The notes under the pieces were generated by a model. That model was given only the letters and a program-made list of their open reading frames with translations, did no database searches and was not told the DNA's origin. 64,000 bases of DNA from contig JAJEJU010000023.1 in assembly GCA_021390615.1 (NCBI GenBank), forward strand, positions 124,001-188,000, given 5' to 3'. Within the stretch, counting starts at the first letter, position 1. Every line of letters begins with the position of its first letter. The DNA is from Rhodanobacteraceae bacterium ZG21-1. GTDB taxonomy: Bacteria; Pseudomonadota; Gammaproteobacteria; Xanthomonadales; Rhodanobacteraceae. This document shows, one piece after another, positions 1-64,000 of this stretch. Position numbers and translations under genes: made by a program.

Positions 1-1173
1 CTCGTCGGGCGGGAAGCGGGCATGCTGCAGGCGATTGCCGGCCTGGTAGGCCTCGAAGGCCTCGTCATAGCGACCAAGGTCCTCGCGCATCTTGCCGAGC
101 GCGAACCAGTAGCGGATGCGCGCGCCATCGGGCAGCTCGGCCAGCCGCGGGGCCATCGCCTCGAAGCGCGGCGGCTCGGCATCGCCTTCGGCGAAGCTGC
201 GCAGCGGCGCGAGATTGCAGTAGGCCTCAAGAAAACCAGGATCGATCGCCAGCGTCGCCTCGAAGCACGCGCGCGCCTCGTCCAGGCGCCCCTGCTTGCG
301 GATCGAGCGGCCGAGGTTGTTGCAGGCTTCGGCGTAGTCCGGCCGCAGCTGCAGCGCGCGCCGATAGCTCTGCTCGGCATCGGCATGGCGCTCCTGCATC
401 AGCCACTGACCGCCCAGGTCGAAATGCACGCGCGCATAGCCGTCGTCGCAAGCCATCGCTTGCCGATAGCTGGCCTCCGCCTTCGCATAGCGTTGCTGGT
501 CGCGCAAGGCATTGCCGAGATTGGCGTGCGCCTCGGCATGCGCTGGCGCCAGCGCCAGCACACGGCGGAAGCTGGCTTCGGCCTCGGCCGGACGTCCCTG
601 CGCGTACAAGGCCACGCCCAGCGCCTGGTGTACGCGCGCGCTGCCTGCATAGGCGTTCAGGGCCAGGCGCAGCGCGGGTTCGGCCTCGGCATAGCGACCA
701 GCGCTGACCAGGGTGAAGCCCAGATTGGCCTGCGCCTCGCCGAACTCCGGGCGGAGCGCCAGCGCACGGCGATAGCTGTGCACAGCCTCCGCCAGTTGCT
801 CCAGCAGGACCAGGGCATTGCCCAGCTTGAAATGCGCGTCGGCATGCGCCGGACGCAACGCGACCGCGCGTCGGTAGCTCTCCGCGGCCTCGGCCGGCTG
901 CTGCGCGGACATCAGGCCTTCGCCCAGCGCGTAGTGCGCGGCAGCCTCCTGCGGCGCGGCGGCCACCGCCCGCCGGAACGCGGCGACCGCTTCGGCCGCA
1001 CGGCCCTGGCCGTGCAGCGAGGCGCCGAGCATGAACCAGGTGCGGCCGTGGGCCGGATCGCGTTCGAGCAAGCCGTGCGCCAGCACGTCGGCCTCCGCAT
1101 GGCGCTTCTGCGCGATCAGCCCGGCCAGGCTGTCGAGCTCCCGCTGCACCACGGCTTCGGCTTCGCTGGACAT
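1..1173 (-). CDS. TPR repeat protein, probably TPR-sulfotransferase (3' part outside window)
   Basis: The frame is open from an ATG at 1173 to the window edge, so the C-terminus is missing. The N-terminus reads MSSEAEAVVQRELDSLAGLI and is followed by about ten tetratricopeptide-like 34-residue repeats (patterns such as GRTWFMLGASLHGQGRAAEA and YWFALGKMREDLGRYDEA). The last visible residues, YQAGNRLQHARFPPDE, resemble the junction seen in TPR proteins that continue into a sulfotransferase domain, a common architecture in Xanthomonadales. That domain is not visible, so the sulfotransferase assignment is inference while the TPR call is direct. No signal peptide is seen, so it is probably cytoplasmic. 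It is transcribed away from the S53 peptidase gene, with a 507-bp divergent intergenic region between them. Confidence 0.8.
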   Translation of the reverse strand, partial: MSSEAEAVVQRELDSLAGLIAQKRHAEADVLAHGLLERDPAHGRTWFMLGASLHGQGRAAEAVAAFRRAVAAAPQEAAAHYALGEGLMSAQQPAEAAESYRRAVALRPAHADAHFKLGNALVLLEQLAEAVHSYRRALALRPEFGEAQANLGFTLVSAGRYAEAEPALRLALNAYAGSARVHQALGVALYAQGRPAEAEASFRRVLALAPAHAEAHANLGNALRDQQRYAKAEASYRQAMACDDGYARVHFDLGGQWLMQERHADAEQSYRRALQLRPDYAEACNNLGRSIRKQGRLDEARACFEATLAIDPGFLEAYCNLAPLRSFAEGDAEPPRFEAMAPRLAELPDGARIRYWFALGKMREDLGRYDEAFEAYQAGNRLQHARFPPDE

Positions 1174-1680
1174 GGCCTTCCTCGAGTGAATGTGCGTCGG
1201 TGCCGCGGCGGCGAAGCGCAACGCTTCATAGCGCAGACCGGCAGCGCCGCAATATCGCATGCGGCGTAGTGATCGGCGCCGCAGCAATAGCGCCTGTCAT
1301 TATCGGCTTCGCGAAATGCGAGGCAGCTTCCGATTCATGCTTGATAGGCATCACAGGCAAAACGGAAGCGCCGATTTTGCGCGTGAGTTAATCGATTCAC
1401 ATAACGTCGCAAATTTTCGCTATTTGCATGGCTGGCTTGTGACGCAATGCCATAAGCCGGAGTTTGTCGACGCAATTAATTGCGATCTTATTGCCACGCT
1501 GGATTATGCCCATTAAGAGAAGCGGGCCACGCCGGTATCAGCGGATCACAGCGGGGGATTCCACCCACACGGCACGAACGGGGACATCGTCATCGGCTCG
1601 GCCTGGCAACCACTGACATTCCACCGTGCCCAACCACATTCAAACCAGGCAAGCCGCCTGCGTTTTAGGGAGAGTTGATC
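1174..1680. other. Divergent intergenic region, relatively AT-rich in the middle
   Basis: No gene was recognised between the TPR gene and the S53 peptidase gene. The stretch 1300-1510 is clearly richer in A+T than its surroundings and should hold the promoters of both divergent genes. It contains the 14-bp palindrome at 1471-1484. No unambiguous -35/-10 pair was identified. Confidence 0.6.
1471..1484. promoter_or_regulatory. 14-bp perfect palindrome, possible operator
   Basis: CGCAATTAATTGCG is self-complementary over all 14 bases and lies in the AT-rich part of the divergent intergenic region, about 200 bp upstream of the S53 peptidase start. The location suits a dimeric regulator, but no regulator is identified. 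Confidence 0.3.
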
Positions 1681-3408
1681 ATGCGTTCGTCGTTCTCAGT
1701 CGTTGAACCGTCGTCGGCTTCGAAGCTGTCCCGCTGTAAACGCGCCCTGCCGGCGCTGCTCGTCGCCGCTGCGCTGGCGATGAATGCCCACGCCGGCACC
1801 GCGCCGGCCGGCGGTCTCCACCTGCTCAGCCAGGGTCACGTGCCTTCCGCCATCGCGGCGGGGCTGGCGCCCAGCGTGCAGGCCCTGAACACCTCCAAGC
1901 AGCTCAAGCTTGGCCTGGTGCTGCCGCTGCGCAACGAAGCCGACCTGGACAGCCTGCTCGGCCAGCTGTACGACCGCAGCAGCCCGCAGTACCACCACTA
2001 CCTCAGCTCGCAGCAGTTCACCGACCGCTTCGGGCCGACCCAGTCCGACTACGACAAGGTGGTGAGCTGGGCCAAGGCGCACAATCTGAAGGTCGTCTCG
2101 ACCGCGTCGAACCGCCACATCGTCGACGTGCAGGGTTCGGTGAGCGACGTCAACCGTGCGCTGCACCTGACCATGCGCCAGTACCAGCATCCCAGCGAGA
2201 ACCGCCTGTTCTTCGCGCCCGACCAGGAGCCCACCCTCGACCTGAGCGTGCCGCTGCTGCACATCAACGGCCTGGACAACTACGTGCGCCCCTATACGCA
2301 CATGGTGCGCCAGCCGCAGACCGCCGATGCGACCGTGCAGCGCGCGACCAAGGCCACCGGCTCTGGCCCGAGCGGCAACTTCCTGCCCAGCGACATCCGC
2401 GCCGCCTACTATGGCTCCGGTTCGCTGACCGGCAGCGGTCAGACCGCCGCGATCTTCTCCTACGACGGCTACCTGAGCAGCGACCTGACCCTGTACTACA
2501 AGGACACCGGCGCCAAGAACCCGGGCGTGCCGGTCTCCAACGTGCTGGTGAACGGCTATAACGGCGCCTGCACCGGCTCCGACTCGCGCTCCAGCTCGTG
2601 CAGCGACGGCGAGCAGATCCTCGACATCGCCAACCTGGCCGGCATGGCGCCGGGCCTGAAGCAGATCCTGTTCTACGAGGGCACCAGCGCGGGCGACATC
2701 CTCAACCAGATGGCCAGCGACAACAAAGCCTCGGTGATCACCTGCTCGTGGGGCGGCGGCGACTTCGGCAGCAGCGACGACGCCATTTACAAGGAATTCC
2801 AGGCGCAGGGCCAGACCTTCGTCAACGCCAGCGGCGACGCCGGCTCCTACACCACCAGCAACTGGGACGCGCCGTCGCTCGACCCGTACATCACCGACGT
2901 CGGCGCCACCGACCTCACCACCAAGAGCGCGGGTGGCGCGTGGTCCTCCGAGACCGCGTGGTCCGACAGCAGCGGCGGCTATCTGTCCAAGGCCGGCTAC
3001 TCGACGCCCGCCTACCAGCAGCTGGCCGGCGTGATCACCAGCACCAACAAGGGCTCGACCAAGTACCGCAACGATCCCGACATCGCGCTGGAAGGCAACT
3101 TCGACAACCCGACGGTGAGCGACGGCTCGATGGAGACCGGCGTGGGCGGCACCAGCTATGCAGCGCCCCGCCTGGCCGGCCTGATCGCGCTGGCCAACCA
3201 GCAGGCCGCGGCCAACGGCCAGGGCAACGTCGGCTTCCTCAACACGGCGCTGTACAACTTCGGCGTGGGTTCGAACTACCACACTTACTTCCACGACATC
3301 ACCAGCGGCAGCAACGGCGGCTTCAAGGCCGTGGCCGGCTACGACCTGGTGACCGGTTGGGGCAGCCCGATCGGGCCGGCCTTCATCACCGCCCTGCTGT
3401 CGCAGTAA
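1681..3408 (+). CDS. Secreted S53 family (sedolisin/pro-kumamolisin) peptidase
   Basis: A 575-residue secreted serine-carboxyl endopeptidase. After a basic N-terminus and a signal peptide (hydrophobic LPALLVAAALAMNAHA, cleavage near residue 38) come a pro-kumamolisin activation domain (about 45-200) and the S53 catalytic domain (about 220-575). Visible family residues, numbered from ATG 1681, are the Glu/Asp pair in DGEQILDIANL (E311, D315), the oxyanion Asp in NASGDAGS (D386), the nucleophile in GVGGTSYAAPRL (S492), and the C-terminal calcium-site region HDITSGSNGG...GYDLVTGWGSP. Sedolisins are usually active at acid pH; here the propeptide should be removed after export. ATG 1681 is preferred over the in-frame TTG at 1675 because AGGGAGA sits 7 bases before it. 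The gene is monocistronic, with a strong terminator downstream. Confidence 0.93.
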   Translation: MRSSFSVVEPSSASKLSRCKRALPALLVAAALAMNAHAGTAPAGGLHLLSQGHVPSAIAAGLAPSVQALNTSKQLKLGLVLPLRNEADLDSLLGQLYDRSSPQYHHYLSSQQFTDRFGPTQSDYDKVVSWAKAHNLKVVSTASNRHIVDVQGSVSDVNRALHLTMRQYQHPSENRLFFAPDQEPTLDLSVPLLHINGLDNYVRPYTHMVRQPQTADATVQRATKATGSGPSGNFLPSDIRAAYYGSGSLTGSGQTAAIFSYDGYLSSDLTLYYKDTGAKNPGVPVSNVLVNGYNGACTGSDSRSSSCSDGEQILDIANLAGMAPGLKQILFYEGTSAGDILNQMASDNKASVITCSWGGGDFGSSDDAIYKEFQAQGQTFVNASGDAGSYTTSNWDAPSLDPYITDVGATDLTTKSAGGAWSSETAWSDSSGGYLSKAGYSTPAYQQLAGVITSTNKGSTKYRNDPDIALEGNFDNPTVSDGSMETGVGGTSYAAPRLAGLIALANQQAAANGQGNVGFLNTALYNFGVGSNYHTYFHDITSGSNGGFKAVAGYDLVTGWGSPIGPAFITALLSQ

Positions 3409-3423
3409 GCATCGCCGTATCGG

Positions 3424-3458
3424 CCCCTTCCCCCGCTTGCGGGGGAAGGGGTTTTTTT
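3424..3458 (+). terminator. Rho-independent terminator of the S53 peptidase gene
   Basis: An 11-bp GC-rich stem (CCCCTTCCCCC with GGGGGAAGGGG, loop GCTTGC/C) is followed directly by seven T residues, 15 bp after the peptidase stop codon. This is a textbook intrinsic terminator. Confidence 0.92.
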
Positions 3459-3526
3459 ATGGGCTCGTGCCCGCTTGCAGGAATAGCTTCTGCTTAGCCC
3501 GCTCCCGCATGCAGAGATGGGGGCTT

Positions 3527-4747
3527 TTATGGCCCGGCGCCGCCACCGTGCGAGCCCGCACGCAGCGCAGCCAGGATGCGCTGGCCGGCGCGGCCGTCGG
3601 TGGGCAGCCCCGCGCGCTGGTCTTCCTGCACGATCGCCTCGCGGGTCTTGTCGCCGATCATGCCGTCGGGCTCGCCGATGTCGTGGCCGCGTGCTATCAG
3701 CAGACGCTGCAGTTCGCGCCGCTCGGCGCGCGAGGTGCCTGGATCGTCGGTAGGCCAGCGCGCCACCAGGCCGGCCTGGCCGCGCAGGCGATCGCTCAGC
3801 AGCGCAACCGCCAGGCTGTAGCTGATCGAGGCGTTGTAGGCGTAGATCGCATCAAAGTTGCGGAAGACCAGGAAGGCCGGCCCGTTCGCACCGGCCGGCA
3901 GCAGCAGGCCGGCCGGCGTATCGCTGTCCGCCAGGGCGCTGCCGTCGATGCGGCGCACGCCGTGCTCGCGCCAGTACGCCAGCGACTTCTTCGCCTCGCG
4001 TCCGCTGATCTTGCTGTCGAAATGCTCCGGCAGCTTGACCTCGTAGCCCCAGGGCTGGCCGCTCTGCCAGTGCGAGAGCTGCAGGTAGTGCGCGGTCGAG
4101 GCCAACGCATCGGGCACGCTGCCGATCAGGTCGCGGCGGCCGTCGCCGTCGAAGTCGACCGCCATTTTCTCGAAGATCGACGGCATGAACTGGGTGTGCC
4201 CGAAAGCGCCCGCCCAGGAACCGTTGAACTGCTCGGGGCGGATGTCGCCGCTCTGCAGGATGCGCAGCGCGGCGTAGAACTCGCCGCGGAAATACGCCTG
4301 GCGGCGGCCGATGCAGGACAGCGTGGCCAGCGACGGCACCAGCGGGCGCTTGCCGAACTGCCGCCCGTAATTGCTCTCCACGCCCCACACCGCCGTGACC
4401 GTGGCCGGATCGACGCCGTAGCGCTGCTGCACGTGCGCCAGCACGTCGCTCCATTGGCCAAGCATGGCCTTGCCGTCGTCGACGCGTTCCTGGTCGACCA
4501 GGCCGGACAGGTAGTCCCACACTGGCGTGCTGAATTCCGGCTGGTGGTTCAGCGCGTCGATCACGCTCATGTCCGGCACCAGCCCGGCGGTATAGCGCTG
4601 ATAGGCGGCAGCGCTGACGCCATGCTGCTCGGCGTCGGCTTCCAGCCCGCCGAGGCAGCGCTGGAACGCGGCCGTGTCCTGCGCTGCCGCAGGTATCGCC
4701 GCCAGCAGCAGCGCGCAGAACAGCAGCGGGCGATATGGCTTCGACAT
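3527..4747 (-). CDS. MltB-type lytic murein transglycosylase with peptidoglycan-binding domain
   Basis: A 406-residue periplasmic enzyme that cleaves the MurNAc-GlcNAc bond of peptidoglycan with 1,6-anhydro product formation. The signal peptide ends near AAIPAAAQD (residues 7-24). An SLT_2/MltB catalytic domain follows, with the catalytic Glu in AVWGVESNYGR (E124) and the family segment WAGAFGHTQFMPS (179-190). Residues about 335-400 (SRAERRELQRLLIARGHD..DGMIGDKTREAI) form a peptidoglycan-binding type 1 domain. ATG 4747 is preferred over upstream ATGs because GGAG lies 6 bases before it. The gene faces the S53 gene tail-to-tail and is divergent from rmuC. Confidence 0.92.
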   Translation of the reverse strand: MSKPYRPLLFCALLLAAIPAAAQDTAAFQRCLGGLEADAEQHGVSAAAYQRYTAGLVPDMSVIDALNHQPEFSTPVWDYLSGLVDQERVDDGKAMLGQWSDVLAHVQQRYGVDPATVTAVWGVESNYGRQFGKRPLVPSLATLSCIGRRQAYFRGEFYAALRILQSGDIRPEQFNGSWAGAFGHTQFMPSIFEKMAVDFDGDGRRDLIGSVPDALASTAHYLQLSHWQSGQPWGYEVKLPEHFDSKISGREAKKSLAYWREHGVRRIDGSALADSDTPAGLLLPAGANGPAFLVFRNFDAIYAYNASISYSLAVALLSDRLRGQAGLVARWPTDDPGTSRAERRELQRLLIARGHDIGEPDGMIGDKTREAIVQEDQRAGLPTDGRAGQRILAALRAGSHGGGAGP

Positions 4748-5059
4748 GACGGACTCCATCCAGGCGACGATCCACCCAAGCATAACCCGGCGCGCTTGCG
4801 GTCCAGCGGAAGGCTTAGCGCCGGCGCAGCCCATACTGCGTGCACCACCTCCGCGGAAGCTGCAGCCACGGAAACGCGCGGCGCCTTCCGGCGCGATACC
4901 CGCCCGGACATCGGTGGCGAACCAGCGCGCCGCTGATCGTCATCGACGGCAGCGCCAGCAATGATGACGCCCACCACCGTTGCAGGCCCATCGAAGCGCA
5001 TCCGAACAACTGAGACGCCAGCGCGTAAACTGCGCAGTCGTACGCCACCGGGTTTGTCC
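4748..5059. other. Divergent intergenic region between transglycosylase and rmuC
   Basis: No gene is seen. A possible -10 element for rmuC (TAAACT, 5026-5031) lies about 30 bp before the rmuC start, without a recognisable -35. Nothing else was identified. Confidence 0.5.
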
Positions 5060-6511
5060 ATGTCCCACGATACGCTGCTGCTCGTCCTCCTCGGCGCCGT
5101 CGCCTTGACGTTGCTGCTGCAGCTGTTGATGCTGCTGCGCAGCCGCGGCGCGGCGGGCTGGGATGCGCGGCTGGAGGCGTTGGCCGCCGACAACCGCCAT
5201 CTGCGTGAGGCGATGGCGCAGGAGCAGCGGCTGGGGCGCGCCGAACTGGCGCAGGCGCTGGAGCAGTCGCGCACCCAACTGCGCGACGCGCTGGGCGCGG
5301 CAAGCCAGCAGCAACACGAGCGCATCGACGGCTTCGGCCAACGCCTGGAGCTGCTCACCGAGCGCACCGACACCGGACTGCAGGCCCTGGCCCAGCGACT
5401 GACCGAGGACGCCCGCAGGCATCGCGAGGAAACCGTCAGCGCGCTGACCCGCTTCGGCGAGCAGCAGCACCAGCGCCTGAGCGCGCTCACCGCCGACAAC
5501 GAAAAGCGCCTGGGCGAGGTACGCGCCACGCTGGAGCACAAGCTCGGCGCGATCCAGCAGGACAACGCGGCCAAGCTCGAGCAGATGCGCGCCACCGTCG
5601 ACGAGAAGCTGCAGACCACCCTGGAAAACCGCCTGGGCCAGTCCTTCGCCCTGGTCTCCGAACGGCTGGAGCAAGTGCAGCGCGGGCTCGGCGAGATGCA
5701 GAACCTGGCCGCCGGCGTGGGCGACCTCAAGCGCGTGCTGAGCAACGTGAAGACCCGCGGCATCCTCGGCGAAGTGCAGCTGGGCGCGCTGCTGGAGCAA
5801 TTGCTGACCAACGAACAGTACGCCGCCAATGTGGCCACCGTGCCCGGCAGCGCCGAGCGGGTGGAATTCGCGGTGCGCATGCCGGGCGCGGGCGACGGCG
5901 CGTCGCTGTACCTGCCGATCGACGCCAAGTTCCCGCTGGAGGATTACCAGCGCCTGCTCGACGCGCAGGATGCCGCCGACGCCGACGCCGCCGCGCTGGC
6001 CGGGCGCGCCCTGGAGTCGCGCGTGCGCGAGGAAGCCCGGCGCATCCGCAGCAAGTATGTGGCGCCGCCGCACACCACCGATTTCGCCGTGCTGTTCCTG
6101 CCCACCGAAGGCCTCTACGCCGAGGTGATCCGCCGCCCCGGCCTGTTTGAGGCGCTGCAGCGCGAGCATCACGTCACCGTGGCCGGCCCCACCACGCTCA
6201 CCGCCCTGCTCAACAGTCTGCAGATGGGCTTCCGCACGCTGGCCATCGCCAAGCGCAGCAGCGAGGTATGGACCCTGCTCGGCGCGGTGAAAACCGAGTT
6301 CGGCAAGTTCGGCAGCGTGCTGGAGAAAACCCGCAAGCAGCTGGACACGGTGCGCAACAGCATCGACAGCGCAGGCCAGCGCACGCGCGCGATCGAGCGC
6401 CGGCTGCGCGGCGTGGAAACGCTGTCGAGCGAGGACGCCAAAGAACTGCTGGGCGAGGCGCCGGCGGAGCTGGAAGGCCGCGACGAAGGCACGGACGACG
6501 CCGAAGGCTAG
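5060..6511 (+). CDS. rmuC: DNA recombination protein RmuC
   Basis: A 483-residue RmuC family protein. Residues 4-26 (TLLLVLLGAVALTLLLQLLM) form an N-terminal membrane anchor. A long Glu/Gln/Arg-rich coiled coil runs to about residue 235. The conserved RmuC nuclease-like domain follows, with LSNVKTRGILGEVQLGALLE, FAVRMPGAGDG..LPIDAKFPLEDY and TDFAVLFLPTEGLYAEV. RmuC is known to limit DNA inversions at short inverted repeats and belongs to a PD-(D/E)XK-like fold. The start at MSHDTLL is chosen because it places the TM helix at the N-terminus; an in-frame ATG at 4961 would add 33 atypical residues. The acidic C-terminus is normal for the family. Confidence 0.93.
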   Translation: MSHDTLLLVLLGAVALTLLLQLLMLLRSRGAAGWDARLEALAADNRHLREAMAQEQRLGRAELAQALEQSRTQLRDALGAASQQQHERIDGFGQRLELLTERTDTGLQALAQRLTEDARRHREETVSALTRFGEQQHQRLSALTADNEKRLGEVRATLEHKLGAIQQDNAAKLEQMRATVDEKLQTTLENRLGQSFALVSERLEQVQRGLGEMQNLAAGVGDLKRVLSNVKTRGILGEVQLGALLEQLLTNEQYAANVATVPGSAERVEFAVRMPGAGDGASLYLPIDAKFPLEDYQRLLDAQDAADADAAALAGRALESRVREEARRIRSKYVAPPHTTDFAVLFLPTEGLYAEVIRRPGLFEALQREHHVTVAGPTTLTALLNSLQMGFRTLAIAKRSSEVWTLLGAVKTEFGKFGSVLEKTRKQLDTVRNSIDSAGQRTRAIERRLRGVETLSSEDAKELLGEAPAELEGRDEGTDDAEG

Positions 6512-6711
6512 CCGGCGCGGCGCGGGCCGGCGTCGCAAGGACCGCGCGTCCGACAAGGCCTCCACGCACCAGGCTGGTTCGCCGCCCGAGCGTCCGACCA
6601 GGCAAGCTCCGACCAAGCAAGCCTAGACGACCTCGCTGCGCTCAACCCCGTCACGCCGGGCGCTGCGTTACATCCCATGCATCGGTCTTCGATGCTTGTC
6701 GGAGTCGTCGC

Positions 6712-7590
6712 ATGAAAACCTCGTGGAAAGGCCTGCTGGCCCTGCTCGCGCTGACCGCTTGCGCGCCGGCCGGCGCGGTCGGGCGCCTGATGGACCTGAG
6801 CATCTACGACCGCACCAGCCAGCAGACCCTGCCGGTCTACAGCTATGGCGGTCGCTACTACGTCGCCGGGCAGCCCGGGCATCGCTACCAGATCCAGCTG
6901 CGCAACCGCGAAGGCCGCCGCGTGTTGAGCGTGCTTTCGGTGGACGGCGTGAACGCGTTGTCGGGCGACACCGCCGACTGGTCGCAAGACGGCTACGTGC
7001 TGTCGGGCTTCGGCGACACCGAGATCCGCGGCTGGCGCAAGAGCCTGTCCGAAGTCGCGGACTTCGTGTTCGCCGACGCCGCAGGCAGCTACGCCGCGCG
7101 CACCGGACGGCCGGACAACGTGGGCGTGATCGGCGTGGCGGTATTCCTGCCGAAGCCGCCGCCGCGCCGGCCGCTGCCCATGCCGATGCCTGAAGCCTCG
7201 ATCGCAGACCGGGACCTGCCCGCATCCCCACCGCCGCCCGCGCCGCCGTCCAAGGTCGCCCAGTACGCGCCGAACTCGGCTGCGGCCATGCCGGCGCCCC
7301 CGGCACCGGCGATGCCGCTGGCGCAATCCGCCGACACCGCCAGCGGCGGCCTGGCGGAGGCGCGGCGCGCCGACACCGGCCCGCTGGGCACCGGCCACGG
7401 CGAACGCGAAACCTCGATAGCCAGCTACACCAGCTTCCAGCGCATGTCCTCGTCGCCCAACGAAGTCATCACGCTGTACTACGACACGCGCGAACGCCTG
7501 ATCGCGCAGGGCGTGATTCCGCAGGACGACGAAGTGTCACCGACACGCCCCGATCCGTTCCCCGGCCACTTCGTGCCCGATCCGCGTTGA
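6712..7590 (+). CDS. Hypothetical exported protein with proline-rich centre (possible lipoprotein)
   Basis: A 292-residue protein with N-terminus MKTSWKGLLALLALTACAPA. LTAC fits a lipobox, so Cys17 may be lipidated; alternatively a type I signal peptide is cleaved after AGA. Residues about 25-145 look like a folded beta-rich domain (RLMDLSIYDRTSQQTLPVYS, GWRKSLSEVADFVFADAAGSYAARTGRPDN). This is followed by a Pro/Ala-rich linker (about 150-205) and a C-terminal segment with SIASYTSFQRMSSSPNEVITLYYD. GGAG sits 7 bases before ATG 6712. I do not recognise the family. It is followed by the methyltransferase-like gene in the same direction, so co-transcription is likely. An envelope role is inferred from the export signal only. 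Confidence 0.8.
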   Translation: MKTSWKGLLALLALTACAPAGAVGRLMDLSIYDRTSQQTLPVYSYGGRYYVAGQPGHRYQIQLRNREGRRVLSVLSVDGVNALSGDTADWSQDGYVLSGFGDTEIRGWRKSLSEVADFVFADAAGSYAARTGRPDNVGVIGVAVFLPKPPPRRPLPMPMPEASIADRDLPASPPPPAPPSKVAQYAPNSAAAMPAPPAPAMPLAQSADTASGGLAEARRADTGPLGTGHGERETSIASYTSFQRMSSSPNEVITLYYDTRERLIAQGVIPQDDEVSPTRPDPFPGHFVPDPR

Positions 7591-7679
7591 CGCCGCAGCA
7601 ACCTGCGTTCAACTGGCGGCCAGCCAGCGCATGCCAGCATGCGCTGGTTCGTCGCGCGTCACTGCGGATTCATCACGCC

Positions 7680-8549
7680 ATGCTGGATGCCCTGCACGCC
7701 ATCGTCTGCGAGGTTGAGCAAGACCACTCGCTGGAACAACCGGAGCGCCTGCGCGAGCGCGTCCGCGCGATGGAGCGCCTGGAAGACCTGCTGCAGACGC
7801 CCTGCGGCGCGGCACCCGCCCAGCAGACAGGCATCGACGAGCTGCACCGCCGCGCCCAGGCCCGGCATGCCGCGCTGGCCGAAGTGCAGCGGCGCCTGTG
7901 CGACGGCGTCCGCCACGCGATCCAGCACGGCGCCGGCGCACACGCCCTGCGCGGCTGGGTGCGCCGCGACGACCTGCGCGCCGCGCCCGGCTACGACCAT
8001 CTCGACGCCCTGGTCGGCGAGGTGCTGGCGCTGCGCGAGCCCGCCGGCGAGACGTCCCCGCCCGAGGCCGAGATGGTGTTCTACCAGCCCACTCCCGCGC
8101 GCCACGTGCTCGACCTGATCGAGCGCGCGCAGCTGGGCTGCAACGACCTGCTGGTCGATCTCGGCTCCGGCCTGGGCCATGTGCCGCTGCTGGTGACCAT
8201 CTGCACCGGCGCGCGCGCCCTGGGCATCGAGCGCGAGGCGGCCTACGTGGACAGCGCGCGACGCGCGGCCGCGAGCCTGCACGTCGAGCGCGCCTCGTTT
8301 CTGGTGCAGGACGCGCGCGAGGCCGATCTCTCGCAGGGCACCCTGTTCTATCTCTACACGCCGTTTACCGGCGGCATGCTGCGCTGCATGCTGGACCGGC
8401 TGGCGGTCGAGGCGCGCCGGCGCGCCATCCGCGTGGCCGCGCTGGGCCCATGCATGCCGGCAATCGCTGCCGAACCCTGGCTGCGCGCGCTGGGCGCCAG
8501 CGACGCCGAACGCATCTCGCTGTTCCAGTCGGTCGCCGCGAACGCCTGA
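7680..8549 (+). CDS. Class I SAM-dependent methyltransferase-like protein
   Basis: A 289-residue protein if started at ATG 7680. The N-terminal half is helical (MLDALHAIVCEVEQDHSLEQ onward). The C-terminal half has a Rossmann-like methyltransferase domain with motif I LLVDLGSGLGHVPLL (around residue 160), the acidic end of strand 2 in ALGIERE and a later FYLYTPFTGGML segment. Motif I is convincing, but no substrate can be assigned. An in-frame TTG at 7587 overlaps the previous stop codon and would add 31 residues through translational coupling; neither start has a good ribosome-binding site, so the true N-terminus is uncertain. The gene probably belongs to one transcript with the upstream exported protein. 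Confidence 0.75.
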   Translation: MLDALHAIVCEVEQDHSLEQPERLRERVRAMERLEDLLQTPCGAAPAQQTGIDELHRRAQARHAALAEVQRRLCDGVRHAIQHGAGAHALRGWVRRDDLRAAPGYDHLDALVGEVLALREPAGETSPPEAEMVFYQPTPARHVLDLIERAQLGCNDLLVDLGSGLGHVPLLVTICTGARALGIEREAAYVDSARRAAASLHVERASFLVQDAREADLSQGTLFYLYTPFTGGMLRCMLDRLAVEARRRAIRVAALGPCMPAIAAEPWLRALGASDAERISLFQSVAANA

Positions 8550-8756
8550 ACCCGGGCCGGCACACCCCGCCCGTTGCTCCCCATCGAGCCATCCGCTCCG
8601 GATCGCGCTGCAGCTCGCCGGCCGAAGCCGTCCGCGTGCACGCGCCAGCGCCTCGCGTGCCTGCAGCCAGCCAGCCGACCGTCGCCACCGTCGCCAGCTC
8701 AGGACTTGACGGGGGCGTTACACTTGCCTGTCCCGAGCCGCACCGAAGGAAGCCGC

Positions 8757-9356
8757 ATGAGCGAGCACGAACCGACCGAGGTCACCCGCGAGCAAGCCGA
8801 AGAGGCCGTGCGCGTGCTGCTGCGCTGGTCCGGCGAAGATCCCTCCCGCGAAGGCCTGCTGGACACGCCCAAGCGCGTGGTGAAGGCCTACGCGGACTGG
8901 TTCTCCGGCTATCGCATCGACCCGGGCGAGTACCTGCGCCGCACCTTCGAGGAAGTCGCCGGCTACGACGAGATGGTGGTGCTGCGCGACATCGAGTTCG
9001 AGAGCCACTGCGAGCATCACATGGCGCCGATCATCGGGCGCGCCCACGTCGGCTACCTGCCGACCAACCGCGTGGTCGGCATCAGCAAGCTGGCCCGCGT
9101 GGTGGACGCTTTTGCGCGCCGCTTCCAGGTGCAGGAAAAGCTCACCGCGCAGATCGCCCAGTGCATCCAGGAAAACCTGCACCCGGCCGGCGTGGCGGTG
9201 GTGATCGACGCCAGCCACGAATGCATGACCACCCGCGGCGTGCACAAGCGCGGCGTGTCCATGATCACCAGCCAGATGCTCGGTGCGTTCCGCGACGACG
9301 CGCGCACGCGTTCGGAATTCCTGCAGTTCATCGGCATCCACGGCGCGGGCCGCTGA
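8757..9356 (+). CDS. folE: GTP cyclohydrolase I
   Basis: A 199-residue FolE (EC 3.5.4.16), which converts GTP to 7,8-dihydroneopterin triphosphate, the first step of tetrahydrofolate (and in some bacteria biopterin) synthesis. The zinc ligands are visible as C85 and H88 in [12 protein letters not shown] and C156 in [16 protein letters not shown], with catalytic His residues in the same motifs (H87, H154). Length and C-terminus ([14 protein letters not shown]) are typical of zinc-dependent type IA enzymes. AAGGA lies 6 bases upstream of ATG 8757. The Wadjet operon starts 13 bp after its stop, so folE and jetABCD may share a transcript. Confidence 0.97.
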
Positions 9357-9369
9357 GCAGCGACGCCTG

Positions 9370-10668
9370 ATGTCCCTGCAAGACGGCGTAGACGCCGAAG
9401 AACGCCTGCAGGACGTCCTGCGCGAAGGCATCACCGCCGAAGACCTGCCGGCCGCGTTTCCGCTGTTGCGCGGCCGCGCGCTGCTGCGCGCCTTCAGCGC
9501 CCTGTTCCACGGCGGCGAGGCCCAGGTCATGCTGCGCCTGCTGGTGCTGCGCACGCTGGGCGCACGCGCCCACGCGCCGGAATGGACGCCGGCGGAAATC
9601 CGCGACCAGCTCGCCTTCGTCGACGCGGTGAAGCTGGAAACCGTAGTGCAGCGCCTGAAGGACCATGAGCTGCTGGCCTGGGACGGCGAAACCCAGCGCT
9701 ACCGGATCAGCCCGCTCGGCCGCAAGGCGCTGGCCGCGGTGGCCGCCCTGCTGGAATTCGAGCGCGACGACGAGGACGGCCTCGGCTATCTCACCGCCCA
9801 GCTGGCCGCCGGCCAGGCGATGGGGCGCATCTCCGCCGACGAGCTGGGGCATCTGCTGTCGCGCCTGTCCGAGCTGAAGGAAGACTTCGACCGCGCGGTG
9901 CTGTCCGGTTCGGAGCACCGCATCCGCCGCGCGGCGGAACGGCTGGAATCGGTGTGGGAATGGGTCGAGAAAGGCACCGAGGTGGTGCGCGCGATCGCCG
10001 ATAGCGCCGAGCTTGATCCAGCCACCCATCACCTCGCCCAGGCGGTGGGCCGCGCGCAGAGCGCCCTGCTGCGCCAGGCCGGCACCTTCCAGCGCGAGCT
10101 CAACAAGATCGACCAGCACCGCGTGCACCTGGGGCATTCGGGTTTGTCCTCCTCCGACCTGGTCGCCTGGCTGCGCTCGCTCGACGCGGAGGCGCTGGCG
10201 GGCCACGCCGAAGCGCCGCTGCTGCCGTTGCAGCCGCCCTTCCTGCAGGACCAGATCGCCCTCGACGTGGCCGAATACGAGCTGCTGGAACGCGAGCGGC
10301 TCGCCGCGGAAAGCGCCGAACTGCCGGCTGCCGAAGACACGCCGGACACCGCCGACCTGCCGCTGGACGAGGAAGACCTCAGCCCCCTGATCGCCTGGCA
10401 CGGCGAGCTGGCCGCGCTGAGCGCGCCGCTGGAATTCGCCGACGCGCTGCGCGGCGACGACTACGCGCTCAGCGCCTACCGGCTGTCGCTGCTGGGCCTG
10501 CTCGGCGATCCCGAATCTTCCGCGCTGCAGGGTCCCACCGCCGAACTGGCGCGGCTGCCGCTGGCGCTCGAGGTCGAGTCGCACCTGCTGCAGCTCGATC
10601 TGCGCACCATCGCCCAGGTCAGCGCCGGCCGCCTGCGCCCCCGCAAGGACAATCCCCACGATGCATGA
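9370..10668 (+). CDS. jetA: Wadjet system protein JetA (MksF/kleisin-like)
   Basis: A 432-residue protein, first of four overlapping genes (jetA-jetB-jetC-jetD). By position and character it is the kleisin-like subunit (MksF family) that bridges the JetC ATPase heads in an SMC-like loop-extruding complex. The N-terminal third resembles a winged-helix domain (EGITAEDLPAAFPLLRGRAL, KLETVVQRLKDHELLAWDGE, YRISPLGRKALAAVAALLEF). A helical central region (about 150-260) and an acidic C-terminal linker (PAAEDTPDTADLPLDEEDL) follow. Its sequence alone is divergent; the assignment leans on the neighbours. It starts 13 bp after folE without a strong ribosome-binding site and overlaps jetB by 8 bp. Confidence 0.82.
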   Translation: MSLQDGVDAEERLQDVLREGITAEDLPAAFPLLRGRALLRAFSALFHGGEAQVMLRLLVLRTLGARAHAPEWTPAEIRDQLAFVDAVKLETVVQRLKDHELLAWDGETQRYRISPLGRKALAAVAALLEFERDDEDGLGYLTAQLAAGQAMGRISADELGHLLSRLSELKEDFDRAVLSGSEHRIRRAAERLESVWEWVEKGTEVVRAIADSAELDPATHHLAQAVGRAQSALLRQAGTFQRELNKIDQHRVHLGHSGLSSSDLVAWLRSLDAEALAGHAEAPLLPLQPPFLQDQIALDVAEYELLERERLAAESAELPAAEDTPDTADLPLDEEDLSPLIAWHGELAALSAPLEFADALRGDDYALSAYRLSLLGLLGDPESSALQGPTAELARLPLALEVESHLLQLDLRTIAQVSAGRLRPRKDNPHDA

Positions 10669-11371
10669 CGACACCGCGGCCCTGGCCGCCCGCCTGCTGG
10701 CCCAGCGCTGGCTGCCGCGCGACGACGCGCAGGCGCGCAAGGCGCTGCTCGACGAGGCCTTCCGCGAAGACCTCGACCGCCGGCTCGCCGCAGTCGGCCT
10801 GGAGCTGCGCGAACACCCCTACTCCGCCTATATCGGCGTGGCGGTGGCGCGCGGCGCCGAGCGTGTCGTGTTCGGCCACAGCGACGGCTGGATCTCCAAC
10901 ACCTTGCAGCTGGACCGCGACGCGGTCGCCCTGCTGGTGGTGCTGTGGGCGCTGATCGTGCTGCCGAAGCGGCAGCGCCAGATCGAGCGCCAGCAGGCCG
11001 AGGCGGGCGCCTCGCAGACGCAGATGTTCGCCGAGGCCAAGCCGATTCCGCGCGATCCCGCGCTGGCGCCGATGATCCCCGAACGCACCCTGCTCGCCGA
11101 CTTCGGCGAGCGCCTGGGCGGCAAGACGCGGGTGAACTTCAACCTCGGCGTGCTGAGCCGCCACGGCTTCATCGTGCGCCGCAAAGGCGAGCTGGTCGAA
11201 GGTCCGCTGCTGGACTTGGTGTTCGACTACGAGCGCACCGCTCGGCGCATCTTCGACGGCGCGCTCGGCGACCTGCTCGCCGGCTATGTGCCGCACGAAA
11301 CCGCTGGCGAGACAGCCGAGGCAGCCGATACCACCGACGACGACGACCGCGAAGTGACCGACGATGTTTGA
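10661..11371 (+). CDS. jetB: Wadjet system protein JetB (MksE-like)
   Basis: A 236-residue protein corresponding to the KITE/MksE-type winged-helix subunit (DUF4194-like) of the Wadjet SMC complex. Recognisable stretches are LELREHPYSAYIGVAVARGA, LQLDRDAVALLVVLWALIVL, a charged linker with QRQIERQQAEAGASQTQMF, and a C-terminal winged-helix region TLLADFGERLGGKTRVNFNL and LVEGPLLDLVFDYERTARRI. Its ATG overlaps the end of jetA by 8 bp, and its end overlaps jetC by 8 bp, indicating translational coupling and likely stoichiometric assembly. Identification rests on operon position between the kleisin-like and SMC-like genes plus length. Confidence 0.85.
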   Translation: MHDDTAALAARLLAQRWLPRDDAQARKALLDEAFREDLDRRLAAVGLELREHPYSAYIGVAVARGAERVVFGHSDGWISNTLQLDRDAVALLVVLWALIVLPKRQRQIERQQAEAGASQTQMFAEAKPIPRDPALAPMIPERTLLADFGERLGGKTRVNFNLGVLSRHGFIVRRKGELVEGPLLDLVFDYERTARRIFDGALGDLLAGYVPHETAGETAEAADTTDDDDREVTDDV

Positions 11372-14156
11372 TTTCCGCAGTCTCGAAGTCGTCCACTGGG
11401 ACTACTGGCAGCGCTTCTCGCTGCCGCTGGACACCAATATCGTCACCGTGGTGGGCCCGAACGGCTCGGGCAAGACCACCCTGCTCGACGCGCTGCGCAC
11501 CCTGCTGACCATCGACTGCGCCGGCAACCGCGACTACAAGAGCTATCTGCGCCACAACGGCAAGCCGTTCGCCTGGCTGCGCGCGCGCGTGGGCAACGTG
11601 CCCGGTCCGCGCGGCGAGCGGCCGTTCTTCCCGATCATGGACGGCGAAGTCACCCTGGCCGTGCGCATCCAGAAAAAGGGCGGCGAGTGGCAGCGCCAGT
11701 ACGCGGTGCTCGGCGGCGACGTGGGCATCGACGAGATCGAGGCACGCGGCGACTGGCTGGGCCTGCGCGAATACCGCGTGCGGCTGGAGGGCGCCGGCCT
11801 GTCGCAGGCGATCCGCCGCGTGCTCACGCTGGAACAGGGCGCCACCGACAAGCTGTGCCAGCTGCCGCCCAGGCAGCTGCTGGACCTGGTGTTCGACGTG
11901 TTCGGCGACAAGGCTGTGCTGGAAGACTATCAGCGGGCCCGCAACGAACAGGCCGAGGCCGACCGCGAGCTGCACGGCCTGGAGCATCAGCTGTCCCTGC
12001 TGGGCGCCAGCCTGCAGGAAACCGAAGGCCGCGTGCGCTCCTGGCAGGACTGGGACGCGCTCAAGCGCGAGCACGCCGAGCTGGTGGCCGAGACGCTGCC
12101 GCGCACCGAACTGGCCGAACTGCATGCGGCGATCCGCGGCGCGCGTCCGCAGCTGCTCGGCCTGAAGCGCCGGCAAGGCGAGCTTGCAGCTCGCGACGCC
12201 GAACTGCAGCAGCGTCTGCACAGCTTCGACATCGGCGAAGAAAACCTGCGCGCCGCGCAGCAGGCGGCCGAACAATCGCGCCAGCAGGCCGACCGGCAGC
12301 TCGGCGAGGCACGTCGCCTGGAAACCGAGAACGCCACCCTGCTCAAGCAGGAGCAGCACCTGCGCAAGCTGGTGGCCGAGCAGGACGGCGCCGACCATGA
12401 GCAGCAGAGCCGGCGGCTGGTCGAGGCGCGCGGACAGCTCGAACACCTGCGCAGCGAAGAAGGCCGCCTGCGCGGCCAACTGGACACGCTCACCGCCCAG
12501 CTCGGCGCCTGGCGGCGCGGCCAGCGCTACACGCCGGATTTCGAGCAGGCCTTCCGCCGTGCGCTGGACGAGGCCGGCATCGCGCACCGCATGCTCAGCG
12601 AGATCGTGGAAATCGCCGAGCCGCGCTGGCAGTCCGCAGTGGAGGCCGTGCTGGCTGGCTATCGCCACGTGGTGCTGCTGGAACATCCGCGCGACCGCGA
12701 GGCTGCCTGGCGCCTGGGCGAGGCGCATCGCTACCGGCACTTCGTGGTGGCCGATCGCGCACCGTCGACGACGGCCACGCGCGGCTCCCTGCTCGAAGTG
12801 GTGGAGTTCGCCGCGCCGCCGCCGGAGTGGCTGCTGCGTTCGCTCGACCGCATCCGCCGGGTGGAAGACGTGGCGGAAGGCGCCAAGCTCGGCAAGGAAC
12901 AGGAGTGGATCACGCCGCAGGGTTATTTCCGCGAGCGGCGCGGCGCGCGACATCTCGGCGTCGACGACGCCTATTTCGGCAGCGCCGCGCGCGAACGCCA
13001 GCTGCGTGAGGGCGAGGCGCGGCTACAGTCGATCGAGCAGCAGTTGCACGCGATCACCGAACAACGCCAGCAATGGCAGCAGCAGGCCAGCGATGCCGAG
13101 AGTCTGCTGCGCGGCGCCAGCGCCAGCAACCAGCTGGCCGACCGCGCCGACGAGTTCGCCGCAGCGCATACGGCGCAGGCCGCCCTGCAGGACGATGTGC
13201 AACGCTGCGCCGACAGCTACGCCGCCGCCGACGCCTACTACGAATCCGTGCGCGAGCAGCGCCAGCAGAATTCCCGCCAGCGCGACGACGGCGCGCGCGA
13301 ACACCGGCAGGTGCAGCAGCAGCTGGCCGACAATGCGCGGCAATACGGCGCGTCGCGCGGCGAGCAAGTCGACCGCCTGAAGGCGTTCCGCCACAAGCGC
13401 GGCCATGTGCGTCCCGCGCATCGCGGCCGCCGCGCCATGGCCGAGCTGCGCGAGCGCTACGCCTCGTCCTCCGAGGCCAGGCGCGAGATCGAGCGCATCG
13501 AGCGCCGCCTCAACGAAGGCCACTGGGAAACCGACGCCGGCTGCCTGCCGCTGCGCGACAAGCTGGCCGGCGACCACGAAGGCCTGAAGCAGGACCTGCA
13601 GCGCCGCCGCACGCACCTGGAGCGCGCCGCGCGCATCACCACCGAGGCGCGCGCGGCCTACCTCAACGTGCTGCGCAACACGGTCAAGCGCTATGCGCGC
13701 AACCTCAAGGTGCTGGCCGAGCTGGCCGGCATCGGCGTGGAAGTGGAACTGCCCGAGCTGTCCAACGAGGATCTCGCGCTGGCCCAGGCCGGCCTCACCG
13801 TGCGCTTCGAGTTCGACAAGAAGGGCTGGATCGGCATGGACGACGGCGAGGCCTCCGGCGGCCAGCAGGTGATGAAATCGCTGCTGCTGCTGGTGGCGCT
13901 GATGCGCGACGAGGACCGCCCCGGCGGCTTCGTGTTCATCGACGAGCCGTTCGCCCACCTCGACATCTTCAACATCGACAAGGTCGGCGCGTTCCTGAAA
14001 TCGACCCGGGCGCAGTACATCCTCACCACGCCGGCCACGCACAACATCAACGTGTTCCAGCCCAGCGACCTGACCTTGGTCACCAGCAAGCGCCGCCCCG
14101 GCGCCACCTGGGCCCAGCCGCTGGCGGTGCTGCGGCGGCGCGGCGAAGCGGCGTGA
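11364..14156 (+). CDS. jetC: Wadjet system SMC-like ATPase JetC (MksB-like)
   Basis: A 930-residue SMC/MukB-like ATPase. Walker A is VVGPNGSGKTTLLDAL (GPNGSGKT at 31-38). A long heptad-rich coiled coil spans roughly 190-780, interrupted near 380-520 by a globular segment (PRWQSAVEAVLAGYRHVVLL, EQEWITPQGYFRERRG) where a hinge or dimerisation domain would be. The C-terminal head carries the ABC signature ASGGQQ (830-835) and Walker B GGFVFIDEPFAHLD (D860, E861), followed by THNINVFQPSDLTLVTSKR. In characterised Wadjet complexes this subunit extrudes DNA loops to sense small circular plasmids. Start and end overlap jetB (8 bp) and jetD (4 bp). All catalytic motifs are intact, so the ATPase is predicted active. 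Confidence 0.93.
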   Translation: MFDFRSLEVVHWDYWQRFSLPLDTNIVTVVGPNGSGKTTLLDALRTLLTIDCAGNRDYKSYLRHNGKPFAWLRARVGNVPGPRGERPFFPIMDGEVTLAVRIQKKGGEWQRQYAVLGGDVGIDEIEARGDWLGLREYRVRLEGAGLSQAIRRVLTLEQGATDKLCQLPPRQLLDLVFDVFGDKAVLEDYQRARNEQAEADRELHGLEHQLSLLGASLQETEGRVRSWQDWDALKREHAELVAETLPRTELAELHAAIRGARPQLLGLKRRQGELAARDAELQQRLHSFDIGEENLRAAQQAAEQSRQQADRQLGEARRLETENATLLKQEQHLRKLVAEQDGADHEQQSRRLVEARGQLEHLRSEEGRLRGQLDTLTAQLGAWRRGQRYTPDFEQAFRRALDEAGIAHRMLSEIVEIAEPRWQSAVEAVLAGYRHVVLLEHPRDREAAWRLGEAHRYRHFVVADRAPSTTATRGSLLEVVEFAAPPPEWLLRSLDRIRRVEDVAEGAKLGKEQEWITPQGYFRERRGARHLGVDDAYFGSAARERQLREGEARLQSIEQQLHAITEQRQQWQQQASDAESLLRGASASNQLADRADEFAAAHTAQAALQDDVQRCADSYAAADAYYESVREQRQQNSRQRDDGAREHRQVQQQLADNARQYGASRGEQVDRLKAFRHKRGHVRPAHRGRRAMAELRERYASSSEARREIERIERRLNEGHWETDAGCLPLRDKLAGDHEGLKQDLQRRRTHLERAARITTEARAAYLNVLRNTVKRYARNLKVLAELAGIGVEVELPELSNEDLALAQAGLTVRFEFDKKGWIGMDDGEASGGQQVMKSLLLLVALMRDEDRPGGFVFIDEPFAHLDIFNIDKVGAFLKSTRAQYILTTPATHNINVFQPSDLTLVTSKRRPGATWAQPLAVLRRRGEAA

Positions 14157-15379
14157 GCAAGAGGGCGCCGGACCGACGCTGGTCTGGCGCCGACTCGCGT
14201 GGCGTGCAGCGCCTCGCGCTCAACCGGTCGCACTCGCGTCAGCTTCGCCAATCCGCGCATCCGCCCAAGGCGCCCGCGCTGTGGACTGCCGAACAGCGCG
14301 CCCTGCTGGCGCAATGGCTGCGCGCGAAAGCGCAGCGGCGCCCATGGGAAACCCTGCTCAAGCTCGCCGGCGCGCCGCGCTACGTGCCCGCCGTCGACCT
14401 GCTCGACGTGCTGCTCGAGCACGGCTGGGTGGTGGTGAAGGAACAGCGCGACCGCGATCGGTGGGCGGCTCAATATCTGGAATGGGTGGATGCCGACGGC
14501 TTGCGCGAGGCGCTCGGGCTCGGGCGCCATGATCGGCTCGCGGCGGAACGGACCGCAGCCAAGGGACAGCCGCCGCTCGATCCGCGGCTGCAAGCCTTGT
14601 ACGAAAGCTTGTCCAGGCTGCCGACGCCCAGCATGGACCGGCGTGCCCGCATCGTCGACGCGCTGGACCGCTGGATGGCGCAGCAACGCAGCGGCACGCG
14701 CCAGCAATTCGCCCTGCATGCGCTGGGCGACACCAAGGGACTGAACAGCGGCGACTGGCAGTGGCTGGCAGCGCACCTGGATCTGGAAGGCCTGCAGATC
14801 AGCCGGCATGTGCCAGCCGTCTGGCTGCGCGCTCCGCTCTGCCTGCATGCGGGGAACCACCGGCTCGACCTTCGCCTGGTGCCCGACCTGATCGGCCTCA
14901 GCCCGCTTACGCTGGAACGCCTGGACGCGGCGGAAGGACAGCTCGAGGCGTGGCTGCTGCTGGAGAACCGCACCAGCTTCGAACAAGTGGCGCGCGGCGC
15001 CGGCCCGGGCCATGGCGTGCTGTGGCTGCCTGGCTTCGCCCCGACCTGGTGGCTGGAGGCGGTAGGTCGCCTGCTGCGCCTTTGCCCCCGCCCGGCGTGG
15101 ATTGCCGCGGACCCCGATCCTGCCGGCATCGATATCGCCCTGCGGGCCGGCGCGCTGTGGCAGGACCATGGCCTGCCCTGGCAGCCGTGGGCGATGGACG
15201 GCACGACGCTGGACACGCTGACGCAGCATAAGCCGCTGAATCGCTACGATCGCGATCGTCTCGCTGCCCTGGCCGGGGAAACCCTGCCAGCGGCACTGCG
15301 CGATCTCGCCACCGCTTTGATCGACCAGGAACGCAAAGGCGAACAGGAAGGCATCGATCTGCTTTCGCGGCTGCCCTGA
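14153..15379 (+). CDS. jetD: Wadjet system nuclease subunit JetD (MksG-like, TOPRIM)
   Basis: A 408-residue protein starting at a GTG that overlaps the jetC stop (GTGA). The N-terminal half is DUF3322-like (WETLLKLAGAPRYVPAVDLL, LYESLSRLPTPSMDRRARIV, QQFALHALGDTKGLNSGDW). The C-terminal half is a TOPRIM-type domain (DUF2220-like) with the acidic residue in LLLENRTSFEQV (E271) and the DxD motif in WIAADPDPAGIDIAL (D320, D322), plus the terminal EQEGIDLL typical of JetD. In studied systems JetD, related to topoisomerase VI subunit A, cuts the plasmid once the SMC motor stalls. The intact acidic residues suggest an active nuclease. It completes the minimal Wadjet set. Confidence 0.9.
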   Translation: MSKRAPDRRWSGADSRGVQRLALNRSHSRQLRQSAHPPKAPALWTAEQRALLAQWLRAKAQRRPWETLLKLAGAPRYVPAVDLLDVLLEHGWVVVKEQRDRDRWAAQYLEWVDADGLREALGLGRHDRLAAERTAAKGQPPLDPRLQALYESLSRLPTPSMDRRARIVDALDRWMAQQRSGTRQQFALHALGDTKGLNSGDWQWLAAHLDLEGLQISRHVPAVWLRAPLCLHAGNHRLDLRLVPDLIGLSPLTLERLDAAEGQLEAWLLLENRTSFEQVARGAGPGHGVLWLPGFAPTWWLEAVGRLLRLCPRPAWIAADPDPAGIDIALRAGALWQDHGLPWQPWAMDGTTLDTLTQHKPLNRYDRDRLAALAGETLPAALRDLATALIDQERKGEQEGIDLLSRLP

Positions 15380-15416
15380 AACCATCGCCGGCCTGCGACT
15401 GGCTGCCCGATCGGCC

Positions 15417-15434
15417 CCTGCCTGCCCAGGCAGG
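15417..15434 (+). terminator. Short hairpin after jetD, possible weak terminator
   Basis: CCTGCCTG and CAGGCAGG pair over 8 bp with a 2-base centre, 38 bp after the jetD stop. There is no T tract, so it could also be a simple repeat or operator for the following MFS gene. Confidence 0.3.
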
Positions 15435-15528
15435 CGACGGTCGTCCGGCTGAGTGTCCGATGCAAGAACCGACGACCCGCCCCGCACCGGAATCGGTTAT
15501 CGTGCGGGCCTCTTCCGAGGCCCTCTGC

Positions 15529-16875
15529 ATGTCACCCAGCGCGATCCAGCCACCCCATATTCGCCGCGCGGCGGTCGCCTTCATTTTCATCACGGTGCTG
15601 CTGGACACGCTGGCGTTCGGCATCATCATCCCGGTGCTGCCGCACCTGATCATGAAGCTGATCGGCGGCAGCTACGTGCAGGCGGCCAAGTGGGCGGGCA
15701 CCTTCGGCACGCTGTTCATGCTGGTGCAGTTCGTCTGCTCGCCGATCCAGGGCGCGCTGTCGGACCGCTTCGGCCGGCGCACGGTGATCCTGATCTCCAG
15801 CTTCGGGCTGGGCGTCGATTTCCTGCTGATGGCGGTAGCGCCGACGCTGTGGCTGCTGCTGGTCGGGCGGGTGGTGTCGGGCATGTGCGCCGCCAGCTTC
15901 TCCACCGCGAACGCCTACATCGCCGACGTGACTCCGCCGGAGAAGCGCGCGGCCACCTTCGGCCTGCTCGGCGCGGCCTTCGGCATCGGCTTCATCGTAG
16001 GCCCGGCGCTGGGCGGCCAGCTCAGCGAGCTGAGCATCCGTCTGCCGTTCTGGACAGCCGCTGTGCTGTCCCTGCTCAACTTCGGCTACGGCTTCTTCGT
16101 GCTGCCGGAATCGCTGCCGCGGGAAAAGCGCAGCCCGCGCTTCGACTGGAGCCACGCCAACCCGTTCGGCTCGCTGATGCTGCTGCGCCGCTACCCGCAG
16201 GTGTTCGGCCTGGCCGCGGTGTTCTTCCTGATCAACCTGGCGCAGTTCTCGCTGAACTCGACCTACGTGCTGTACGCCGACTACCGCTTCCACTGGGGTT
16301 CGACCGCGGTGGGCTACACGCTGTCCTTCGTCGGCCTGTGCAGCGGCCTGGTGCAGGCGGTGCTGGTGGGCCGGCTGATGCCCACGCTGGGCGCGCGCCG
16401 GATGATCCTGTTCGGCCTGGCGCTGTGCACCGTCGGCTACCTGTTCTTCGGCTTCGCTTCGCTGAGCTGGCTGTTCCTGCTCGGCATCCCGTTCCTCTCG
16501 CTGGGCGGCATGTCCGGGCCGCCGGCGCAAGCGATGATGACCCAGCAGGTGGACCCGCAGGAGCAGGGCCGCCTGCAGGGCGCACTGACCAGCCTGGCCA
16601 GCCTCGCCGGCGTGTTCGGCCCGGAGCTGTTCTCCGACCTGTTCGCCCTGTTCATCAGCGACCGCGCGCCGCTGCCTCTGCCCGGCGCCGCCTTCGTGCT
16701 GGCCGCCGTGCTGATGGCCGTCTCCACCGTGCTGGCCCTGCGCTTCACCGGGCATCTGTCCGTCGGCCATCCGGTGCCCGACACGGCGGCGACGCCGGCG
16801 CCGGCCGGCGAGCTGCCGCCGCTGGCCGCGCCCGCCGAACACTTTCCCCCTGACTCAACGGAGCATTCCTCATGA
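15529..16875 (+). CDS. MFS efflux transporter, TCR/TetA-like
   Basis: A 448-residue major facilitator with about 12 membrane segments. The first segment carries [19 protein letters not shown], and the MFS motif A loop [14 protein letters not shown] lies between TM2 and TM3. The overall pattern ([21 protein letters not shown], the [20 protein letters not shown] segment in TM11) matches TCR/Tet-type proton-coupled drug antiporters common in proteobacteria, most of which are not proven tetracycline pumps. ATG 15529 is preferred over an upstream in-frame ATG at 15460 because GAGG is placed about 9 bases before it and the hydrophobic core then starts at once. It overlaps the DUF1993 gene by 4 bp (ATGA). 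Confidence 0.88.
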
Positions 16876-17378
16876 CGTTGTCGATGTACCAGGCCTCCGT
16901 GCCCGTTTTCGTCCGCGCCCTCAACAACCTGTCGCTCGTGCTCGACAAGGGTGCAGCGCATGCCACCGCCAAGAACGTCTCCCCCGAGGTGATGATGCAG
17001 AGCCGCCTGATCGCGGACATGCTGCCGCTGGTGCGGCAGGTGCAGATCGCCTGCGACATGGTCTCGCGCGGCGCTGCCCGCCTGGCCGGCGCGGAGCCGA
17101 AGTCGTTCGAGGACAGCGAGACCAACTTCGAGCAGGCGCAGGCGCGCATCGCCAGCGCGCTCGAGTATGTGCGCAGCTTTTCCGAGGCGCAGATCGACGG
17201 CAGCGAGTCGCGCGAGATCGTGCTGAAGAGCCGCACCGGCGACCTGAAGTTCGACGGCCAGTCCTACCTGCTGCAGTTCGTGCTGCCGAACCTGTTCTTC
17301 CACTGCACCACCGCCTACAACATCCTGCGCGAGTCGGGCGCCGAGATCGGCAAGAACGACTTCCTCGGCCGCGAATAA
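16872..17378 (+). CDS. DUF1993 family protein
   Basis: A 168-residue soluble protein of the DUF1993 family (four-helix, DinB-like fold). The N-terminus [20 protein letters not shown], the central VSPEVMMQSRLIADMLPLVRQVQ and the terminal YLLQFVLPNLFFHCTTAYNI plus GKNDFLGRE are characteristic. Function is unknown; family members are often near stress or transport genes. Its start codon overlaps the MFS stop (ATGA), so the two are translationally coupled. A 7-bp GC hairpin (17395-17401 with 17412-17418) lies just downstream and may terminate the unit. Confidence 0.9.
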   Translation: MTLSMYQASVPVFVRALNNLSLVLDKGAAHATAKNVSPEVMMQSRLIADMLPLVRQVQIACDMVSRGAARLAGAEPKSFEDSETNFEQAQARIASALEYVRSFSEAQIDGSESREIVLKSRTGDLKFDGQSYLLQFVLPNLFFHCTTAYNILRESGAEIGKNDFLGRE

Positions 17379-17505
17379 GCGGACCCCGAGCCACGCCCGG
17401 CCGTGCGAACTGCCGGGCGTAACGCGGCAGGCGCCGGCGGCATGGCGGCACTCGCCGGGACGGCGTGCGAAAATCCGCGCCGTCCCTTTGCCGGTTCCGT
17501 TGCCC

Positions 17506-19170
17506 ATGCTGCGCCTCACCGACCTCAAGCTGCCGCTGGACCACGCCGACGCCGCGCTGCATGCGGCGGTCCGCGCGAAGCTCGGCATTGCCGCCTCGGC
17601 GCTGCGCGCAGTCAGCGTGTTCCGCCGCGGCTACGATGCGCGCAAGCGCGGCGCCATCGCGCTGATCTACACCGTGGACGTGGAGGTCGACGACGAGGCC
17701 GCCGTGCTGGCGCGTCACGCCGACGACCCACACGTGCAGCCCACGCCGGATACCGGCTACCGCTTCGTGGCCACGGCGCCGACCGCACTGGCGCAGCGCC
17801 CGCTGGTGATCGGCTTCGGCCCCTGCGGCCTGTTCGCCGCCCTGCTGCTGGCGCAGATGGGCTTCCGCCCGATCGTGCTGGAGCGCGGCAAGGCGGTGCG
17901 CGAACGTACCAAGGACACCTGGGACCTGTGGCGCAAGCGCCAGTTGCATCCCGAGTCCAACGTGCAGTTCGGCGAGGGCGGCGCCGGCACCTTCTCGGAC
18001 GGCAAGCTATACAGCCAGATCCGCGATCCCCTGCATCACGGGCGCAAGGTGCTCACCGAGTTCGTCAAGGCCGGCGCGCCAGAGGAAATCCTCTACGTCA
18101 GCAAGCCGCACATCGGCACTTTCCGGCTGGTGACGATGGTGGAGAACATGCGCGCCACCATCGAGTCGCTGGGCGGCGAGATCCGCTTCGGCCAGCGCGT
18201 GGACGATCTGCTGGTGGAAACCGACGCCGCCGGCGTACGCCAGGTGCGCGGCGTGACCCTGGCCGGGGGCGAACAACTGCGCGCCGATCACGTGGTGCTG
18301 GCGCTGGGGCACAGCGCCCGCGACAGCTTCGCCATGCTGCACGCGCGCGGCGTGTACATGGAGGCCAAGCCGTTCTCGGTCGGCTTCCGCATCGAGCATC
18401 CGCAGTCGGTGATCGACCGCGCCCGCTTCGGCCCGCAGGCCGGCCACCCGCTGCTGGGCGCCGCCGACTACAAGCTGGTGCATCACTGCCGCGGCGAACA
18501 TGCTGGGCGCGGCCGCTCGGTGTACAGCTTCTGCATGTGCCCCGGCGGCACCGTGGTGGCCGCCACCTCGGAACCGGAGCGCGTGGTCACCAACGGCATG
18601 AGCCAGTACTCGCGCAACGAGCGCAACGCGAACGCGGCCATCGTGGTCGGCATCGAGCCGCCCGACTACGCGCCGTTCGACCGCGGCGAGCCGGGCGAAA
18701 CCGGCACGCTCGCCGGGGTCGCCCTGCAGCGCGCGCTGGAAAGCCACGCCTATCGGCTGGGCGGCGCCAACTACAACGCGCCGGGCCAGTTGGTCGGCGA
18801 CTTCATCGCCGCGCGCGCCTCGCAGGCCTTCGGCGAGGTGCAGCCCTCGTTCAAGCCGGGGGTGAGCCTGGGCAGCCTGGACAGCGCGCTGCCCGACTAC
18901 GCGATCGCGGCGATCCGCGAGGCACTGCCCGCCTTCGATCGGCAGATCCGCGGCTTCGCCATGCACGACGCGCTACTCACCGGGGTGGAGACGCGCACTT
19001 CCTCGCCGGTGCGCATCAAGCGCGACGAGCGCAGCTACCAGAGCCTCAACACCGCCGGCCTGTATCCCGCCGGCGAAGGCGCCGGCTATGCGGGCGGCAT
19101 CCTCTCCGCCGGCGTGGACGGCATCCGCGTGGCCGAGGCGGTGGCGCGCCGCATCGTCGGCGCGGATTGA
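17506..19170 (+). CDS. FAD-dependent dehydrogenase, COG2509 type
   Basis: A 554-residue flavoprotein of the uncharacterised FAD-dependent dehydrogenase family (COG2509). A ferredoxin-fold-like N-terminal region of about 95 residues (LRAVSVFRRGYDARKRGAIA) precedes the dinucleotide-binding motif PLVIGFGPCGLFAALLLAQM (100-119). Family hallmarks include QFGEGGAGTFSDGKLYSQIR, VYSFCMCPGGTVVAATSEPE and, near the C-terminus, LYPAGEGAGYAGGILSAGVDG for FAD. The physiological substrate is unknown. ATG 17506 is used; an in-frame TTG at 17488 is possible, and neither has a strong ribosome-binding site. It is the first gene of a likely unit with the DsbA-like gene 72 bp downstream. Confidence 0.9.
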   Translation: MLRLTDLKLPLDHADAALHAAVRAKLGIAASALRAVSVFRRGYDARKRGAIALIYTVDVEVDDEAAVLARHADDPHVQPTPDTGYRFVATAPTALAQRPLVIGFGPCGLFAALLLAQMGFRPIVLERGKAVRERTKDTWDLWRKRQLHPESNVQFGEGGAGTFSDGKLYSQIRDPLHHGRKVLTEFVKAGAPEEILYVSKPHIGTFRLVTMVENMRATIESLGGEIRFGQRVDDLLVETDAAGVRQVRGVTLAGGEQLRADHVVLALGHSARDSFAMLHARGVYMEAKPFSVGFRIEHPQSVIDRARFGPQAGHPLLGAADYKLVHHCRGEHAGRGRSVYSFCMCPGGTVVAATSEPERVVTNGMSQYSRNERNANAAIVVGIEPPDYAPFDRGEPGETGTLAGVALQRALESHAYRLGGANYNAPGQLVGDFIAARASQAFGEVQPSFKPGVSLGSLDSALPDYAIAAIREALPAFDRQIRGFAMHDALLTGVETRTSSPVRIKRDERSYQSLNTAGLYPAGEGAGYAGGILSAGVDGIRVAEAVARRIVGAD

Positions 19171-19242
19171 AGCGGGCCGGCGCCGGCCGCATGTAGGGAA
19201 CTTGCGCCGCGGCTCGCGGTGCGCCGACCGAGGAACGCCGCC

Positions 19243-19908
19243 ATGTCCGCCACGCCCGCCAAGCTGAAGATCGACTTCGTCTCCGACGTTTCCTGCCCGT
19301 GGTGCGCGATCGGGCTCAGCTCGCTGGAGCAGGCGCTGCAGCGGCTGGACGGCGACGTGGCGGCGGAGCTGCATTTCCAGCCGTTCGAGCTGAACCCGCA
19401 GATGGGCCCGCAGGGCGAGGACGTCGGCGAGCATCTGGTGCACAAGTACGGCATGTCCGAGGCGCAGCTGGCACAGAGCCAGGAGGCGATCCGCCAGCGC
19501 GGCGCCGCGGTGGGCTTCGTGTTCGACATGTCGCGCCGGCGGCGCATCTACAACACCTTCGATGCGCACCGCCTGCTGCACTGGGCCGAACTGGAAGGCC
19601 GTCAGACGGCGCTCAAGCAGGCCTTGTTCCGCGCCTATTTCACTGACGGCGAGGACGTCGGCGCGCACGCCACCCTGCTGCGCCTGGCCGGCGAGGTGGG
19701 CCTGGACGCGACGCGGGCGCAGGAGATCCTGTCCAGCGACGCCTACGCCGCCGAGGTGCGCGCGCAGCAGCGCTTCTATGCCGAGCACGGCATCCAGTCG
19801 GTGCCGGCGATCATCATCAACGACCGCCACCTGATCTCCGGCGGCCAGCCGCCGGAAGTGTTCGAGCAGGCGCTGCGCCAGATCGCGCAGAGCGGCGAAG
19901 CCGGCTAG
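19243..19908 (+). CDS. DsbA-family (FrnE-like) oxidoreductase
   Basis: A 221-residue thioredoxin-fold protein with a CPWC active site (C18-C21 in DFVSDVSCPWCAIGL) and no signal peptide, typical of the cytoplasmic FrnE/2-hydroxychromene-2-carboxylate isomerase-like branch. The helical insertion is seen (EHLVHKYGMSEAQLAQSQEA, NTFDAHRLLHWAELEG), and the cis-proline region is GIQSVPAIIINDRHLISGGQ. It is probably involved in thiol-disulfide chemistry or detoxification; the partner is unknown. GAGGAA upstream supports ATG 19243. Its TAG stop overlaps the stop codon of the convergent gene through a shared CTAG. Confidence 0.92.
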   Translation: MSATPAKLKIDFVSDVSCPWCAIGLSSLEQALQRLDGDVAAELHFQPFELNPQMGPQGEDVGEHLVHKYGMSEAQLAQSQEAIRQRGAAVGFVFDMSRRRRIYNTFDAHRLLHWAELEGRQTALKQALFRAYFTDGEDVGAHATLLRLAGEVGLDATRAQEILSSDAYAAEVRAQQRFYAEHGIQSVPAIIINDRHLISGGQPPEVFEQALRQIAQSGEAG

Positions 19909-21242
19909 TTCGCCAGCGTCCAGTCGCCGCGGCGCTTGCCCGGCGCCAGCTTCCAGCCGGGCGCGAGCTGCAGGGTCCAGCCGTCGCCGCTGAGCTGCCC
20001 GCTTGAACCGGGCTGCGGCTGGCTCACCGTGACGAGGTCCCAGCCGGAGCCGAGCAAGGCGCCCTTGCCGGCTTCGAGCACGCCCCAGTCGTCGACCACG
20101 CGCAGCTTCGCGTAGACGGTGCCGTGAGCGCCCAGCGGCTGTAGGCTGCGCGGATCGAACTCGATGCGCATGTGGCGCAGCGGTATCGCCAGCACCGGCC
20201 CGTCCACCAGCACGGCCTGGTAGTGCTGCAGCTGGGCGCGATGTTGCTCGTCGCGCTGCTGCTCGGCCCGATACAGCGTGGCGCCGTCGTACTGTGCCGC
20301 GCGCACCGACACCGCTGTTGCCGGATCGGCGGGCAGCTCGACATGCAGCGCAGCCTGCAGCAGGCGCTCGAGGCCGGCGCCGTCCTTCAGGCGCTGCCGC
20401 CAGCCCGGGGCGTAACGGTCCAGCAGCAGGCCGTAGGCCGGCCCGGTGGCGTAGGCGAAGGAGCGCACGAAGCTGGGATCGCCCACATGCGCGGCCAGGT
20501 CGGACAAGGCCTGCCTGCGTTGATCGCCAGGCAGCGGATGACCCAGCTTCACGCCGGTGTATTCGGCCAGGCCTTCGTTGTATTCGAGCGCACGCTCATC
20601 GGTCGCCGCCGCCGGGAACTGCGCATGGCGATACGCCCGGAACAGCAGGGCGTCGCTTGCCGCCGCACGTGCCGGTGCGTCGTCGTCGACGCTGAGCGCA
20701 CGCGCCAGCGCGCGCCATTCCAGCTGCATCAGGTAGCGTCCCTGCAAGGTATCCAGCTGGGCGTTGTCGCCGCCGCCGGGCCGCGCCACTTCCAGCCGGT
20801 CCTGGATGCGATGAAAGGATTCGTGCATCAGCAAGGTGTCGCGCTGTTCCGGCGCGTCGGGCAAGGGCCACAGGATCTGGATCCAGCGCACGCCGGCCCA
20901 GTCGACCGAGGTGTTGGCGACATTCTGGGTGGCAGGCAGCTGTCCGGTGAACACCTCGCCGTCGCGCTGCAGCTTTCCTTCGCCGTCGGCCTGGTTGGCG
21001 ACCAGGCGATGCGTCGCCGGGTCGACCAGCATCATCGGCCCGCACAGCGACACGCCCCACAAGGCACCGTGGTCCAGCGAGCACAGGCGGCTGGCTTCGG
21101 CGAAGATTCTGGCCGCCGCCAGCGGATCGGGGGACGGCGGCCGGGCCGGCGGCGCGGCCCATGCCAGGCCGGCCGATGCCCACAGCCCGATCAGCGCCGC
21201 GGCACGCGAGCGCACACCGATCCATGGTTTGACGTGGCTCAT
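19905..21242 (-). CDS. Secreted protein with HExxH zinc-protease-like motif
   Basis: A 445-residue exported protein; the signal peptide runs to about residue 30 (ALIGLWASAGLAWAAPP). LLMHESFHRIQDRL contains H140-E141-x-x-H144, and about 80 residues later ALEYNEGLAEYTGVKLG supplies Glu residues (E223, E227) suitable as a third zinc ligand and a structural acid. This arrangement resembles gluzincin metalloproteases. The C-terminal 150 residues look beta-rich and non-catalytic. No named family was recognised and proteolytic activity is inference. The gene converges on the DsbA-like gene, with overlapping stop codons, and is divergent from dinG. Confidence 0.82.
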   Translation of the reverse strand: MSHVKPWIGVRSRAAALIGLWASAGLAWAAPPARPPSPDPLAAARIFAEASRLCSLDHGALWGVSLCGPMMLVDPATHRLVANQADGEGKLQRDGEVFTGQLPATQNVANTSVDWAGVRWIQILWPLPDAPEQRDTLLMHESFHRIQDRLEVARPGGGDNAQLDTLQGRYLMQLEWRALARALSVDDDAPARAAASDALLFRAYRHAQFPAAATDERALEYNEGLAEYTGVKLGHPLPGDQRRQALSDLAAHVGDPSFVRSFAYATGPAYGLLLDRYAPGWRQRLKDGAGLERLLQAALHVELPADPATAVSVRAAQYDGATLYRAEQQRDEQHRAQLQHYQAVLVDGPVLAIPLRHMRIEFDPRSLQPLGAHGTVYAKLRVVDDWGVLEAGKGALLGSGWDLVTVSQPQPGSSGQLSGDGWTLQLAPGWKLAPGKRRGDWTLAN

Positions 21243-21337
21243 GTTGCTCTCCTTCGTTCTTGTGCCGGATGGCTATGCGACATCGCTGCCGGACGATGGT
21301 TCGCGGTCCGTCCCTGGCGTGGGACAATAGGCGGACC

Positions 21338-23443
21338 ATGCTCACCGACGCCACCAAGGACGCCATTCGCGCCGCCTATGCGCGCCTGAAGGACGGCCTG
21401 CCCGGTTTCCGCCCGCGCGCCGCGCAGGGGCGCATGATCGCCGAGGTGGCCAAGGCGCTGGCGCAGGAAGGCGGCGCGGCGGTGATCGAGGCGCCTACCG
21501 GCACCGGCAAGTCGATGGCCTATCTGATCGCCGGCATGGAAGTGGCGCGCGCGCAGAAGAAGAAGCTGCTGATCGCCACCGCCACCGTGGCCCTGCAGGA
21601 ACAGCTGGTGGAACGCGACATCCCGCTCTACCTCAGGCTCGACGGCCGCACCGCCAAGGTGGCGCTGGCCAAGGGCATGGGCCGCTACCTGTGCCTGCGC
21701 AACCTGCGCCTGGCCGCCGCCAGCGCCGGCGAGCCGGCCCAGCTTGGTCTGGCCGGGCTGGATGCCGACCTGGCGCTGTGGAGCAAGCCGCCACAGGAAC
21801 GCGACCGCCAGGCGCTGTCGCGGCTCAGCAGCGCCTTCGACCGGAACGAGTGGAACGGCGACATCGACAATGCGCCGGTGCCGGTGAGCGACCTGCTGCG
21901 GCCGATGATCACCACCAGCTCCGGCGGCTGCACCGGCCGGCGCTGCGTGCACTTCAGCATCTGCCCGCTGTTCGCCGCGCGCCGCGCGGTCGGCGAGGCC
22001 GACATCGTGGTGGCCAACCAGGACCTGGTGCTGGCCGACCTCACCATGCCGAACGGGCAGGAGAGCTACGGCGGGGTGATCCTGCCCAAGCCCGAGGAAA
22101 CCCTGTACGTGTTCGACGAGGGCCATCACGTGCCCGGCAAGGCGATCGACCGCGGCGCCTCCGAGGTGTACATGAATGCCGGCGTGCGCCAGCTCAGCCG
22201 GCTCGGCCGCCAGGTGCACGCGGCCTATTCGCTGACCGACAAGGAAAGCCTGGGCAAGCTCGCCCTCGACGCCGGCGACGCCAAGCTGCAGGAACTGAGC
22301 GACGCGCTGGAAACGCTGGAGCGCAGCATCCGCCTGAGCTGGCTGCCCGACCCCGCCGAGACCGAGCCGGTCTACCGCGGCTCGCTGGGCCGCCTGCCGG
22401 AGGACTGGGTGGAGCAGGCGCGCGGGCTCTACCTGCTCGCCGCCGAAGTGCAGCGCTGGCTGGCCGCGGTGCGCCGCGCGGTGGTCGAGATGACTGACGG
22501 CGGCCCGACGCAGGACGCGCTGTCGCGCGAGCTGGGCATCGCCCTGGAACGCATTGGCCGCCAGGCCGACACCTGGCGCGCCTGGGCCACCGACGATGCC
22601 GACAACGCGCCGCCGCTGGCGCGCTGGGTCAGCCTGAGCGCGGACCAGCAGCTGGTCTGCCACGCCTCGGCGGTATCCGCCGCCGGCCTGCTGCAGCATG
22701 TGCTGTGGGGCAATGCCAGCGCGGTGGTGATGACCTCGGCCACGCTCAGCGCGGGCGGCAATTTCCGCGGCTTCGCCGATGCGGTGGGCCTGCCGGACGA
22801 AGCGCTGACCCTGAGCCTGCCCTCGCCGTTCGATCTCGCTGCGCAGGCGCGCCTGGAAGTGCCGGCGATGCGCAGCCTGCCCGAGGCACGCGAGGAACAC
22901 GCGCAGGAAATCTGCGACTGGCTGGCCACCCACCTGGACTGGAACGCCGGCAACCTGGTGCTGTTCACCTCGCGCGCCAAGCTCGACCGGGTGTTGCAGA
23001 AGCTGCCGATCGAGCACGTGCGCAAGGTGCGCGCGCAGGGCTCGCTGGGCAAGTCGCAGCTGGTGGCCGAGCACGTCGCCGACGTCGAGCGCGGCAAGGG
23101 CAGCACGCTGTTCGGGCTGGCCTCGTTCGGCGAGGGCCTGGACCTGCCCGGCAAGCTGTGCGAGACGGTAGTGATCACCCAGCTGCCGTTCGCCGTGCCC
23201 ACCGATCCGGTCGGTGCCACCTATGCCGAGTGGCTGGAGTCGCGCGGGCGCAATCCCTTCCTGGAGGTGAGCGTGCCGGAAGCGACCCGCCTGCTGATCC
23301 AGTACTGCGGCCGCCTGATCCGCAGCGAGCACGACCACGGCCGCATCGTGCTGCTCGACCGCCGGGTGGTCACCAAGCGCTACGGCAGCGGCATGCTGAA
23401 GGCGCTGCCGCCGTTCCAGCGCGTGATCGAGCGGGTCGCATGA
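21338..23443 (+). CDS. dinG: ATP-dependent DNA helicase DinG
   Basis: A 701-residue XPD-like superfamily 2 helicase with 5'-3' polarity that acts on R-loops and damaged forks. Walker A is EAPTGTGKSMAYL (51-63) and the DEAH-type box reads VFDEGHHV (D260-H263). Four iron-sulfur cluster cysteines are present: C119, C198, C203 and C209 (SGGCTGRRCVHFSIC). The C-terminal helicase motifs include SLASFGEGLDLPG-like FGLASFGEGLDLPGKLC and YCGRLIRSEHDHGRIVLLDR. AGGCGG precedes ATG 21338, and the earlier in-frame ATG at 21260 is unlikely. It overlaps the HutD gene by 4 bp. Confidence 0.95.
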   Translation: MLTDATKDAIRAAYARLKDGLPGFRPRAAQGRMIAEVAKALAQEGGAAVIEAPTGTGKSMAYLIAGMEVARAQKKKLLIATATVALQEQLVERDIPLYLRLDGRTAKVALAKGMGRYLCLRNLRLAAASAGEPAQLGLAGLDADLALWSKPPQERDRQALSRLSSAFDRNEWNGDIDNAPVPVSDLLRPMITTSSGGCTGRRCVHFSICPLFAARRAVGEADIVVANQDLVLADLTMPNGQESYGGVILPKPEETLYVFDEGHHVPGKAIDRGASEVYMNAGVRQLSRLGRQVHAAYSLTDKESLGKLALDAGDAKLQELSDALETLERSIRLSWLPDPAETEPVYRGSLGRLPEDWVEQARGLYLLAAEVQRWLAAVRRAVVEMTDGGPTQDALSRELGIALERIGRQADTWRAWATDDADNAPPLARWVSLSADQQLVCHASAVSAAGLLQHVLWGNASAVVMTSATLSAGGNFRGFADAVGLPDEALTLSLPSPFDLAAQARLEVPAMRSLPEAREEHAQEICDWLATHLDWNAGNLVLFTSRAKLDRVLQKLPIEHVRKVRAQGSLGKSQLVAEHVADVERGKGSTLFGLASFGEGLDLPGKLCETVVITQLPFAVPTDPVGATYAEWLESRGRNPFLEVSVPEATRLLIQYCGRLIRSEHDHGRIVLLDRRVVTKRYGSGMLKALPPFQRVIERVA

Positions 23444-23997
23444 GCGGGCGCATCATCCGCGCCGCGGACTGTCCGCCGCAGCCGTGGAAGAACGGCCTGG
23501 GCACCACGCGCGAGATCGTGCGGCATCCCGCCGATGCCGACGCCGCGGATTTCCTGTGGCGGGTCAGCGTGGCCGAGGTGGACAGCGCCGCGCCGTTCTC
23601 CGCTTTTCCCGGCATCGATCGCAGCATCGTGCTGCTCGACGGCGCCGGCTTCGACATGCGCATGGACGGCGCCGCCACGCATGCGCTGCGCACGCCGTTC
23701 GAGCCGTTCGCGTTTCCCGGCGAGGCAGCGGTGGAAGTGAGCCTGGCTGGCGGCCCCACCCGCGACTTCAACCTGATGCTGCGGCGCGGACGCCTGCGCG
23801 GCAATGTGTCGGCATTGCAGATCGCCGGGCGGCAGCCGCTGCCGGCCGACTGCGTGCTGGTGTATGCGGCGCGCGGTCGCATCGTCACCACCGACGGCGA
23901 GCTGCAGGCCGGCGACGCCTGGCTGGCGGATGGCGGCGCGATCAAGCTGGACCCCGACGCAGTCGCCCTGCTGGTGCAAGTGGAAACCGACGGCTGA
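23440..23997 (+). CDS. HutD/Ves family protein
   Basis: A 185-residue cupin-like protein of the HutD/Ves family. The family start is clear: RIIRAADCPPQPWKNGLGTT, then FLWRVSVAEVDSAAPFSAFP and FPGIDRSIVLLDGAGFDMRM. Later LAGGPTRDFNLMLRRGR is also typical. HutD is associated with histidine utilisation in pseudomonads and Ves with cold response in E. coli, but no hut genes lie nearby, so function here is open. The ATG overlaps the dinG TGA (ATGA), indicating translational coupling. Confidence 0.92.
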   Translation: MSGRIIRAADCPPQPWKNGLGTTREIVRHPADADAADFLWRVSVAEVDSAAPFSAFPGIDRSIVLLDGAGFDMRMDGAATHALRTPFEPFAFPGEAAVEVSLAGGPTRDFNLMLRRGRLRGNVSALQIAGRQPLPADCVLVYAARGRIVTTDGELQAGDAWLADGGAIKLDPDAVALLVQVETDG

Positions 23998-24097
23998 ACG
24001 GCCGGCATCGGGCCGCCTCACCCTAGGCCAAGGGTCATGCGACGTTGACGCGGCAGCTGCGCTAGAGTGGCCGCATTCGTGTTGCGAGGGTCGCCCG

Positions 24098-24298
24098 ATG
24101 ACCACCTTCCTGCTCTGGTTGCTACTGCTGGTGTTCTGCTGGCCGATCGCCTTGCTGGCCCTGGTGCTCTATCCCATCGTGTGGCTGCTCTCGCTGCCGC
24201 TGCGCCTGGTCGGCATCACCGTGAACGCGGTATTCGCCTTCCTCGGCGCCCTGCTGATGCTGCCGGCGCGCGTGCTGCGCGGCGGCCGCACCGCCTGA
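24098..24298 (+). CDS. Small hydrophobic membrane protein (66 aa)
   Basis: A 66-residue protein that is almost entirely hydrophobic: two membrane segments (TFLLWLLLLVFCWPIALLAL and VNAVFAFLGALLMLPARVL) separated by an amphipathic stretch with LPLRLVG, ending in a short basic tail RVLRGGRTA. GAGGG about 8 bases before ATG 24098 supports translation. I do not recognise a named family, although similar small proteins are common in Xanthomonadales. It stands between hutD and ychJ, all on the same strand. Role unknown. Confidence 0.7.
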   Translation: MTTFLLWLLLLVFCWPIALLALVLYPIVWLLSLPLRLVGITVNAVFAFLGALLMLPARVLRGGRTA

Positions 24299-24369
24299 AC
24301 CTTCGACACCCGATGCCGGCTGTCCGCCGTCACGGCGAGTGATGGCGGCAGGCGCCACGCGATCTCCGC

Positions 24370-24771
24370 ATGCCCGAAGCCGCCAAACCCGACAGCACCG
24401 CCTGCCCCTGCGGCAACGCGGCCTATGCGCGCTGCTGCGGGCCGCTGCATGACGGCGCGCCGGCAGCCACCGCCGAAAAGCTGATGCGCTCGCGCTACAG
24501 CGCCTACGTGCTCAGGCGCGAGGACTACCTGCTCGCCAGCTGGCACGCTTCGACACGCCCGGCCTCATTGGACCTGGCCGCCCAGCAGCCGGCGCCGAGC
24601 TGGCTGGGACTCGAGGTGAAGCGCCAGGAAGAACACGGCGACGAGGCCGTGGTGGAATTCGTGGCCCGGCTGCGCTATGGCGGCGGCCGCGCGCAGCGCC
24701 TGCACGAAACCAGCCGCTTCCTGCGCGAGCAAGGCCGCTGGTACTACCTCGACGGCACGCATTCGGACTGA
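24370..24771 (+). CDS. ychJ: YchJ family (UPF0225) protein
   Basis: A 133-residue YchJ-like protein. The N-terminal SEC-C-like metal-binding motif is [18 protein letters not shown], followed by the family signature [20 protein letters not shown] and the C-terminal [18 protein letters not shown]. The fold is NTF2-like with a zinc site; the biochemical role is unknown. The ribosome-binding site is weak. Confidence 0.92.
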
Positions 24772-24789
24772 GCCGCGGCCGCGGCGGAC

Positions 24790-25548
24790 TCAAGCGCCGA
24801 AGCGCAGCCGCGTCTCACCCAGGGCCACGCCATCGGCGCCGAAGCCGCGTTCGACGATCTCGCCGCGCCCGTCGTGATCGATCGCCACGATGGTGCTGGC
24901 GCGCGTGCCGTAGGTCTCGCCGCGGATGAAGATCGAAGACAGCCAGCGCTCGCGCTCCAGGCCGATGCCGGTGTCCGGCAGGGACTGATCGGGCGCGCGC
25001 CGCTCGTCGGCCAGCGCGGTGAACAGCGGCTCGAAGTCGGCGCGGTCGTCGACCAGCCATTGCGCCAAGCGCTCGGTCAGCCGCAGCGTCTTCGGCCAGG
25101 GCGTATCCAGCTCGGCATTGGACAGGCCGTGGATGCCCGGGCTCAGCTCGCCGGCATGCGCGCGCGGCCGGTTGCCCACGTGCGCGCCGGCCTGGGCATC
25201 GAACAGCAGCAGGTTGAACGGCCGGTAGTCGGCGGCCTGCCCGCCCAGCGCCGCGGCATGCGCCGGCGCCGGCGTGCCGCTGCTCAGGAAATCGCTCACC
25301 AGCAGGCCGCGCGACAGGCCTTCCTGCGAATCGCGCGGATTGCGCACATTGGTGACCACGCTGCAGCGGCCGTCGTCGGTGACGCCCAGCCAGGTGCCGC
25401 CGGCCTGCAGGTCGCGGCCGGCCAGCACCGGCGAGGCGGACCAGCGCGCCAGCGCGGCACTGGGCCGCGCGTGAAACTCATCACGATTGCCGATCAGCAG
25501 CAGGCGCCAACGCGCATGCGTTTGCCATGCGAAGGCGATCACACACAT
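24790..25548 (-). CDS. NRDE/TANGO2 family protein
   Basis: A 252-residue protein beginning MCVIAFAWQTHARWRLLLIG followed by NRDEF, the signature of the NRDE (TANGO2) family of Ntn-hydrolase-like proteins in which Cys2 is conserved. Other family stretches are PVLAGRDLQAGGTWLGVTDD, VVTNVRNP and GETYGTRASTIVAIDHDGRG near the C-terminus. Its bacterial function is not established; haem trafficking has been proposed for the eukaryotic TANGO2 homologue. It converges on ychJ, with only 18 bp between the stops. Confidence 0.93.
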   Translation of the reverse strand: MCVIAFAWQTHARWRLLLIGNRDEFHARPSAALARWSASPVLAGRDLQAGGTWLGVTDDGRCSVVTNVRNPRDSQEGLSRGLLVSDFLSSGTPAPAHAAALGGQAADYRPFNLLLFDAQAGAHVGNRPRAHAGELSPGIHGLSNAELDTPWPKTLRLTERLAQWLVDDRADFEPLFTALADERRAPDQSLPDTGIGLERERWLSSIFIRGETYGTRASTIVAIDHDGRGEIVERGFGADGVALGETRLRFGA

Positions 25549-25806
25549 GCGCCGTCTCTCCCAAGCCGGTCACAGCGCAAGCCACGCATGTTGTCTGGAA
25601 GTGAACGGAAGCAGCGGACGCGTTCACGCCGCGGCAACGCTGCCGTCGCAGCAAGAAATTGCCGTTGGGTATCCACTCTTCGCGCCATTTGGACGGCCAT
25701 ACGGGGAATCGCCTCCTGGGTGCAACGCATCGCGCGTGCCGGGTGAAGGTCCTCTGCGGCAGGGAGCGCATTCACTCACGCGTCAATCATTGGGAGAGCG
25801 TAGTCA

Positions 25807-26823
25807 ATGAAACAGCTCATGCATAGCAAGCACCGCCGCCTGGCCAGGCTGGGCGCATCGCTGCTCGTCGTCGCCGGCATGCTCGGTCTAGGCGCCGCGC
25901 ACGCGGCGGAGGCCGCGAAACCCGTGGCGATGGTGACCTCGGTCGCCGCGCTGCCGGCGAATCTGCGTCCGCAAGGCGTGCCCACCGATTTCGTGGTGAC
26001 GCCCAACGGCTACTTCGCCGCGAACTGCGTGCAGGTGGTGCACGCCGACGAGAAGCTGCAGGCCGACGGCCGCATCGAACGCATGGACGGCGCCCTGCGC
26101 GCGCCGGCCGCCTGCACGCAGCCGCACTACAGCTTGTCCGGCATGCGGGTGATGCCCGACGGCAGCTCGACCGCGCTCGCCGGCCGCACCGCACCGACCA
26201 TCAACGGCTGGGTGCTCGACACCAACTTCGTCAGCAATGTCAGCGTCGGCCGCATCGTGGCCAACTGGACCGTGCCCACTGCGCCGTCGAACGCCGGCAG
26301 CCAGGTGATCTACTTCTTCCCCGGGCTGGAGCAGCTGCCCACCGTGCAGTCGATCCTGCAGCCGGTGCTGGGCTGGAACGGCTATGGCGACGGCGCCTGG
26401 ACTCTGGCGAGTTGGAACTGCTGCGTGAACGGAACCACCTACCACAGCGATCCGATCAACGTGTCCAGCGGCGACAAGGTAACCGGCGATACCTACTCCA
26501 CCTGCGCCGCGGGAGTGAGCTGCTCGACCTGGGCGATCGTCTCCAAGGACGTCACCACCAACAAGAGCACCACGCTCAACACCAACCCCTACAGCAGTCT
26601 GACCTGGGTCTTCGGCGGCGTGCTGGAAGCCTATGGCGTGGACACCTGCAACCAGTATCCGCGCAGCGGCTCGATCAGCTTCACCAGCATCGCGGTGTAC
26701 AACCTCAACAAGGTGCAGATCGCCTCGCCCTCGTGGTCGCACGACATGCCGGTGGGCTCGCAGAGCCCGCAGTGCAACTACGGCATCACCGCCACCTCGA
26801 GCACTACCAACCTGGTCTACTGA
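25807..26823 (+). CDS. Secreted protein, eqolisin (G1 glutamic peptidase)-like beta-sandwich suspected
   Basis: A 338-residue exported protein with a signal peptide (LGASLLVVAGMLGLGAAHAAE, cleavage near 33). A roughly 100-residue N-terminal region precedes a beta-rich domain that begins SVGRIVANWTVPTAPS. Its order of motifs, NWTVP, then ILQPVLGW (Q185), ASWNCC, YHSDPINVSSGDKV and FGGVLEAYGV (E274), parallels that of G1 glutamic peptidases, in which a Gln and a Glu form the catalytic dyad. This is my remote comparison and not a database result. Eight Cys in the domain suggest disulfides. GGGAG about 10 bases upstream supports ATG 25807. The gene is monocistronic and ends at a long hairpin. Confidence 0.75.
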   Translation: MKQLMHSKHRRLARLGASLLVVAGMLGLGAAHAAEAAKPVAMVTSVAALPANLRPQGVPTDFVVTPNGYFAANCVQVVHADEKLQADGRIERMDGALRAPAACTQPHYSLSGMRVMPDGSSTALAGRTAPTINGWVLDTNFVSNVSVGRIVANWTVPTAPSNAGSQVIYFFPGLEQLPTVQSILQPVLGWNGYGDGAWTLASWNCCVNGTTYHSDPINVSSGDKVTGDTYSTCAAGVSCSTWAIVSKDVTTNKSTTLNTNPYSSLTWVFGGVLEAYGVDTCNQYPRSGSISFTSIAVYNLNKVQIASPSWSHDMPVGSQSPQCNYGITATSSTTNLVY

Positions 26824-26849
26824 GTCCGACTGGCCTTCCAGACGATGAA

Positions 26850-26892
26850 GGCCCGCCAGCTCGCGCGTTGCACCTGCGCGAGCTGGCGGGCC
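26850..26892. terminator. 17-bp GC-rich hairpin between convergent genes
   Basis: A perfect stem pairs 26850-26866 (GGCCCGCCAGCTCGCGC) with 26876-26892, loop 9 bases, without a T tract. It sits between the convergent secreted protein and TonB receptor genes and probably serves both directions. Confidence 0.65.
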
Positions 26893-26935
26893 CGTCCATC
26901 AAGCCGGCAGGGCCGGCGGACCGATCAGCACCACA

Positions 26936-29758
26936 TCACAGCTTCAGCTTCACCCCGACATTGAAGAAGCGGCCCACGATGCCTTCCTGGGCGTAGGTCG
27001 GGTTGTAGTTGATGCCGGCGTAGTTGGCCGGGTCGAACGGCGGCAGCCGGTTGAACAAGTTGAAGATCGACGCGTCGATCACCAGGTGGTCGTTGATCGC
27101 ATAGCTGCCGGTCAGATCGACCGCGGTGAACGAGCCGGTCCAGCAGCTGGACGGGAACGGCGAGCCGTCCGGCGTGGAGGTCAGGCACGAGCCGGTCACC
27201 GGCAGCACGCCCACGTCCTGCGCCACCATCGACATGCCGCTGGTGTAGCGCGCCGTGGCGGTCAGGGTCAGCGGACCGTAGATCATGGTGTTGGACCAGG
27301 AACCGCGCAGACGCGGCGTACCGGCGCCGGAAGACAGGTTGTAAGGCGCCTGCTCGCCGACGAACTGGTACACCTGGCCGGCGCCGTAGGACTGCTGCCA
27401 GTTGAAGATCTCGGTGCCGCTCACCTCGCTGATCCACTGGATGCCGTTGTCGAACTTGAAGTGCGCCTGCAGGTCCAGGTCGACGCCGTTGGTCTTCAGC
27501 CAGTCGCCGTTGATGTACTCGCCGGTGAACACCGACGGGCGCGGCGGCAGGTTCGGATAGTTCGGATCCGGCGCATCCGGCGTCACCGTGACGCCGGCGG
27601 GCAGCGGCTGGCCGGCGAAGTAGTCCGCGATCGCCTCGCCGTAGTTCGACTCGGTGATCACGTGGGTCTTCTTCACCTGGTAGTAGTCCAGCGAGGCGTT
27701 CAGCCAGTCGACCGGCTGCACCACCACGCCGAAGGTGAAGCTGGTGGATTTCTCCGGCTTCAGGTTGGGGTTGGCCAAGGTGAACTCGCCCAGGTTGTAG
27801 GGCTGGGTATAGGCGTCGCTGCCATGCGAGTTGATGAAGGATTGCGGCAGCGAAGGCGTGACGAAGCCTTCGGATTCGCTGGAGCCCATTTCGGCGAAGC
27901 TGGGCGCACGGAAGCCGCGCGCGAAGGTGCCGCGCACGGCCAGCCAATCCGTCGGCTTCCACTTCAGCGCCAGCTTGGGCGAGAAGTTGTTGCCGAAGTC
28001 GGAGTAGTGGTCGAAGCGGCCCGACACGTCGGCGTCGAACGACTGGAAGATCGGCGCGTCGAACTCGAAATAAGCGCCGGCCACGGTGCGGTGGCCCTTG
28101 GTCTGCACGATGCTCTGGTTCTGGAATTCGCCGTCCGGATTGAGGTTCGGATAGTTCTGCGCCTCATAGCGGTACTGCGCGCCCAGCGCCAGCGCCGAGG
28201 TGCCGCCCGGCAGATCCCACAGCTCGTGGTTGGCCGACAGGTCCAGCGAATCCAGGTCGGAAGTCGCACGGGTGCTGTAGCCCGGCGCCAGCGCATCGCG
28301 CACGGCCTGGCTGTTCGCCGCCGGATCGATGAAGTTGTAGGTGCCGTTGATGACGTCGTTGTACAGCGCGTTGTAGTTGAGGTAACCCAGGGAGGTGGTG
28401 GTCAACGAGGTGTGGTTGAGGGTCAGCGAAGCGTCGTAGTTCCAGCTGCTGAGCGTGCCCGAGATATCGCCGACCAGACGCGCATTGTGGTTGTCGGTGA
28501 TGGTCTCGGACGGCAGGTCGCCGAAGGCGTAGTTGATCAGCGCGTACTCGTGCTGCGCGGCAAACGGGTTGTTCGGGTTGAGCTGGCCGTTCGGCAGCTG
28601 CCACGGCAGCGCGATGTTGTTGGAATTGGTCGGCGTGGAGGTCTGGATCTGCTGCGGGCCGTACGGCAGGTTCACCCAGGCCTGCGACTGGAACATGCTG
28701 GCCGCGACGTAGGCCTTGGTGGTGTCGCCGAGCTTGAAGGTGGCGCGGGTGTAGAAGCCGAGCTGCTTGGTCTGCGGCTGGTCTTCGGCGTACTGCCCGG
28801 CGAAGTTCTGCTCGCAGTACGTACCGGGATTGTTCGGGTCGTTGGTCACCTGAGTCGCCGCCGGGCCGCAGGGGCGCAGCGGCTGGATCTGTGCGCCCGG
28901 GATCGGCACGCCGGTGAAGATGTTGCCGTTGGTCACCGTGGCCGGAGTCACCGAGCCGTAGATCGAACCGTAGCCGTTGCCCGGCACGTAGGGATTCGGA
29001 CCGCCGATCGAGCTGAGGTTCTTGGTGTTGAACGGGAACGGCCGGCTGCCGGCCTGGATCGCCTCGTCGCTCTCGTACTGAAAGCCGGCATACAGGTTGT
29101 AGCCGTCCTTCTCGAGGTCGCCGGTGCCGCCCATGATGGTGCCCTTCTTGGTGAAGCCGCCGCCGCGCTGGGAGTTGCCCACGTCGGCAGTCATCTCCAC
29201 GCCGCGGTATTCGGGCTTCAGGATGATGTTGACCACGCCGCCGATGGCGTCGGCGCCGTACAGCGAGGATGCGCTGTCCTTCAGCACTTCGATGTGGTCG
29301 ACCGCCACCAGCGGAATGGTGTTCATGTCGACGAAGGAGCGCTCGCCGTCGTCCGCCGCGGCGTAGTTCGCGTTGCGCTTGCCGTCGATCAGCACCAGGG
29401 TGGAGTCCACCGTGAGGCCGCGCAGCGCGACGCCCGAGGCGCCGAAGGCGAAGGCCTGGCCGAACGAGTTCGGCAGCGAGCCGCTGTTGTCGGCGGAGAT
29501 CGAGCGCACCAGGTCGGAGACGGTGGTGTAGCCGCTGCGCGCGATGTCGGCCGAGGAAATCGTGGTGACCGGCGAGGCGGTCTCGGTGTCCACGCGCGGC
29601 AGCGCCGAGCCGGTCACGGTGATCGTCTGCAGTTGTTTGGCGTTCTGCTCTTTGGCGTCCGCGCCGGAAGACGACGAAGCGTCCTGGGCCCACGCGGCAC
29701 CGGCTGCAGGCAGCAGCAAGGCGGCCGCGAGAGCCATGCAAAGCTTGTTCTTGTTCAT
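26936..29758 (-). CDS. TonB-dependent outer-membrane receptor
   Basis: A 940-residue outer-membrane transporter. The signal peptide ends at AAWAQ (residue 25). A TonB-box-like LQTITVTGSA (43-52) follows, then the plug domain (VTTISSADIARSGYTTVSDL, VLIDGKRNANYAAADDGER, DHIEVLKDSASSLYGADAIG, VVNIILKPEY) and a large beta-barrel ending in the expected aromatic/hydrophobic FFNVGVKLKL. The type matches Xanthomonadales receptors with an oar/colicin-I-like plug, often for oligosaccharides or peptides; the ligand cannot be told from sequence. ATG 29758 is chosen because the signal peptide starts there and GGGAG lies 11 bases upstream. A 500-bp leader with a 16-bp palindrome precedes it. Confidence 0.93.
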   Translation of the reverse strand: MNKNKLCMALAAALLLPAAGAAWAQDASSSSGADAKEQNAKQLQTITVTGSALPRVDTETASPVTTISSADIARSGYTTVSDLVRSISADNSGSLPNSFGQAFAFGASGVALRGLTVDSTLVLIDGKRNANYAAADDGERSFVDMNTIPLVAVDHIEVLKDSASSLYGADAIGGVVNIILKPEYRGVEMTADVGNSQRGGGFTKKGTIMGGTGDLEKDGYNLYAGFQYESDEAIQAGSRPFPFNTKNLSSIGGPNPYVPGNGYGSIYGSVTPATVTNGNIFTGVPIPGAQIQPLRPCGPAATQVTNDPNNPGTYCEQNFAGQYAEDQPQTKQLGFYTRATFKLGDTTKAYVAASMFQSQAWVNLPYGPQQIQTSTPTNSNNIALPWQLPNGQLNPNNPFAAQHEYALINYAFGDLPSETITDNHNARLVGDISGTLSSWNYDASLTLNHTSLTTTSLGYLNYNALYNDVINGTYNFIDPAANSQAVRDALAPGYSTRATSDLDSLDLSANHELWDLPGGTSALALGAQYRYEAQNYPNLNPDGEFQNQSIVQTKGHRTVAGAYFEFDAPIFQSFDADVSGRFDHYSDFGNNFSPKLALKWKPTDWLAVRGTFARGFRAPSFAEMGSSESEGFVTPSLPQSFINSHGSDAYTQPYNLGEFTLANPNLKPEKSTSFTFGVVVQPVDWLNASLDYYQVKKTHVITESNYGEAIADYFAGQPLPAGVTVTPDAPDPNYPNLPPRPSVFTGEYINGDWLKTNGVDLDLQAHFKFDNGIQWISEVSGTEIFNWQQSYGAGQVYQFVGEQAPYNLSSGAGTPRLRGSWSNTMIYGPLTLTATARYTSGMSMVAQDVGVLPVTGSCLTSTPDGSPFPSSCWTGSFTAVDLTGSYAINDHLVIDASIFNLFNRLPPFDPANYAGINYNPTYAQEGIVGRFFNVGVKLKL

Positions 29759-30262
29759 GTTGCGGTTGACTCCCTCAAAAGAAGCGTGATGACGCGCCGG
29801 AACAACCAGGATCCGTCCGCCGCCGATCGATGAAGCGATCGCGCAGCCCCACGGACGCATCCCTAACGTTGTTTGAACGAGTCTTTCACTGGGGAAATCG
29901 GCACACAAGGCTGATGAAACTTGTATGACATCGCAAATAGATGCGCATCGATGCGCAAGCTCGTGCGAATCGCTGCATTCGGATTTGGACGTCCATTTCG
30001 CGGCAGGGCCCGACGGCTCCGTACATTCCAGGCTCGCGGCAGCGGCAGCGGTCGCGGCCGCGCGACGGGCGTTCGCAACTTCCTGGGGATGCTGCAAAGC
30101 GCCATGACGCAAGAATCCGTCAGACGCGTCGCGCTAGATGAATCCGCGCTTAGTGCAGCGCGCTTGCAGCGGCTCCAGATCTCACGCAAAGCGTGATCGT
30201 CATCACGCGCGTTACCGGCCCGGCAGACCCCGCCAGAGCAGCCCCTGTCCGAAGCACCGCGC
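29759..30262. other. Intergenic region upstream of the TonB receptor
   Basis: No gene is supported in these 504 bp. The part nearest the receptor (29860-29960) is less GC-rich and should hold its promoter and operator. The part next to the SpmAB-like stop is ordinary high-GC sequence. The reading frames here lack family resemblance and ribosome-binding sites. Confidence 0.55.
29942..29957. promoter_or_regulatory. 16-bp perfect palindrome, candidate operator of the TonB receptor gene
   Basis: TGCGCATCGATGCGCA is self-complementary over 16 bases with a central ATCGAT. It lies 184 bp upstream of the TonB-dependent receptor start on the receptor's promoter side. Size and symmetry fit a dimeric repressor or activator of LacI or similar type; the protein is not known. 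Confidence 0.45.
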
Positions 30263-31492
30263 CTACCCGAAGAACCAGTAGCACACCGCGATCGAGGCCA
30301 GCACGCCGGCAAGATCGGCCAGCAGCGCGCAGCCCACGGCGTGACGCACATGACGGATGCCGACCGCGCCGAAATACACCGCGACCACGTAGAAAGTGGT
30401 CTCGGTGCTGCCTTGCACGGTGGCCGCCAGCAGGGCCGGAAAACTGTCCACGCCGCTGTGCTGCATGGTCTCGATCAGCATCGCGCGCGCCGCGCTGCCG
30501 GAGAACGGCTTGACCAGGGCGGTGGGCAAGGCATCGACGAAGCGGTCGTCCAGGCCGGCGTGGTGGACCAGCCAGCGCACCCCGTCCAGCGCGAAGTCCA
30601 GCGCGCCGGAGGCACGCAGCACGCCGACCGCGCAGAGCATCGCGATGAGATAAGGCAGCAAATCCTTCGCCACGTCGAAGCCCTGCTTGGCGCCGTCGAT
30701 GAAACTGTCGAACAGCGGCACGCGCTTCCACGCGCCGGCGCACAGGAAGGCCACGATCACCCCGAACAGCAGCAGGTTGCCGAGCAGCGACGACAGCGAG
30801 GCGAGTGCCGCCGCGGCCAGCGTCATCAACAGCGCGATGAAGCCGCCGAGCAGCAGCGCGCCGCCGCCCAGCCAGGCCAGCACCACCGGGTCCCACAGCC
30901 GCAGCCGCTGCATCCACGCCACCGACAGCAGGCCGGTGAGGTTGGCGGCGAAGTGCGCCAGCAGGATCGGCAGGAACACCAGGGTGGGATCGTGTGCGCC
31001 GGCCTGTGCGCGATACATGAACACGGTCACCGGCAGCAGGGTCAGCGAGGAAGCGTTGAGCACCAGGAACAGGATCTGCGCATTGCTGGCCGTGTCCGTC
31101 GAAGGATTCAGCGTCTGCAGCTCGCGCATCGCGCGCAGGCCGATCGGCGTGGCCGCGTTGTCCAGGCCCAGGGCATTGGCGGCGAAGTTCAGGGTGATCA
31201 GGCCGATCGCCGGATGGCCGCGCGGCACTTCCGGCATCAGCCGCGCGAACAGCGGGCCAAGCAGGCGCGCCAGGCCGTCGACCAGGCCGGCGCGCTCGGC
31301 GATCTGCAGGAAGCCCAGCCACAGCGCGAGGGTGCCGAACAGCAGCAGCATCACCTTCACGCTGAGGTCGGCCATCTCGAACAGCGAGCCCACGATCGCC
31401 GCGAACACCGCCTGGTCGCCGCCGAGCAGCCAGCGCGACAGCCCCGCCACCGCCGCGACCAGGAAGAAACCGAACCACAGCCGGTTGAGCAT
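30263..31492 (-). CDS. Fused SpmA/SpmB-like membrane protein (nucleoside recognition/Gate domains)
   Basis: A 409-residue polytopic inner-membrane protein in which SpmA-like and SpmB-like halves are joined, each with a Gate (nucleoside recognition) domain. Motifs are ITLNFAANALGLDNAATPIG in the first half and LPTALVKPFSGSAARAMLIE in the second, with STETTFYVVAVYFGAVGIRH near the end. In Bacillus SpmA and SpmB act in spore core dehydration; in non-sporulating proteobacteria the fused form is widespread and its transported molecule is unknown. The start codon lies 2 bp after the stop of the XRE regulator gene, so the two are co-transcribed and likely coupled. Confidence 0.9.
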   Translation of the reverse strand: MLNRLWFGFFLVAAVAGLSRWLLGGDQAVFAAIVGSLFEMADLSVKVMLLLFGTLALWLGFLQIAERAGLVDGLARLLGPLFARLMPEVPRGHPAIGLITLNFAANALGLDNAATPIGLRAMRELQTLNPSTDTASNAQILFLVLNASSLTLLPVTVFMYRAQAGAHDPTLVFLPILLAHFAANLTGLLSVAWMQRLRLWDPVVLAWLGGGALLLGGFIALLMTLAAAALASLSSLLGNLLLFGVIVAFLCAGAWKRVPLFDSFIDGAKQGFDVAKDLLPYLIAMLCAVGVLRASGALDFALDGVRWLVHHAGLDDRFVDALPTALVKPFSGSAARAMLIETMQHSGVDSFPALLAATVQGSTETTFYVVAVYFGAVGIRHVRHAVGCALLADLAGVLASIAVCYWFFG

Positions 31493-31494
31493 GC

Positions 31495-32301
31495 TCAGCC
31501 TTCCTCGCTGGAATCGTCGTCGAGCGGCATCAGCAGCACCAGCTTGTGCGCAGCGTCGGCCGAGGGCAGCAAGGTGGCCTGGTCGTAGGCCACATGGCCG
31601 CGCTGCGGATGGCGGAAACGACGCCGACCGCCCTCGCGCGCCAGCACGCCGTAGCGCTCCCAGCCCGCCGCGAAGGCCGGACTGGCCACACGCAGCTCGG
31701 CCAGCAGCGCGGCCAGCTCGGCATCGTCCGGGTACAACGCGGTGTCTGCGCGGAATTCGTCGACCAGGCGATTGGCGCGCGCCTCCCAGTCGCAGATGAA
31801 GTCGCGCGCCGAGGGATCGAGGAATACATAGCGCAGCAGGCAGAGTTCGCCGCTCGCCGCCCACGGCGCGAACAGCTCGGCCGCGGCCGCGTTCCAGGCG
31901 CAGCGGCGCCAGGCGCGATCGAGCACATAGGCCGGCATCGGCATCGCCTCGACCATGCGGAACAGCACCGGCGAGCCGAGCTCCACCGGCGCGAGCGGCG
32001 CCGGATCGCGGCGCTGCGCCAGCTCGAACAGATAGCCGCGCTCGGCCGGCGACAGTTGCAGCACCTGCGCCAGCCGCGCCAGCGCCGCGCCGGACAGCGC
32101 GATATCGCGACCCTGCTCCAGCCAGGTGTACCAGGTGGTGCTGATGCCGGCGAGCTGGGCTACTTCCTCGCGGCGCAGCCCCGGCGTGCGCCGCCGCGGC
32201 GCACCCGGCGACGCAGGCGGCAAGGCCTCGCGCCGCGCACGCAGGAAGCGTCCGAGCTGGTGCTGCGGATCGGCGTGGGCATCCTGGGAGTCCGTGCGCA
32301 T
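31495..32301 (-). CDS. XRE-family transcriptional regulator with MmyB-like ligand domain
   Basis: A 268-residue regulator. Residues 15-85 hold the helix-turn-helix (LGRFLRARREALPP, TPGLRREEVAQLAGISTTWY, TWLEQGRDIALSGAALARLA). Residues about 105-260 form the MmyB-like, PAS-type sensing domain (PMPAYVLDRAWRRCAWNAAA, VFLDPSARDFICDWEARANR, RFRHPQRGHVAYDQATLLPS). Regulators of this class are known to bind small ligands such as fatty acids in some actinobacteria. Here the gene is directly followed, after 2 bp, by the SpmAB-like gene and is divergent from a methyltransferase gene; either may be its target. Confidence 0.92.
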   Translation of the reverse strand: MRTDSQDAHADPQHQLGRFLRARREALPPASPGAPRRRTPGLRREEVAQLAGISTTWYTWLEQGRDIALSGAALARLAQVLQLSPAERGYLFELAQRRDPAPLAPVELGSPVLFRMVEAMPMPAYVLDRAWRRCAWNAAAAELFAPWAASGELCLLRYVFLDPSARDFICDWEARANRLVDEFRADTALYPDDAELAALLAELRVASPAFAAGWERYGVLAREGGRRRFRHPQRGHVAYDQATLLPSADAAHKLVLLMPLDDDSSEEG

Positions 32302-32740
32302 CGCCTCAAGGCCTCGTGCCGGGAATGTCTGACCGGCAGGCCAGGGGAAACTCGAAGGCTGCCGCTCCACCCGCCGTCGCACGACGGCACTCCGCTGCGG
32401 ACATGCCACCTTCGCGTCTCGCATCGCGCCAACGGAACCACCATGCGGCGACACGCGACTTGCATGGCTCCGGGCGTCGGGCCTTGCCGCCAACCCCGCT
32501 CGCCTCGAGACCGGCGACCACGCTGCTTCCATCAAGCGGCACGAGAGACGCGGAACGGGCGACCAGACGGTGGGGGGTAGTGCTCATACCAGCATAATCG
32601 CGCAACTTACCCGCCCTGCGCACCGTCGCCAGAATGATCGCGCCGGCCCGCTCGCCAGTGCAGCCCCGCCGGCTCCGTCACCACCCTCGCGCGCGGACCG
32701 ACCCGAAACGTCCGCGCCACGGCCGCCCAGGAGCATCGTC
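32302..32740. other. Divergent intergenic region (XRE regulator / methyltransferase)
   Basis: No gene is supported in these 439 bp. The region must contain both divergent promoters, and it carries one copy of an 18-bp sequence that recurs upstream of tatA. No clear operator palindrome was found. Confidence 0.5.
32596..32613. repeat. 18-bp exact repeat, copy 1
   Basis: AATCGCGCAACTTACCCG here is identical to 48159-48176. Both copies are intergenic and upstream of genes; the second is 43-60 bp before tatA. A shared regulatory element is possible, but chance identity is not excluded. Confidence 0.4.
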
Positions 32741-33502
32741 ATGAGCCAGCCCGCCGATTTCGCCGCCGCGCACTACGCACCGCGCGCACAGGACTATCTC
32801 GCCAGCGAAGTGCATCGCAGCGGCGCCGACCTCGAGCAGATCGCCGAGGCCTTGCGCGAGCACGCCGGCGCACGCGTGCTGGACCTCGGCTGCGGTGGCG
32901 GCCACGTCGCCTATCGCGCCGCGCCGCTGGTGCGCGAAGTGGTCGCCTGCGATCCCACCGCCAGCATGCTCGAGACGGTCCGCGCAGCCGCCGCCGAACG
33001 CGGCCTGCACAACATCGAAGTACGCCAGGCCGCGGCCGAACAGCTGCCCTTCGCCGACGGCGACTTCGATGTGGTGCTGTCGCGCTTCAGCACCCACCAC
33101 TGGCGCCGACGCAACGCCGGTCTGCGCGAGGCGCGCCGCGTGCTCAAGCGTGAAGGCCTGGCCATCTTCATCGACGTGGCCGCCCCGGAAGATGCGCTGC
33201 TGGACACTCACCTGCAGACCGTCGAGCTGCTGCGCGACGTCTCGCATGTACGCAACTACCGCCCCAGCGAATGGGTGGCCGCACTGGCTGCCGCCGGCTT
33301 CGCGCTCGACGGCGTGACCGCGCGGCGCCTGCCGCTGCGCTTCGACGACTGGGTGGCGCGCACACGCACCGACCCTACCCACGTCGCAGCGATCCGCAGC
33401 CTGCAACAAGGCGCGCCGGCCGAGGTGCGCGAGCATTTCGCCATTGCCGAAGACGGCAGCTTCAGCCTCGACACGCTGACCCTGGTGGCGCACGCGGTGT
33501 AG
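32741..33502 (+). CDS. Class I SAM-dependent methyltransferase (UbiE/type 11-like)
   Basis: A 253-residue methyltransferase with motif I ARVLDLGCGGGHVAYRAAPL (44-63), the acidic motif II region VVACDPTASMLETVR, motif III-like EQLPFADGDFDVVLSRFSTH and post-motif REARRVLKREGLAIFIDVAA. The pattern is that of type 11 methyltransferases acting on small molecules; substrate unknown. GGAG seven bases upstream supports ATG 32741. It is divergent from the XRE regulator, which may control it. Confidence 0.92.
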   Translation: MSQPADFAAAHYAPRAQDYLASEVHRSGADLEQIAEALREHAGARVLDLGCGGGHVAYRAAPLVREVVACDPTASMLETVRAAAAERGLHNIEVRQAAAEQLPFADGDFDVVLSRFSTHHWRRRNAGLREARRVLKREGLAIFIDVAAPEDALLDTHLQTVELLRDVSHVRNYRPSEWVAALAAAGFALDGVTARRLPLRFDDWVARTRTDPTHVAAIRSLQQGAPAEVREHFAIAEDGSFSLDTLTLVAHAV

Positions 33503-33611
33503 CTCGCGGCACGGCAGCAAGGCCGCGCACGTCGCCACCGCCGGCGAAGAATGACGGATTGCCGATCCGTCTACTGCCACGCGCCGGTGGCCGCGGGCCA
33601 TGGCGAGCGGC

Positions 33612-33773
33612 TCAAACAATCACCGCCTCGCGCACAGCCGTCTGCGCGAGCATCTGCGCGATCGAGGCGGCGGCCTCTCGGTCGCCATCGAGCGAGCGCA
33701 TCACCAGGCCGGTGCCGCGTGCGTTATCGATGCCGACAAAGATCGTCGGGTGACTGGTCTGCTGTTGCGGCAT
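33612..33773 (-). pseudogene. Diverged duplicate of the gltD 3' end
   Basis: Directly downstream of gltD lies a 53-codon frame (start ATG at 33773, stop at 33612) whose product closely follows the gltD C-terminus. QTSHPTIFVGIDNARG parallels [16 protein letters not shown], and [20 protein letters not shown] parallels [20 protein letters not shown]. By eye about 31 of 50 residues agree, and similarity continues past both stop codons (both followed by a GC(C/G)GCTCGCCATGG-like sequence), with a 192-bp offset. This indicates an old partial tandem duplication. It lacks the rest of the enzyme and the second Gly of the FAD motif (GG to GI). Whether the fragment is translated is unknown. Confidence 0.8.
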
Positions 33774-33803
33774 GCCAGCGTGCCACGAGCCATGGCGAGC
33801 CGC

Positions 33804-35784
<1,981 letters not shown>

Positions 35785-38700
35785 TCATGCCGCACTCCTC
35801 AACTCTTCCGCCAGCGCCGCCAAGCTGGCCGCCTTCGGCTTGACCAGCCAGAACTTGTACTGCAGCCCGCGGAAGTCGCGCAGGATCTGCCGACCCCAGG
35901 CGCTGCCGGTGTATTCGACATGCTTCAGCACCAGGCTGCGCAGATGGTGCATGTAGTGCTCCATGCTGTCGGTGGAGATGCGCAGGATGTCCACCAGCTC
36001 GTGGTTGTAGCAGTCGACGAAATCGCGCTCCAGGTCCAGCACGTAGGCGAAGCCGCCGGTCATGCCGGCGCCGAAGTTCAGGCCCACCTTGCCGAGCACC
36101 GCCACCACCCCGCCGGTCATGTATTCGCAGCAGTGGTCGCCGGCGCCTTCGATCACCGCCAGCGCGCCGGAGTTGCGTACCGCGAAGCGCTCGCCGGCGC
36201 GACCGGCCGCGTACAGCTCGCCGGCGGTGGCGCCGTACAGGCAGGTGTTGCCGATGATCGCCGCGTCCTGGCTGGCGTACGGCGCGTCGGCCGGCGGGCG
36301 CACCGCGATGCGGCCGCCGGCCATGCCTTTGCCGACGCCGTCGTTGGCCTCGCCGACCAGCTCGATGTGCACGCCGCCGGCGTTCCAGGCGCCCAGGCTC
36401 TGCCCGGCCGCGCCTTCCAGCCTCAGCACGATGGGCTGTTCGTCCATGCCGTGGTCGCCGTGCTGGCGCGCCACCTCGCCGGAGAGCCGCGCGCCGATCG
36501 CGCGGTCGGTGTTGGCGATGGCGTAGGCGAAGCTGCCGCCGCGCCTGTCGGCGATCGCCGCCGCGGCGTCGGCGGAAATCCGCGTCGCCAGCGCCGCCGG
36601 ATCGCGCATCGGATTACGCGCCAGCGTGCAGGCGAAATCCACGTCCGCGCCCAGCCCGCCGCCGTCGATCAGCGGCGCGAGATCGAGCTTGTGCTGCACC
36701 GGCGTGCCGCCTTCGAGCTGCTCCAGCAAGTCGCTGCGGCCGATGATCTCGCCCAGCGAGCGCACACCCAACTGCGCCAAGTGCGCGCGCAGGTCTTCGG
36801 CGACGAAGCGGAAGTAATTGGTCACCATCTCGGGCAGGCCGGTGAAGTGCTCCTTGCGCAGCACCGGATGCTGGGTGGCCACGCCGGTGGCGCAGTTGTT
36901 GAGATGGCAGATGCGCAGGTACTTGCAGCCCAGCGCCACCATCGGCGCGGTGCCGAAACCGAAGCTCTCGGCGCCGAGCAGGGCCGCCTTGAGCACGTCC
37001 AGCCCGGTCTTCAGGCCACCGTCGGTCTGCAGCCGCACGCGACCGCGCAGGTCGTTGCGGCGCAGGGTCTGCTGGGTCTCGGCCAGGCCCAGCTCCCACG
37101 GCGTGCCGGCGTACTTGATCGAGGTGAGCGGGCTGGCGCCGGTGCCGCCGTCGTGGCCGCTCACCGTGATCAGGTCGGCGCCGGCCTTCACCACGCCGGC
37201 CGCCACCGTGCCCACGCCGGCGTGCGAGACCAGCTTGACCGAGACCAGGGCCGCGGGATTGACCTCCTTGAGGTCGTGGATCAGCTCGGCCAGGTCCTCG
37301 ATCGAATAAATGTCATGGTGCGGCGGCGGCGAGATCAGGCCGATGCCCGGCTTGGCGTAGCGCAGCCGCGCGATGGTGGCGTCCACCTTGTGCCCGGGCA
37401 GCTGGCCGCCCTCGCCGGGCTTGGCGCCCTGCGCGATCTTGATCTGCAGCACCTCGGCGTTGACCAGATAGGCCGGGGTGACGCCGAAGCGACCCGAAGC
37501 GACCTGCTTGATCTTGGACATCTTCTCGGTGCCGTAGCGCGCCGGGTCCTCGCCGCCCTCGCCGGAATTGCTGCGCGCGCCGAGCCGGTTCATCGCGGTG
37601 GCCAGCGCCTCGTGCGCTTCCGGCGACAGCGCGCCCAGCGACATGCCGGCCGAATCGAAGCGGCGCAGGATTGCCTCGGCTGGTTCCACTTCGTCCAGCG
37701 GAATCGACGCACCCAGCGGCTTCACCCCGAGCAGGTCGCGCAGCGCCGAAGGCGGACGCTGGTCGACGTGGCGCGCATAGACCTGGTAGTCGCGCTGGCG
37801 GCCCGAGCGCACGGCGGCCTGCAGCGCGCCGATCACGTCGGGGTTGTACATGTGGTACTCGCCGCCGTGCATGAACTTGTAGAGGCCGCCGGCGCGCAGC
37901 GGCAGCGCCTCGTTCCAGGCCTCGGCGGCGAGCAGGCGCTGCTCGTGCTCCAGCTCGGCGAAGCCGGCGCCGCCGATGCGCGAGGGCGTGCCGGGGAAGC
38001 ACAGCTCGACCACCGCCGGCGCCAGCCCGACGATCTCGAACAGCTGCGCGCCGCGGTAGCCGGCGACGGTGGAGATGCCCATCTTGGAGAGGATCTTCAG
38101 CAGGCCCTTGCGGATGCCGCGGCGGTAGCTGCGGCCCAGCTCGGCGCGGTCGCCGGCGATGTGGCCCTCGCGGCCCAGCTCGAACAGGCTCTGGTAGGCC
38201 AGCCACGGATAGATCGCGGTGGCGCCGAAGCCGATCAGGCAGGCGAACTGGTGCGGGTCGCGCGGGGTGGCGGTCTCCACCACGATGTTGCACTGGCAGC
38301 GCAGGCCCTGCTCGATCAGCTGCGCGTGCACCGCGCCGGTGGCCAGCAGCGCGTGGATCGGCAGCCGTTCGTGGCTGGGATAGCGGTCGCTGAGGAAGAC
38401 CAGGGTGCTGCCGCCGCGCACCGACTGCGCCACCTCGTCGCACAGGCGGCGCAGCGCAGCTTCCAGCCCTTCGTCCGGGTCGTACATCAGGTCGAAGCGC
38501 GGCACCCCGGCGTACTGCGGGCGCGCCAGGATCTCGCGCAGCTTGCGCTGCGACAGGATCGGCGAGTTGATGATGATCTGCCGCGCGTTGTCCGGGCTCA
38601 GCTCGAACACATTGGCCTCAGGGCCGATCTGGGTGACCAGGGACATCACCAGCTTCTCGCGCAGCGGGTCGATCGGCGGATTGGTGACCTGGGCGAAGGC

Positions 38701-40230
38701 CTGGCGGAAGCGGTCGAACAGCGGGCGCACCTGGCGCGACATCGCCGCGATCGGGGTGTCGTCGCCCATCGAACCGGTGGCCTCGGCCTCCAGCTCGGCG
38801 ATCACCTTGAGCACCGACTCGCGTTCCTCGCGCGACAGCCCGTACAGCTTCTGGTAGCGACGCAGCTCGTCGGCCGGCAGCGGCTCGGCCGCCAGCGAGG
38901 GATCGATCAGATCCGATTCTAGATAACTCACGCCGGCGCGCAGCCAGTCGCGGAACGGCGCGCGGCGGCGGTTGATCTCGTCGATGTCGGCATCGCGCAG
39001 CAGGCGCCGCGCGGCGAAATCCACCGCGATCATCTCGCCCGGGGCCAGCCGCCCCTTGGCCACCACCTGGGCCGAGGGCACGTCCCACAGGCCGGCCTCG
39101 GAAGCGACGATCAGGTGGTTGTCCTGCGACAGCGCCCAGCGCGCCGGACGCAGACCGTTGCGGTCCAGCGTGCAGGCGGCATAGCGGCCGTCGCACATCA
39201 CCAGGCCGGCCGGGCCGTCCCAGGGTTCGCTGTGCAGGGCGTAGTACTCGTAGAAGGCGGCCAGGTCTTCGTCGATGTTCTCGCGCGCGGCGAACGCCGG
39301 CGGCACCAGCACGCGCATCGCCGCCAGCAGGTCGAGGCCGCCGGCCAGTAGCACCTCCAGCGCGTTGTCCAGGCTCTCCGAATCAGAGCCCTGCTGGCGC
39401 ACCAGCGGGCCGAGGTCGGACAGCTCCAGCAGCGGCGTGCGCAGGATGCTTTCGCGCGACTGCATCCAGCGCCGGTTGGCGCGGATGGTGTTGATCTCGC
39501 CGTTGTGGGCGAGCAGGCGGAACGGCTGGGCCAGCCGCCACTGCGGCAAGGTATTGGTGGAGAAGCGCTGGTGGAACACCACCGCGTCGGCGACCAGGGC
39601 CGGATGCGCCAGGTCCGCATACACCTCGCGCAGGCGGCCCGGCGCGGCCATCGCCTTGTAGCCGATCACTTCCGGTGCCAGCGTCACCACGTAGAAATGC
39701 GCGTCGTCGCGCAGGGCGTGCTCGGCGCGCCGGCGCGCGCGGAACAGCGCGCGCTCGAAGGCGCCCTCGCTCATCCCGGCGGCGGCATCGACGAAAATCT
39801 GGCGCACCTGCGGCTGCGCCGCCGCGGCCAGCGGGCCGCAGGCCTCAGCGTCCACCGGCACCGCGCGCCAGCCGGCCACCGTCACGCCTTCCTCGGCCAG
39901 CAGCTGTTCGAGCTGCGCAACCGCAGCCTCGCCGCCGGCCGGATCGAGGAACACCAGGCCGGCCGCGAAGTGCTCCGCCAGCGCGATCGAGGCCTCGGCG
40001 GCCAGCGCGCGCAGCCAGGCCTGCGGCCGGTGGATCAGCACGCCGCAGCCGTCGCCGCTGACGCCGTCGGCATTCACGCCGCCGCGGTGCGAAAGCTTGG
40101 CCAGCGCCGCGAAGGCCGTATCCACCACCCAGGCGCTGGCATGCCCGTCGATCTGCGCGACCAGGCCGAAGCCACAGCTGTCGTGCTCGAAACTGGCGTC
40201 GTACAAGCCTGGGCTAGCCGGGTGCTTCAC
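35785..40230 (-). CDS. gltB: Glutamate synthase large subunit
   Basis: A 1481-residue alpha subunit of glutamate synthase (GOGAT), which transfers ammonia from glutamine to 2-oxoglutarate. The class II amidotransferase domain begins at the conserved Cys in FEHDSCGFGLVAQ, close to the N-terminus after a short propeptide. The central domain and the FMN-binding synthase domain (MSLGALSPEAHEAL, SNSGEGGEDPARYG, VSGHDGGTGASPLTSIKYAG) follow. Fe-S cysteines are in GCKYLRICHLNNCATG, and a C-terminal GXGXG domain ends the protein. GTG 40230 is preferred as the start: GAGGAG lies 6 bases before it, while the in-frame ATG at 40269 lacks such support. It probably forms an operon with gltD. Confidence 0.95.
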   Translation of the reverse strand: MKHPASPGLYDASFEHDSCGFGLVAQIDGHASAWVVDTAFAALAKLSHRGGVNADGVSGDGCGVLIHRPQAWLRALAAEASIALAEHFAAGLVFLDPAGGEAAVAQLEQLLAEEGVTVAGWRAVPVDAEACGPLAAAAQPQVRQIFVDAAAGMSEGAFERALFRARRRAEHALRDDAHFYVVTLAPEVIGYKAMAAPGRLREVYADLAHPALVADAVVFHQRFSTNTLPQWRLAQPFRLLAHNGEINTIRANRRWMQSRESILRTPLLELSDLGPLVRQQGSDSESLDNALEVLLAGGLDLLAAMRVLVPPAFAARENIDEDLAAFYEYYALHSEPWDGPAGLVMCDGRYAACTLDRNGLRPARWALSQDNHLIVASEAGLWDVPSAQVVAKGRLAPGEMIAVDFAARRLLRDADIDEINRRRAPFRDWLRAGVSYLESDLIDPSLAAEPLPADELRRYQKLYGLSREERESVLKVIAELEAEATGSMGDDTPIAAMSRQVRPLFDRFRQAFAQVTNPPIDPLREKLVMSLVTQIGPEANVFELSPDNARQIIINSPILSQRKLREILARPQYAGVPRFDLMYDPDEGLEAALRRLCDEVAQSVRGGSTLVFLSDRYPSHERLPIHALLATGAVHAQLIEQGLRCQCNIVVETATPRDPHQFACLIGFGATAIYPWLAYQSLFELGREGHIAGDRAELGRSYRRGIRKGLLKILSKMGISTVAGYRGAQLFEIVGLAPAVVELCFPGTPSRIGGAGFAELEHEQRLLAAEAWNEALPLRAGGLYKFMHGGEYHMYNPDVIGALQAAVRSGRQRDYQVYARHVDQRPPSALRDLLGVKPLGASIPLDEVEPAEAILRRFDSAGMSLGALSPEAHEALATAMNRLGARSNSGEGGEDPARYGTEKMSKIKQVASGRFGVTPAYLVNAEVLQIKIAQGAKPGEGGQLPGHKVDATIARLRYAKPGIGLISPPPHHDIYSIEDLAELIHDLKEVNPAALVSVKLVSHAGVGTVAAGVVKAGADLITVSGHDGGTGASPLTSIKYAGTPWELGLAETQQTLRRNDLRGRVRLQTDGGLKTGLDVLKAALLGAESFGFGTAPMVALGCKYLRICHLNNCATGVATQHPVLRKEHFTGLPEMVTNYFRFVAEDLRAHLAQLGVRSLGEIIGRSDLLEQLEGGTPVQHKLDLAPLIDGGGLGADVDFACTLARNPMRDPAALATRISADAAAAIADRRGGSFAYAIANTDRAIGARLSGEVARQHGDHGMDEQPIVLRLEGAAGQSLGAWNAGGVHIELVGEANDGVGKGMAGGRIAVRPPADAPYASQDAAIIGNTCLYGATAGELYAAGRAGERFAVRNSGALAVIEGAGDHCCEYMTGGVVAVLGKVGLNFGAGMTGGFAYVLDLERDFVDCYNHELVDILRISTDSMEHYMHHLRSLVLKHVEYTGSAWGRQILRDFRGLQYKFWLVKPKAASLAALAEELRSAA

Positions 40231-40314
40231 TACGGTCTCCTCGCTATGGATTCGCTGGGGCGCAGGCAACCTGCCGCCATGGTCGGCAGCGCATTTCGCG
40301 ATGGTTGCGCCCCG

Positions 40315-40344
40315 ACTTTACGCACACTTGATGCGGCGCGTCAA
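40315..40344 (-). promoter_or_regulatory. Candidate sigma-70 promoter of gltB
   Basis: On the minus strand TTGACG (40344-40339) and TAAAGT (40320-40315) are separated by 18 bp. The -10 lies about 85 bp upstream of the gltB GTG. Confidence 0.5.
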
Positions 40345-40729
40345 AGACGTCCAGCCGGCTAAATGAAATCAACGGCGCGAACCGTAACAGCGCGCGCTAA
40401 CAAGGCCGGGCTGTGAACGCCTGCTCAAAGTCGTCCGGCGCGGCGGGACCACCGCCGGCCCGGCGCGCGAACGCCAGGTTGCGACAACGCCTTCCCGCGG
40501 CATCCGACGGCCACGGCTTGCGGCGAATAGGCGAGGGCCACCCGCCGCACCGGTTTCCTGTAACGCGAGCCACGCCGGCCCGCTTCGCGCCACTCAACCG
40601 CGCGTCGGGACGACTTGCGGCGATCGGTCTGTACGTCTCCTCGCAACGCAGGCGCACCGCGGCAAGCGATGCGCCCGATGCACATCGTTCACAAGCGAGG
40701 GCTCGCCCGCAATAGCGGCGGCGGCCTGC
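40345..40729. other. Intergenic region, nothing recognised
   Basis: Between the gltB promoter candidate and the end of the ATP-grasp gene lie 385 bp of high-GC sequence. Short frames exist on both strands but none resembles a known family or has a good ribosome-binding site. Confidence 0.5.
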
Positions 40730-41818
40730 TCAGCTTTCGTAGACCAGCGCGGGATTCGCTGCGCGCGGCGCCGCCAGCAGGTGCCGGTAGCGCTCGCTGC
40801 GTACGTAAGTGGCGAAGCGCACATCGGCCACGGCGTCGAGCGCGTAGTCGCGGCGGCCGCTGGCCAGCATCGAGGTCATCGCGCGCAGCAGCGGCAGCTG
40901 GGGCAGCAGTTCCTCGACGAACAGGAACTGGCCCTGCTGGTTGACCTCCAGGAAATACATCTCACCCGCGTGGTCGACCACCAAGTCGATGCAGCCGAGC
41001 ACCAGGTCCAGCCGCGCCATCAAGGCGCGCAGCCGGGCCTCCACCGCAACAGGAAGCTCGATCGGTTCGGCCAGCAGATCCTCGTCGCGGATATGCGGAC
41101 GCCAGTCCACATAGGCGCCGCCGCCACGACGCAGCAGGCGCACCGGAAACAGGCGGTCGCCGATCACGCTGACGCGCACGTCGTAGGCCTTGTCGATATA
41201 GCGCTGGTAAATGCCCGGGCACACGGCGATGGCCGCCTCGGGCAGCTCGGACTGCGCGTCGAGCAGCACCACGTCGCTGCTGCGCAGCTCGCCGGAGGAA
41301 CGGCTTTGCCACATATAGGTGTGGAACTGCTTGAAGACCAGGCGCCCGCAACGCCGCAGCAGGGCGCGTACCTCGGCCGCGTCGTTGCTGGCGATCGCCT
41401 CGGGAAAGCGCAGGCCGACCGCATGCGCCGCGCGCAGCTGCACCCATTTGTTCTCGGCGGCTTCCGCCGCGGCGGGCCGATTCACCCACAAGGCGTCGAC
41501 GAAGCTTTGTTCCAGCGCCAGCGCATTGCTCTGGAAACCCTGCCATTGCCTCGCCGCGAACTCGCGATCCTCGGGCATGGTCGCTGCCGCGCCGGGCAGC
41601 TCGGGCGCGCGGTGCCATACCGCACCGATCCGGCTCAGGTCGCAGGCATTGCTATGCGCGCGGATGCCGTCTGCGTCGGCCATCAGGCTGCCACGCGCCT
41701 GCGCGCCCAGCCGGGTCGAAGGCGTCCACAGCGCCTCGACACCGCTGGCTTCTAGCGCCCAGGCGATCGCTCCCGCATGGGCATCCCCGGTCGGGGCGAA
41801 TATCAGCACCTGCTGCAT
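40730..41818 (-). CDS. MvdC/MvdD-like ATP-grasp ligase (candidate graspetide maturase)
   Basis: A 362-residue ATP-grasp enzyme of the type that forms ester or amide cross-links in ribosomal peptides. Features shared with that family are VLIFAPTGDAHAGAIAWALE at the start, the WVNRPAAAEAAENKWVQLRA segment (111-130), K163 in LVFKQFHTYMWQ, the Y-D-x-R motif in CPGIYQRYIDKAYDVRVSVI (D213, R215), and the metal/ATP site GCIDLVVD plus FLEVNQQGQFLF (D278, E291, N293). AAGGA 5 bases before ATG 41818 is a good ribosome-binding site. It lies 100 bp downstream of a 58-codon peptide gene on the same strand, the usual order precursor then ligase. RimK/glutathione-synthase-like activity on another substrate is the alternative. 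Confidence 0.85.
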   Translation of the reverse strand: MQQVLIFAPTGDAHAGAIAWALEASGVEALWTPSTRLGAQARGSLMADADGIRAHSNACDLSRIGAVWHRAPELPGAAATMPEDREFAARQWQGFQSNALALEQSFVDALWVNRPAAAEAAENKWVQLRAAHAVGLRFPEAIASNDAAEVRALLRRCGRLVFKQFHTYMWQSRSSGELRSSDVVLLDAQSELPEAAIAVCPGIYQRYIDKAYDVRVSVIGDRLFPVRLLRRGGGAYVDWRPHIRDEDLLAEPIELPVAVEARLRALMARLDLVLGCIDLVVDHAGEMYFLEVNQQGQFLFVEELLPQLPLLRAMTSMLASGRRDYALDAVADVRFATYVRSERYRHLLAAPRAANPALVYES

Positions 41819-41838
41819 GGCGATCCTTCCCTGCCTGG

Positions 41839-41865
41839 AATGGCAAGGCCGACAGCCTTGCCATT
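41839..41865. promoter_or_regulatory. Perfect 11-bp hairpin between peptide gene and ATP-grasp gene
   Basis: AATGGCAAGGC (41839-41849) pairs with GCCTTGCCATT (41855-41865) around a 5-base loop. In the minus-strand transcript it lies between the peptide stop and the ligase ribosome-binding site. There is no T tract, so partial termination or protection of the upstream mRNA from 3' decay would each fit. Confidence 0.6.
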
Positions 41866-41917
41866 CGTTGATCGACCGCTGCCGCGGAGCGCGTGCCCCG
41901 TCGGCATTCGGATCATC

Positions 41918-42094
41918 TCAATGCCCGCCCTCGATACACGCCGTGCCGCAGAGCGTGATGAAGGTGTGGTTGCTTTCCTCGGACGCATCGACGCCCAGCT
42001 TCTGCAGCTCGTCGGCGGTGACCAGGCGCGCCGCCATGCGAGCGAACGGGCGGACGGCTTCTTCGTTCAAACCCACTTCTGTCAGCTGTTTCAT
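41918..42094 (-). CDS. Candidate RiPP (graspetide-type) precursor peptide, 58 aa
   Basis: A 58-codon gene starting at ATG 42094 with GAGGTG four bases upstream. The product has a soluble helical leader (MKQLTEVGLNEEAVRPFARM, then ARLVTADELQKLGVDASEE) and a C-terminal segment SNHTFITLCGTACIEGGH. The tail offers Ser/Thr nucleophiles (S38, S41, T44, T47, T51) and acids (D36, E39, E40, E55) for side-chain cross-links, plus two Cys (C49, C53). The MvdC/D-like ligase follows on the same strand. No known graspetide core motif was recognised, so class membership is inferred from context. Alternatives are a small regulator or a spurious frame, which the good ribosome-binding site and context argue against. 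Confidence 0.65.
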   Translation of the reverse strand: MKQLTEVGLNEEAVRPFARMAARLVTADELQKLGVDASEESNHTFITLCGTACIEGGH

Positions 42095-42498
42095 GCTTCA
42101 CCTCGGTTGGTTTGGATGACGGGCATTTGGCCGCCCCGCCTGCGGCTTGAACCGGATGGCGCGCATCCGCATGCCGCCGCTCGCGATGAGCTGCGGAAAG
42201 GCGGGTGTGCAGTCGGATGCTTCAGCGAGACCTCTCCTGATTCCTTGGATCGGGCGCGACGACGGAACCTTGGATCGGCCGTGCTGCCGCAGGCTATTGC
42301 GCCAGCGCATGACGCGCTCCCGCGCTGGCAGGTGCTCTTTCTAAACCTGGCCGGAAATCCGAAAGGGATACGGGTTCACGTTTCGCTTCGCACCTCCATG
42401 CGATCCGGCATGCGTTCACCTGGCGTGCGGTCGAGCGGCAAGCAGCGCCGTGCCGGCGCGGCTCGCCGCCGTGCGCCGGCTCAGTGATAATCGTCGGC
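42095..42498. other. Divergent intergenic region (peptide gene / envC)
   Basis: These 404 bp should contain the promoters of the peptide-ATP-grasp unit and of envC. No second precursor-like frame with a ribosome-binding site was found, and no clear promoter was identified. Confidence 0.5.
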
Positions 42499-43707
42499 AT
42501 GCCCTCTTCCAATCGCCGGCCGCCAGGCCACTCGACGTGCCGGATCGGCGCGGCCCTGCTGGCCGCCGCCGTGGTATCCCTGCCGGCGGTCGCCGCCCAG
42601 GACGCCAAGAGCAAGGCCGCCGCCGAGCAGCAGCTGAACGACGTGCACAGCAAGATGGAGGCGCTGGCCAAGCAGCAGACCCAGACCGCGGCCCAGCGCG
42701 AAAGCGTCAACGCCGAACTGGCGCGGCAGGCCAATGCGGTTTCCACCGCCGCGCGCGCCCTGCGCGAGGCCGAGGCGGCGCTGGCCGCCAAGCAGCGCGA
42801 CCTGGCCCAGCTGCAGGGTCAGCGCGAAACCCTGAAGAAAAGCCTGGACGGCCAGCGCGCCGCGATCGCCGAGCTACTGCGCGCCACCTATGCGCTGGGC
42901 CACGGTTCCGACCTGCGCGTGCTGCTGGGCGACGAGGACGTGGCGCGCATCGCCCGCGCGCTGGCCTATTCCAAGTATTTCCAGCAGGACCGCGTGCAGC
43001 GGGTGCAGCAGCTGATGGGCGACCTGACCAAGCTGCAGGACCTGGAGACCTCGATCACCGCCGAGCAGCAGACGCTGGAGGCCGCCCGCGTGCAGCGCGA
43101 GGCCCAGGCCAAGACCCTGCAGCAACAGCGCACGGCGCAGCAGAAGCTGGCCGACCAGGTCAACGCGCAATATCAGGACGAGTCGCAGCGGATCGCCGCG
43201 CTCAAGCAGAACGAGCAGGCCCTGAACCAGTTGGTCGCCCAGCTGCAGAAGGCGATCGACGACGCCGCGCGCGCCGCAGCGGCCAAGGCGGCCCAGGCCG
43301 CGCGCGAGAAGCCGGGCGAGGCGCCCACGCCACCGGTCAAGCCGGCCGGCGATATCCGCGGCAACCTGCCCTGGCCCGCCAGCGGTGCGGTGCGCAGCTA
43401 CGGCAACGGCGTGCTGATCAGCGCGGAACGCGGCAGCGAGGTGCATGCGGTGGCGCGCGGCCAGGTGGTGTTCGCCGGTTTCCTGCGCGGCTACGGCATG
43501 CTGCTGATCGTCGACCACGGCGGCGGCTGGCTGAGCATGTACGGCAACAACGAAAGCCTGCTGCGCGGCAAGGGCGACCCGGTCGCCGCCGGCGAGGCGA
43601 TCGGCACCGCGTCGATGGTGACCGGCGTCAACACCGGCGTGTATTTCGAGCTGCGTCACGACAACAAGCCGGTCGATCCGCGCAGCTGGCTCAGCCGCCA
43701 TCGTTGA
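42499..43707 (+). CDS. envC: Murein hydrolase activator EnvC family protein
   Basis: A 402-residue periplasmic protein. The signal peptide is followed by a long Ala/Gln-rich coiled coil (about 35-270, for example KMEALAKQQTQTAAQRESVN) and a C-terminal LytM/M23 domain (LPWPASGAVRSYGNGVLISA, VVFAGFLRGYGMLLIVDHGG, WLSMYGNNESLLRGKGDPV). The LytM domain lacks the full zinc-ligand set (for example N where active enzymes have H), as in EnvC, which activates amidases AmiA/B at the division septum rather than cutting murein. ATG 42499 is preferred over GTG 42484. The S41 protease gene follows in the same direction, an arrangement common in gammaproteobacteria. Confidence 0.93.
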   Translation: MPSSNRRPPGHSTCRIGAALLAAAVVSLPAVAAQDAKSKAAAEQQLNDVHSKMEALAKQQTQTAAQRESVNAELARQANAVSTAARALREAEAALAAKQRDLAQLQGQRETLKKSLDGQRAAIAELLRATYALGHGSDLRVLLGDEDVARIARALAYSKYFQQDRVQRVQQLMGDLTKLQDLETSITAEQQTLEAARVQREAQAKTLQQQRTAQQKLADQVNAQYQDESQRIAALKQNEQALNQLVAQLQKAIDDAARAAAAKAAQAAREKPGEAPTPPVKPAGDIRGNLPWPASGAVRSYGNGVLISAERGSEVHAVARGQVVFAGFLRGYGMLLIVDHGGGWLSMYGNNESLLRGKGDPVAAGEAIGTASMVTGVNTGVYFELRHDNKPVDPRSWLSRHR

Positions 43708-43848
43708 CGCGACAGCCACCGCGCTACAGGCTAACCTATCGCGACGGCGTCCTTGCGGCCGCCCCGCGCTCCTCCAGCGGGCGGCAGGCAAGAGCCCCGC
43801 GCTTCGCGGCCGGCTCGGCGGCCGGCATTCCCCATACGGAGTCGTTCC

Positions 43849-45249
43849 ATGCGGTTTCCCACCTTCTGCCTGATCGCCCTGCTGCTGGCCTCGGCGTCGC
43901 TCGACGCGCAGGAGCTGCCGGCCGGCGCGAGCAGCACGCTGGCCGCGCCCCTGGATGCGAGCGCAGGCGACGCGCCCGCCACGCCCGACAGCCTGGAGCT
44001 GCCGGCGAGCAGCAGTTCCAGCGCCGACGGCGTCGACCTGCAGGACATCCGCAACTTCAGCCGGGTGTATGCCATCGTGCGCCAGGCCTATGTCGAGAAG
44101 GTCGACAACAAGACCCTGATGAAGGCCGCGATCAGCGGCATGCTCAGCGGCCTCGACCCGCACAGCGAATACCTGGACAAGGAAGGCCTGGACGAGCTCA
44201 ACGAAGACACCACCGGGCAGTACAGCGGCCTGGGCATCGAGGTGATGCAGGAAGACGGTACCCTGCGCATCGTCGCGCCGATCGACGATACGCCGGCCGC
44301 GCGCGCCGGCATCAAGCCCGGCGACCTGATCGTGAAGATCGACGGCAAGCCGGTGGATTCGGACAACATCGACGACATGTTCAAGCAGCTGCGCGGCGAT
44401 CCGGGCAGCAAGGTGGTCCTGACCATCCTGCACGAGAAGGCCGACAAGCCGATCGACGTGCCGCTGGTGCGCGAGCGCATCTCGGTGACCAGCGTGAAGG
44501 TGCGCGAGCTGGAGCCCGGCTACGTGTACATCCGCCTCAGCCAGTTCCAGGACGACACCGCCAGCGACCTGGAGAAGAAGCTCGGCGAGCTGATCAAGAA
44601 ATACGGCGCGCAGAAGGGCGCAGTGCTCGACCTGCGCTCCAATCCGGGCGGCCTGCTGACTGCCGCAGTGGGAGTCAGCGACGATTTCCTGGACAGCGGC
44701 ACCATCGTCACCACGCGCGGCCGCCTGCCCGATTCCAACATGAGCTTCAACGCGCATCCCGGCGACCTGCTGAATGCCGCGCCGATGGTGGTGCTGGTGG
44801 ACAACGGCACCGCCTCCGCCGCCGAGATCGTCTCCGGCGCGCTGAAGGACAACCGGCGCGCGCTCATCATGGGCCGGCGCACCTTCGGCAAGGGCGTGGT
44901 GCAGACCGTGCTGCCGCTCGACGCCGACCACGCGGTGAAGATCACCACCGCACGCTACTACACGCCGAACGGCACCTCGATCCAGGCCGAGGGCATCAAG
45001 CCCGACATCGCCCTGGCCGACCTCGCCGTGAACAAGACGGACGGCCCCGCCATGCTGGTCAGCTCGGAAGCGGACCTGCCGAATCACCTGGCCAACGAAA
45101 AGGCCAGCAGCGGCAGCATCGACAACGACGGCAGCGCCGAGAACGCCAAGCTGGCTACCCAGGACTACGCGCTGTCGCAGGCGCTGAACGTGCTGAAGGC
45201 GCTGGCCCTGAATCACGGCGCGGCGGCGCCGGCGGCCTCGGCGAAATAA
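43849..45249 (+). CDS. S41 family C-terminal processing peptidase
   Basis: A 466-residue periplasmic Ser/Lys protease (CtpA/Prc-like). After a signal peptide (CLIALLLASASLDAQ) and a Ser-rich linker come the N-terminal helical cap, a PDZ domain (about 120-205, EVMQEDGTLRIVAPIDDTPA) and the S41 core. The nucleophile is S323 in DNGTASAAEIVSGALKDNRR and the general base K348 in RRTFGKGVVQT. The strand DLRSNPGGLL is also diagnostic. Such proteases trim or degrade envelope proteins from their C-termini. GGAG 9 bases upstream supports ATG 43849. It is probably co-transcribed with envC. Confidence 0.95.
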   Translation: MRFPTFCLIALLLASASLDAQELPAGASSTLAAPLDASAGDAPATPDSLELPASSSSSADGVDLQDIRNFSRVYAIVRQAYVEKVDNKTLMKAAISGMLSGLDPHSEYLDKEGLDELNEDTTGQYSGLGIEVMQEDGTLRIVAPIDDTPAARAGIKPGDLIVKIDGKPVDSDNIDDMFKQLRGDPGSKVVLTILHEKADKPIDVPLVRERISVTSVKVRELEPGYVYIRLSQFQDDTASDLEKKLGELIKKYGAQKGAVLDLRSNPGGLLTAAVGVSDDFLDSGTIVTTRGRLPDSNMSFNAHPGDLLNAAPMVVLVDNGTASAAEIVSGALKDNRRALIMGRRTFGKGVVQTVLPLDADHAVKITTARYYTPNGTSIQAEGIKPDIALADLAVNKTDGPAMLVSSEADLPNHLANEKASSGSIDNDGSAENAKLATQDYALSQALNVLKALALNHGAAAPAASAK

Positions 45250-45269
45250 TCGGCCTCCGACTGCGTTTG

Positions 45270-45293
45270 CTCGGCGAGCCCCGGTTCGCCGAG
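45270..45293. terminator. Hairpin between convergent S41 protease and PPTase genes
   Basis: CTCGGCGA and TCGCCGAG form an 8-bp stem with an 8-base loop, 20 bp after the protease stop. No T tract follows; it is likely a shared bidirectional structure. Confidence 0.45.
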
Positions 45294-45322
45294 AAGCCGA
45301 CTCCTGTCGCCCGCGGGCGATC

Positions 45323-46171
45323 TCAGCGCGGCAGGCGAAGCGCCGTGCAGACATGCTCGGCCAGGCAGGCGTAGCGGATGTCCAGCACGCTTCCGCGGGG
45401 CCAGCGTTCGCTCCAGTCTTCGACCAGGCGCAGTTGCAGGCGCTCGGGGGTCAGCGCGACGACTTGCGCCGCCTGAAAATCGAGGAAGCGCCGCACCTGC
45501 GGATAGAGCGCCTTGAACAGCGCTTCCTTGGCGGAAAAGAGCAGGGTCAGCGCGCGCGGCCTGGTCCATGCCGCGAGCAGCTCGAGCTCGCCAGGCAGGG
45601 TGATCTGCGGTTCTACGTCGGCACCGGCAGCTTCGTCGAGCCAGGCTTCCAGATCGATGCCCAACGCCGTGCACGACGCGGCGCGCTCCACCACCGCCAC
45701 CGCGGCGAGCCGGCTATGACTGATGCTGCCCAGCCAGCCGGACGGCCATTGCGGCAGGCGATCGCTGCCGACCGGCAACGATTCGCCAGCCATCTCGCCG
45801 CCGAGCGAACGCAAGGCCTGCCGCGCGCAATATCTGCCCGCCAGGAATTCGCGCCGCCGCTTCGGATAGGCGTTGGCCAACGCTGCGGGAATCGCCATGT
45901 CGGCAACCAGGCGATCGGCTTCCTCCAGCGTCACGGCATGCATGCCGACGGTTGCCGGCAACTCGAGGGTCGAGCGCAGTGGGCGTTCTGCATCCAGGCT
46001 TTGCATGGACCGTGGCATCGCATCGCGAAGAACGCCATTACAGCACGCCATGCCGATGCGATCGAGCCACGCGAAGTTCGATGGCCTTGCCCGAGGCGAG
46101 GCCATCGGCACCGCTCGAAGAGAATCGCGCACCCGCTGCCTCAACATGGCTTGATCGATCCGTGCACTCAT
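45323..46171 (-). CDS. 4'-phosphopantetheinyl transferase (EntD/Sfp-like)
   Basis: A 282-residue enzyme as drawn. It transfers phosphopantetheine from CoA to carrier proteins of fatty-acid, polyketide or nonribosomal peptide synthases. Family motifs are LAGRYCARQALRSLGGE, LGSISHSRLAAVAVVERAAS, the Mg site GIDLEAWLDEAA and the TLLFSAKEALFKALYP helix. No carrier-protein or synthase gene lies in the window. The start is uncertain: ATGs at 46171, 46051, 46018 and 46006 are all in frame and none has a good ribosome-binding site; homologues usually begin nearer 46018. It converges on the S41 protease gene. Confidence 0.9.
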   Translation of the reverse strand: MSARIDQAMLRQRVRDSLRAVPMASPRARPSNFAWLDRIGMACCNGVLRDAMPRSMQSLDAERPLRSTLELPATVGMHAVTLEEADRLVADMAIPAALANAYPKRRREFLAGRYCARQALRSLGGEMAGESLPVGSDRLPQWPSGWLGSISHSRLAAVAVVERAASCTALGIDLEAWLDEAAGADVEPQITLPGELELLAAWTRPRALTLLFSAKEALFKALYPQVRRFLDFQAAQVVALTPERLQLRLVEDWSERWPRGSVLDIRYACLAEHVCTALRLPR

Positions 46172-46309
46172 GCATGCTTTGGAAAAAAGTCACGCATCGC
46201 CATGCTTCGCCTGGCGGAATTGTGAGCCGATCGAAGGCTTGGCGATCCGCCGCGCGGAAAGCTCGCGCAGGCGCTTGAGCGCTGCGTAGCGGCCAATCAG
46301 AGTAGGCGA

Positions 46310-46326
46310 GCGACGATGATCGTCGC
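46310..46326. promoter_or_regulatory. 17-bp palindrome upstream of small exported protein
   Basis: GCGACGAT-G-ATCGTCGC is a perfect inverted repeat with a one-base centre, 29 bp upstream of the ATG at 46355. It overlaps the expected promoter/leader region and may be an operator. Confidence 0.4.
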
Positions 46327-46354
46327 CACGTCACACATCACTTGAGGGATCGCT

Positions 46355-46681
46355 ATGAACCGCAAATGCTTCCTGGCTCTTCCGCTGCTGCTGGCCGCGC
46401 CGTTCGCTTCGGCGCAGACGGTCGTCTCCGACGTCCAGACGCATACCCAGCTCACGCAGATGTATGCCACTCAGCTGTCGCAATATCAGACCGAGCTGCA
46501 GATCCTGCAGCAGTTGCAGACGCTCAATCAGCATCTGTCCGGCACCACCGCCTCGGTGACGCCGGCCGAACGTGACGCGATGCGCGCCCAGATCGCGAAG
46601 ACCGCCGTGGCGATCGAAGCCGCGCAGGTCGAGGCATCCAAGCTCAACAGCACCGCTTCGGTCGCTGCGCAGGGCAAGTAA
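46355..46681 (+). CDS. Small exported coiled-coil protein (108 aa)
   Basis: A 108-residue protein with a clear signal peptide (CFLALPLLLAAPFASAQTV, cleavage after residue 21) and a helical, Gln-rich mature part (TQLTQMYATQLSQYQTELQI, then LQQLQTLNQHLSGTT and a second helix PAERDAMRAQIAKTAVAIEA). It should be periplasmic and may form a coiled coil. GAGGG six bases before ATG 46355 is a good ribosome-binding site. I do not recognise the family. It is flanked by a palindrome upstream and a 12-bp hairpin downstream, so it looks like a self-contained transcription unit. Confidence 0.75.
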   Translation: MNRKCFLALPLLLAAPFASAQTVVSDVQTHTQLTQMYATQLSQYQTELQILQQLQTLNQHLSGTTASVTPAERDAMRAQIAKTAVAIEAAQVEASKLNSTASVAAQGK

Positions 46682-46732
46682 TACCGAGGGCAGCGCCATC
46701 GGCGCTCCTGCGTTTCCCGATGCCTGCCCGAG

Positions 46733-46760
46733 AAGCTGGAGTGGCAAACCACTCCAGCTT
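46733..46760. terminator. 12-bp hairpin, bidirectional terminator candidate
   Basis: AAGCTGGAGTGG (46733-46744) pairs with CCACTCCAGCTT (46749-46760) around CAAA. It lies between the small exported protein and the tatC stop codon; only three T residues follow on the plus strand. Confidence 0.6.
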
Positions 46761-47515
46761 TAAGGTTGTGCGGTCGCCGAAGGAGCCGGCTTGAGCAGCC
46801 AGCGCACGGCGAGCAGGCCCACTTCATAGAGCAGGCACATCGGAATGCCGAGCATGAACATCGAGGCCAGGTCCGGCGGCGTGATGAAGGCGGCAATGAC
46901 GAACGCCCCGACGATCGCGTAGGGCCGGCCGCTGCGCAGCTTCTGCAGATCCACCACGCCGATCGCGGCCAGGATCACCACCGCCACCGGCACCTCGAAG
47001 CACAGGCCGAAGGCGAAGAACAGCAAAGTGACGAAATCCAGGTAGTGGGTGATGTCGGTCATCATCTCCACGCCTTGCGGGGTCACCGCCACCAGGAAGC
47101 GGAACGCCGCCGGCATCACCAGGAAATAGGCGAACGCGCAGCCGGTGTAGAACAGCAGCAGCGAGGCCAGCAGCAAGGGGCGCGCCAGGCGCTTCTCATG
47201 CCGATACAGGCCTGGGCTGACGAAGGCCCACAGCTGATAGAGAATCATCGGCATGCTGATGAACAAGGCCACGTAGAAGGCCAGCTTCAGCGGCGTGACG
47301 AAGGGGCTCGCCACTTCGGTGGCGATCAGGTGCGCGCCCTGCGGCATCAGCGCCACCAGCGGATGCGCCAGTTCGGCGTACAGGCTGTTGGCCATCGGAA
47401 TCAGCGCGACGAACACCAGCAGCACGGTGATACAGGCCTTGATCAGCCTGGCGCGCAATTCGATCAGATGAGAGAACAGGCCCTGCTCGAGCTCGACCTC
47501 CGGCTCAGCGGCCAT
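46760..47515 (-). CDS. tatC: Sec-independent translocase subunit TatC
   Basis: A 251-residue polytopic membrane protein, the core receptor of the twin-arginine translocase. The family start LEQGLFSHLIELRARLIKAC, the LYQLWAFVSPGLYRHEKRL loop and FGLCFEVPVAVVILAAIGVV are diagnostic; six membrane segments are expected. It overlaps tatB by 11 bp and is last in the tatABC operon. Confidence 0.97.
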   Translation of the reverse strand: MAAEPEVELEQGLFSHLIELRARLIKACITVLLVFVALIPMANSLYAELAHPLVALMPQGAHLIATEVASPFVTPLKLAFYVALFISMPMILYQLWAFVSPGLYRHEKRLARPLLLASLLLFYTGCAFAYFLVMPAAFRFLVAVTPQGVEMMTDITHYLDFVTLLFFAFGLCFEVPVAVVILAAIGVVDLQKLRSGRPYAIVGAFVIAAFITPPDLASMFMLGIPMCLLYEVGLLAVRWLLKPAPSATAQP

Positions 47516-47858
47516 GCGGCTGCTCCGTCGTCGCCGGCTCCGCGGACGCGGGCGCAGCGGCTGTCGCCGAGTCCGGCGCGTCGATCGGCTGCTCGAACGG
47601 CTCGCGCGTCTGCTTCAGGGTGGCGTCGAGCCCGCGCTGGGCCGCCTCGGCCTGCTCGGCGGCTTCGCGCGCGGCGCGCTTGATTTCTTCAAGCTGCAGC
47701 TCCCGCTCCACCTCGGCGCGCACGCTGTCCCAGCCGCCGCGCAGCCGCCGCAGCAGGGCGCCGGCGGTGCGTGCCGCCACCGGAAGTTTCTCCGGGCCGA
47801 GCACGATCAGCGCGATCAGTGCGAGCAGCACCAGCTTGCTGAGGCTGATCTCGATCAT
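47505..47858 (-). CDS. tatB: Sec-independent translocase subunit TatB
   Basis: A 117-residue protein with one N-terminal membrane helix (LSKLVLLALIALIVLGPEKL), the GPEKLP hinge and an amphipathic helix followed by a long charged region with Ala-rich C-terminus. It works with TatC in recognising RR-signal peptides. It lies 30 bp downstream of tatA and overlaps tatC. Confidence 0.95.
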   Translation of the reverse strand: MIEISLSKLVLLALIALIVLGPEKLPVAARTAGALLRRLRGGWDSVRAEVERELQLEEIKRAAREAAEQAEAAQRGLDATLKQTREPFEQPIDAPDSATAAAPASAEPATTEQPHGR

Positions 47859-47888
47859 CGCCGCGGCTCGGTGAGGGTGGCGCCAGCC

Positions 47889-48116
47889 TTACTTGGGCTC
47901 GGCGGGATCGCGCTGGTTCTGCGCGGTGCTGGAGACGGCAGGCGGCGGATCCGCCTGCAGGTGGGCGTCCTTGCCGGACTTGTCTTCGTCGCCGCTCAGA
48001 CCCTTCTTGAAGTCGCGCACGGCACCGCCCAGATCGGAACCGATGTTACGCAGCTTGCTGGTACCGAACACCAGCACCACGATCAACAGCAGGCCCAGTA
48101 CGTGCCACATGCTCAT
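47889..48116 (-). CDS. tatA: Sec-independent translocase subunit TatA
   Basis: A 75-residue pore-forming subunit: membrane helix [20 protein letters not shown], the [20 protein letters not shown] hinge and amphipathic helix, then an acidic/lysine tail. First gene of tatABC; its upstream region holds the second copy of the 18-bp repeat. Confidence 0.96.
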
Positions 48117-48158
48117 TAGGAATCACCTCTGTCTTGCAGAACGGGCCCAGCCGCACCA

Positions 48159-48176
48159 AATCGCGCAACTTACCCG
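48159..48176. repeat. 18-bp exact repeat, copy 2 (upstream of tatA)
   Basis: AATCGCGCAACTTACCCG is identical to 32596-32613. It lies 43-60 bp upstream of the tatA start, where a promoter would be, and 5 bp from the stop of the SYLF gene. Confidence 0.4.
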
Positions 48177-48180
48177 AAGT

Positions 48181-48870
48181 TCACCGCTGAGTGTACTCTT
48201 CCAGGCTGTCGCGGAAGCGCACGACTTCTCCCGGCACGTTGTTCACGCCGCCCTCGAAGATGCGGCGCGGGGTAATGCCAGACCCGTAGATGGCGGCATT
48301 GGCGTCGTAGTCGATGCGCAGCGCCGAACCGTCCAGGGCCACGCCGGCGAATAGGCCGCGGGCGCGCGAGTACGAGTAGATTTCCGCCTTGATCTGCGAA
48401 TCGGTCGAGGCCGATGCATTGCGCCCGACCGGGCCGGCGGCGGCGGCGGCGTCCGCGCCGATGGTGAATTTGCCGTTGACGATGCCGTCCACCCCGCGCT
48501 GGGTGCGGAACACCAGGACCACGTCGGTGGACGACACGCCGGCCTGGAAGCCCACGCTGCCGCCGGTGATGGTCACGAAGCTCGGGTTGGACCAGGTGCC
48601 GTCCGGCCCCTTCACCGAGATCAGGCCTTCGCCGCGACGGCCGCCGAACACGAAGCCCACCTTCAGCACGTCCGGGATCACCGCGATGGCGCGCGCTTCC
48701 TTCAGCAGGTCCGAGGGAATCGACTTGTCCGGCGCGTCCATGATCTCGCGCAGCACGCGCACCGAATTCTGCGCACGCACCAGCGGCGGGTCTTCCGCGT
48801 GCGCCGCCATGGCCGGCAGCAGCAGGGCGAAGGCGACGGGCAGCAGGCGACGCAGAGTGAGTCTGAACAT
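48181..48870 (-). CDS. SYLF (Ysc84) domain lipid-binding protein
   Basis: A 229-residue exported protein. The signal peptide (LLPVAFALLLPAMAAHAED) is followed by a SYLF/Ysc84 actin-binding-like domain with SDLLKEARAIAVIPDVLKVG, GGRRGEGLISVKGPDGTWS, ITGGSVGFQAGVSSTDVVL and YSRARGLFAGVALDGSALRI. Bacterial members are periplasmic or envelope-associated and bind lipids; precise role unknown. ATG 48870 has AGGAG 8 bases upstream; an in-frame TTG lies two codons earlier. It is transcribed toward tatA and is divergent from hemH. Confidence 0.93.
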   Translation of the reverse strand: MFRLTLRRLLPVAFALLLPAMAAHAEDPPLVRAQNSVRVLREIMDAPDKSIPSDLLKEARAIAVIPDVLKVGFVFGGRRGEGLISVKGPDGTWSNPSFVTITGGSVGFQAGVSSTDVVLVFRTQRGVDGIVNGKFTIGADAAAAAGPVGRNASASTDSQIKAEIYSYSRARGLFAGVALDGSALRIDYDANAAIYGSGITPRRIFEGGVNNVPGEVVRFRDSLEEYTQR

Positions 48871-48992
48871 GGGCAACTCCTGACTAGATTCGATGGATCG
48901 CCGCGCGACGCGGAACCGCTGGCGGATCGCGCCGATCGGGCCGGCGCGCCAGTTGTGGCAGACTGCCCGACTGCAACGCCGCCCGAGCCGTC

Positions 48993-50093
48993 ATGTCGCG
49001 CCTCAGCCACTATACCGGCACTATCCTTCAATCCCATGAGCCCTCCGTGAAAGCTGGCATATTGCTGGTTAACCTCGGTACACCCACGGCACCCACGGCG
49101 AAGGCGCTGCGCCGCTATCTCGCGGAATTCCTCGGCGACCCGCGCGTGATCGAAGCGCCGCGCTGGCTGTGGTGGCTGATCCTGCACGGGGTGATCCTGC
49201 GCATCCGGCCGAGCCGCTCGGCGCACGCCTACGCACGCATCTGGACCGAGCGCGGATCGCCGTTGCGGGTGGGCAGCGAGGCGCTGGCCGCCGGCCTGCA
49301 GGCCGAGCTGGAACGGCGCCGGCGGGGCTCGCTGAAGGTCGCGCTGGCGATGCGCTACGGCGCACCGTCGGTGGCGCAGGCCATCGAGGCACTGCAGCGC
49401 GACGGCGTGCGCCGACTGCTGGTGCTGCCGCTGTATCCGCAATATTCGGCCACCTCCACCGGCTCGGTGATCGACGCGGTGGCTGACAGCTTCAAGCGGC
49501 TGCGCTGGCCGCCCGAACTGCGCATCGTCAACGATTACCATGACGATTTGGCGCACATCGAGGCGCTGGCGCGCCGGATCGAGCGCGCCTGGGCCGAGCA
49601 GGGCCGCGGCGAAAAACTACTGCTGTCCTTCCACGGCATTCCGCAGCGCTATGTGCAGGCCGGCGATCCGTATCACGCGCAGTGCGAGGCCACCGCGCGC
49701 CTGCTGCGCCGACGGCTGGGCCTCGATGAAACGCAGTTGCTGGTCAGCTACCAGTCGCGCGTGGGCCGCGAGCCCTGGCTGCAGCCCTACACCGACCAGA
49801 CCGTGCGCCAGCTCGCCGCTGCCGGCGTCAAGCGCCTCGACGTCGCCTGCCCCGGCTTCGCGGTGGACTGCCTGGAGACGCTGGAAGAGATCGCCATGCA
49901 GAATCACGACTTCTTCGTCGAGGCCGGCGGCGAAACGCTGCGCTATATCCCCGCCCTGAACGACAGCGCGGAGCAGATCAACGCACTCGCCTCCCTGGCC
50001 CTGCGCCATCTGCAGGGCTGGCCGGAACTCGATCCGGAACGTCGCACCGACGACATCCGGCGGACCTCCGAAGGGGCCGACGATGCCGGCTGA
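48993..50093 (+). CDS. hemH: Ferrochelatase
   Basis: A 366-residue ferrochelatase (EC 4.98.1.1) that inserts Fe2+ into protoporphyrin IX, last step of protohaem synthesis. Signature segments are GILLVNLGTPTAPTAKALRR, VLPLYPQYSATSTGSV, the catalytic His region LLLSFHGIPQRYVQAGDPYH (H214) and CPGFAVDCLETLEEIAMQNH with the metal-side Glu. Length is normal for the soluble or peripheral bacterial type. The ribosome-binding site is weak. It overlaps the following hydrolase gene by 11 bp. Confidence 0.96.
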   Translation: MSRLSHYTGTILQSHEPSVKAGILLVNLGTPTAPTAKALRRYLAEFLGDPRVIEAPRWLWWLILHGVILRIRPSRSAHAYARIWTERGSPLRVGSEALAAGLQAELERRRRGSLKVALAMRYGAPSVAQAIEALQRDGVRRLLVLPLYPQYSATSTGSVIDAVADSFKRLRWPPELRIVNDYHDDLAHIEALARRIERAWAEQGRGEKLLLSFHGIPQRYVQAGDPYHAQCEATARLLRRRLGLDETQLLVSYQSRVGREPWLQPYTDQTVRQLAAAGVKRLDVACPGFAVDCLETLEEIAMQNHDFFVEAGGETLRYIPALNDSAEQINALASLALRHLQGWPELDPERRTDDIRRTSEGADDAG

Positions 50094-50916
50094 GCTGCGC
50101 ATCGCGCTGCCGGCGCTTGGCCTGGCCGCCCAGGTCTGGGGCGAGGCCGATGCGCCGCCGCTGCTGGCCATCCACGGCTGGCTGGACAATGCCGCCAGCT
50201 TCGCCCGGCTGGCGCCGCTGCTTGCCGCGCGCTGGCGGGTGATCGCGCTCGACCTGCCCGGCCACGGCCATTCGGACCATGTGCCGGCCGGCGGCAGCTA
50301 TGCCTATGTCGATCAGGTGCGCTGCGTGCTGGCCGCCATCGATGCGCTGCAGCTGCCCCGCTGCGGCCTGCTCGGCCATTCGCTCGGCGCCGGCATCGCC
50401 GCGCTGTGCGCTGCGGCGCGCCCGGAACAGATCGAACAGCTGTGGCTGATCGAGGGACTGGGCCCGCTGGCCGACGACGGCGAGCGGACCTTGCAGCGCT
50501 TTCGCCAGGCGCTGCAGGAAGAGCAGGCGCCCAAACGCCCATTGCGGCTGTTTGATGACGTCGAGCAAGCGGTGAGCGTCCGCACCGCAGCGACCGGTCT
50601 GCGCGCCGAGCTGGCCCGCCCCATCGTGGAGCGCGGCCTGCTCGATACCGGCAGCGGCTGGCGCTGGCGCAGCGATCCGCGCCTGACCGGCACCACCGCG
50701 ATCCGGCTGGCCGAAGCGCAGGTGCAGCGCCTGCTTGCCGGCATCGCCGCGCCGACCCGCCTGCTGCTGGCCGAACCGGCGGCGCCGTATCTGCCCGAGC
50801 CGCTGATCCAGGCGCGTGCCGCCTGCGTACCGCAGATCCGCATCGATCGCCTGGCCGGGGGCCATCATCTGCAGCTGGAGCATCCCGAGGCCGTCGCCGA
50901 CTGGATGGCTGCTTGA
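50083..50916 (+). CDS. Alpha/beta hydrolase
   Basis: A 277-residue cytoplasmic alpha/beta-hydrolase. The oxyanion-hole region is PPLLAIHGWLDNAASF, the DLPGHGHSD motif follows, the nucleophile elbow is CGLLGHSLGAGIAALC (Ser in GHSLG), and the catalytic His lies in DRLAGGHHLQLEHPEAVADW. It resembles the group that includes MhpC-like and SERHL-like esterases. The substrate is unknown. Overlap with hemH suggests translational coupling, a pairing common in Xanthomonadales but unexplained. Confidence 0.9.
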   Translation: MPAELRIALPALGLAAQVWGEADAPPLLAIHGWLDNAASFARLAPLLAARWRVIALDLPGHGHSDHVPAGGSYAYVDQVRCVLAAIDALQLPRCGLLGHSLGAGIAALCAAARPEQIEQLWLIEGLGPLADDGERTLQRFRQALQEEQAPKRPLRLFDDVEQAVSVRTAATGLRAELARPIVERGLLDTGSGWRWRSDPRLTGTTAIRLAEAQVQRLLAGIAAPTRLLLAEPAAPYLPEPLIQARAACVPQIRIDRLAGGHHLQLEHPEAVADWMAA

Positions 50917-50994
50917 GATACGCCGATCAGCCGGACATGCGCTCCGCCTGATCCGTGCCCTTCACCTGGTCACGGATCAGGCGCCCTGCCCGCT

Positions 50995-51474
50995 TCAGCG
51001 CCGGCCGCCCATGGTCGCGGCGATCTGGTAGCTGCCTCGCCCGGGGCTGGACCAGAGGTTGTCCGCGCCATAGGCATTCGTGGCGTGAATCACGCCCAGG
51101 CCGAGCTTGAGCGTGAGCAAGCTCACCGGCTGGATGCGTTCGACGCTGCAGGACGTCGTCGCGCCGCCGGGCGAGGTCGAGACGATCTGCGAACCGACCA
51201 AGGTCGGCTCGCCGCAGCCCGCGTCGGTGGTCAGCAGCCAGACCTTCGGGCGCGCGCCGTCGGCGGTGAAAAAAGCGATCTTTCGGCGGCCGAGCGCGAC
51301 GGTATCCACCAGCGTCTGCGTGGCGGGAATGCTGGCGACGCGATCGCGCGCGGCATGCTCGTAGGCAAGGCGGCGCACCACCGTGTCGCCGTAGTCCTCC
51401 GCCGCACTGACGCCGGCAAAACTGAGCAGCAATGCGGCAGCAACGCAAGCAGTGACGGGATGGCGTTTGGACAT
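50995..51474 (-). CDS. Secreted protein of unknown family (paralogue 2 of tandem pair)
   Basis: A 159-residue exported protein (signal peptide VTACVAAALLLSFAGVSAAE, cleavage near 25). It is clearly related to the neighbouring gene product: both share LAY..A, IPAT, an LG...IA.(F/Y)T stretch, (V/I)WL..T..GC..P.L.G.QIVS, a second Cys in C.V..I and AYG..N. The two conserved Cys probably form a disulfide. AGGAGCAAG precedes the ATG. It lies 45 bp downstream of its paralogue, presumably in one transcript. Family and function are not recognised. Confidence 0.75.
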   Translation of the reverse strand: MSKRHPVTACVAAALLLSFAGVSAAEDYGDTVVRRLAYEHAARDRVASIPATQTLVDTVALGRRKIAFFTADGARPKVWLLTTDAGCGEPTLVGSQIVSTSPGGATTSCSVERIQPVSLLTLKLGLGVIHATNAYGADNLWSSPGRGSYQIAATMGGRR

Positions 51475-51519
51475 GACTTGCTCCTTGTCAGGTGAAAACT
51501 TGGCACCGCGCGGAATGGC

Positions 51520-52029
51520 TCAGCGGGTACGCCCGTTGTCCGTCATGCTGGCTACGCGATCGACCGTTTCGTAGGGATAGTTGATGACGTTGTTCGGGCC
51601 ATAGGCCGAGCCGGTGTCGAGCGGCGCGTGCCGGCCGTTCCTGAGCCTGGCCAGCTGCAGCACCAGCAGCTCGCGGCGCACCGCATGGATCGCCGTCACC
51701 GTGCATGCCTGCGGATGGCCTTGGGCATCGCTCGAGACGATCTGGCCGCCAGCCAGGCGCGGCTGCTCGCAGCCGCTGCCGGTGTTGACCAGCCAGATCT
51801 GGTCGCCGGCGGTGCCGACGGTATACAGCGCGATGCTGTGCTGACCGAGTGCATCGGCGTCGCTGATGCGCGCCGTCGCCGGAATGCCTTGCACGCTCTG
51901 CGGCGTAGCGGCTTCCTGATAGGCAAGCAATCGATCATTCGCGGCCGGCGTTTGCGCTGCCGCGACGCTGCCACAAACGGCGACCAGCGCCGCCGCCAAC
52001 AGTCCTTGCCAACGAAGTGACTTGCTCAT
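51520..52029 (-). CDS. Secreted protein of unknown family (paralogue 1 of tandem pair)
   Basis: A 169-residue exported protein (signal peptide LLAAALVAVCGSVAAAQ, cleavage near 26) with the same motif order as its downstream paralogue: LLAYQEAATPQSVQGIPAT, IALYTVGTAGDQIWLVNTG, SGCEQPRLAGGQIVSSD and ACTVTAIHAVRRELLVLQLA. The C-terminus GSAYGPNNVINYPYETVDRV diverges. First gene of a two-gene unit with a recognisable promoter upstream. No domain could be named. Confidence 0.75.
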   Translation of the reverse strand: MSKSLRWQGLLAAALVAVCGSVAAAQTPAANDRLLAYQEAATPQSVQGIPATARISDADALGQHSIALYTVGTAGDQIWLVNTGSGCEQPRLAGGQIVSSDAQGHPQACTVTAIHAVRRELLVLQLARLRNGRHAPLDTGSAYGPNNVINYPYETVDRVASMTDNGRTR

Positions 52030-52068
52030 GATCGTCTCCTTGATAGGCCATGAGTGGGCCCTGCTGAT

Positions 52069-52098
52069 TTTCTAAACCCGCCAGATCACTTGAGTCAA
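52069..52098 (-). promoter_or_regulatory. Candidate sigma-70 promoter of the tandem secreted paralogues
   Basis: On the minus strand TTGACT (52098-52093) and TAGAAA (52074-52069) are 18 bp apart, in a locally AT-rich stretch about 40 bp upstream of the ATG at 52029. Confidence 0.5.
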
Positions 52099-52247
52099 CG
52101 CGAAAAACATGAAGCTTTCTTAATCTCATACGCGACGGCCAGCGCATGCGCATCGCGCCAGTTGGCGACCGCACGGCGCGTCGACCACCGCGCCGCGGCC
52201 GCAGATGACCCATGCGGCCGCTCGCCGGCAGCCGACGACGAGCCGAC

Positions 52248-53459
52248 TCAGGCCGAGATGGCCAGACGCTCGGAGCGATAGAGCTGGATGGTGGCCAGCA
52301 CCGCCACCACGGCAGCGAGCAGGCTGCCGCCGAAGCACAGGCCGAGCTGCTGGTAGCTCATGCCATCGCCGCGCAGCAGCTGCATGATGCCCAGGTGCTG
52401 GCCCAGCAGCGGCACCGCGTACATCCACGGCTGCGCCTTCACCGGCAGCAGCATCAGCGCGACGCTGGGCAGGATCGGCACCAGCATCAGCAGGGACAGA
52501 TACGTCTGCGCCTCGCGATAGCTCTTGGCGAAAGCGGCCACCATCGACTGCAAGGCGGCGAGCAAGGCGATCAAGGGCACCTGCAGCAGCAGCACGCGCA
52601 AGGCGAAGCCCGGCCCCAATGACAGCTCCATGCCCAGTTTCTCGGCCGGCACCAAGCGCCCCACCACGCTGAAGGCGATCAGGCAGATCAGCAGGCTGGC
52701 CGCCGAGAACACGCAGATCGCCGCCAGCTTGCCGGCCAGGATCTTCCAGCGCGCCACCGGATTGGCGAACAGCGATTCCAGCGACTGCCGTTCGCGCTCG
52801 CCGGCGGTGAGGTCGATCGCCAGGTACATGCCGCCGATGAAGATGGTCAGCACGAACAGATAGGGCAGCATGTTGAACATCAGCCCGGCGCGCGACTGCG
52901 CCGTCGCCTGGTCGCGCCTGGCCACCACCACCGGGGTCGCCGTGCTCGGCGACAGCCCGCGCGCCACCAGGCGCATGGCGCCCTGCTGGCGCGCGTAGTT
53001 CTCGATCAGGCCGGCGACGCGCTCGACCGTCGCGCCGGCATCGCGTTGCGAGGAGTCGTAGATCAGCTCCACCTGCACCGGCTCGCCCTTGCGCCACGCC
53101 TCGGCGTAGTCGGCGCCGATGCGCACCACCAGGTCGGCGTCCTGGCGATACACCGCCTGCTCGGGATCGGCCAGCGGCGCCTGCGGCAGCACGCCGCCGA
53201 CCTTCAGCGCGGCGACCAGGTTGGGCGCGTACTCGGCGCCGATCACTGGCACCCGCAGCGGCTGCTCCGCCTTGTCCAGCTCGCGGTTGATCGAGAAGCT
53301 GAGCAGCATGGCGAACAGCAGCGGAGCCAGCAGCGGGCCGGTGAGGAAGGCGCTGGTGAGGGTGCGGCGGTCGCGCAGATTCTCGCGCACTTCCTTCAGG
53401 AACACGGTGAGGAAGCTGCTGCCGCGCGGGCGCCGGATCTCCTGCGGACGCGCGCTCAT
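52248..53459 (-). CDS. ABC transporter permease, NatB/ABC-2 type
   Basis: A 403-residue ABC-2 permease. One membrane segment near the N-terminus (LTSAFLTGPLLAPLLFAMLL) is followed by a large extracytoplasmic domain (about 65-200) and five or so C-terminal segments, with the conserved intracellular motif LTAGERERQSLESLFANPVA. This organisation matches NatB of Na+ exporters and related antibiotic or peptide exporters. Its ATG overlaps the stop of the ATPase gene (ATGA). Last gene of the seven-gene unit; substrate unknown. Confidence 0.9.
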   Translation of the reverse strand: MSARPQEIRRPRGSSFLTVFLKEVRENLRDRRTLTSAFLTGPLLAPLLFAMLLSFSINRELDKAEQPLRVPVIGAEYAPNLVAALKVGGVLPQAPLADPEQAVYRQDADLVVRIGADYAEAWRKGEPVQVELIYDSSQRDAGATVERVAGLIENYARQQGAMRLVARGLSPSTATPVVVARRDQATAQSRAGLMFNMLPYLFVLTIFIGGMYLAIDLTAGERERQSLESLFANPVARWKILAGKLAAICVFSAASLLICLIAFSVVGRLVPAEKLGMELSLGPGFALRVLLLQVPLIALLAALQSMVAAFAKSYREAQTYLSLLMLVPILPSVALMLLPVKAQPWMYAVPLLGQHLGIMQLLRGDGMSYQQLGLCFGGSLLAAVVAVLATIQLYRSERLAISA

Positions 53460-54190
53460 GCGGCGAGCCCTTCGTCGCTGCCGATGATCTTCACGAAGGC
53501 ATCCTCCAGATTGGCGGCGCCGGTCTGCGCCCGCAGGGTTTCGGGCGCGTCGTCGGCGACCACGCGGCCGTGCGCGATCACCACGATGCGGTCGCACAGC
53601 GCGGCGACCTCCTGCATGATGTGGCTGGAAAACAGCACGCAGCGCCCTTCCCTGCGCAGCTGCAGCATGAACTGGCGCATCGCGCGGGTGGCCATCACGT
53701 CGAGCCCGTTGGTGGGCTCGTCCAGGATCACGTTGCGCGGATCGTGCACCAGCGCGCGCGCGATCGCGGTCTTCACCCGCTGCCCCTGCGAGAAGCCCTC
53801 GGTGCGGCGGTCGGCGATGTCGTGCATGTCGAGCGCGCCGATCAGCTGCTCGCGACGCGCGACCAGCAGCTCTTCCGGCAGGCCCTGCAGGCGCGCGAAG
53901 TAGTCGATGTTCTCGCGCGCCGTGAGCCGCTTGTACAGGCCGCGCGCATCGGGCAGCACGCCGAGCTGGCGGCGCACGCCGAGCGGGTCGACAGCGGCGT
54001 CGATACCGTCCACCACCACCTGGCCGCGCTCGGGCTTCATCAAGGTGTAGAGCATGCGCAAGGTGGTGGTCTTGCCCGCTCCGTTCGGCCCGAGCAGGCC
54101 GGTGATCTCGCCGTCGCGGGCGCTGAAGCTGACCCCATCCACCGCCTTCACCGCGCCGAAGCTCTTGTGCAGATCCCTCACGTCGATCAT
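53456..54190 (-). CDS. ABC transporter ATP-binding protein, NatA-like
   Basis: A 244-residue ABC ATPase: Walker A GLLGPNGAGKTTTLRML, Q-loop, signature FSQGQRVKTAIARALV, Walker B NVILDEPTNGLD and switch His in VLFSSHIMQEVAAL. Together with the overlapping permease it forms a full exporter. Both ends overlap neighbours by 4 bp. Confidence 0.95.
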   Translation of the reverse strand: MIDVRDLHKSFGAVKAVDGVSFSARDGEITGLLGPNGAGKTTTLRMLYTLMKPERGQVVVDGIDAAVDPLGVRRQLGVLPDARGLYKRLTARENIDYFARLQGLPEELLVARREQLIGALDMHDIADRRTEGFSQGQRVKTAIARALVHDPRNVILDEPTNGLDVMATRAMRQFMLQLRREGRCVLFSSHIMQEVAALCDRIVVIAHGRVVADDAPETLRAQTGAANLEDAFVKIIGSDEGLAA

Positions 54191-55755
54191 GGCGAGGCTC
54201 CGTTGAAGTCGATGAACATCGGCGTGGGCCGCAGGCGCTGCAGGCAGCTGGCGTCCAGTGCCTTCGGCTCGAGCCGCTCGATGAACTGCTTGACCAGCTT
54301 GGGCGTGCAGCCGGCGGCGATCACGTTGTGGCCCTGCCCGGTGAGCATCAGGTGACGCACATCGCCGAGCCCGGCCGCCACCTCATCGCCGTAGCGCGGC
54401 GGCGTCACCGGATCGTACTGGCCGGACAACAGCAGCACCGGCTTGTCGGTTTTCAGCGGCGCATGGAAATCGGCCGGGCGATCGCCCTTGGGCCAGGCCG
54501 GGCAAACCGTCTGGAACGCCTCGATCATGCGATTGCCCAGGATGGTATGCGCATCCTGCGGGCGTGGCGCGAGCAGGTCGGCGTCCTCGCTGCAGATCAC
54601 CGAATACTGCATGCCGGAATCCATATTGTCGGCCAGATCGCCGGACAGCAGCTTGGCCTGGCCGAGCAAGGGGCCGACGTCGCCGCGCGCCGCCGCATCG
54701 ATCGACAGCGGCAGCAGCGCCGCGGTGGCCGGCGAGTAGGCGAACATGCGCACCACGCTGGCCAGCGAGCCTTCGCTCAGCATGCGCTGCACGCTCTGGT
54801 AGCTCTGCGGATCGCGGAAGCTGACCTGGTGCGGGTTGGCGCGCAGCGCGTCGCGCAGCTGGTACAGCGTCTGATAGGGATCGCCGAAGCGGCGCTTGCA
54901 GTCCGCGTCCTCGGTGCAGCGCGCGAACTGGGCCTTCAGTGCCTGATCGAGGTTCTGCGCGAAGTCCTCGCCCAGCACCAGCGAGTTGGGTACCACGCCA
55001 TCGAGCACGATGCTGCGCACGCCTTCGGGATGGCGCATGGCGTACTGCTGCGCCACCCGCGTGCCGTAGGACACGCCGACCAGGTCGAAGCTGGGCGAGC
55101 CCAGCGCCTTGCGCACGTCTTCCAGGTCCTGCACCGCCGCGGTGGTGGTGTAGTAGCGCGGATCGGCGTGCGTGCGCAGCTGCGCCAGGCAGTGTTCGGC
55201 CTGGCTGCGCAGCTTGTCGGCCGCATAGTCGGCGCGGTCGTCGCCGCTGTCCTGCGCGTCCTTGCAATCCAGGGGATTCGAGCTGCCGGTGCCGCGCTGG
55301 TCCAGCAGCAGCACATGGCGGTGCGCCACCAGCGGCTCCAGCGCCGGCGCCACGGCAGCCCAGCTTTCGGTCGCCGCCTGGCCCGGGCCGCCGGCGAGGA
55401 ATACCACCACGTCCTTGCTCGCCAGCTGCGCGCCGGCACGGATCACCGCCAGCTTCAGGCGGATCTTGCGCCCGCCCGGGTCGGCGCGATTCTCCGGCAC
55501 CTCGAAGTTGGTGCACCAGGCCGCGCTGCTCAGGCCACTGTCCGGATGATGCAGCTCGCAGGCGCTCAGGCTCAGCGAGCCGAGCTGCCAGGTGCGTGGC
55601 GCCGCCGGCACCGACACCGTGGTGGACACCGGCACCGGCAGCACCGGTGCGTCCGCCGCCGGCACCTGCATGCCGTGGTAGTGCTTCCAGCCCAAGACGC
55701 CCAGCGCCACGATGACGGCGCCGATACGCAGAATCGTTCGTCCCCTCAAAGCCAT
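54187..55755 (-). CDS. Exported alpha/beta hydrolase, TAP (tripeptidyl aminopeptidase)-like
   Basis: A 522-residue protein with an N-terminal signal anchor (ILRIGAVIVALGVLGWKHYH) and an alpha/beta-hydrolase of the proline-iminopeptidase/TAP type: VVVFLAGGPGQAATESWAAV, LLLDQRGTGSSNPLDC, nucleophile elbow DLVGVSYGTRVAQQYA, and C-terminal TAP-like domain PVLLLSGQYDPVTPPRYGDE with catalytic His in LMLTGQGHNVIAAGCTPKLV. It probably hydrolyses peptides or esters in the periplasm. It follows the XRE gene by 3 bp and overlaps the ABC ATPase, so it belongs to the seven-gene unit. Confidence 0.9.
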   Translation of the reverse strand: MALRGRTILRIGAVIVALGVLGWKHYHGMQVPAADAPVLPVPVSTTVSVPAAPRTWQLGSLSLSACELHHPDSGLSSAAWCTNFEVPENRADPGGRKIRLKLAVIRAGAQLASKDVVVFLAGGPGQAATESWAAVAPALEPLVAHRHVLLLDQRGTGSSNPLDCKDAQDSGDDRADYAADKLRSQAEHCLAQLRTHADPRYYTTTAAVQDLEDVRKALGSPSFDLVGVSYGTRVAQQYAMRHPEGVRSIVLDGVVPNSLVLGEDFAQNLDQALKAQFARCTEDADCKRRFGDPYQTLYQLRDALRANPHQVSFRDPQSYQSVQRMLSEGSLASVVRMFAYSPATAALLPLSIDAAARGDVGPLLGQAKLLSGDLADNMDSGMQYSVICSEDADLLAPRPQDAHTILGNRMIEAFQTVCPAWPKGDRPADFHAPLKTDKPVLLLSGQYDPVTPPRYGDEVAAGLGDVRHLMLTGQGHNVIAAGCTPKLVKQFIERLEPKALDASCLQRLRPTPMFIDFNGASP

Positions 55756-55758
55756 GAC

Positions 55759-55956
55759 TCACTCCTCGCCCGGTTCGAATATCGCCTCGATCGGGCGGCC
55801 GAACAAGCGCGCGATCTTGAAAGCCAGCGGCAGACTGGGATCGTACTTGCCGGTCTCGATCGCGTTCACGGTCTGGCGCGACACGTCCAGGCGCGCAGCG
55901 AGGTCGGCCTGCGACCAGTTCTGCTCGCTGCGCAGTTCGCGGACTCGATTGTTCAT
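55759..55956 (-). CDS. Small XRE-family transcriptional regulator (65 aa)
   Basis: A 65-residue protein that is essentially one Cro/C1-type helix-turn-helix: MNNRVRELRSEQNWSQADLA, then ARLDVSRQTVNAIETGKYDP and SLPLAFKIARLFGRPIEAIF. Such compact regulators usually sit beside small membrane-protein genes, as here (10 bp after the 133-residue protein), and repress their own operon. The two 20-bp repeats at 58001 and 58046 are the likely operators. ATG 55956 places the HTH at the conserved N-terminus. Confidence 0.93.
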   Translation of the reverse strand: MNNRVRELRSEQNWSQADLAARLDVSRQTVNAIETGKYDPSLPLAFKIARLFGRPIEAIFEPGEE

Positions 55957-55966
55957 GGATCGTTGT

Positions 55967-56368
55967 TCATGGATCGCGGTAACGCCGTGCGACCACCAGC
56001 TTGACCACACCGTAGCTGCCGAACAGGCAGGGCATCACCCAGATCGCCACGCCGTCGGCGCTGAAGCGCAGGCCCACGCCGGCGCTCAGCAGCAGACCCA
56101 GGCTGAAGAAGCCGAAGCCGGTGAGCATCGCCGCGATCGCGATCGACTCCAGGTCGATACGCCGCTCCAGCTCGTCCTCGGCGCGGATCAGCCGGACCAT
56201 GGCGCGGATCACCAAAGCCGTCGGCAGCAGCGGCAATACGGCCAGCACCGCTCGCCAAGCAGCGCTGGCGGTGCGTGGCGCCAGCCAGCCAAACAGCAGG
56301 ATCAGCGCCATGTAGGCGAGCATGGCCGGAATGAATTCGCGCAGATAGCGCCGCTGTGGCTTACGCAT
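55967..56368 (-). CDS. Four-TM membrane protein of XRE-linked family (133 aa)
   Basis: A 133-residue membrane protein with about four segments (FIPAMLAYMALILLFGWLAP, LAVLPLLPTALVIRAMV, GFGFFSLGLLLSAGVGLRF, IWVMPCLFGSYGVVKLVVA) and a conserved RAEDELERRIDLESIAIAA stretch between TM2 and TM3. The upstream gene product carries the related DGDELEQRLHLIALGSATA, so the two are paralogues. Families with this layout commonly precede small XRE regulators; the role is unknown. Confidence 0.85.
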   Translation of the reverse strand: MRKPQRRYLREFIPAMLAYMALILLFGWLAPRTASAAWRAVLAVLPLLPTALVIRAMVRLIRAEDELERRIDLESIAIAAMLTGFGFFSLGLLLSAGVGLRFSADGVAIWVMPCLFGSYGVVKLVVARRYRDP

Positions 56369-56448
56369 GCGCAGGGCGCCTGCAGATCGCGTGCAACGTC
56401 GTCTCGACGACCGCATCGCCGTGACCATGCGGCTTCCGGCCGGCCATG

Positions 56449-57036
56449 TCAGGGCTTGCCATGGTTTCCCCTGCGCTCCAGGTAACGATCGAGCGCCAGC
56501 AGCAGCACGATCATGCCAACGCCGATCACGATGCCTGCCGTGATGCGACCCACCGCGAACAGCATGATCGTGCCGATCATGCCGGCCATGAAGAGCATGC
56601 GCCAATACAGCGGCAACGCCTCGTCGTCTTCGCAGCCGGCCCCGCCGCCGTAGCGGCGGACCAGCCACCAGCGCACTGCGCCGTAGCAGGCCAGCAAGCC
56701 GGGGAACACCCAGATCAGCACGCTGCCGTCCATCGCAAGCACCTGAGCCGAGGCCAGGAAACCGCCGATCAGGCTGCCTGTGCCGACGATCGCCGTGGCC
56801 GAACCTAGCGCGATCAGGTGCAGGCGCTGCTCCAGCTCGTCGCCGTCCCGCACGCGCTGCACCAGCAGCGCGATCACGTACAGCATGGGCAGGGTCGGCG
56901 TCAGCGCGAGCAGCCATTTCAGCGGCAGGCTATGTTCCGTGCGCACCAGCGGCCACACCAGCAGCATGGCCGCGATATACGCCGCCATCGCGAGCAGCAA
57001 TCGCTGCTGGTAGCGCCGGCGATTCAGGCGAGGCAC
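56449..57036 (-). CDS. Membrane protein of XRE-linked family (195 aa)
   Basis: A 195-residue membrane protein starting at GTG 57036 with GAGGAG 6 bases upstream. Residues 1-130 correspond to the 133-residue paralogue downstream (LLLAMAAYIAAMLLVWPLV, LTPTLPMLYVIALLVQRVR, DGDELEQRLHLIALGSATA, WVFPGLLACYGAVRWWLVRR). An additional C-terminal part holds two more membrane segments (MLFMAGMIGTIMLFAVGRI, IVIGVGMIVLLLALDRYLE). It begins 10 bp after the hydrolase stop. Function unknown. Confidence 0.85.
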   Translation of the reverse strand: MPRLNRRRYQQRLLLAMAAYIAAMLLVWPLVRTEHSLPLKWLLALTPTLPMLYVIALLVQRVRDGDELEQRLHLIALGSATAIVGTGSLIGGFLASAQVLAMDGSVLIWVFPGLLACYGAVRWWLVRRYGGGAGCEDDEALPLYWRMLFMAGMIGTIMLFAVGRITAGIVIGVGMIVLLLALDRYLERRGNHGKP

Positions 57037-57046
57037 GTGCGACTCC

Positions 57047-57976
57047 TCACAGCGACTTCAGGAAGTCGTCCAGCGCCTGCTGGAACTTGGCCGGCTGGTC
57101 GAGCATCACGAAATGCCGCGCCGGGCTGATCGAGACCACCTTGGCCTGCGGCGCGTTGGCAAGCAGGCTGCGGTAGTAGTCGGCCTTCTGCTGCTCGCTC
57201 ATGGCCAGCGGGCCGCTGGCGAAATCCGGCGCGTAGTAGGGCGAGATCTCCACGATCGGCATATGCGCGTTCTTCAGCAGGGGTCGCCCGTCGAAGGCCA
57301 TGTCCTGTTCGGCATAGGCCGCGGCCGCCTTGTGGTCGCTGCGCATGGTCAGCGGCGCGTAGCGTGCCGCGGCGGCCTGATCGACCAGGCCGATCTTCTG
57401 CATGTAGGCCAGCGCATAGGCCTTGGCCTGCTCGGGCGTCTGCGCGGCCATCTTCTCGCCCATCTTCGCCGCGATGGCCTGGCGCTGGGTTGCATCGACC
57501 CGGTCCATGCCCGGGAACAACGGCAGGCCGTCCGCCGCCAGCACGCCGGCGATCAGCTCGGGATGCTCACCGGCGAAGCGCAGCGCCAGGCTGCCGCCGA
57601 TGCTGTGGCCGACCAGCACCGGCTTGTCGAGGTGTTCCTGCTTGATCAGCTGCAGCAGCGAGGCGTCCGCACGGTCGTACAGGTTGCCGCCATCCGCCGG
57701 CGCCGGCACGCCGTCGAAACCGGCCAGGGTCACCGCATACACCACGTGGTCCTTTTCCAGCCTGGCGATGGTGTCCTGCCACTCCCATGGGCCGCAGGTC
57801 AGACCGGGAATCAGGATCACCGGGCGGCCATGGTCGCCGTGGCGCTGCACGGTCAGCGTGCCGACGGTCTTGCTCGCCGGCGCGGCCGCATCGGCATGGG
57901 CCAAGCCGGCTGCCAACCACAGCGCGGCAAAACCGCAACGCATCAGCCCGGCAGTGCGAACAGGGAATCGGTGCAT
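57047..57976 (-). CDS. Exported alpha/beta hydrolase, first gene of the XRE-regulated operon
   Basis: A 309-residue hydrolase. The signal peptide (LMRCGFAALWLAAGLAHADA) ends near residue 30. Motifs are RPVILIPGLTCGPWEWQDTI (oxyanion region), nucleophile elbow KPVLVGHSIGGSLALRFAGE (Ser in GHSIG) and catalytic His in SPARHFVMLDQPAKFQQALD. Secreted or periplasmic; substrate unknown. AAGGAG 7 bases before ATG 57976 sets the start. It leads a seven-gene unit with spacings of 10, 80, 10 and 3 bp followed by two 4-bp overlaps. Two operator-like repeats lie directly upstream, the nearer only 25 bp from the start codon. Confidence 0.9.
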   Translation of the reverse strand: MHRFPVRTAGLMRCGFAALWLAAGLAHADAAAPASKTVGTLTVQRHGDHGRPVILIPGLTCGPWEWQDTIARLEKDHVVYAVTLAGFDGVPAPADGGNLYDRADASLLQLIKQEHLDKPVLVGHSIGGSLALRFAGEHPELIAGVLAADGLPLFPGMDRVDATQRQAIAAKMGEKMAAQTPEQAKAYALAYMQKIGLVDQAAAARYAPLTMRSDHKAAAAYAEQDMAFDGRPLLKNAHMPIVEISPYYAPDFASGPLAMSEQQKADYYRSLLANAPQAKVVSISPARHFVMLDQPAKFQQALDDFLKSL

Positions 57977-58000
57977 ATGGCGCTCCTTGGGAGGGGTGAA

Positions 58001-58020
58001 CATGTCAAGCAAGCTTTACA
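58001..58020. promoter_or_regulatory. Operator-like 20-bp repeat, proximal copy
   Basis: CATGTCAAGCAAGCTTTACA occurs here and again at 58046-58065. Its core TGTcAAGC-AA-GCTTtACA is a near-perfect palindrome with one mismatched pair. The site overlaps the expected transcription start of the operon encoding the 65-residue XRE protein. Confidence 0.7.
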
Positions 58021-58045
58021 GTCGAGGCTAGGGCTGCCCTATGAC

Positions 58046-58065
58046 CATGTCAAGCAAGCTTTACA
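58046..58065. promoter_or_regulatory. Operator-like 20-bp repeat, distal copy
   Basis: Identical to 58001-58020, 45 bp away. On the minus strand the end of this copy also supplies TTGACA, which together with TAGCCT 17 bp downstream could be the promoter lying between the two operators. Confidence 0.7.
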
Positions 58066-58280
58066 AAACATCCCTGGACCCGGCCAATTTTGTGACGCAC
58101 TACGCACTTTACTGACGGTCCACGTCCATTTCGGCATACGCCCATCGGCAGGCTCTCCGTACGGCCGCGCAGGTTCCCCGATGCGTTCCCGTCGCCATTT
58201 GGATCGATATAAAGTGTGATGGACTTATCATTTTTTGGGCGAGACGAGAAAACCTGCGAATCCATTTAAATTCTTTTATT

Positions 58281-58293
58281 TATCAGATAATTA
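58281..58293 (+). promoter_or_regulatory. IHF consensus site
   Basis: TATCAGATAATTA matches WATCARNNNNTTR at every fixed position and lies about 65 bp upstream of the sigma-54-like -24 element, the normal place for IHF to bend DNA toward an upstream-bound activator. Confidence 0.55.
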
Positions 58294-58344
58294 AATGGCA
58301 AGAAGTGAGTAGGTCGAGTTACAAAATGTGAACTACATCGCACT

Positions 58345-58360
58345 TGGCATAGTCGGTGCT
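58345..58360 (+). promoter_or_regulatory. Candidate sigma-54 promoter of the pilus operon
   Basis: TGGCATAGTCGGTGCT keeps the invariant GG and GC dinucleotides 12 bp apart, as in TGGCACG-N4-TTGCW. Predicted start is near 58371, leaving a leader of about 120 bases before the pilin GTG. Confidence 0.55.
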
Positions 58361-58489
58361 TCTTAGGGCCTGCCACAGGCCCGCGATCGGGTCCGAGGCC
58401 AGCCGGACCGGTCGTCCAGGGGTGAATTGACGGCGATCTGTGCGGCTGTGAGCCCAAACCCATCAGCCAACCTTTTCCAAGGAATTCAC

Positions 58490-59041
58490 GTGAACAAGAC
58501 CCTCCTCTCGACCGCGTTCGTCGCTGGTCTGGCCGTCGTGGCGATCGCCCCGCAGGCCGCCCGCGCCACCGACGGCACCATCAACTTCACCGGCGCCGTC
58601 ACCGCCAAGACCTGTACCGTGAAGGTCAACGGCGGCTCCGCCTCGCCGGCCGCCGTCACCCTGCCGACCGTCTCGACCAGCTCGCTGAACGCCGTCGGCG
58701 CCACCGCCGGGCAGACCCAGTTCAGCATCAACCTGAGCGCCTGCAGCACCGCGACCACCGCCGCGACCTACTTCGAGGCCGGCCCGACCGTGAACAGCAA
58801 CGGCCGTCTGAACAACACCGCCGGCACCGGCGCCGCCACCGGCGTGGACCTGCAGCTGGTCAACAGCGACAACAGCCTGATCACCGTGGGCAGCGCGGCT
58901 CCGACCACCGGCGCCGGCGTCGCGACGATCACCGGCAGCGCGGCCACCCTGAACTACTTCGCCCGTTACTACGCCACCACCGCGACCGTGGGTGCCGGTA
59001 CGGTCACCAGCTCGGTCAACTTCTCGATGATCTACAACTAA
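58490..59041 (+). CDS. Major fimbrial subunit (chaperone-usher pilin)
   Basis: A 183-residue pilin. A GTG start (AAGGA six bases upstream) is followed by signal peptide VNKTLLSTAFVAGLAVVAIA-PQAARA. The mature part begins near TDGTINFTGAVTAKTCTVKV, typical of type 1 pilins, with a Cys pair (TCTV and SACST) for the conserved disulfide and the C-terminal beta-zipper ending VNFSMIYN. Export is by Sec, folding by the adjacent chaperone and assembly by the usher. An in-frame ATG at 58427 is rejected because it would bury the signal peptide. A strong hairpin follows, which may favour pilin over the downstream genes. Confidence 0.92.
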   Translation: MNKTLLSTAFVAGLAVVAIAPQAARATDGTINFTGAVTAKTCTVKVNGGSASPAAVTLPTVSTSSLNAVGATAGQTQFSINLSACSTATTAATYFEAGPTVNSNGRLNNTAGTGAATGVDLQLVNSDNSLITVGSAAPTTGAGVATITGSAATLNYFARYYATTATVGAGTVTSSVNFSMIYN

Positions 59042-59049
59042 GCCGACCG

Positions 59050-59089
59050 GGCCGATCGCTGCGCTCGCGTCCGCACGCAGCGATCGGCC
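59050..59089 (+). terminator. 14-bp hairpin between pilin and chaperone genes
   Basis: GGCCGATCGCTGCG (59050-59063) pairs perfectly with CGCAGCGATCGGCC (59076-59089), 12-base loop, no T tract. It is probably a partial terminator or mRNA-stabilising structure that raises pilin output within the operon. Confidence 0.65.
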
Positions 59090-59128
59090 GCCTCTCAGTC
59101 GCGGCCATCCACCGGGAACCTTTCGCCC

Positions 59129-59872
59129 ATGAAGAATCCAGTCTGCACCTTGCGTGCGGCCTTGCTGGCTCTGTGTGTTTGCGCAGCGCCGGTGCATGCC
59201 AACGTGGTGATCGGAGGCACCCGCGTGGTGTTCCCCGCGCAGGACGGCGAAACCACCCTGCGGCTGACCAACGACAACACCTATCCGGCCTTGATCGAGG
59301 CCTGGATCGACCGCGGCGACGAGCACTCCACGCCGGACAAGGTGGACACGCCGTTCCTGATCACGCCGCCGATCTTCCGCATGGAACCGCACAAGGACCA
59401 GAGCCTGCGCATCATCGCCACGCCGGCGCAGCTGCCGGCCGACCGCGAGTCGCTGTTCTGGCTCAACGTGCTGGAAGTGCCGCCCAAGCCCGCCAAGAAC
59501 GCGGCCCCCGACAAGAACATGCTGCAGTTCGCCCTGCGTTCGCGGCTGAAGCTGTTCTATCGCCCGGCCAACCTGCCCGGCGATCCGCTGAAGGCGCCCC
59601 AGCAGCTGAGCTGGAAACTGGTTGCCGACGGCAGCGGCTACGCCCTGGAAGCGCACAATCCCACGGCCTACCACGTCACCATCGTCAAGCTGACGGTGAG
59701 CGTGGGCGGCCAGTCGTACAGCACCGACACCGCCGGCATGGTCGATCCGCTCGGCTCGCTGCGCATGCCGATCAAGGGCCTGCCGCAGGCGCCCAAGGGC
59801 AGCGCGGTGGGCTACGACATCATCAATGACTACGGCGCGACGGTCACCTGCCAAGGGACGGTCGCGCCGTGA
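59129..59872 (+). CDS. Fimbrial periplasmic chaperone (PapD/FimC-like)
   Basis: A 247-residue chaperone with signal peptide (AALLALCVCAAPVHANV) and the two-domain immunoglobulin-like fold. Landmarks are GGTRVVFPAQDGETTLRLTN, FLITPPIFRMEPHKDQSLRI and the conserved SLFWLNVLEVPPKP strand, followed by FALRSRLKLFYRPANL. It captures pilin subunits by donor-strand complementation. Its stop overlaps the usher GTG start (GTGA). Confidence 0.94.
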   Translation: MKNPVCTLRAALLALCVCAAPVHANVVIGGTRVVFPAQDGETTLRLTNDNTYPALIEAWIDRGDEHSTPDKVDTPFLITPPIFRMEPHKDQSLRIIATPAQLPADRESLFWLNVLEVPPKPAKNAAPDKNMLQFALRSRLKLFYRPANLPGDPLKAPQQLSWKLVADGSGYALEAHNPTAYHVTIVKLTVSVGGQSYSTDTAGMVDPLGSLRMPIKGLPQAPKGSAVGYDIINDYGATVTCQGTVAP

Positions 59873-62622
59873 GGCAGCCGGCCGCGCATCGGCAGACGGT
59901 GACGCGACGCCCGTATGTCGGGCGCCGTGCGCTGCTGTGCGTGTGCCTGGCCGCTGCCCTGGCGGAGCCGGCATTCGCGGCCGACGCCTCGGCGAGCGCG
60001 CCGGCCGACGGCGGCGCCGCGGACGTCACCTTCGACCGCAACCTGCTTTCGGGCGCCGGCGAGAACACCACCGACCTGTCGCGCTTCGAGCACGGCAACC
60101 CGGTGCTGCCGGGCAGCTACAACGTCGACCTCTACCTCAACGGCACCTGGATCGGCCGCACCGACGTGCGCTTCGCCGCCGCGGCACCCAAGGCCAGCGC
60201 GACGCCTTGCGTCGACGCCCAGATGCTCGAGCGGCTGGGGCTGCACCTGGACAAGCTGCCGGCCGAGCAGCGCGCCCAACTGGCCGACCCGAGCGCCTGC
60301 GTAAGCCTGGCCGCACTGATCCCCGACGCCAGCATGAGCTTCGACCAGGGCGAGCTGCGCCTGGACGCCAGCGTGCCGCAGGCCTACCTGGGCCAGGCCC
60401 CGCGCGGCTATGTCAGCCCGGAGTTCTGGGACGCCGGCGTGCCGGCCGCCCTGGTCAACTACAACTTCAACGGCTACCACACCACCAGCGACGGGCAGAG
60501 CCAGAGCACGGCCTACCTCGGCCTCAGCGCCGGCTTCAACGCCGGGCTGTGGCATGTCCGCAACGATTCCGCCTTCAACTGGCAGTCCGGCACCGCGGGC
60601 AGCCCGTCGCGCCGGCAGTGGCAGAACATCGACACCTACGTGCAGCGCGATTTGCCCTCGCTGCGCGCGCAGCTGACCGTGGGCGATTCCTTCACCGACG
60701 GCCAGGTGTTCGACAGCTACGCCCTGCGCGGCATCCAGCTCGCCAGCGACGACCGCATGCTGCCCGACTCCCTGCGCGGCTACGCGCCGGTGGTGCGCGG
60801 CGTGGCCGACACCAACGCCAAGGTGACCGTGCGCCAGAACGGCATCCAGATCTACCAGACCACGGTGGCACCCGGCCCCTTCGCCATCAACGACCTCTAC
60901 CCGACCGGCTACGGCGGCAACCTGGACGTCACCGTGACCGAGGCCGACGGCCGCGTGCACACCTTCTCGGTGCCGTACGCCTCGGTCGCGCAGCTGCTGC
61001 GTCCGGGCATCACCCGCTTCGACATCGCGATGGGCGAGCTGCGCAGCCAGACCCTGCAGCACAAGCCCTGGGTGGCACAGGCCACCCTGCAGCGCGGCTT
61101 CACCAATATGCTCACCGGCTATGCCGGCCTGGTCGCCTCGCAGGGCTACGGCGCGGCCCTGGTCGGCAGCGCGATCAATACGCGCTACGGCGCGCTGGCG
61201 CTCGACCTGACCCAGTCGCATGCGAACATCCCGGGCTACGCCAGCCAGTCCGGCCAGAGCCTGCGGCTGAGCTACAGCAAGATTCTGCCGGAGACCGACA
61301 CCACGCTGACCGTGGCGGCCTACCGCTATTCCACCAGCGGCTACCTCAGCGTGACCGACGCCGCGCTGGCCCGCGACTATGCGCTGCGCGGCATCGACCC
61401 GTTCGCCTATGTGGCCCCCACCCTGCCGACGGTCGACAACGTGGCCGGCACCGGCCTGCTCACTCCGGGGCAGCAGGCGGCGCTGACCGGCAATCCCTTC
61501 AGCGACTCGGTGCTCAGCGGCACCGGCCTGCAGCGTCAGCGCAACTCGTTCTCGATCAGCCTCAACCAGCGCCTGGGTTCGCGCGGCGGCTCGGTCTACC
61601 TCAACGCCTCGGCCAGCGACTACTGGAACCGCGGCGGCACCGACACGCAGTTCCAGCTCGGCTACAACAACTCGTTCCACCGGCTCACCTACGGCTTGTC
61701 GGCGACCCGCGTGCGCGATGCGCTGGGCCGCTACGACAATCAGTATTTCGCCAGCTTCAGCCTGCCGCTGGGCGACGGCGCGCATGCGCCCACGCTGACC
61801 TTGAACTTCAACCACAGCGCGAACGGCGGCAATCAGGACCAGGCCATGCTCAACGGCACCGCCGGCGCCGACGGTCAGTACAGCTACAGCGCCACCGCCG
61901 CGCACGGCGACAACGGCAGCGGCAACGCCGGCACGATCAACGGCGGCTATCGCAGCCCGTATGCGGTGCTCGGCGCCAGCTACGGCAGCGGCGACGGCTA
62001 CTCGCAGGCGTCGCTGAGCGCGAGCGGCGCCGTGGTGGTGCATCCGGGCGGCATCACCTTCGGCCAGCCCACCGGCGACACCATCGGCATCGTCTACGTA
62101 CCCGGCGCCGGCGGCGCACGGCTGGGCAATGCCGCCGGCGCGCGCATCGGCGAGGACGGTTATGCCCTGGTGCCCTACCTCACCCCGTACAACCTCAATA
62201 CCATCCAGATCGACCCGAAGGGCCTGCCGCTGGACGTGCAGCTGGACGCTACCAGCACCGAGGTGGCGCCTTACGCCGGCGCGGTGGTGATGATGAAGTT
62301 CAAGACCCAGAACGGCCGCACCGCGATCATGAGCGTGCATTTGCCCAACGGCGACGCGCTGCCGTTCGGCGCCGAGGTGTTCAACGCGCAAGGCACCTCG
62401 CTGGGCGTGGTCGGCCAGGCTGGCCAGGTGCTGGCCCGCGGCGTCGAGCAGGCCGGCCAGCTCACCGCCCGCTGGCACGACGACGACGGCGCGGCCCAAT
62501 CCTGCAGCTTCCCCTATCAGCTGGCGCCGCGCGCCAAGGGCAAGCAGGCCAAGCGCTACGAGGCGATCCAGGCAACCTGTACGCCGGCCATCGCCGCGCC
62601 CACCGCGAGAACCGCACCATGA
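59869..62622 (+). CDS. Outer-membrane fimbrial usher (FimD/PapC-like)
   Basis: A 917-residue usher started at GTG 59869, overlapping the chaperone stop. Signal peptide ALLCVCLAAALAEPAFAAD; N-terminal periplasmic domain (VTFDRNLLSGAGENTTDLSR, PGSYNVDLYLNGTWIGRTDV); beta-barrel with a plug (LRGYAPVVRGVADTNAKVTV, RQNGIQIYQTTVAPGPFAIN); C-terminal domains with LPFGAEVFNAQGTSLGVVGQ and a terminal Cys pair (SCSFPYQL, ATCTPA). Forms the pore through which pili are assembled. Length and order are complete. Confidence 0.95.
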   Translation: MRQPAAHRQTVTRRPYVGRRALLCVCLAAALAEPAFAADASASAPADGGAADVTFDRNLLSGAGENTTDLSRFEHGNPVLPGSYNVDLYLNGTWIGRTDVRFAAAAPKASATPCVDAQMLERLGLHLDKLPAEQRAQLADPSACVSLAALIPDASMSFDQGELRLDASVPQAYLGQAPRGYVSPEFWDAGVPAALVNYNFNGYHTTSDGQSQSTAYLGLSAGFNAGLWHVRNDSAFNWQSGTAGSPSRRQWQNIDTYVQRDLPSLRAQLTVGDSFTDGQVFDSYALRGIQLASDDRMLPDSLRGYAPVVRGVADTNAKVTVRQNGIQIYQTTVAPGPFAINDLYPTGYGGNLDVTVTEADGRVHTFSVPYASVAQLLRPGITRFDIAMGELRSQTLQHKPWVAQATLQRGFTNMLTGYAGLVASQGYGAALVGSAINTRYGALALDLTQSHANIPGYASQSGQSLRLSYSKILPETDTTLTVAAYRYSTSGYLSVTDAALARDYALRGIDPFAYVAPTLPTVDNVAGTGLLTPGQQAALTGNPFSDSVLSGTGLQRQRNSFSISLNQRLGSRGGSVYLNASASDYWNRGGTDTQFQLGYNNSFHRLTYGLSATRVRDALGRYDNQYFASFSLPLGDGAHAPTLTLNFNHSANGGNQDQAMLNGTAGADGQYSYSATAAHGDNGSGNAGTINGGYRSPYAVLGASYGSGDGYSQASLSASGAVVVHPGGITFGQPTGDTIGIVYVPGAGGARLGNAAGARIGEDGYALVPYLTPYNLNTIQIDPKGLPLDVQLDATSTEVAPYAGAVVMMKFKTQNGRTAIMSVHLPNGDALPFGAEVFNAQGTSLGVVGQAGQVLARGVEQAGQLTARWHDDDGAAQSCSFPYQLAPRAKGKQAKRYEAIQATCTPAIAAPTARTAP

Positions 62623-63656
62623 ACCAGGCACCTCTCATGCGTACCCTCTGCCGGCTGGGCTGCCTGCTCATGCTCGCCCTCGGCCTGGGCTGGATGCCCG
62701 GCAAGGCGGCGGCTGCGGTGAACTGCAGTTCGTCTTCGCAATCGGTGACGCTGCCCAATGTCAGCGTGTCGCCTAGCACGCCGGTAGGCACCCTGCTGGG
62801 CAGCCCGCAGACGGTGACCATGAGTTACTCGTGCAGCGGCCTGCCGTACGACAACAGCACCCAGGGCCAGACCGTCACCATCCAGGCCGGCGGTACGCTG
62901 GCGCCGCTGGACAGCACCAACAACCCGAACGGTCCCGGCATCACCTTCAAGACCAACGTCGCCGGCATCGCCCTGCGCGTCACCGCCAGCCCGGTGCAGG
63001 CGAGCAGCAACAGCTGCCTGCGCTGCGGCCCCGGCAGCAGCGCAGGTTTTGAGGACGGCACCATCACCTATCCGTCCAGCGGCACCAGCGAAAGCTTCAC
63101 CCTGCAGCTGATCAAGACCGGCCCGGTCACGCCCGGCACGATCACCGGCATCAACCTGATCCCGTTCTGGTGGTACATCTACGGCAAGACCAACAGCGTC
63201 AGCCTCAACGCCAACCTGATCCTCAACGGCGGCACCCAGGTCAGCCTGCTGGCCTGCAGCGTGAACACCGATTCGCAGAACCTCACCGTGACCCTGCCCA
63301 CGGTCAGCACCGGCGCGCTGGCCACCAGCGGCGCCACCGCCGGGCGCACGCCGTTCAAGATCAACCTGACTTGCCAGAGCGGCCTCACCGTGTCGATCAC
63401 CATGAGCACGGCCAATCCCGCCAGCGCCACCGGGGTGATCGCCCCGACCACGGGCAGCAGTTACGCGAAGAACGTCGGCGTGCAGGTGCTGAATTCCGGC
63501 GGCACGCCGGTCACCTTCAATAGCGCGCAGACGGTGGGCGCCTCGCCCAACGGCACGCTGACGATTCCGTTCTTCGCGCAGTACTACGCCACCGCTGCGC
63601 CCACCGGCAGCGGCCAGGTGGCCGGCACCGCCACCTTCACCATGTCCTATCAGTGA
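62619..63656 (+). CDS. Fimbrial tip adhesin
   Basis: A 345-residue two-domain fimbrial protein. Signal peptide LGCLLMLALGLGWMPGKAAA; N-terminal receptor-binding-like domain (about 30-205, VNCSSSSQSVTLPNVSVSPS, SNSCLRCGPGSSAGFEDGTI, INLIPFWWYIYGKTNSV); C-terminal pilin domain (about 215-345, LLACSVNTDSQNLTVTLPTV, PFKINLTCQSGLTVSITMST) that resembles the major pilin and ends in TATFTMSYQ. The layout matches FimH-like tip adhesins. The ligand cannot be predicted. Its ATG overlaps the usher stop by 4 bp. Confidence 0.87.
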   Translation: MNQAPLMRTLCRLGCLLMLALGLGWMPGKAAAAVNCSSSSQSVTLPNVSVSPSTPVGTLLGSPQTVTMSYSCSGLPYDNSTQGQTVTIQAGGTLAPLDSTNNPNGPGITFKTNVAGIALRVTASPVQASSNSCLRCGPGSSAGFEDGTITYPSSGTSESFTLQLIKTGPVTPGTITGINLIPFWWYIYGKTNSVSLNANLILNGGTQVSLLACSVNTDSQNLTVTLPTVSTGALATSGATAGRTPFKINLTCQSGLTVSITMSTANPASATGVIAPTTGSSYAKNVGVQVLNSGGTPVTFNSAQTVGASPNGTLTIPFFAQYYATAAPTGSGQVAGTATFTMSYQ

Positions 63657-63675
63657 CGGTCTTGCCGCTGGCGTC

Positions 63676-64000
63676 CTAGCGCGAGGACACGTATTTCTCG
63701 CGACGGATGTGCGGCACGCCGAGGCCGAAGTCCTTCAGCGCGGCGAAGGCGGCGTCGACCATGTTGGGATTGCCGCACAGATAGGCGACGTCGCGCCCGC
63801 CCTGCGGCGCCAGTTCGGCCAGCACGTCCTGCACGTGGCCGCGGCGATCGTAGGCCTGCGGCGCGGCGCGCTCGACGCGGCTGAACACAGGATGGAAGGT
63901 GAAGCCGGGATGGGCGGCGGCGAACGCCTCGAATTCCGCGCCGTAGAGCAGCTCGGCCTCGCTGCGCGCGCCGTACAGCAGCACCGCCTCGCGGTCGCCG
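63676..64000 (-). CDS. Ferredoxin-NADP reductase-like flavoprotein (N-terminus outside window)
   Basis: The last 107 residues of an oxidoreductase of the ferredoxin/flavodoxin-NADP reductase family; the gene continues beyond 64000. Visible are the NADP-binding strand DREAVLLYGARSEAELLYGA, the segment FTFHPVFSRVERAAP, the nicotinamide-side motif DVAYLCGNPNMVDAAFAALK and the end HIRREKYVSSR, which resembles the Fpr C-terminus (VEKYW-type) with a longer tail. It converges on the pilus operon with 19 bp between stops. Confidence 0.85.
   Translation of the reverse strand, partial: GDREAVLLYGARSEAELLYGAEFEAFAAAHPGFTFHPVFSRVERAAPQAYDRRGHVQDVLAELAPQGGRDVAYLCGNPNMVDAAFAALKDFGLGVPHIRREKYVSSR

Follow-up and report, generated by a model that had tools for sequence, protein, structure and literature searches.

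A predicted stand-alone two-gene graspetide-type cassette with an acid-poor, cysteine-bearing core in Rhodanobacteraceae

The locus described here lies on the minus strand of a 64,000-nucleotide stretch of DNA from Rhodanobacteraceae bacterium ZG21-1 (contig JAJEJU010000023.1 of assembly GCA_021390615.1; hereafter the window) and is a real graspetide-type locus, graspetides being an established class of ring peptides. Most probably it is a stand-alone two-gene cassette, in which a precursor docks through its leader on an ATP-grasp ligase, one ring is formed, a hairpin between the genes controls the ratio of their products and processing falls to a protease that is not encoded alongside. As judged from sequence, the precursor assignment is solid and the ligase assignment strong, and a side-chain ester or amide would be the expected product of such a predicted graspetide pair. 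The features of the locus are as follows.

42099..42104, minus strand: GAGGTG, the likely ribosome-binding site of the precursor gene, read from the sequence
41918..42094, minus strand: gene for the predicted 58-aa graspetide-type precursor (ATG at 42094, TGA at 41918), from the open reading frame and the leader profile
Within 41918..42094, minus strand: precursor parts, namely the leader motif R15-P-F-A-R19 and a putative core region at about residues 43-58, HTFITLCGTACIEGGH
41838..41866, minus strand: intercistronic hairpin with a 12-bp perfect stem, a 5-nt loop and no T run behind it, from the fold score and homologous spacers
40730..41818, minus strand: gene for the predicted 362-aa ATP-grasp graspetide synthetase (ATG at 41818), from matches to TIGR04187, MvdC and MvdD, PDB matches and conserved residues

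The precursor stop codon is separated from the ligase ATG by 99 nt, and both genes are read from the minus strand. An earlier note on this DNA had described a 58-codon frame with a good ribosome-binding site ahead of a same-strand ATP-grasp gene; indeed, both open reading frames are present and GAGGTG precedes the first ATG. A search of Rfam gave no match within the window.

The 58-codon frame, whose homologues the earlier note had suggested seeking, is conserved next to homologous ligases. A small ORF carrying the leader motif was found upstream of 45 of the 45 intact ligases examined at an identity of at least 39% (43 loci with aligned peptides, together with L065 and L066, which were checked for the leader motif and a transporter only). 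These ORFs span some 50-60 codons (one has 85) and share the leader R-[PAT]-[FLM]-[AG]-[RH]. Moreover, a profile built from the peptides of 42 relatives, with that of the window excluded, gave the window ORF an E-value of 1.3e-9 in a search of the 549 ORFs in the window, where the runner-up scored 0.2. In leave-one-out scoring the window peptide came eighth from the bottom of 43, and by its sequence it is best described as a divergent but ordinary family member. When the whole genome was searched with a 21-row profile (21 of the 43 peptides), three matches were obtained, one beside each of three close ligases, with nothing further at E-values under 1; the profile contains the genome's own three peptides, so that only the absence of extra matches is informative. 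The window leader fits the rule Phhx(1,2)h set out in PMC8939145. Nine precursors, eight of this family and one from the distant cluster L004, gave nothing above cut-off in a Pfam/NCBIfam scan, and these libraries would therefore not name such peptides.

Some rows were dropped from these comparisons: L006 and L007 duplicate L008 and L011, the L031 precursor is identical to that of L032, and L005/L062 (1501-1821) is only a piece of a ligase, with 61% identity across residues 242-348, and probably a decayed copy. L055 and L057 were retained despite odd tails, and peptides missed by the first motif pattern were picked by eye from a wider ORF list. Ten ligases below 39% identity (L004, L034-L036 and L046-L051) were excluded from the precursor counts; several of them have other types of small ORF upstream. 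At L065 a single ligase is preceded by two GG-type precursor ORFs.

The window core, FITLCGTACIEGGH, is unusual in composition. After F-I-T it reads LCGTACIEGGH, where E55 is the only acid and two Cys accompany one more Thr; the residues T47, C49, T51, C53 and E55 alternate. Nineteen of the 43 peptides have F-[LI]-T; only the window peptide and that of L010, a locus in genome G078 of the same family, have one acid after it, against two to four in the remaining 17. Over the last 16 residues, a single acid occurs only in the window peptide and in the odd L055 among the 43 peptides, six of which carry Cys in the tail. The earlier remark that the tail has few acids and two Cys (C49 and C53) is thus borne out. 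The accompanying proposal that the tail is the core stands as regards its unusual character, but the core may be longer than that tail, with D36, E39 and E40 directly upstream. The further idea of a new subclass is borne out only in part: the acid-poor core is set apart from 17 of the 19 F-[LI]-T peptides, but no second copy of it was found. The genus is represented by one genome among those searched. By eye, the core fits none of the microviridin, plesiocin and thuringinin types, and we take it to be unlike that of microviridin in particular. A frameshift within the core was considered and rejected, as the two other frames (ORFs 41803-41988 and 41913-42101) yield no acid-rich tail. No core motif matching that of the window appears in the sections examined of PMC8939145 and PMC13097080, whose consensus tables lie in figures and supplements; the core motif groups in the latter are numbered up to group 43. 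The tail does contain the donors and acceptor that a graspetide requires, T44, T47 and T51 together with E55, which is the minimum for one linkage. The simplest product predicted from the window core would be one macrolactone with one ring.

The shortage of acids could also have arisen by decay. A stop codon may have appeared inside a longer, acid-rich core, in which case the present, shortened peptide would be modified poorly or not at all. Read-through of the precursor TGA (41897-41917) gives DDPNADG, which brings three acids within eight residues. None of the other read-throughs, among 36 that reach eight residues or more, has as many, the next-highest two having two acids each. The deficit of acids past F-I-T relative to 17 of the 19 peptides with F-[LI]-T points the same way, as does the ligase fragment elsewhere in the genome, which suggests that copies decay. 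However, the window ligase seems intact, as does the leader, a precursor of 58 aa is of ordinary size in this family, and L010, from the same ligase group, likewise has one acid after F-L-T. In addition, a single extreme among 36 carries little weight, and the read-through of L010 itself has two acids. Decay of the core is considered unlikely but is a serious alternative.

Another reading takes the upstream acids D36, E39 and E40 as the acceptors, so that the acid would precede the nucleophile and up to several rings could form. Both the window peptide and that of L010 do have acids just ahead of F-[IL]-T (E39/E40 in the former, the E of NSKEANFLT in the latter). In the remainder of the alignment, however, the same positions look like leader or linker, and in well-known graspetides the nucleophiles come before the acids. 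This arrangement is improbable. An equally doubtful variant is a thiolactone graspetide, in which C49 or C53 rather than Thr would be joined to Glu55. If the alternating stretch were extended, these cysteines would share a face with Thr and Glu, and PMC13097080 describes graspetide synthetases as able to make non-native thioesters. Against this, the L010 tail is without Cys, a C49-C53 disulfide is simpler, and the literature on graspetides, cysteine and thioesters, as far as its accessible text goes, yielded only work on aspartimide by-products.

The spacer between the two genes folds with a z score of -4.3, and the 11-bp core of its stem occurs at one place in the genome. Of the 41 spacers that reach 40 nt, 25 contain a perfect stem of at least 8 bp, as against 14 of 820 stretches inside ligases and 2 of 41 stretches upstream of precursors; the spacers of L055 and L057 fall short of 40 nt and were not counted, and the statistics ignore the kinship of the loci. 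For perfect stems of at least 10 bp the corresponding counts were 16/41, 0/820 and 0/41. Paired changes between related spacers were also apparent by eye, with A-T for T-A in L030 versus L044 and A-T for G-C in L052 versus L056. An intrinsic terminator at the window hairpin was rejected, as there is no T run behind it; some homologous spacers do have one (L024 and L054). We infer that the hairpin sets the level of precursor relative to that of enzyme.

The cassette is followed downstream by gltB (35785-40269). Upstream, and divergent from it, lie an M23 peptidase gene and an S41 peptidase gene, which we take to be envC and ctpA, and then genes for a phosphopantetheinyl transferase and TatC. 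The earlier note had stated that no protease or transporter gene is adjacent. The transporter part holds, in that no C39 peptidase/ABC gene was found next to the cassette in the flanks examined; the protease part needs qualifying, as on the opposite strand the M23 and S41 genes begin at distances of about 0.4 and 1.7 kb. These two genes are probably housekeeping genes rather than maturases. In a search of 30 relatives that returned 19 loci, gltB divergently adjoins the M23 gene with no ligase between them in five, the other 14 showing no gltB in the stretch examined; a role of M23 or S41 as maturase was rejected on this ground, and the cassette looks like an insertion.

The genome, of 5.5 Mb, carries its cassettes at gltB/envC, infC/rpmI and yfiH/clpB. 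In the paralogue L002 (549-3349) the pair lies between the genes for IF-3 and L35-L20, in the same direction, as it does in L037 of Dyella acidiphila (1098-3863). L003 sits between a laccase-domain gene (Pfam Cu-oxidase_4), presumably yfiH, and the gene for ClpB. Comparison of flanks revealed common neighbours for some near relatives only (e.g. L018/L023, L017/L040 and L025/L026), most cassettes having none. Relatives include Oleiagrimonas soli and Dyella acidiphila; NCBI assigns Oleiagrimonas to Rhodanobacteraceae, Lysobacterales. Ligase matches at an E-value of 1e-3 or better occur in 47 of 233 family genomes and in 71 of 398 genomes of an order sample that overlaps the family set in many genomes; at a strict E of 1e-60, only the window's own genome of the 369 in a class sample was matched. 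Some long open frames of 1028-1060 aa also contain ligase matches (G456:C74, G450:C18 and G460:C1:1815868), and these may be fusions or GC-rich long frames. A second, distant graspetide cluster lies elsewhere in the genome (L061, about 3357-7600 on contig C18), with a C39-ABC gene, a precursor ending in TPTSTTITSGGNVCHDSDDSDGTVSKCK and a ligase of 32% identity.

The Rhodanobacteraceae branch consists of stand-alone two-gene cassettes with no C39-ABC gene beside them. A C39-ABC query taken from the genome's own distant cluster (L004/L061) matched 15 of 59 loci within flanks of about 1.5-2 kb (4 kb for two loci), namely L052-L054, L056, L065 and L066, and the distant L004, L034-L036, L046-L049 and L051. 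At L050 there is no C39 match inside the flank, but a C39 gene lies just past its edge. The genome's two C39 matches are on contigs C14 and C18, and the window is on C16. Across this genome and 25 others, no C39 gene was found within 30 kb of any stand-alone cassette on the same contig, the nearest being about 35 kb away in G202, within the limits set by contig ends. Four of the 43 peptides have an adjacent transporter, and all four have a GG-type junction. Among the 39 loci without a C39-ABC match, nine show one of the doublets GG, GA and GS in the junction stretch and 30 show none; the window peptide is without any of these doublets and so is not of the double-glycine type. When 25 of the 26 other family carriers were surveyed (G114, 80% complete, was omitted, as were G251 and G334 of another family), 24 had some C39 match. 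Nine had no match in a frame of at least 700 aa, the length of the transporter (G142, G118, G146, G080, G143, G074, G177, G161 and G083, with no match at all in G143), although draft contigs could shorten such frames. By these counts, the cassettes do not seem to need a C39-ABC transporter as a rule.

Taken in order, the proposed pathway would begin with docking of the N-terminal leader helix of the precursor, around RPFARMAARLVT, on the ATP-grasp ligase. At the expense of ATP, the ligase would then phosphorylate a carboxylate of the core, in the simplest case that of Glu55, and attack by the hydroxyl of Thr47 or Thr51 would give one macrolactone with the loss of 18 Da. C49 and C53 may pair in a disulfide or act as competing nucleophiles. 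The intercistronic hairpin should hold precursor mRNA above ligase mRNA, and the leader would be removed by a protease encoded elsewhere rather than by an adjacent C39 transporter. By weak analogy with known graspetides, the product might be a protease-inhibitor-like or signalling peptide. In a bolder and rather unlikely extension, the branch would be a family of wandering, transporter-free cassettes that become inserted among housekeeping genes, even within an infC-rpmI-rplT operon, and exchange their cores but not their leader; the window cassette would then make a single-ring Thr/Cys lactone or thiolactone that acts, unexported, inside its producer. The branch is compact and testable: it combines a single leader type with many cores, has no export gene alongside and sits in housekeeping neighbourhoods. 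It constitutes a natural experiment in the core drift that a graspetide synthetase tolerates, and it raises questions about the processing of the peptides, about their site of action and about whether cores with one acid and Cys give genuine products.

The ligase matches TIGR04187 (SAV_5884-type; E 3e-53), MvdC (2e-37) and MvdD (1e-31) across most of its length. These are its best named matches, with scores below each curated cut-off (180.9 of 350, 128.8 of 425 and 110.3 of 475 bits, respectively), and a Pfam scan of the ligase gave nothing above cut-off. Its best PDB relatives are 5ig9 and 5ig8 (3e-20), followed by 7m4s, 7mgv and 9bou. Family-conserved residues such as K163, D278, E291 and N293 are kept, and A71 and S217 are the only departures of the window ligase from the alignment columns that are at least 93% conserved among 45 ligases. 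The segments AENKWVQLRA, YDVRV and FLEVNQQGQ, from which an MvdC/MvdD-like enzyme had first been proposed, are all present in the 362 residues, and that proposal is upheld by the profile searches, in which the protein scores as a graspetide maturase with RimK far behind. An AlphaFold model of the ligase was discarded (pLDDT 40). An ATP-grasp enzyme, RimK-like or other, that acts on a different substrate beside an incidental small ORF would account for the weak RimK-family match (E 8e-7) but is most implausible, and RimK-like identity was ruled out, since TIGR04187 and MvdC surpass that E-value by about 46 and 30 orders of magnitude and the small ORF is kept beside 45 of 45 related ligases.

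When the ligase tree is read against the peptides, core types are seen to track ligase clades. A clade of 14 ligases has F-[LI]-[TS]-x-x-T cores that continue into EPE; one of five has HF[LM]TxIT cores that end in LDYD plus two more residues; and another of five, which includes the paralogue L003, has SG followed by D[WL]PD cores. In the f2 clade, GG is followed by TTHATGPNGDDP cores in four aligned members, and the L002 and L037 cores contain RIGTTTG. The window ligase groups with those of L010, L002 and L037 (99/96), with weak internal order (86/19). L010 resembles the window in this grouping, in DELxKL, in the acids before F-[IL]-T and in the single acid after it, but differs in its core, NFLTITIYERGLN, which has no Cys, and in its long branch. 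The order relatives L052-L054 and L056 share the leader type of the window, whereas they have a GG motif, an adjacent C39-ABC gene and the f2-type cores; the window has neither GG nor C39-ABC.

Among known systems, the solved ligases 5ig9 and 5ig8, which are among the closest sequence relatives of the window ligase, are named MdnC and MdnB in PMC10452190. No graspetide literature naming Xanthomonadales or Luteibacter was found in the accessible texts, and Rhodanobacter and Dyella were named only in PMC9576775, where the Dyella passages concern a lanthipeptide; full graspetide lists lie in supplements, and the branch may be listed there. Sections of PMC8939145 describe Xanthomonas/Lysobacter graspetide precursors of clusters 70, 75 and 859 with similar leaders and differing cores, and for Lysobacter capsici Gra-8, of group 19, up to three dehydrations were seen (PMC9576775). 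Microviridins, plesiocin and pre-fuscimiditide share with the window the combination of leader, core and ATP-grasp ligase as described in PMC13097080 and PMC12291112. Three rings are given there for microviridins and two esters for pre-fuscimiditide, whereas the window tail, with one acid after F-I-T, would allow one linkage.
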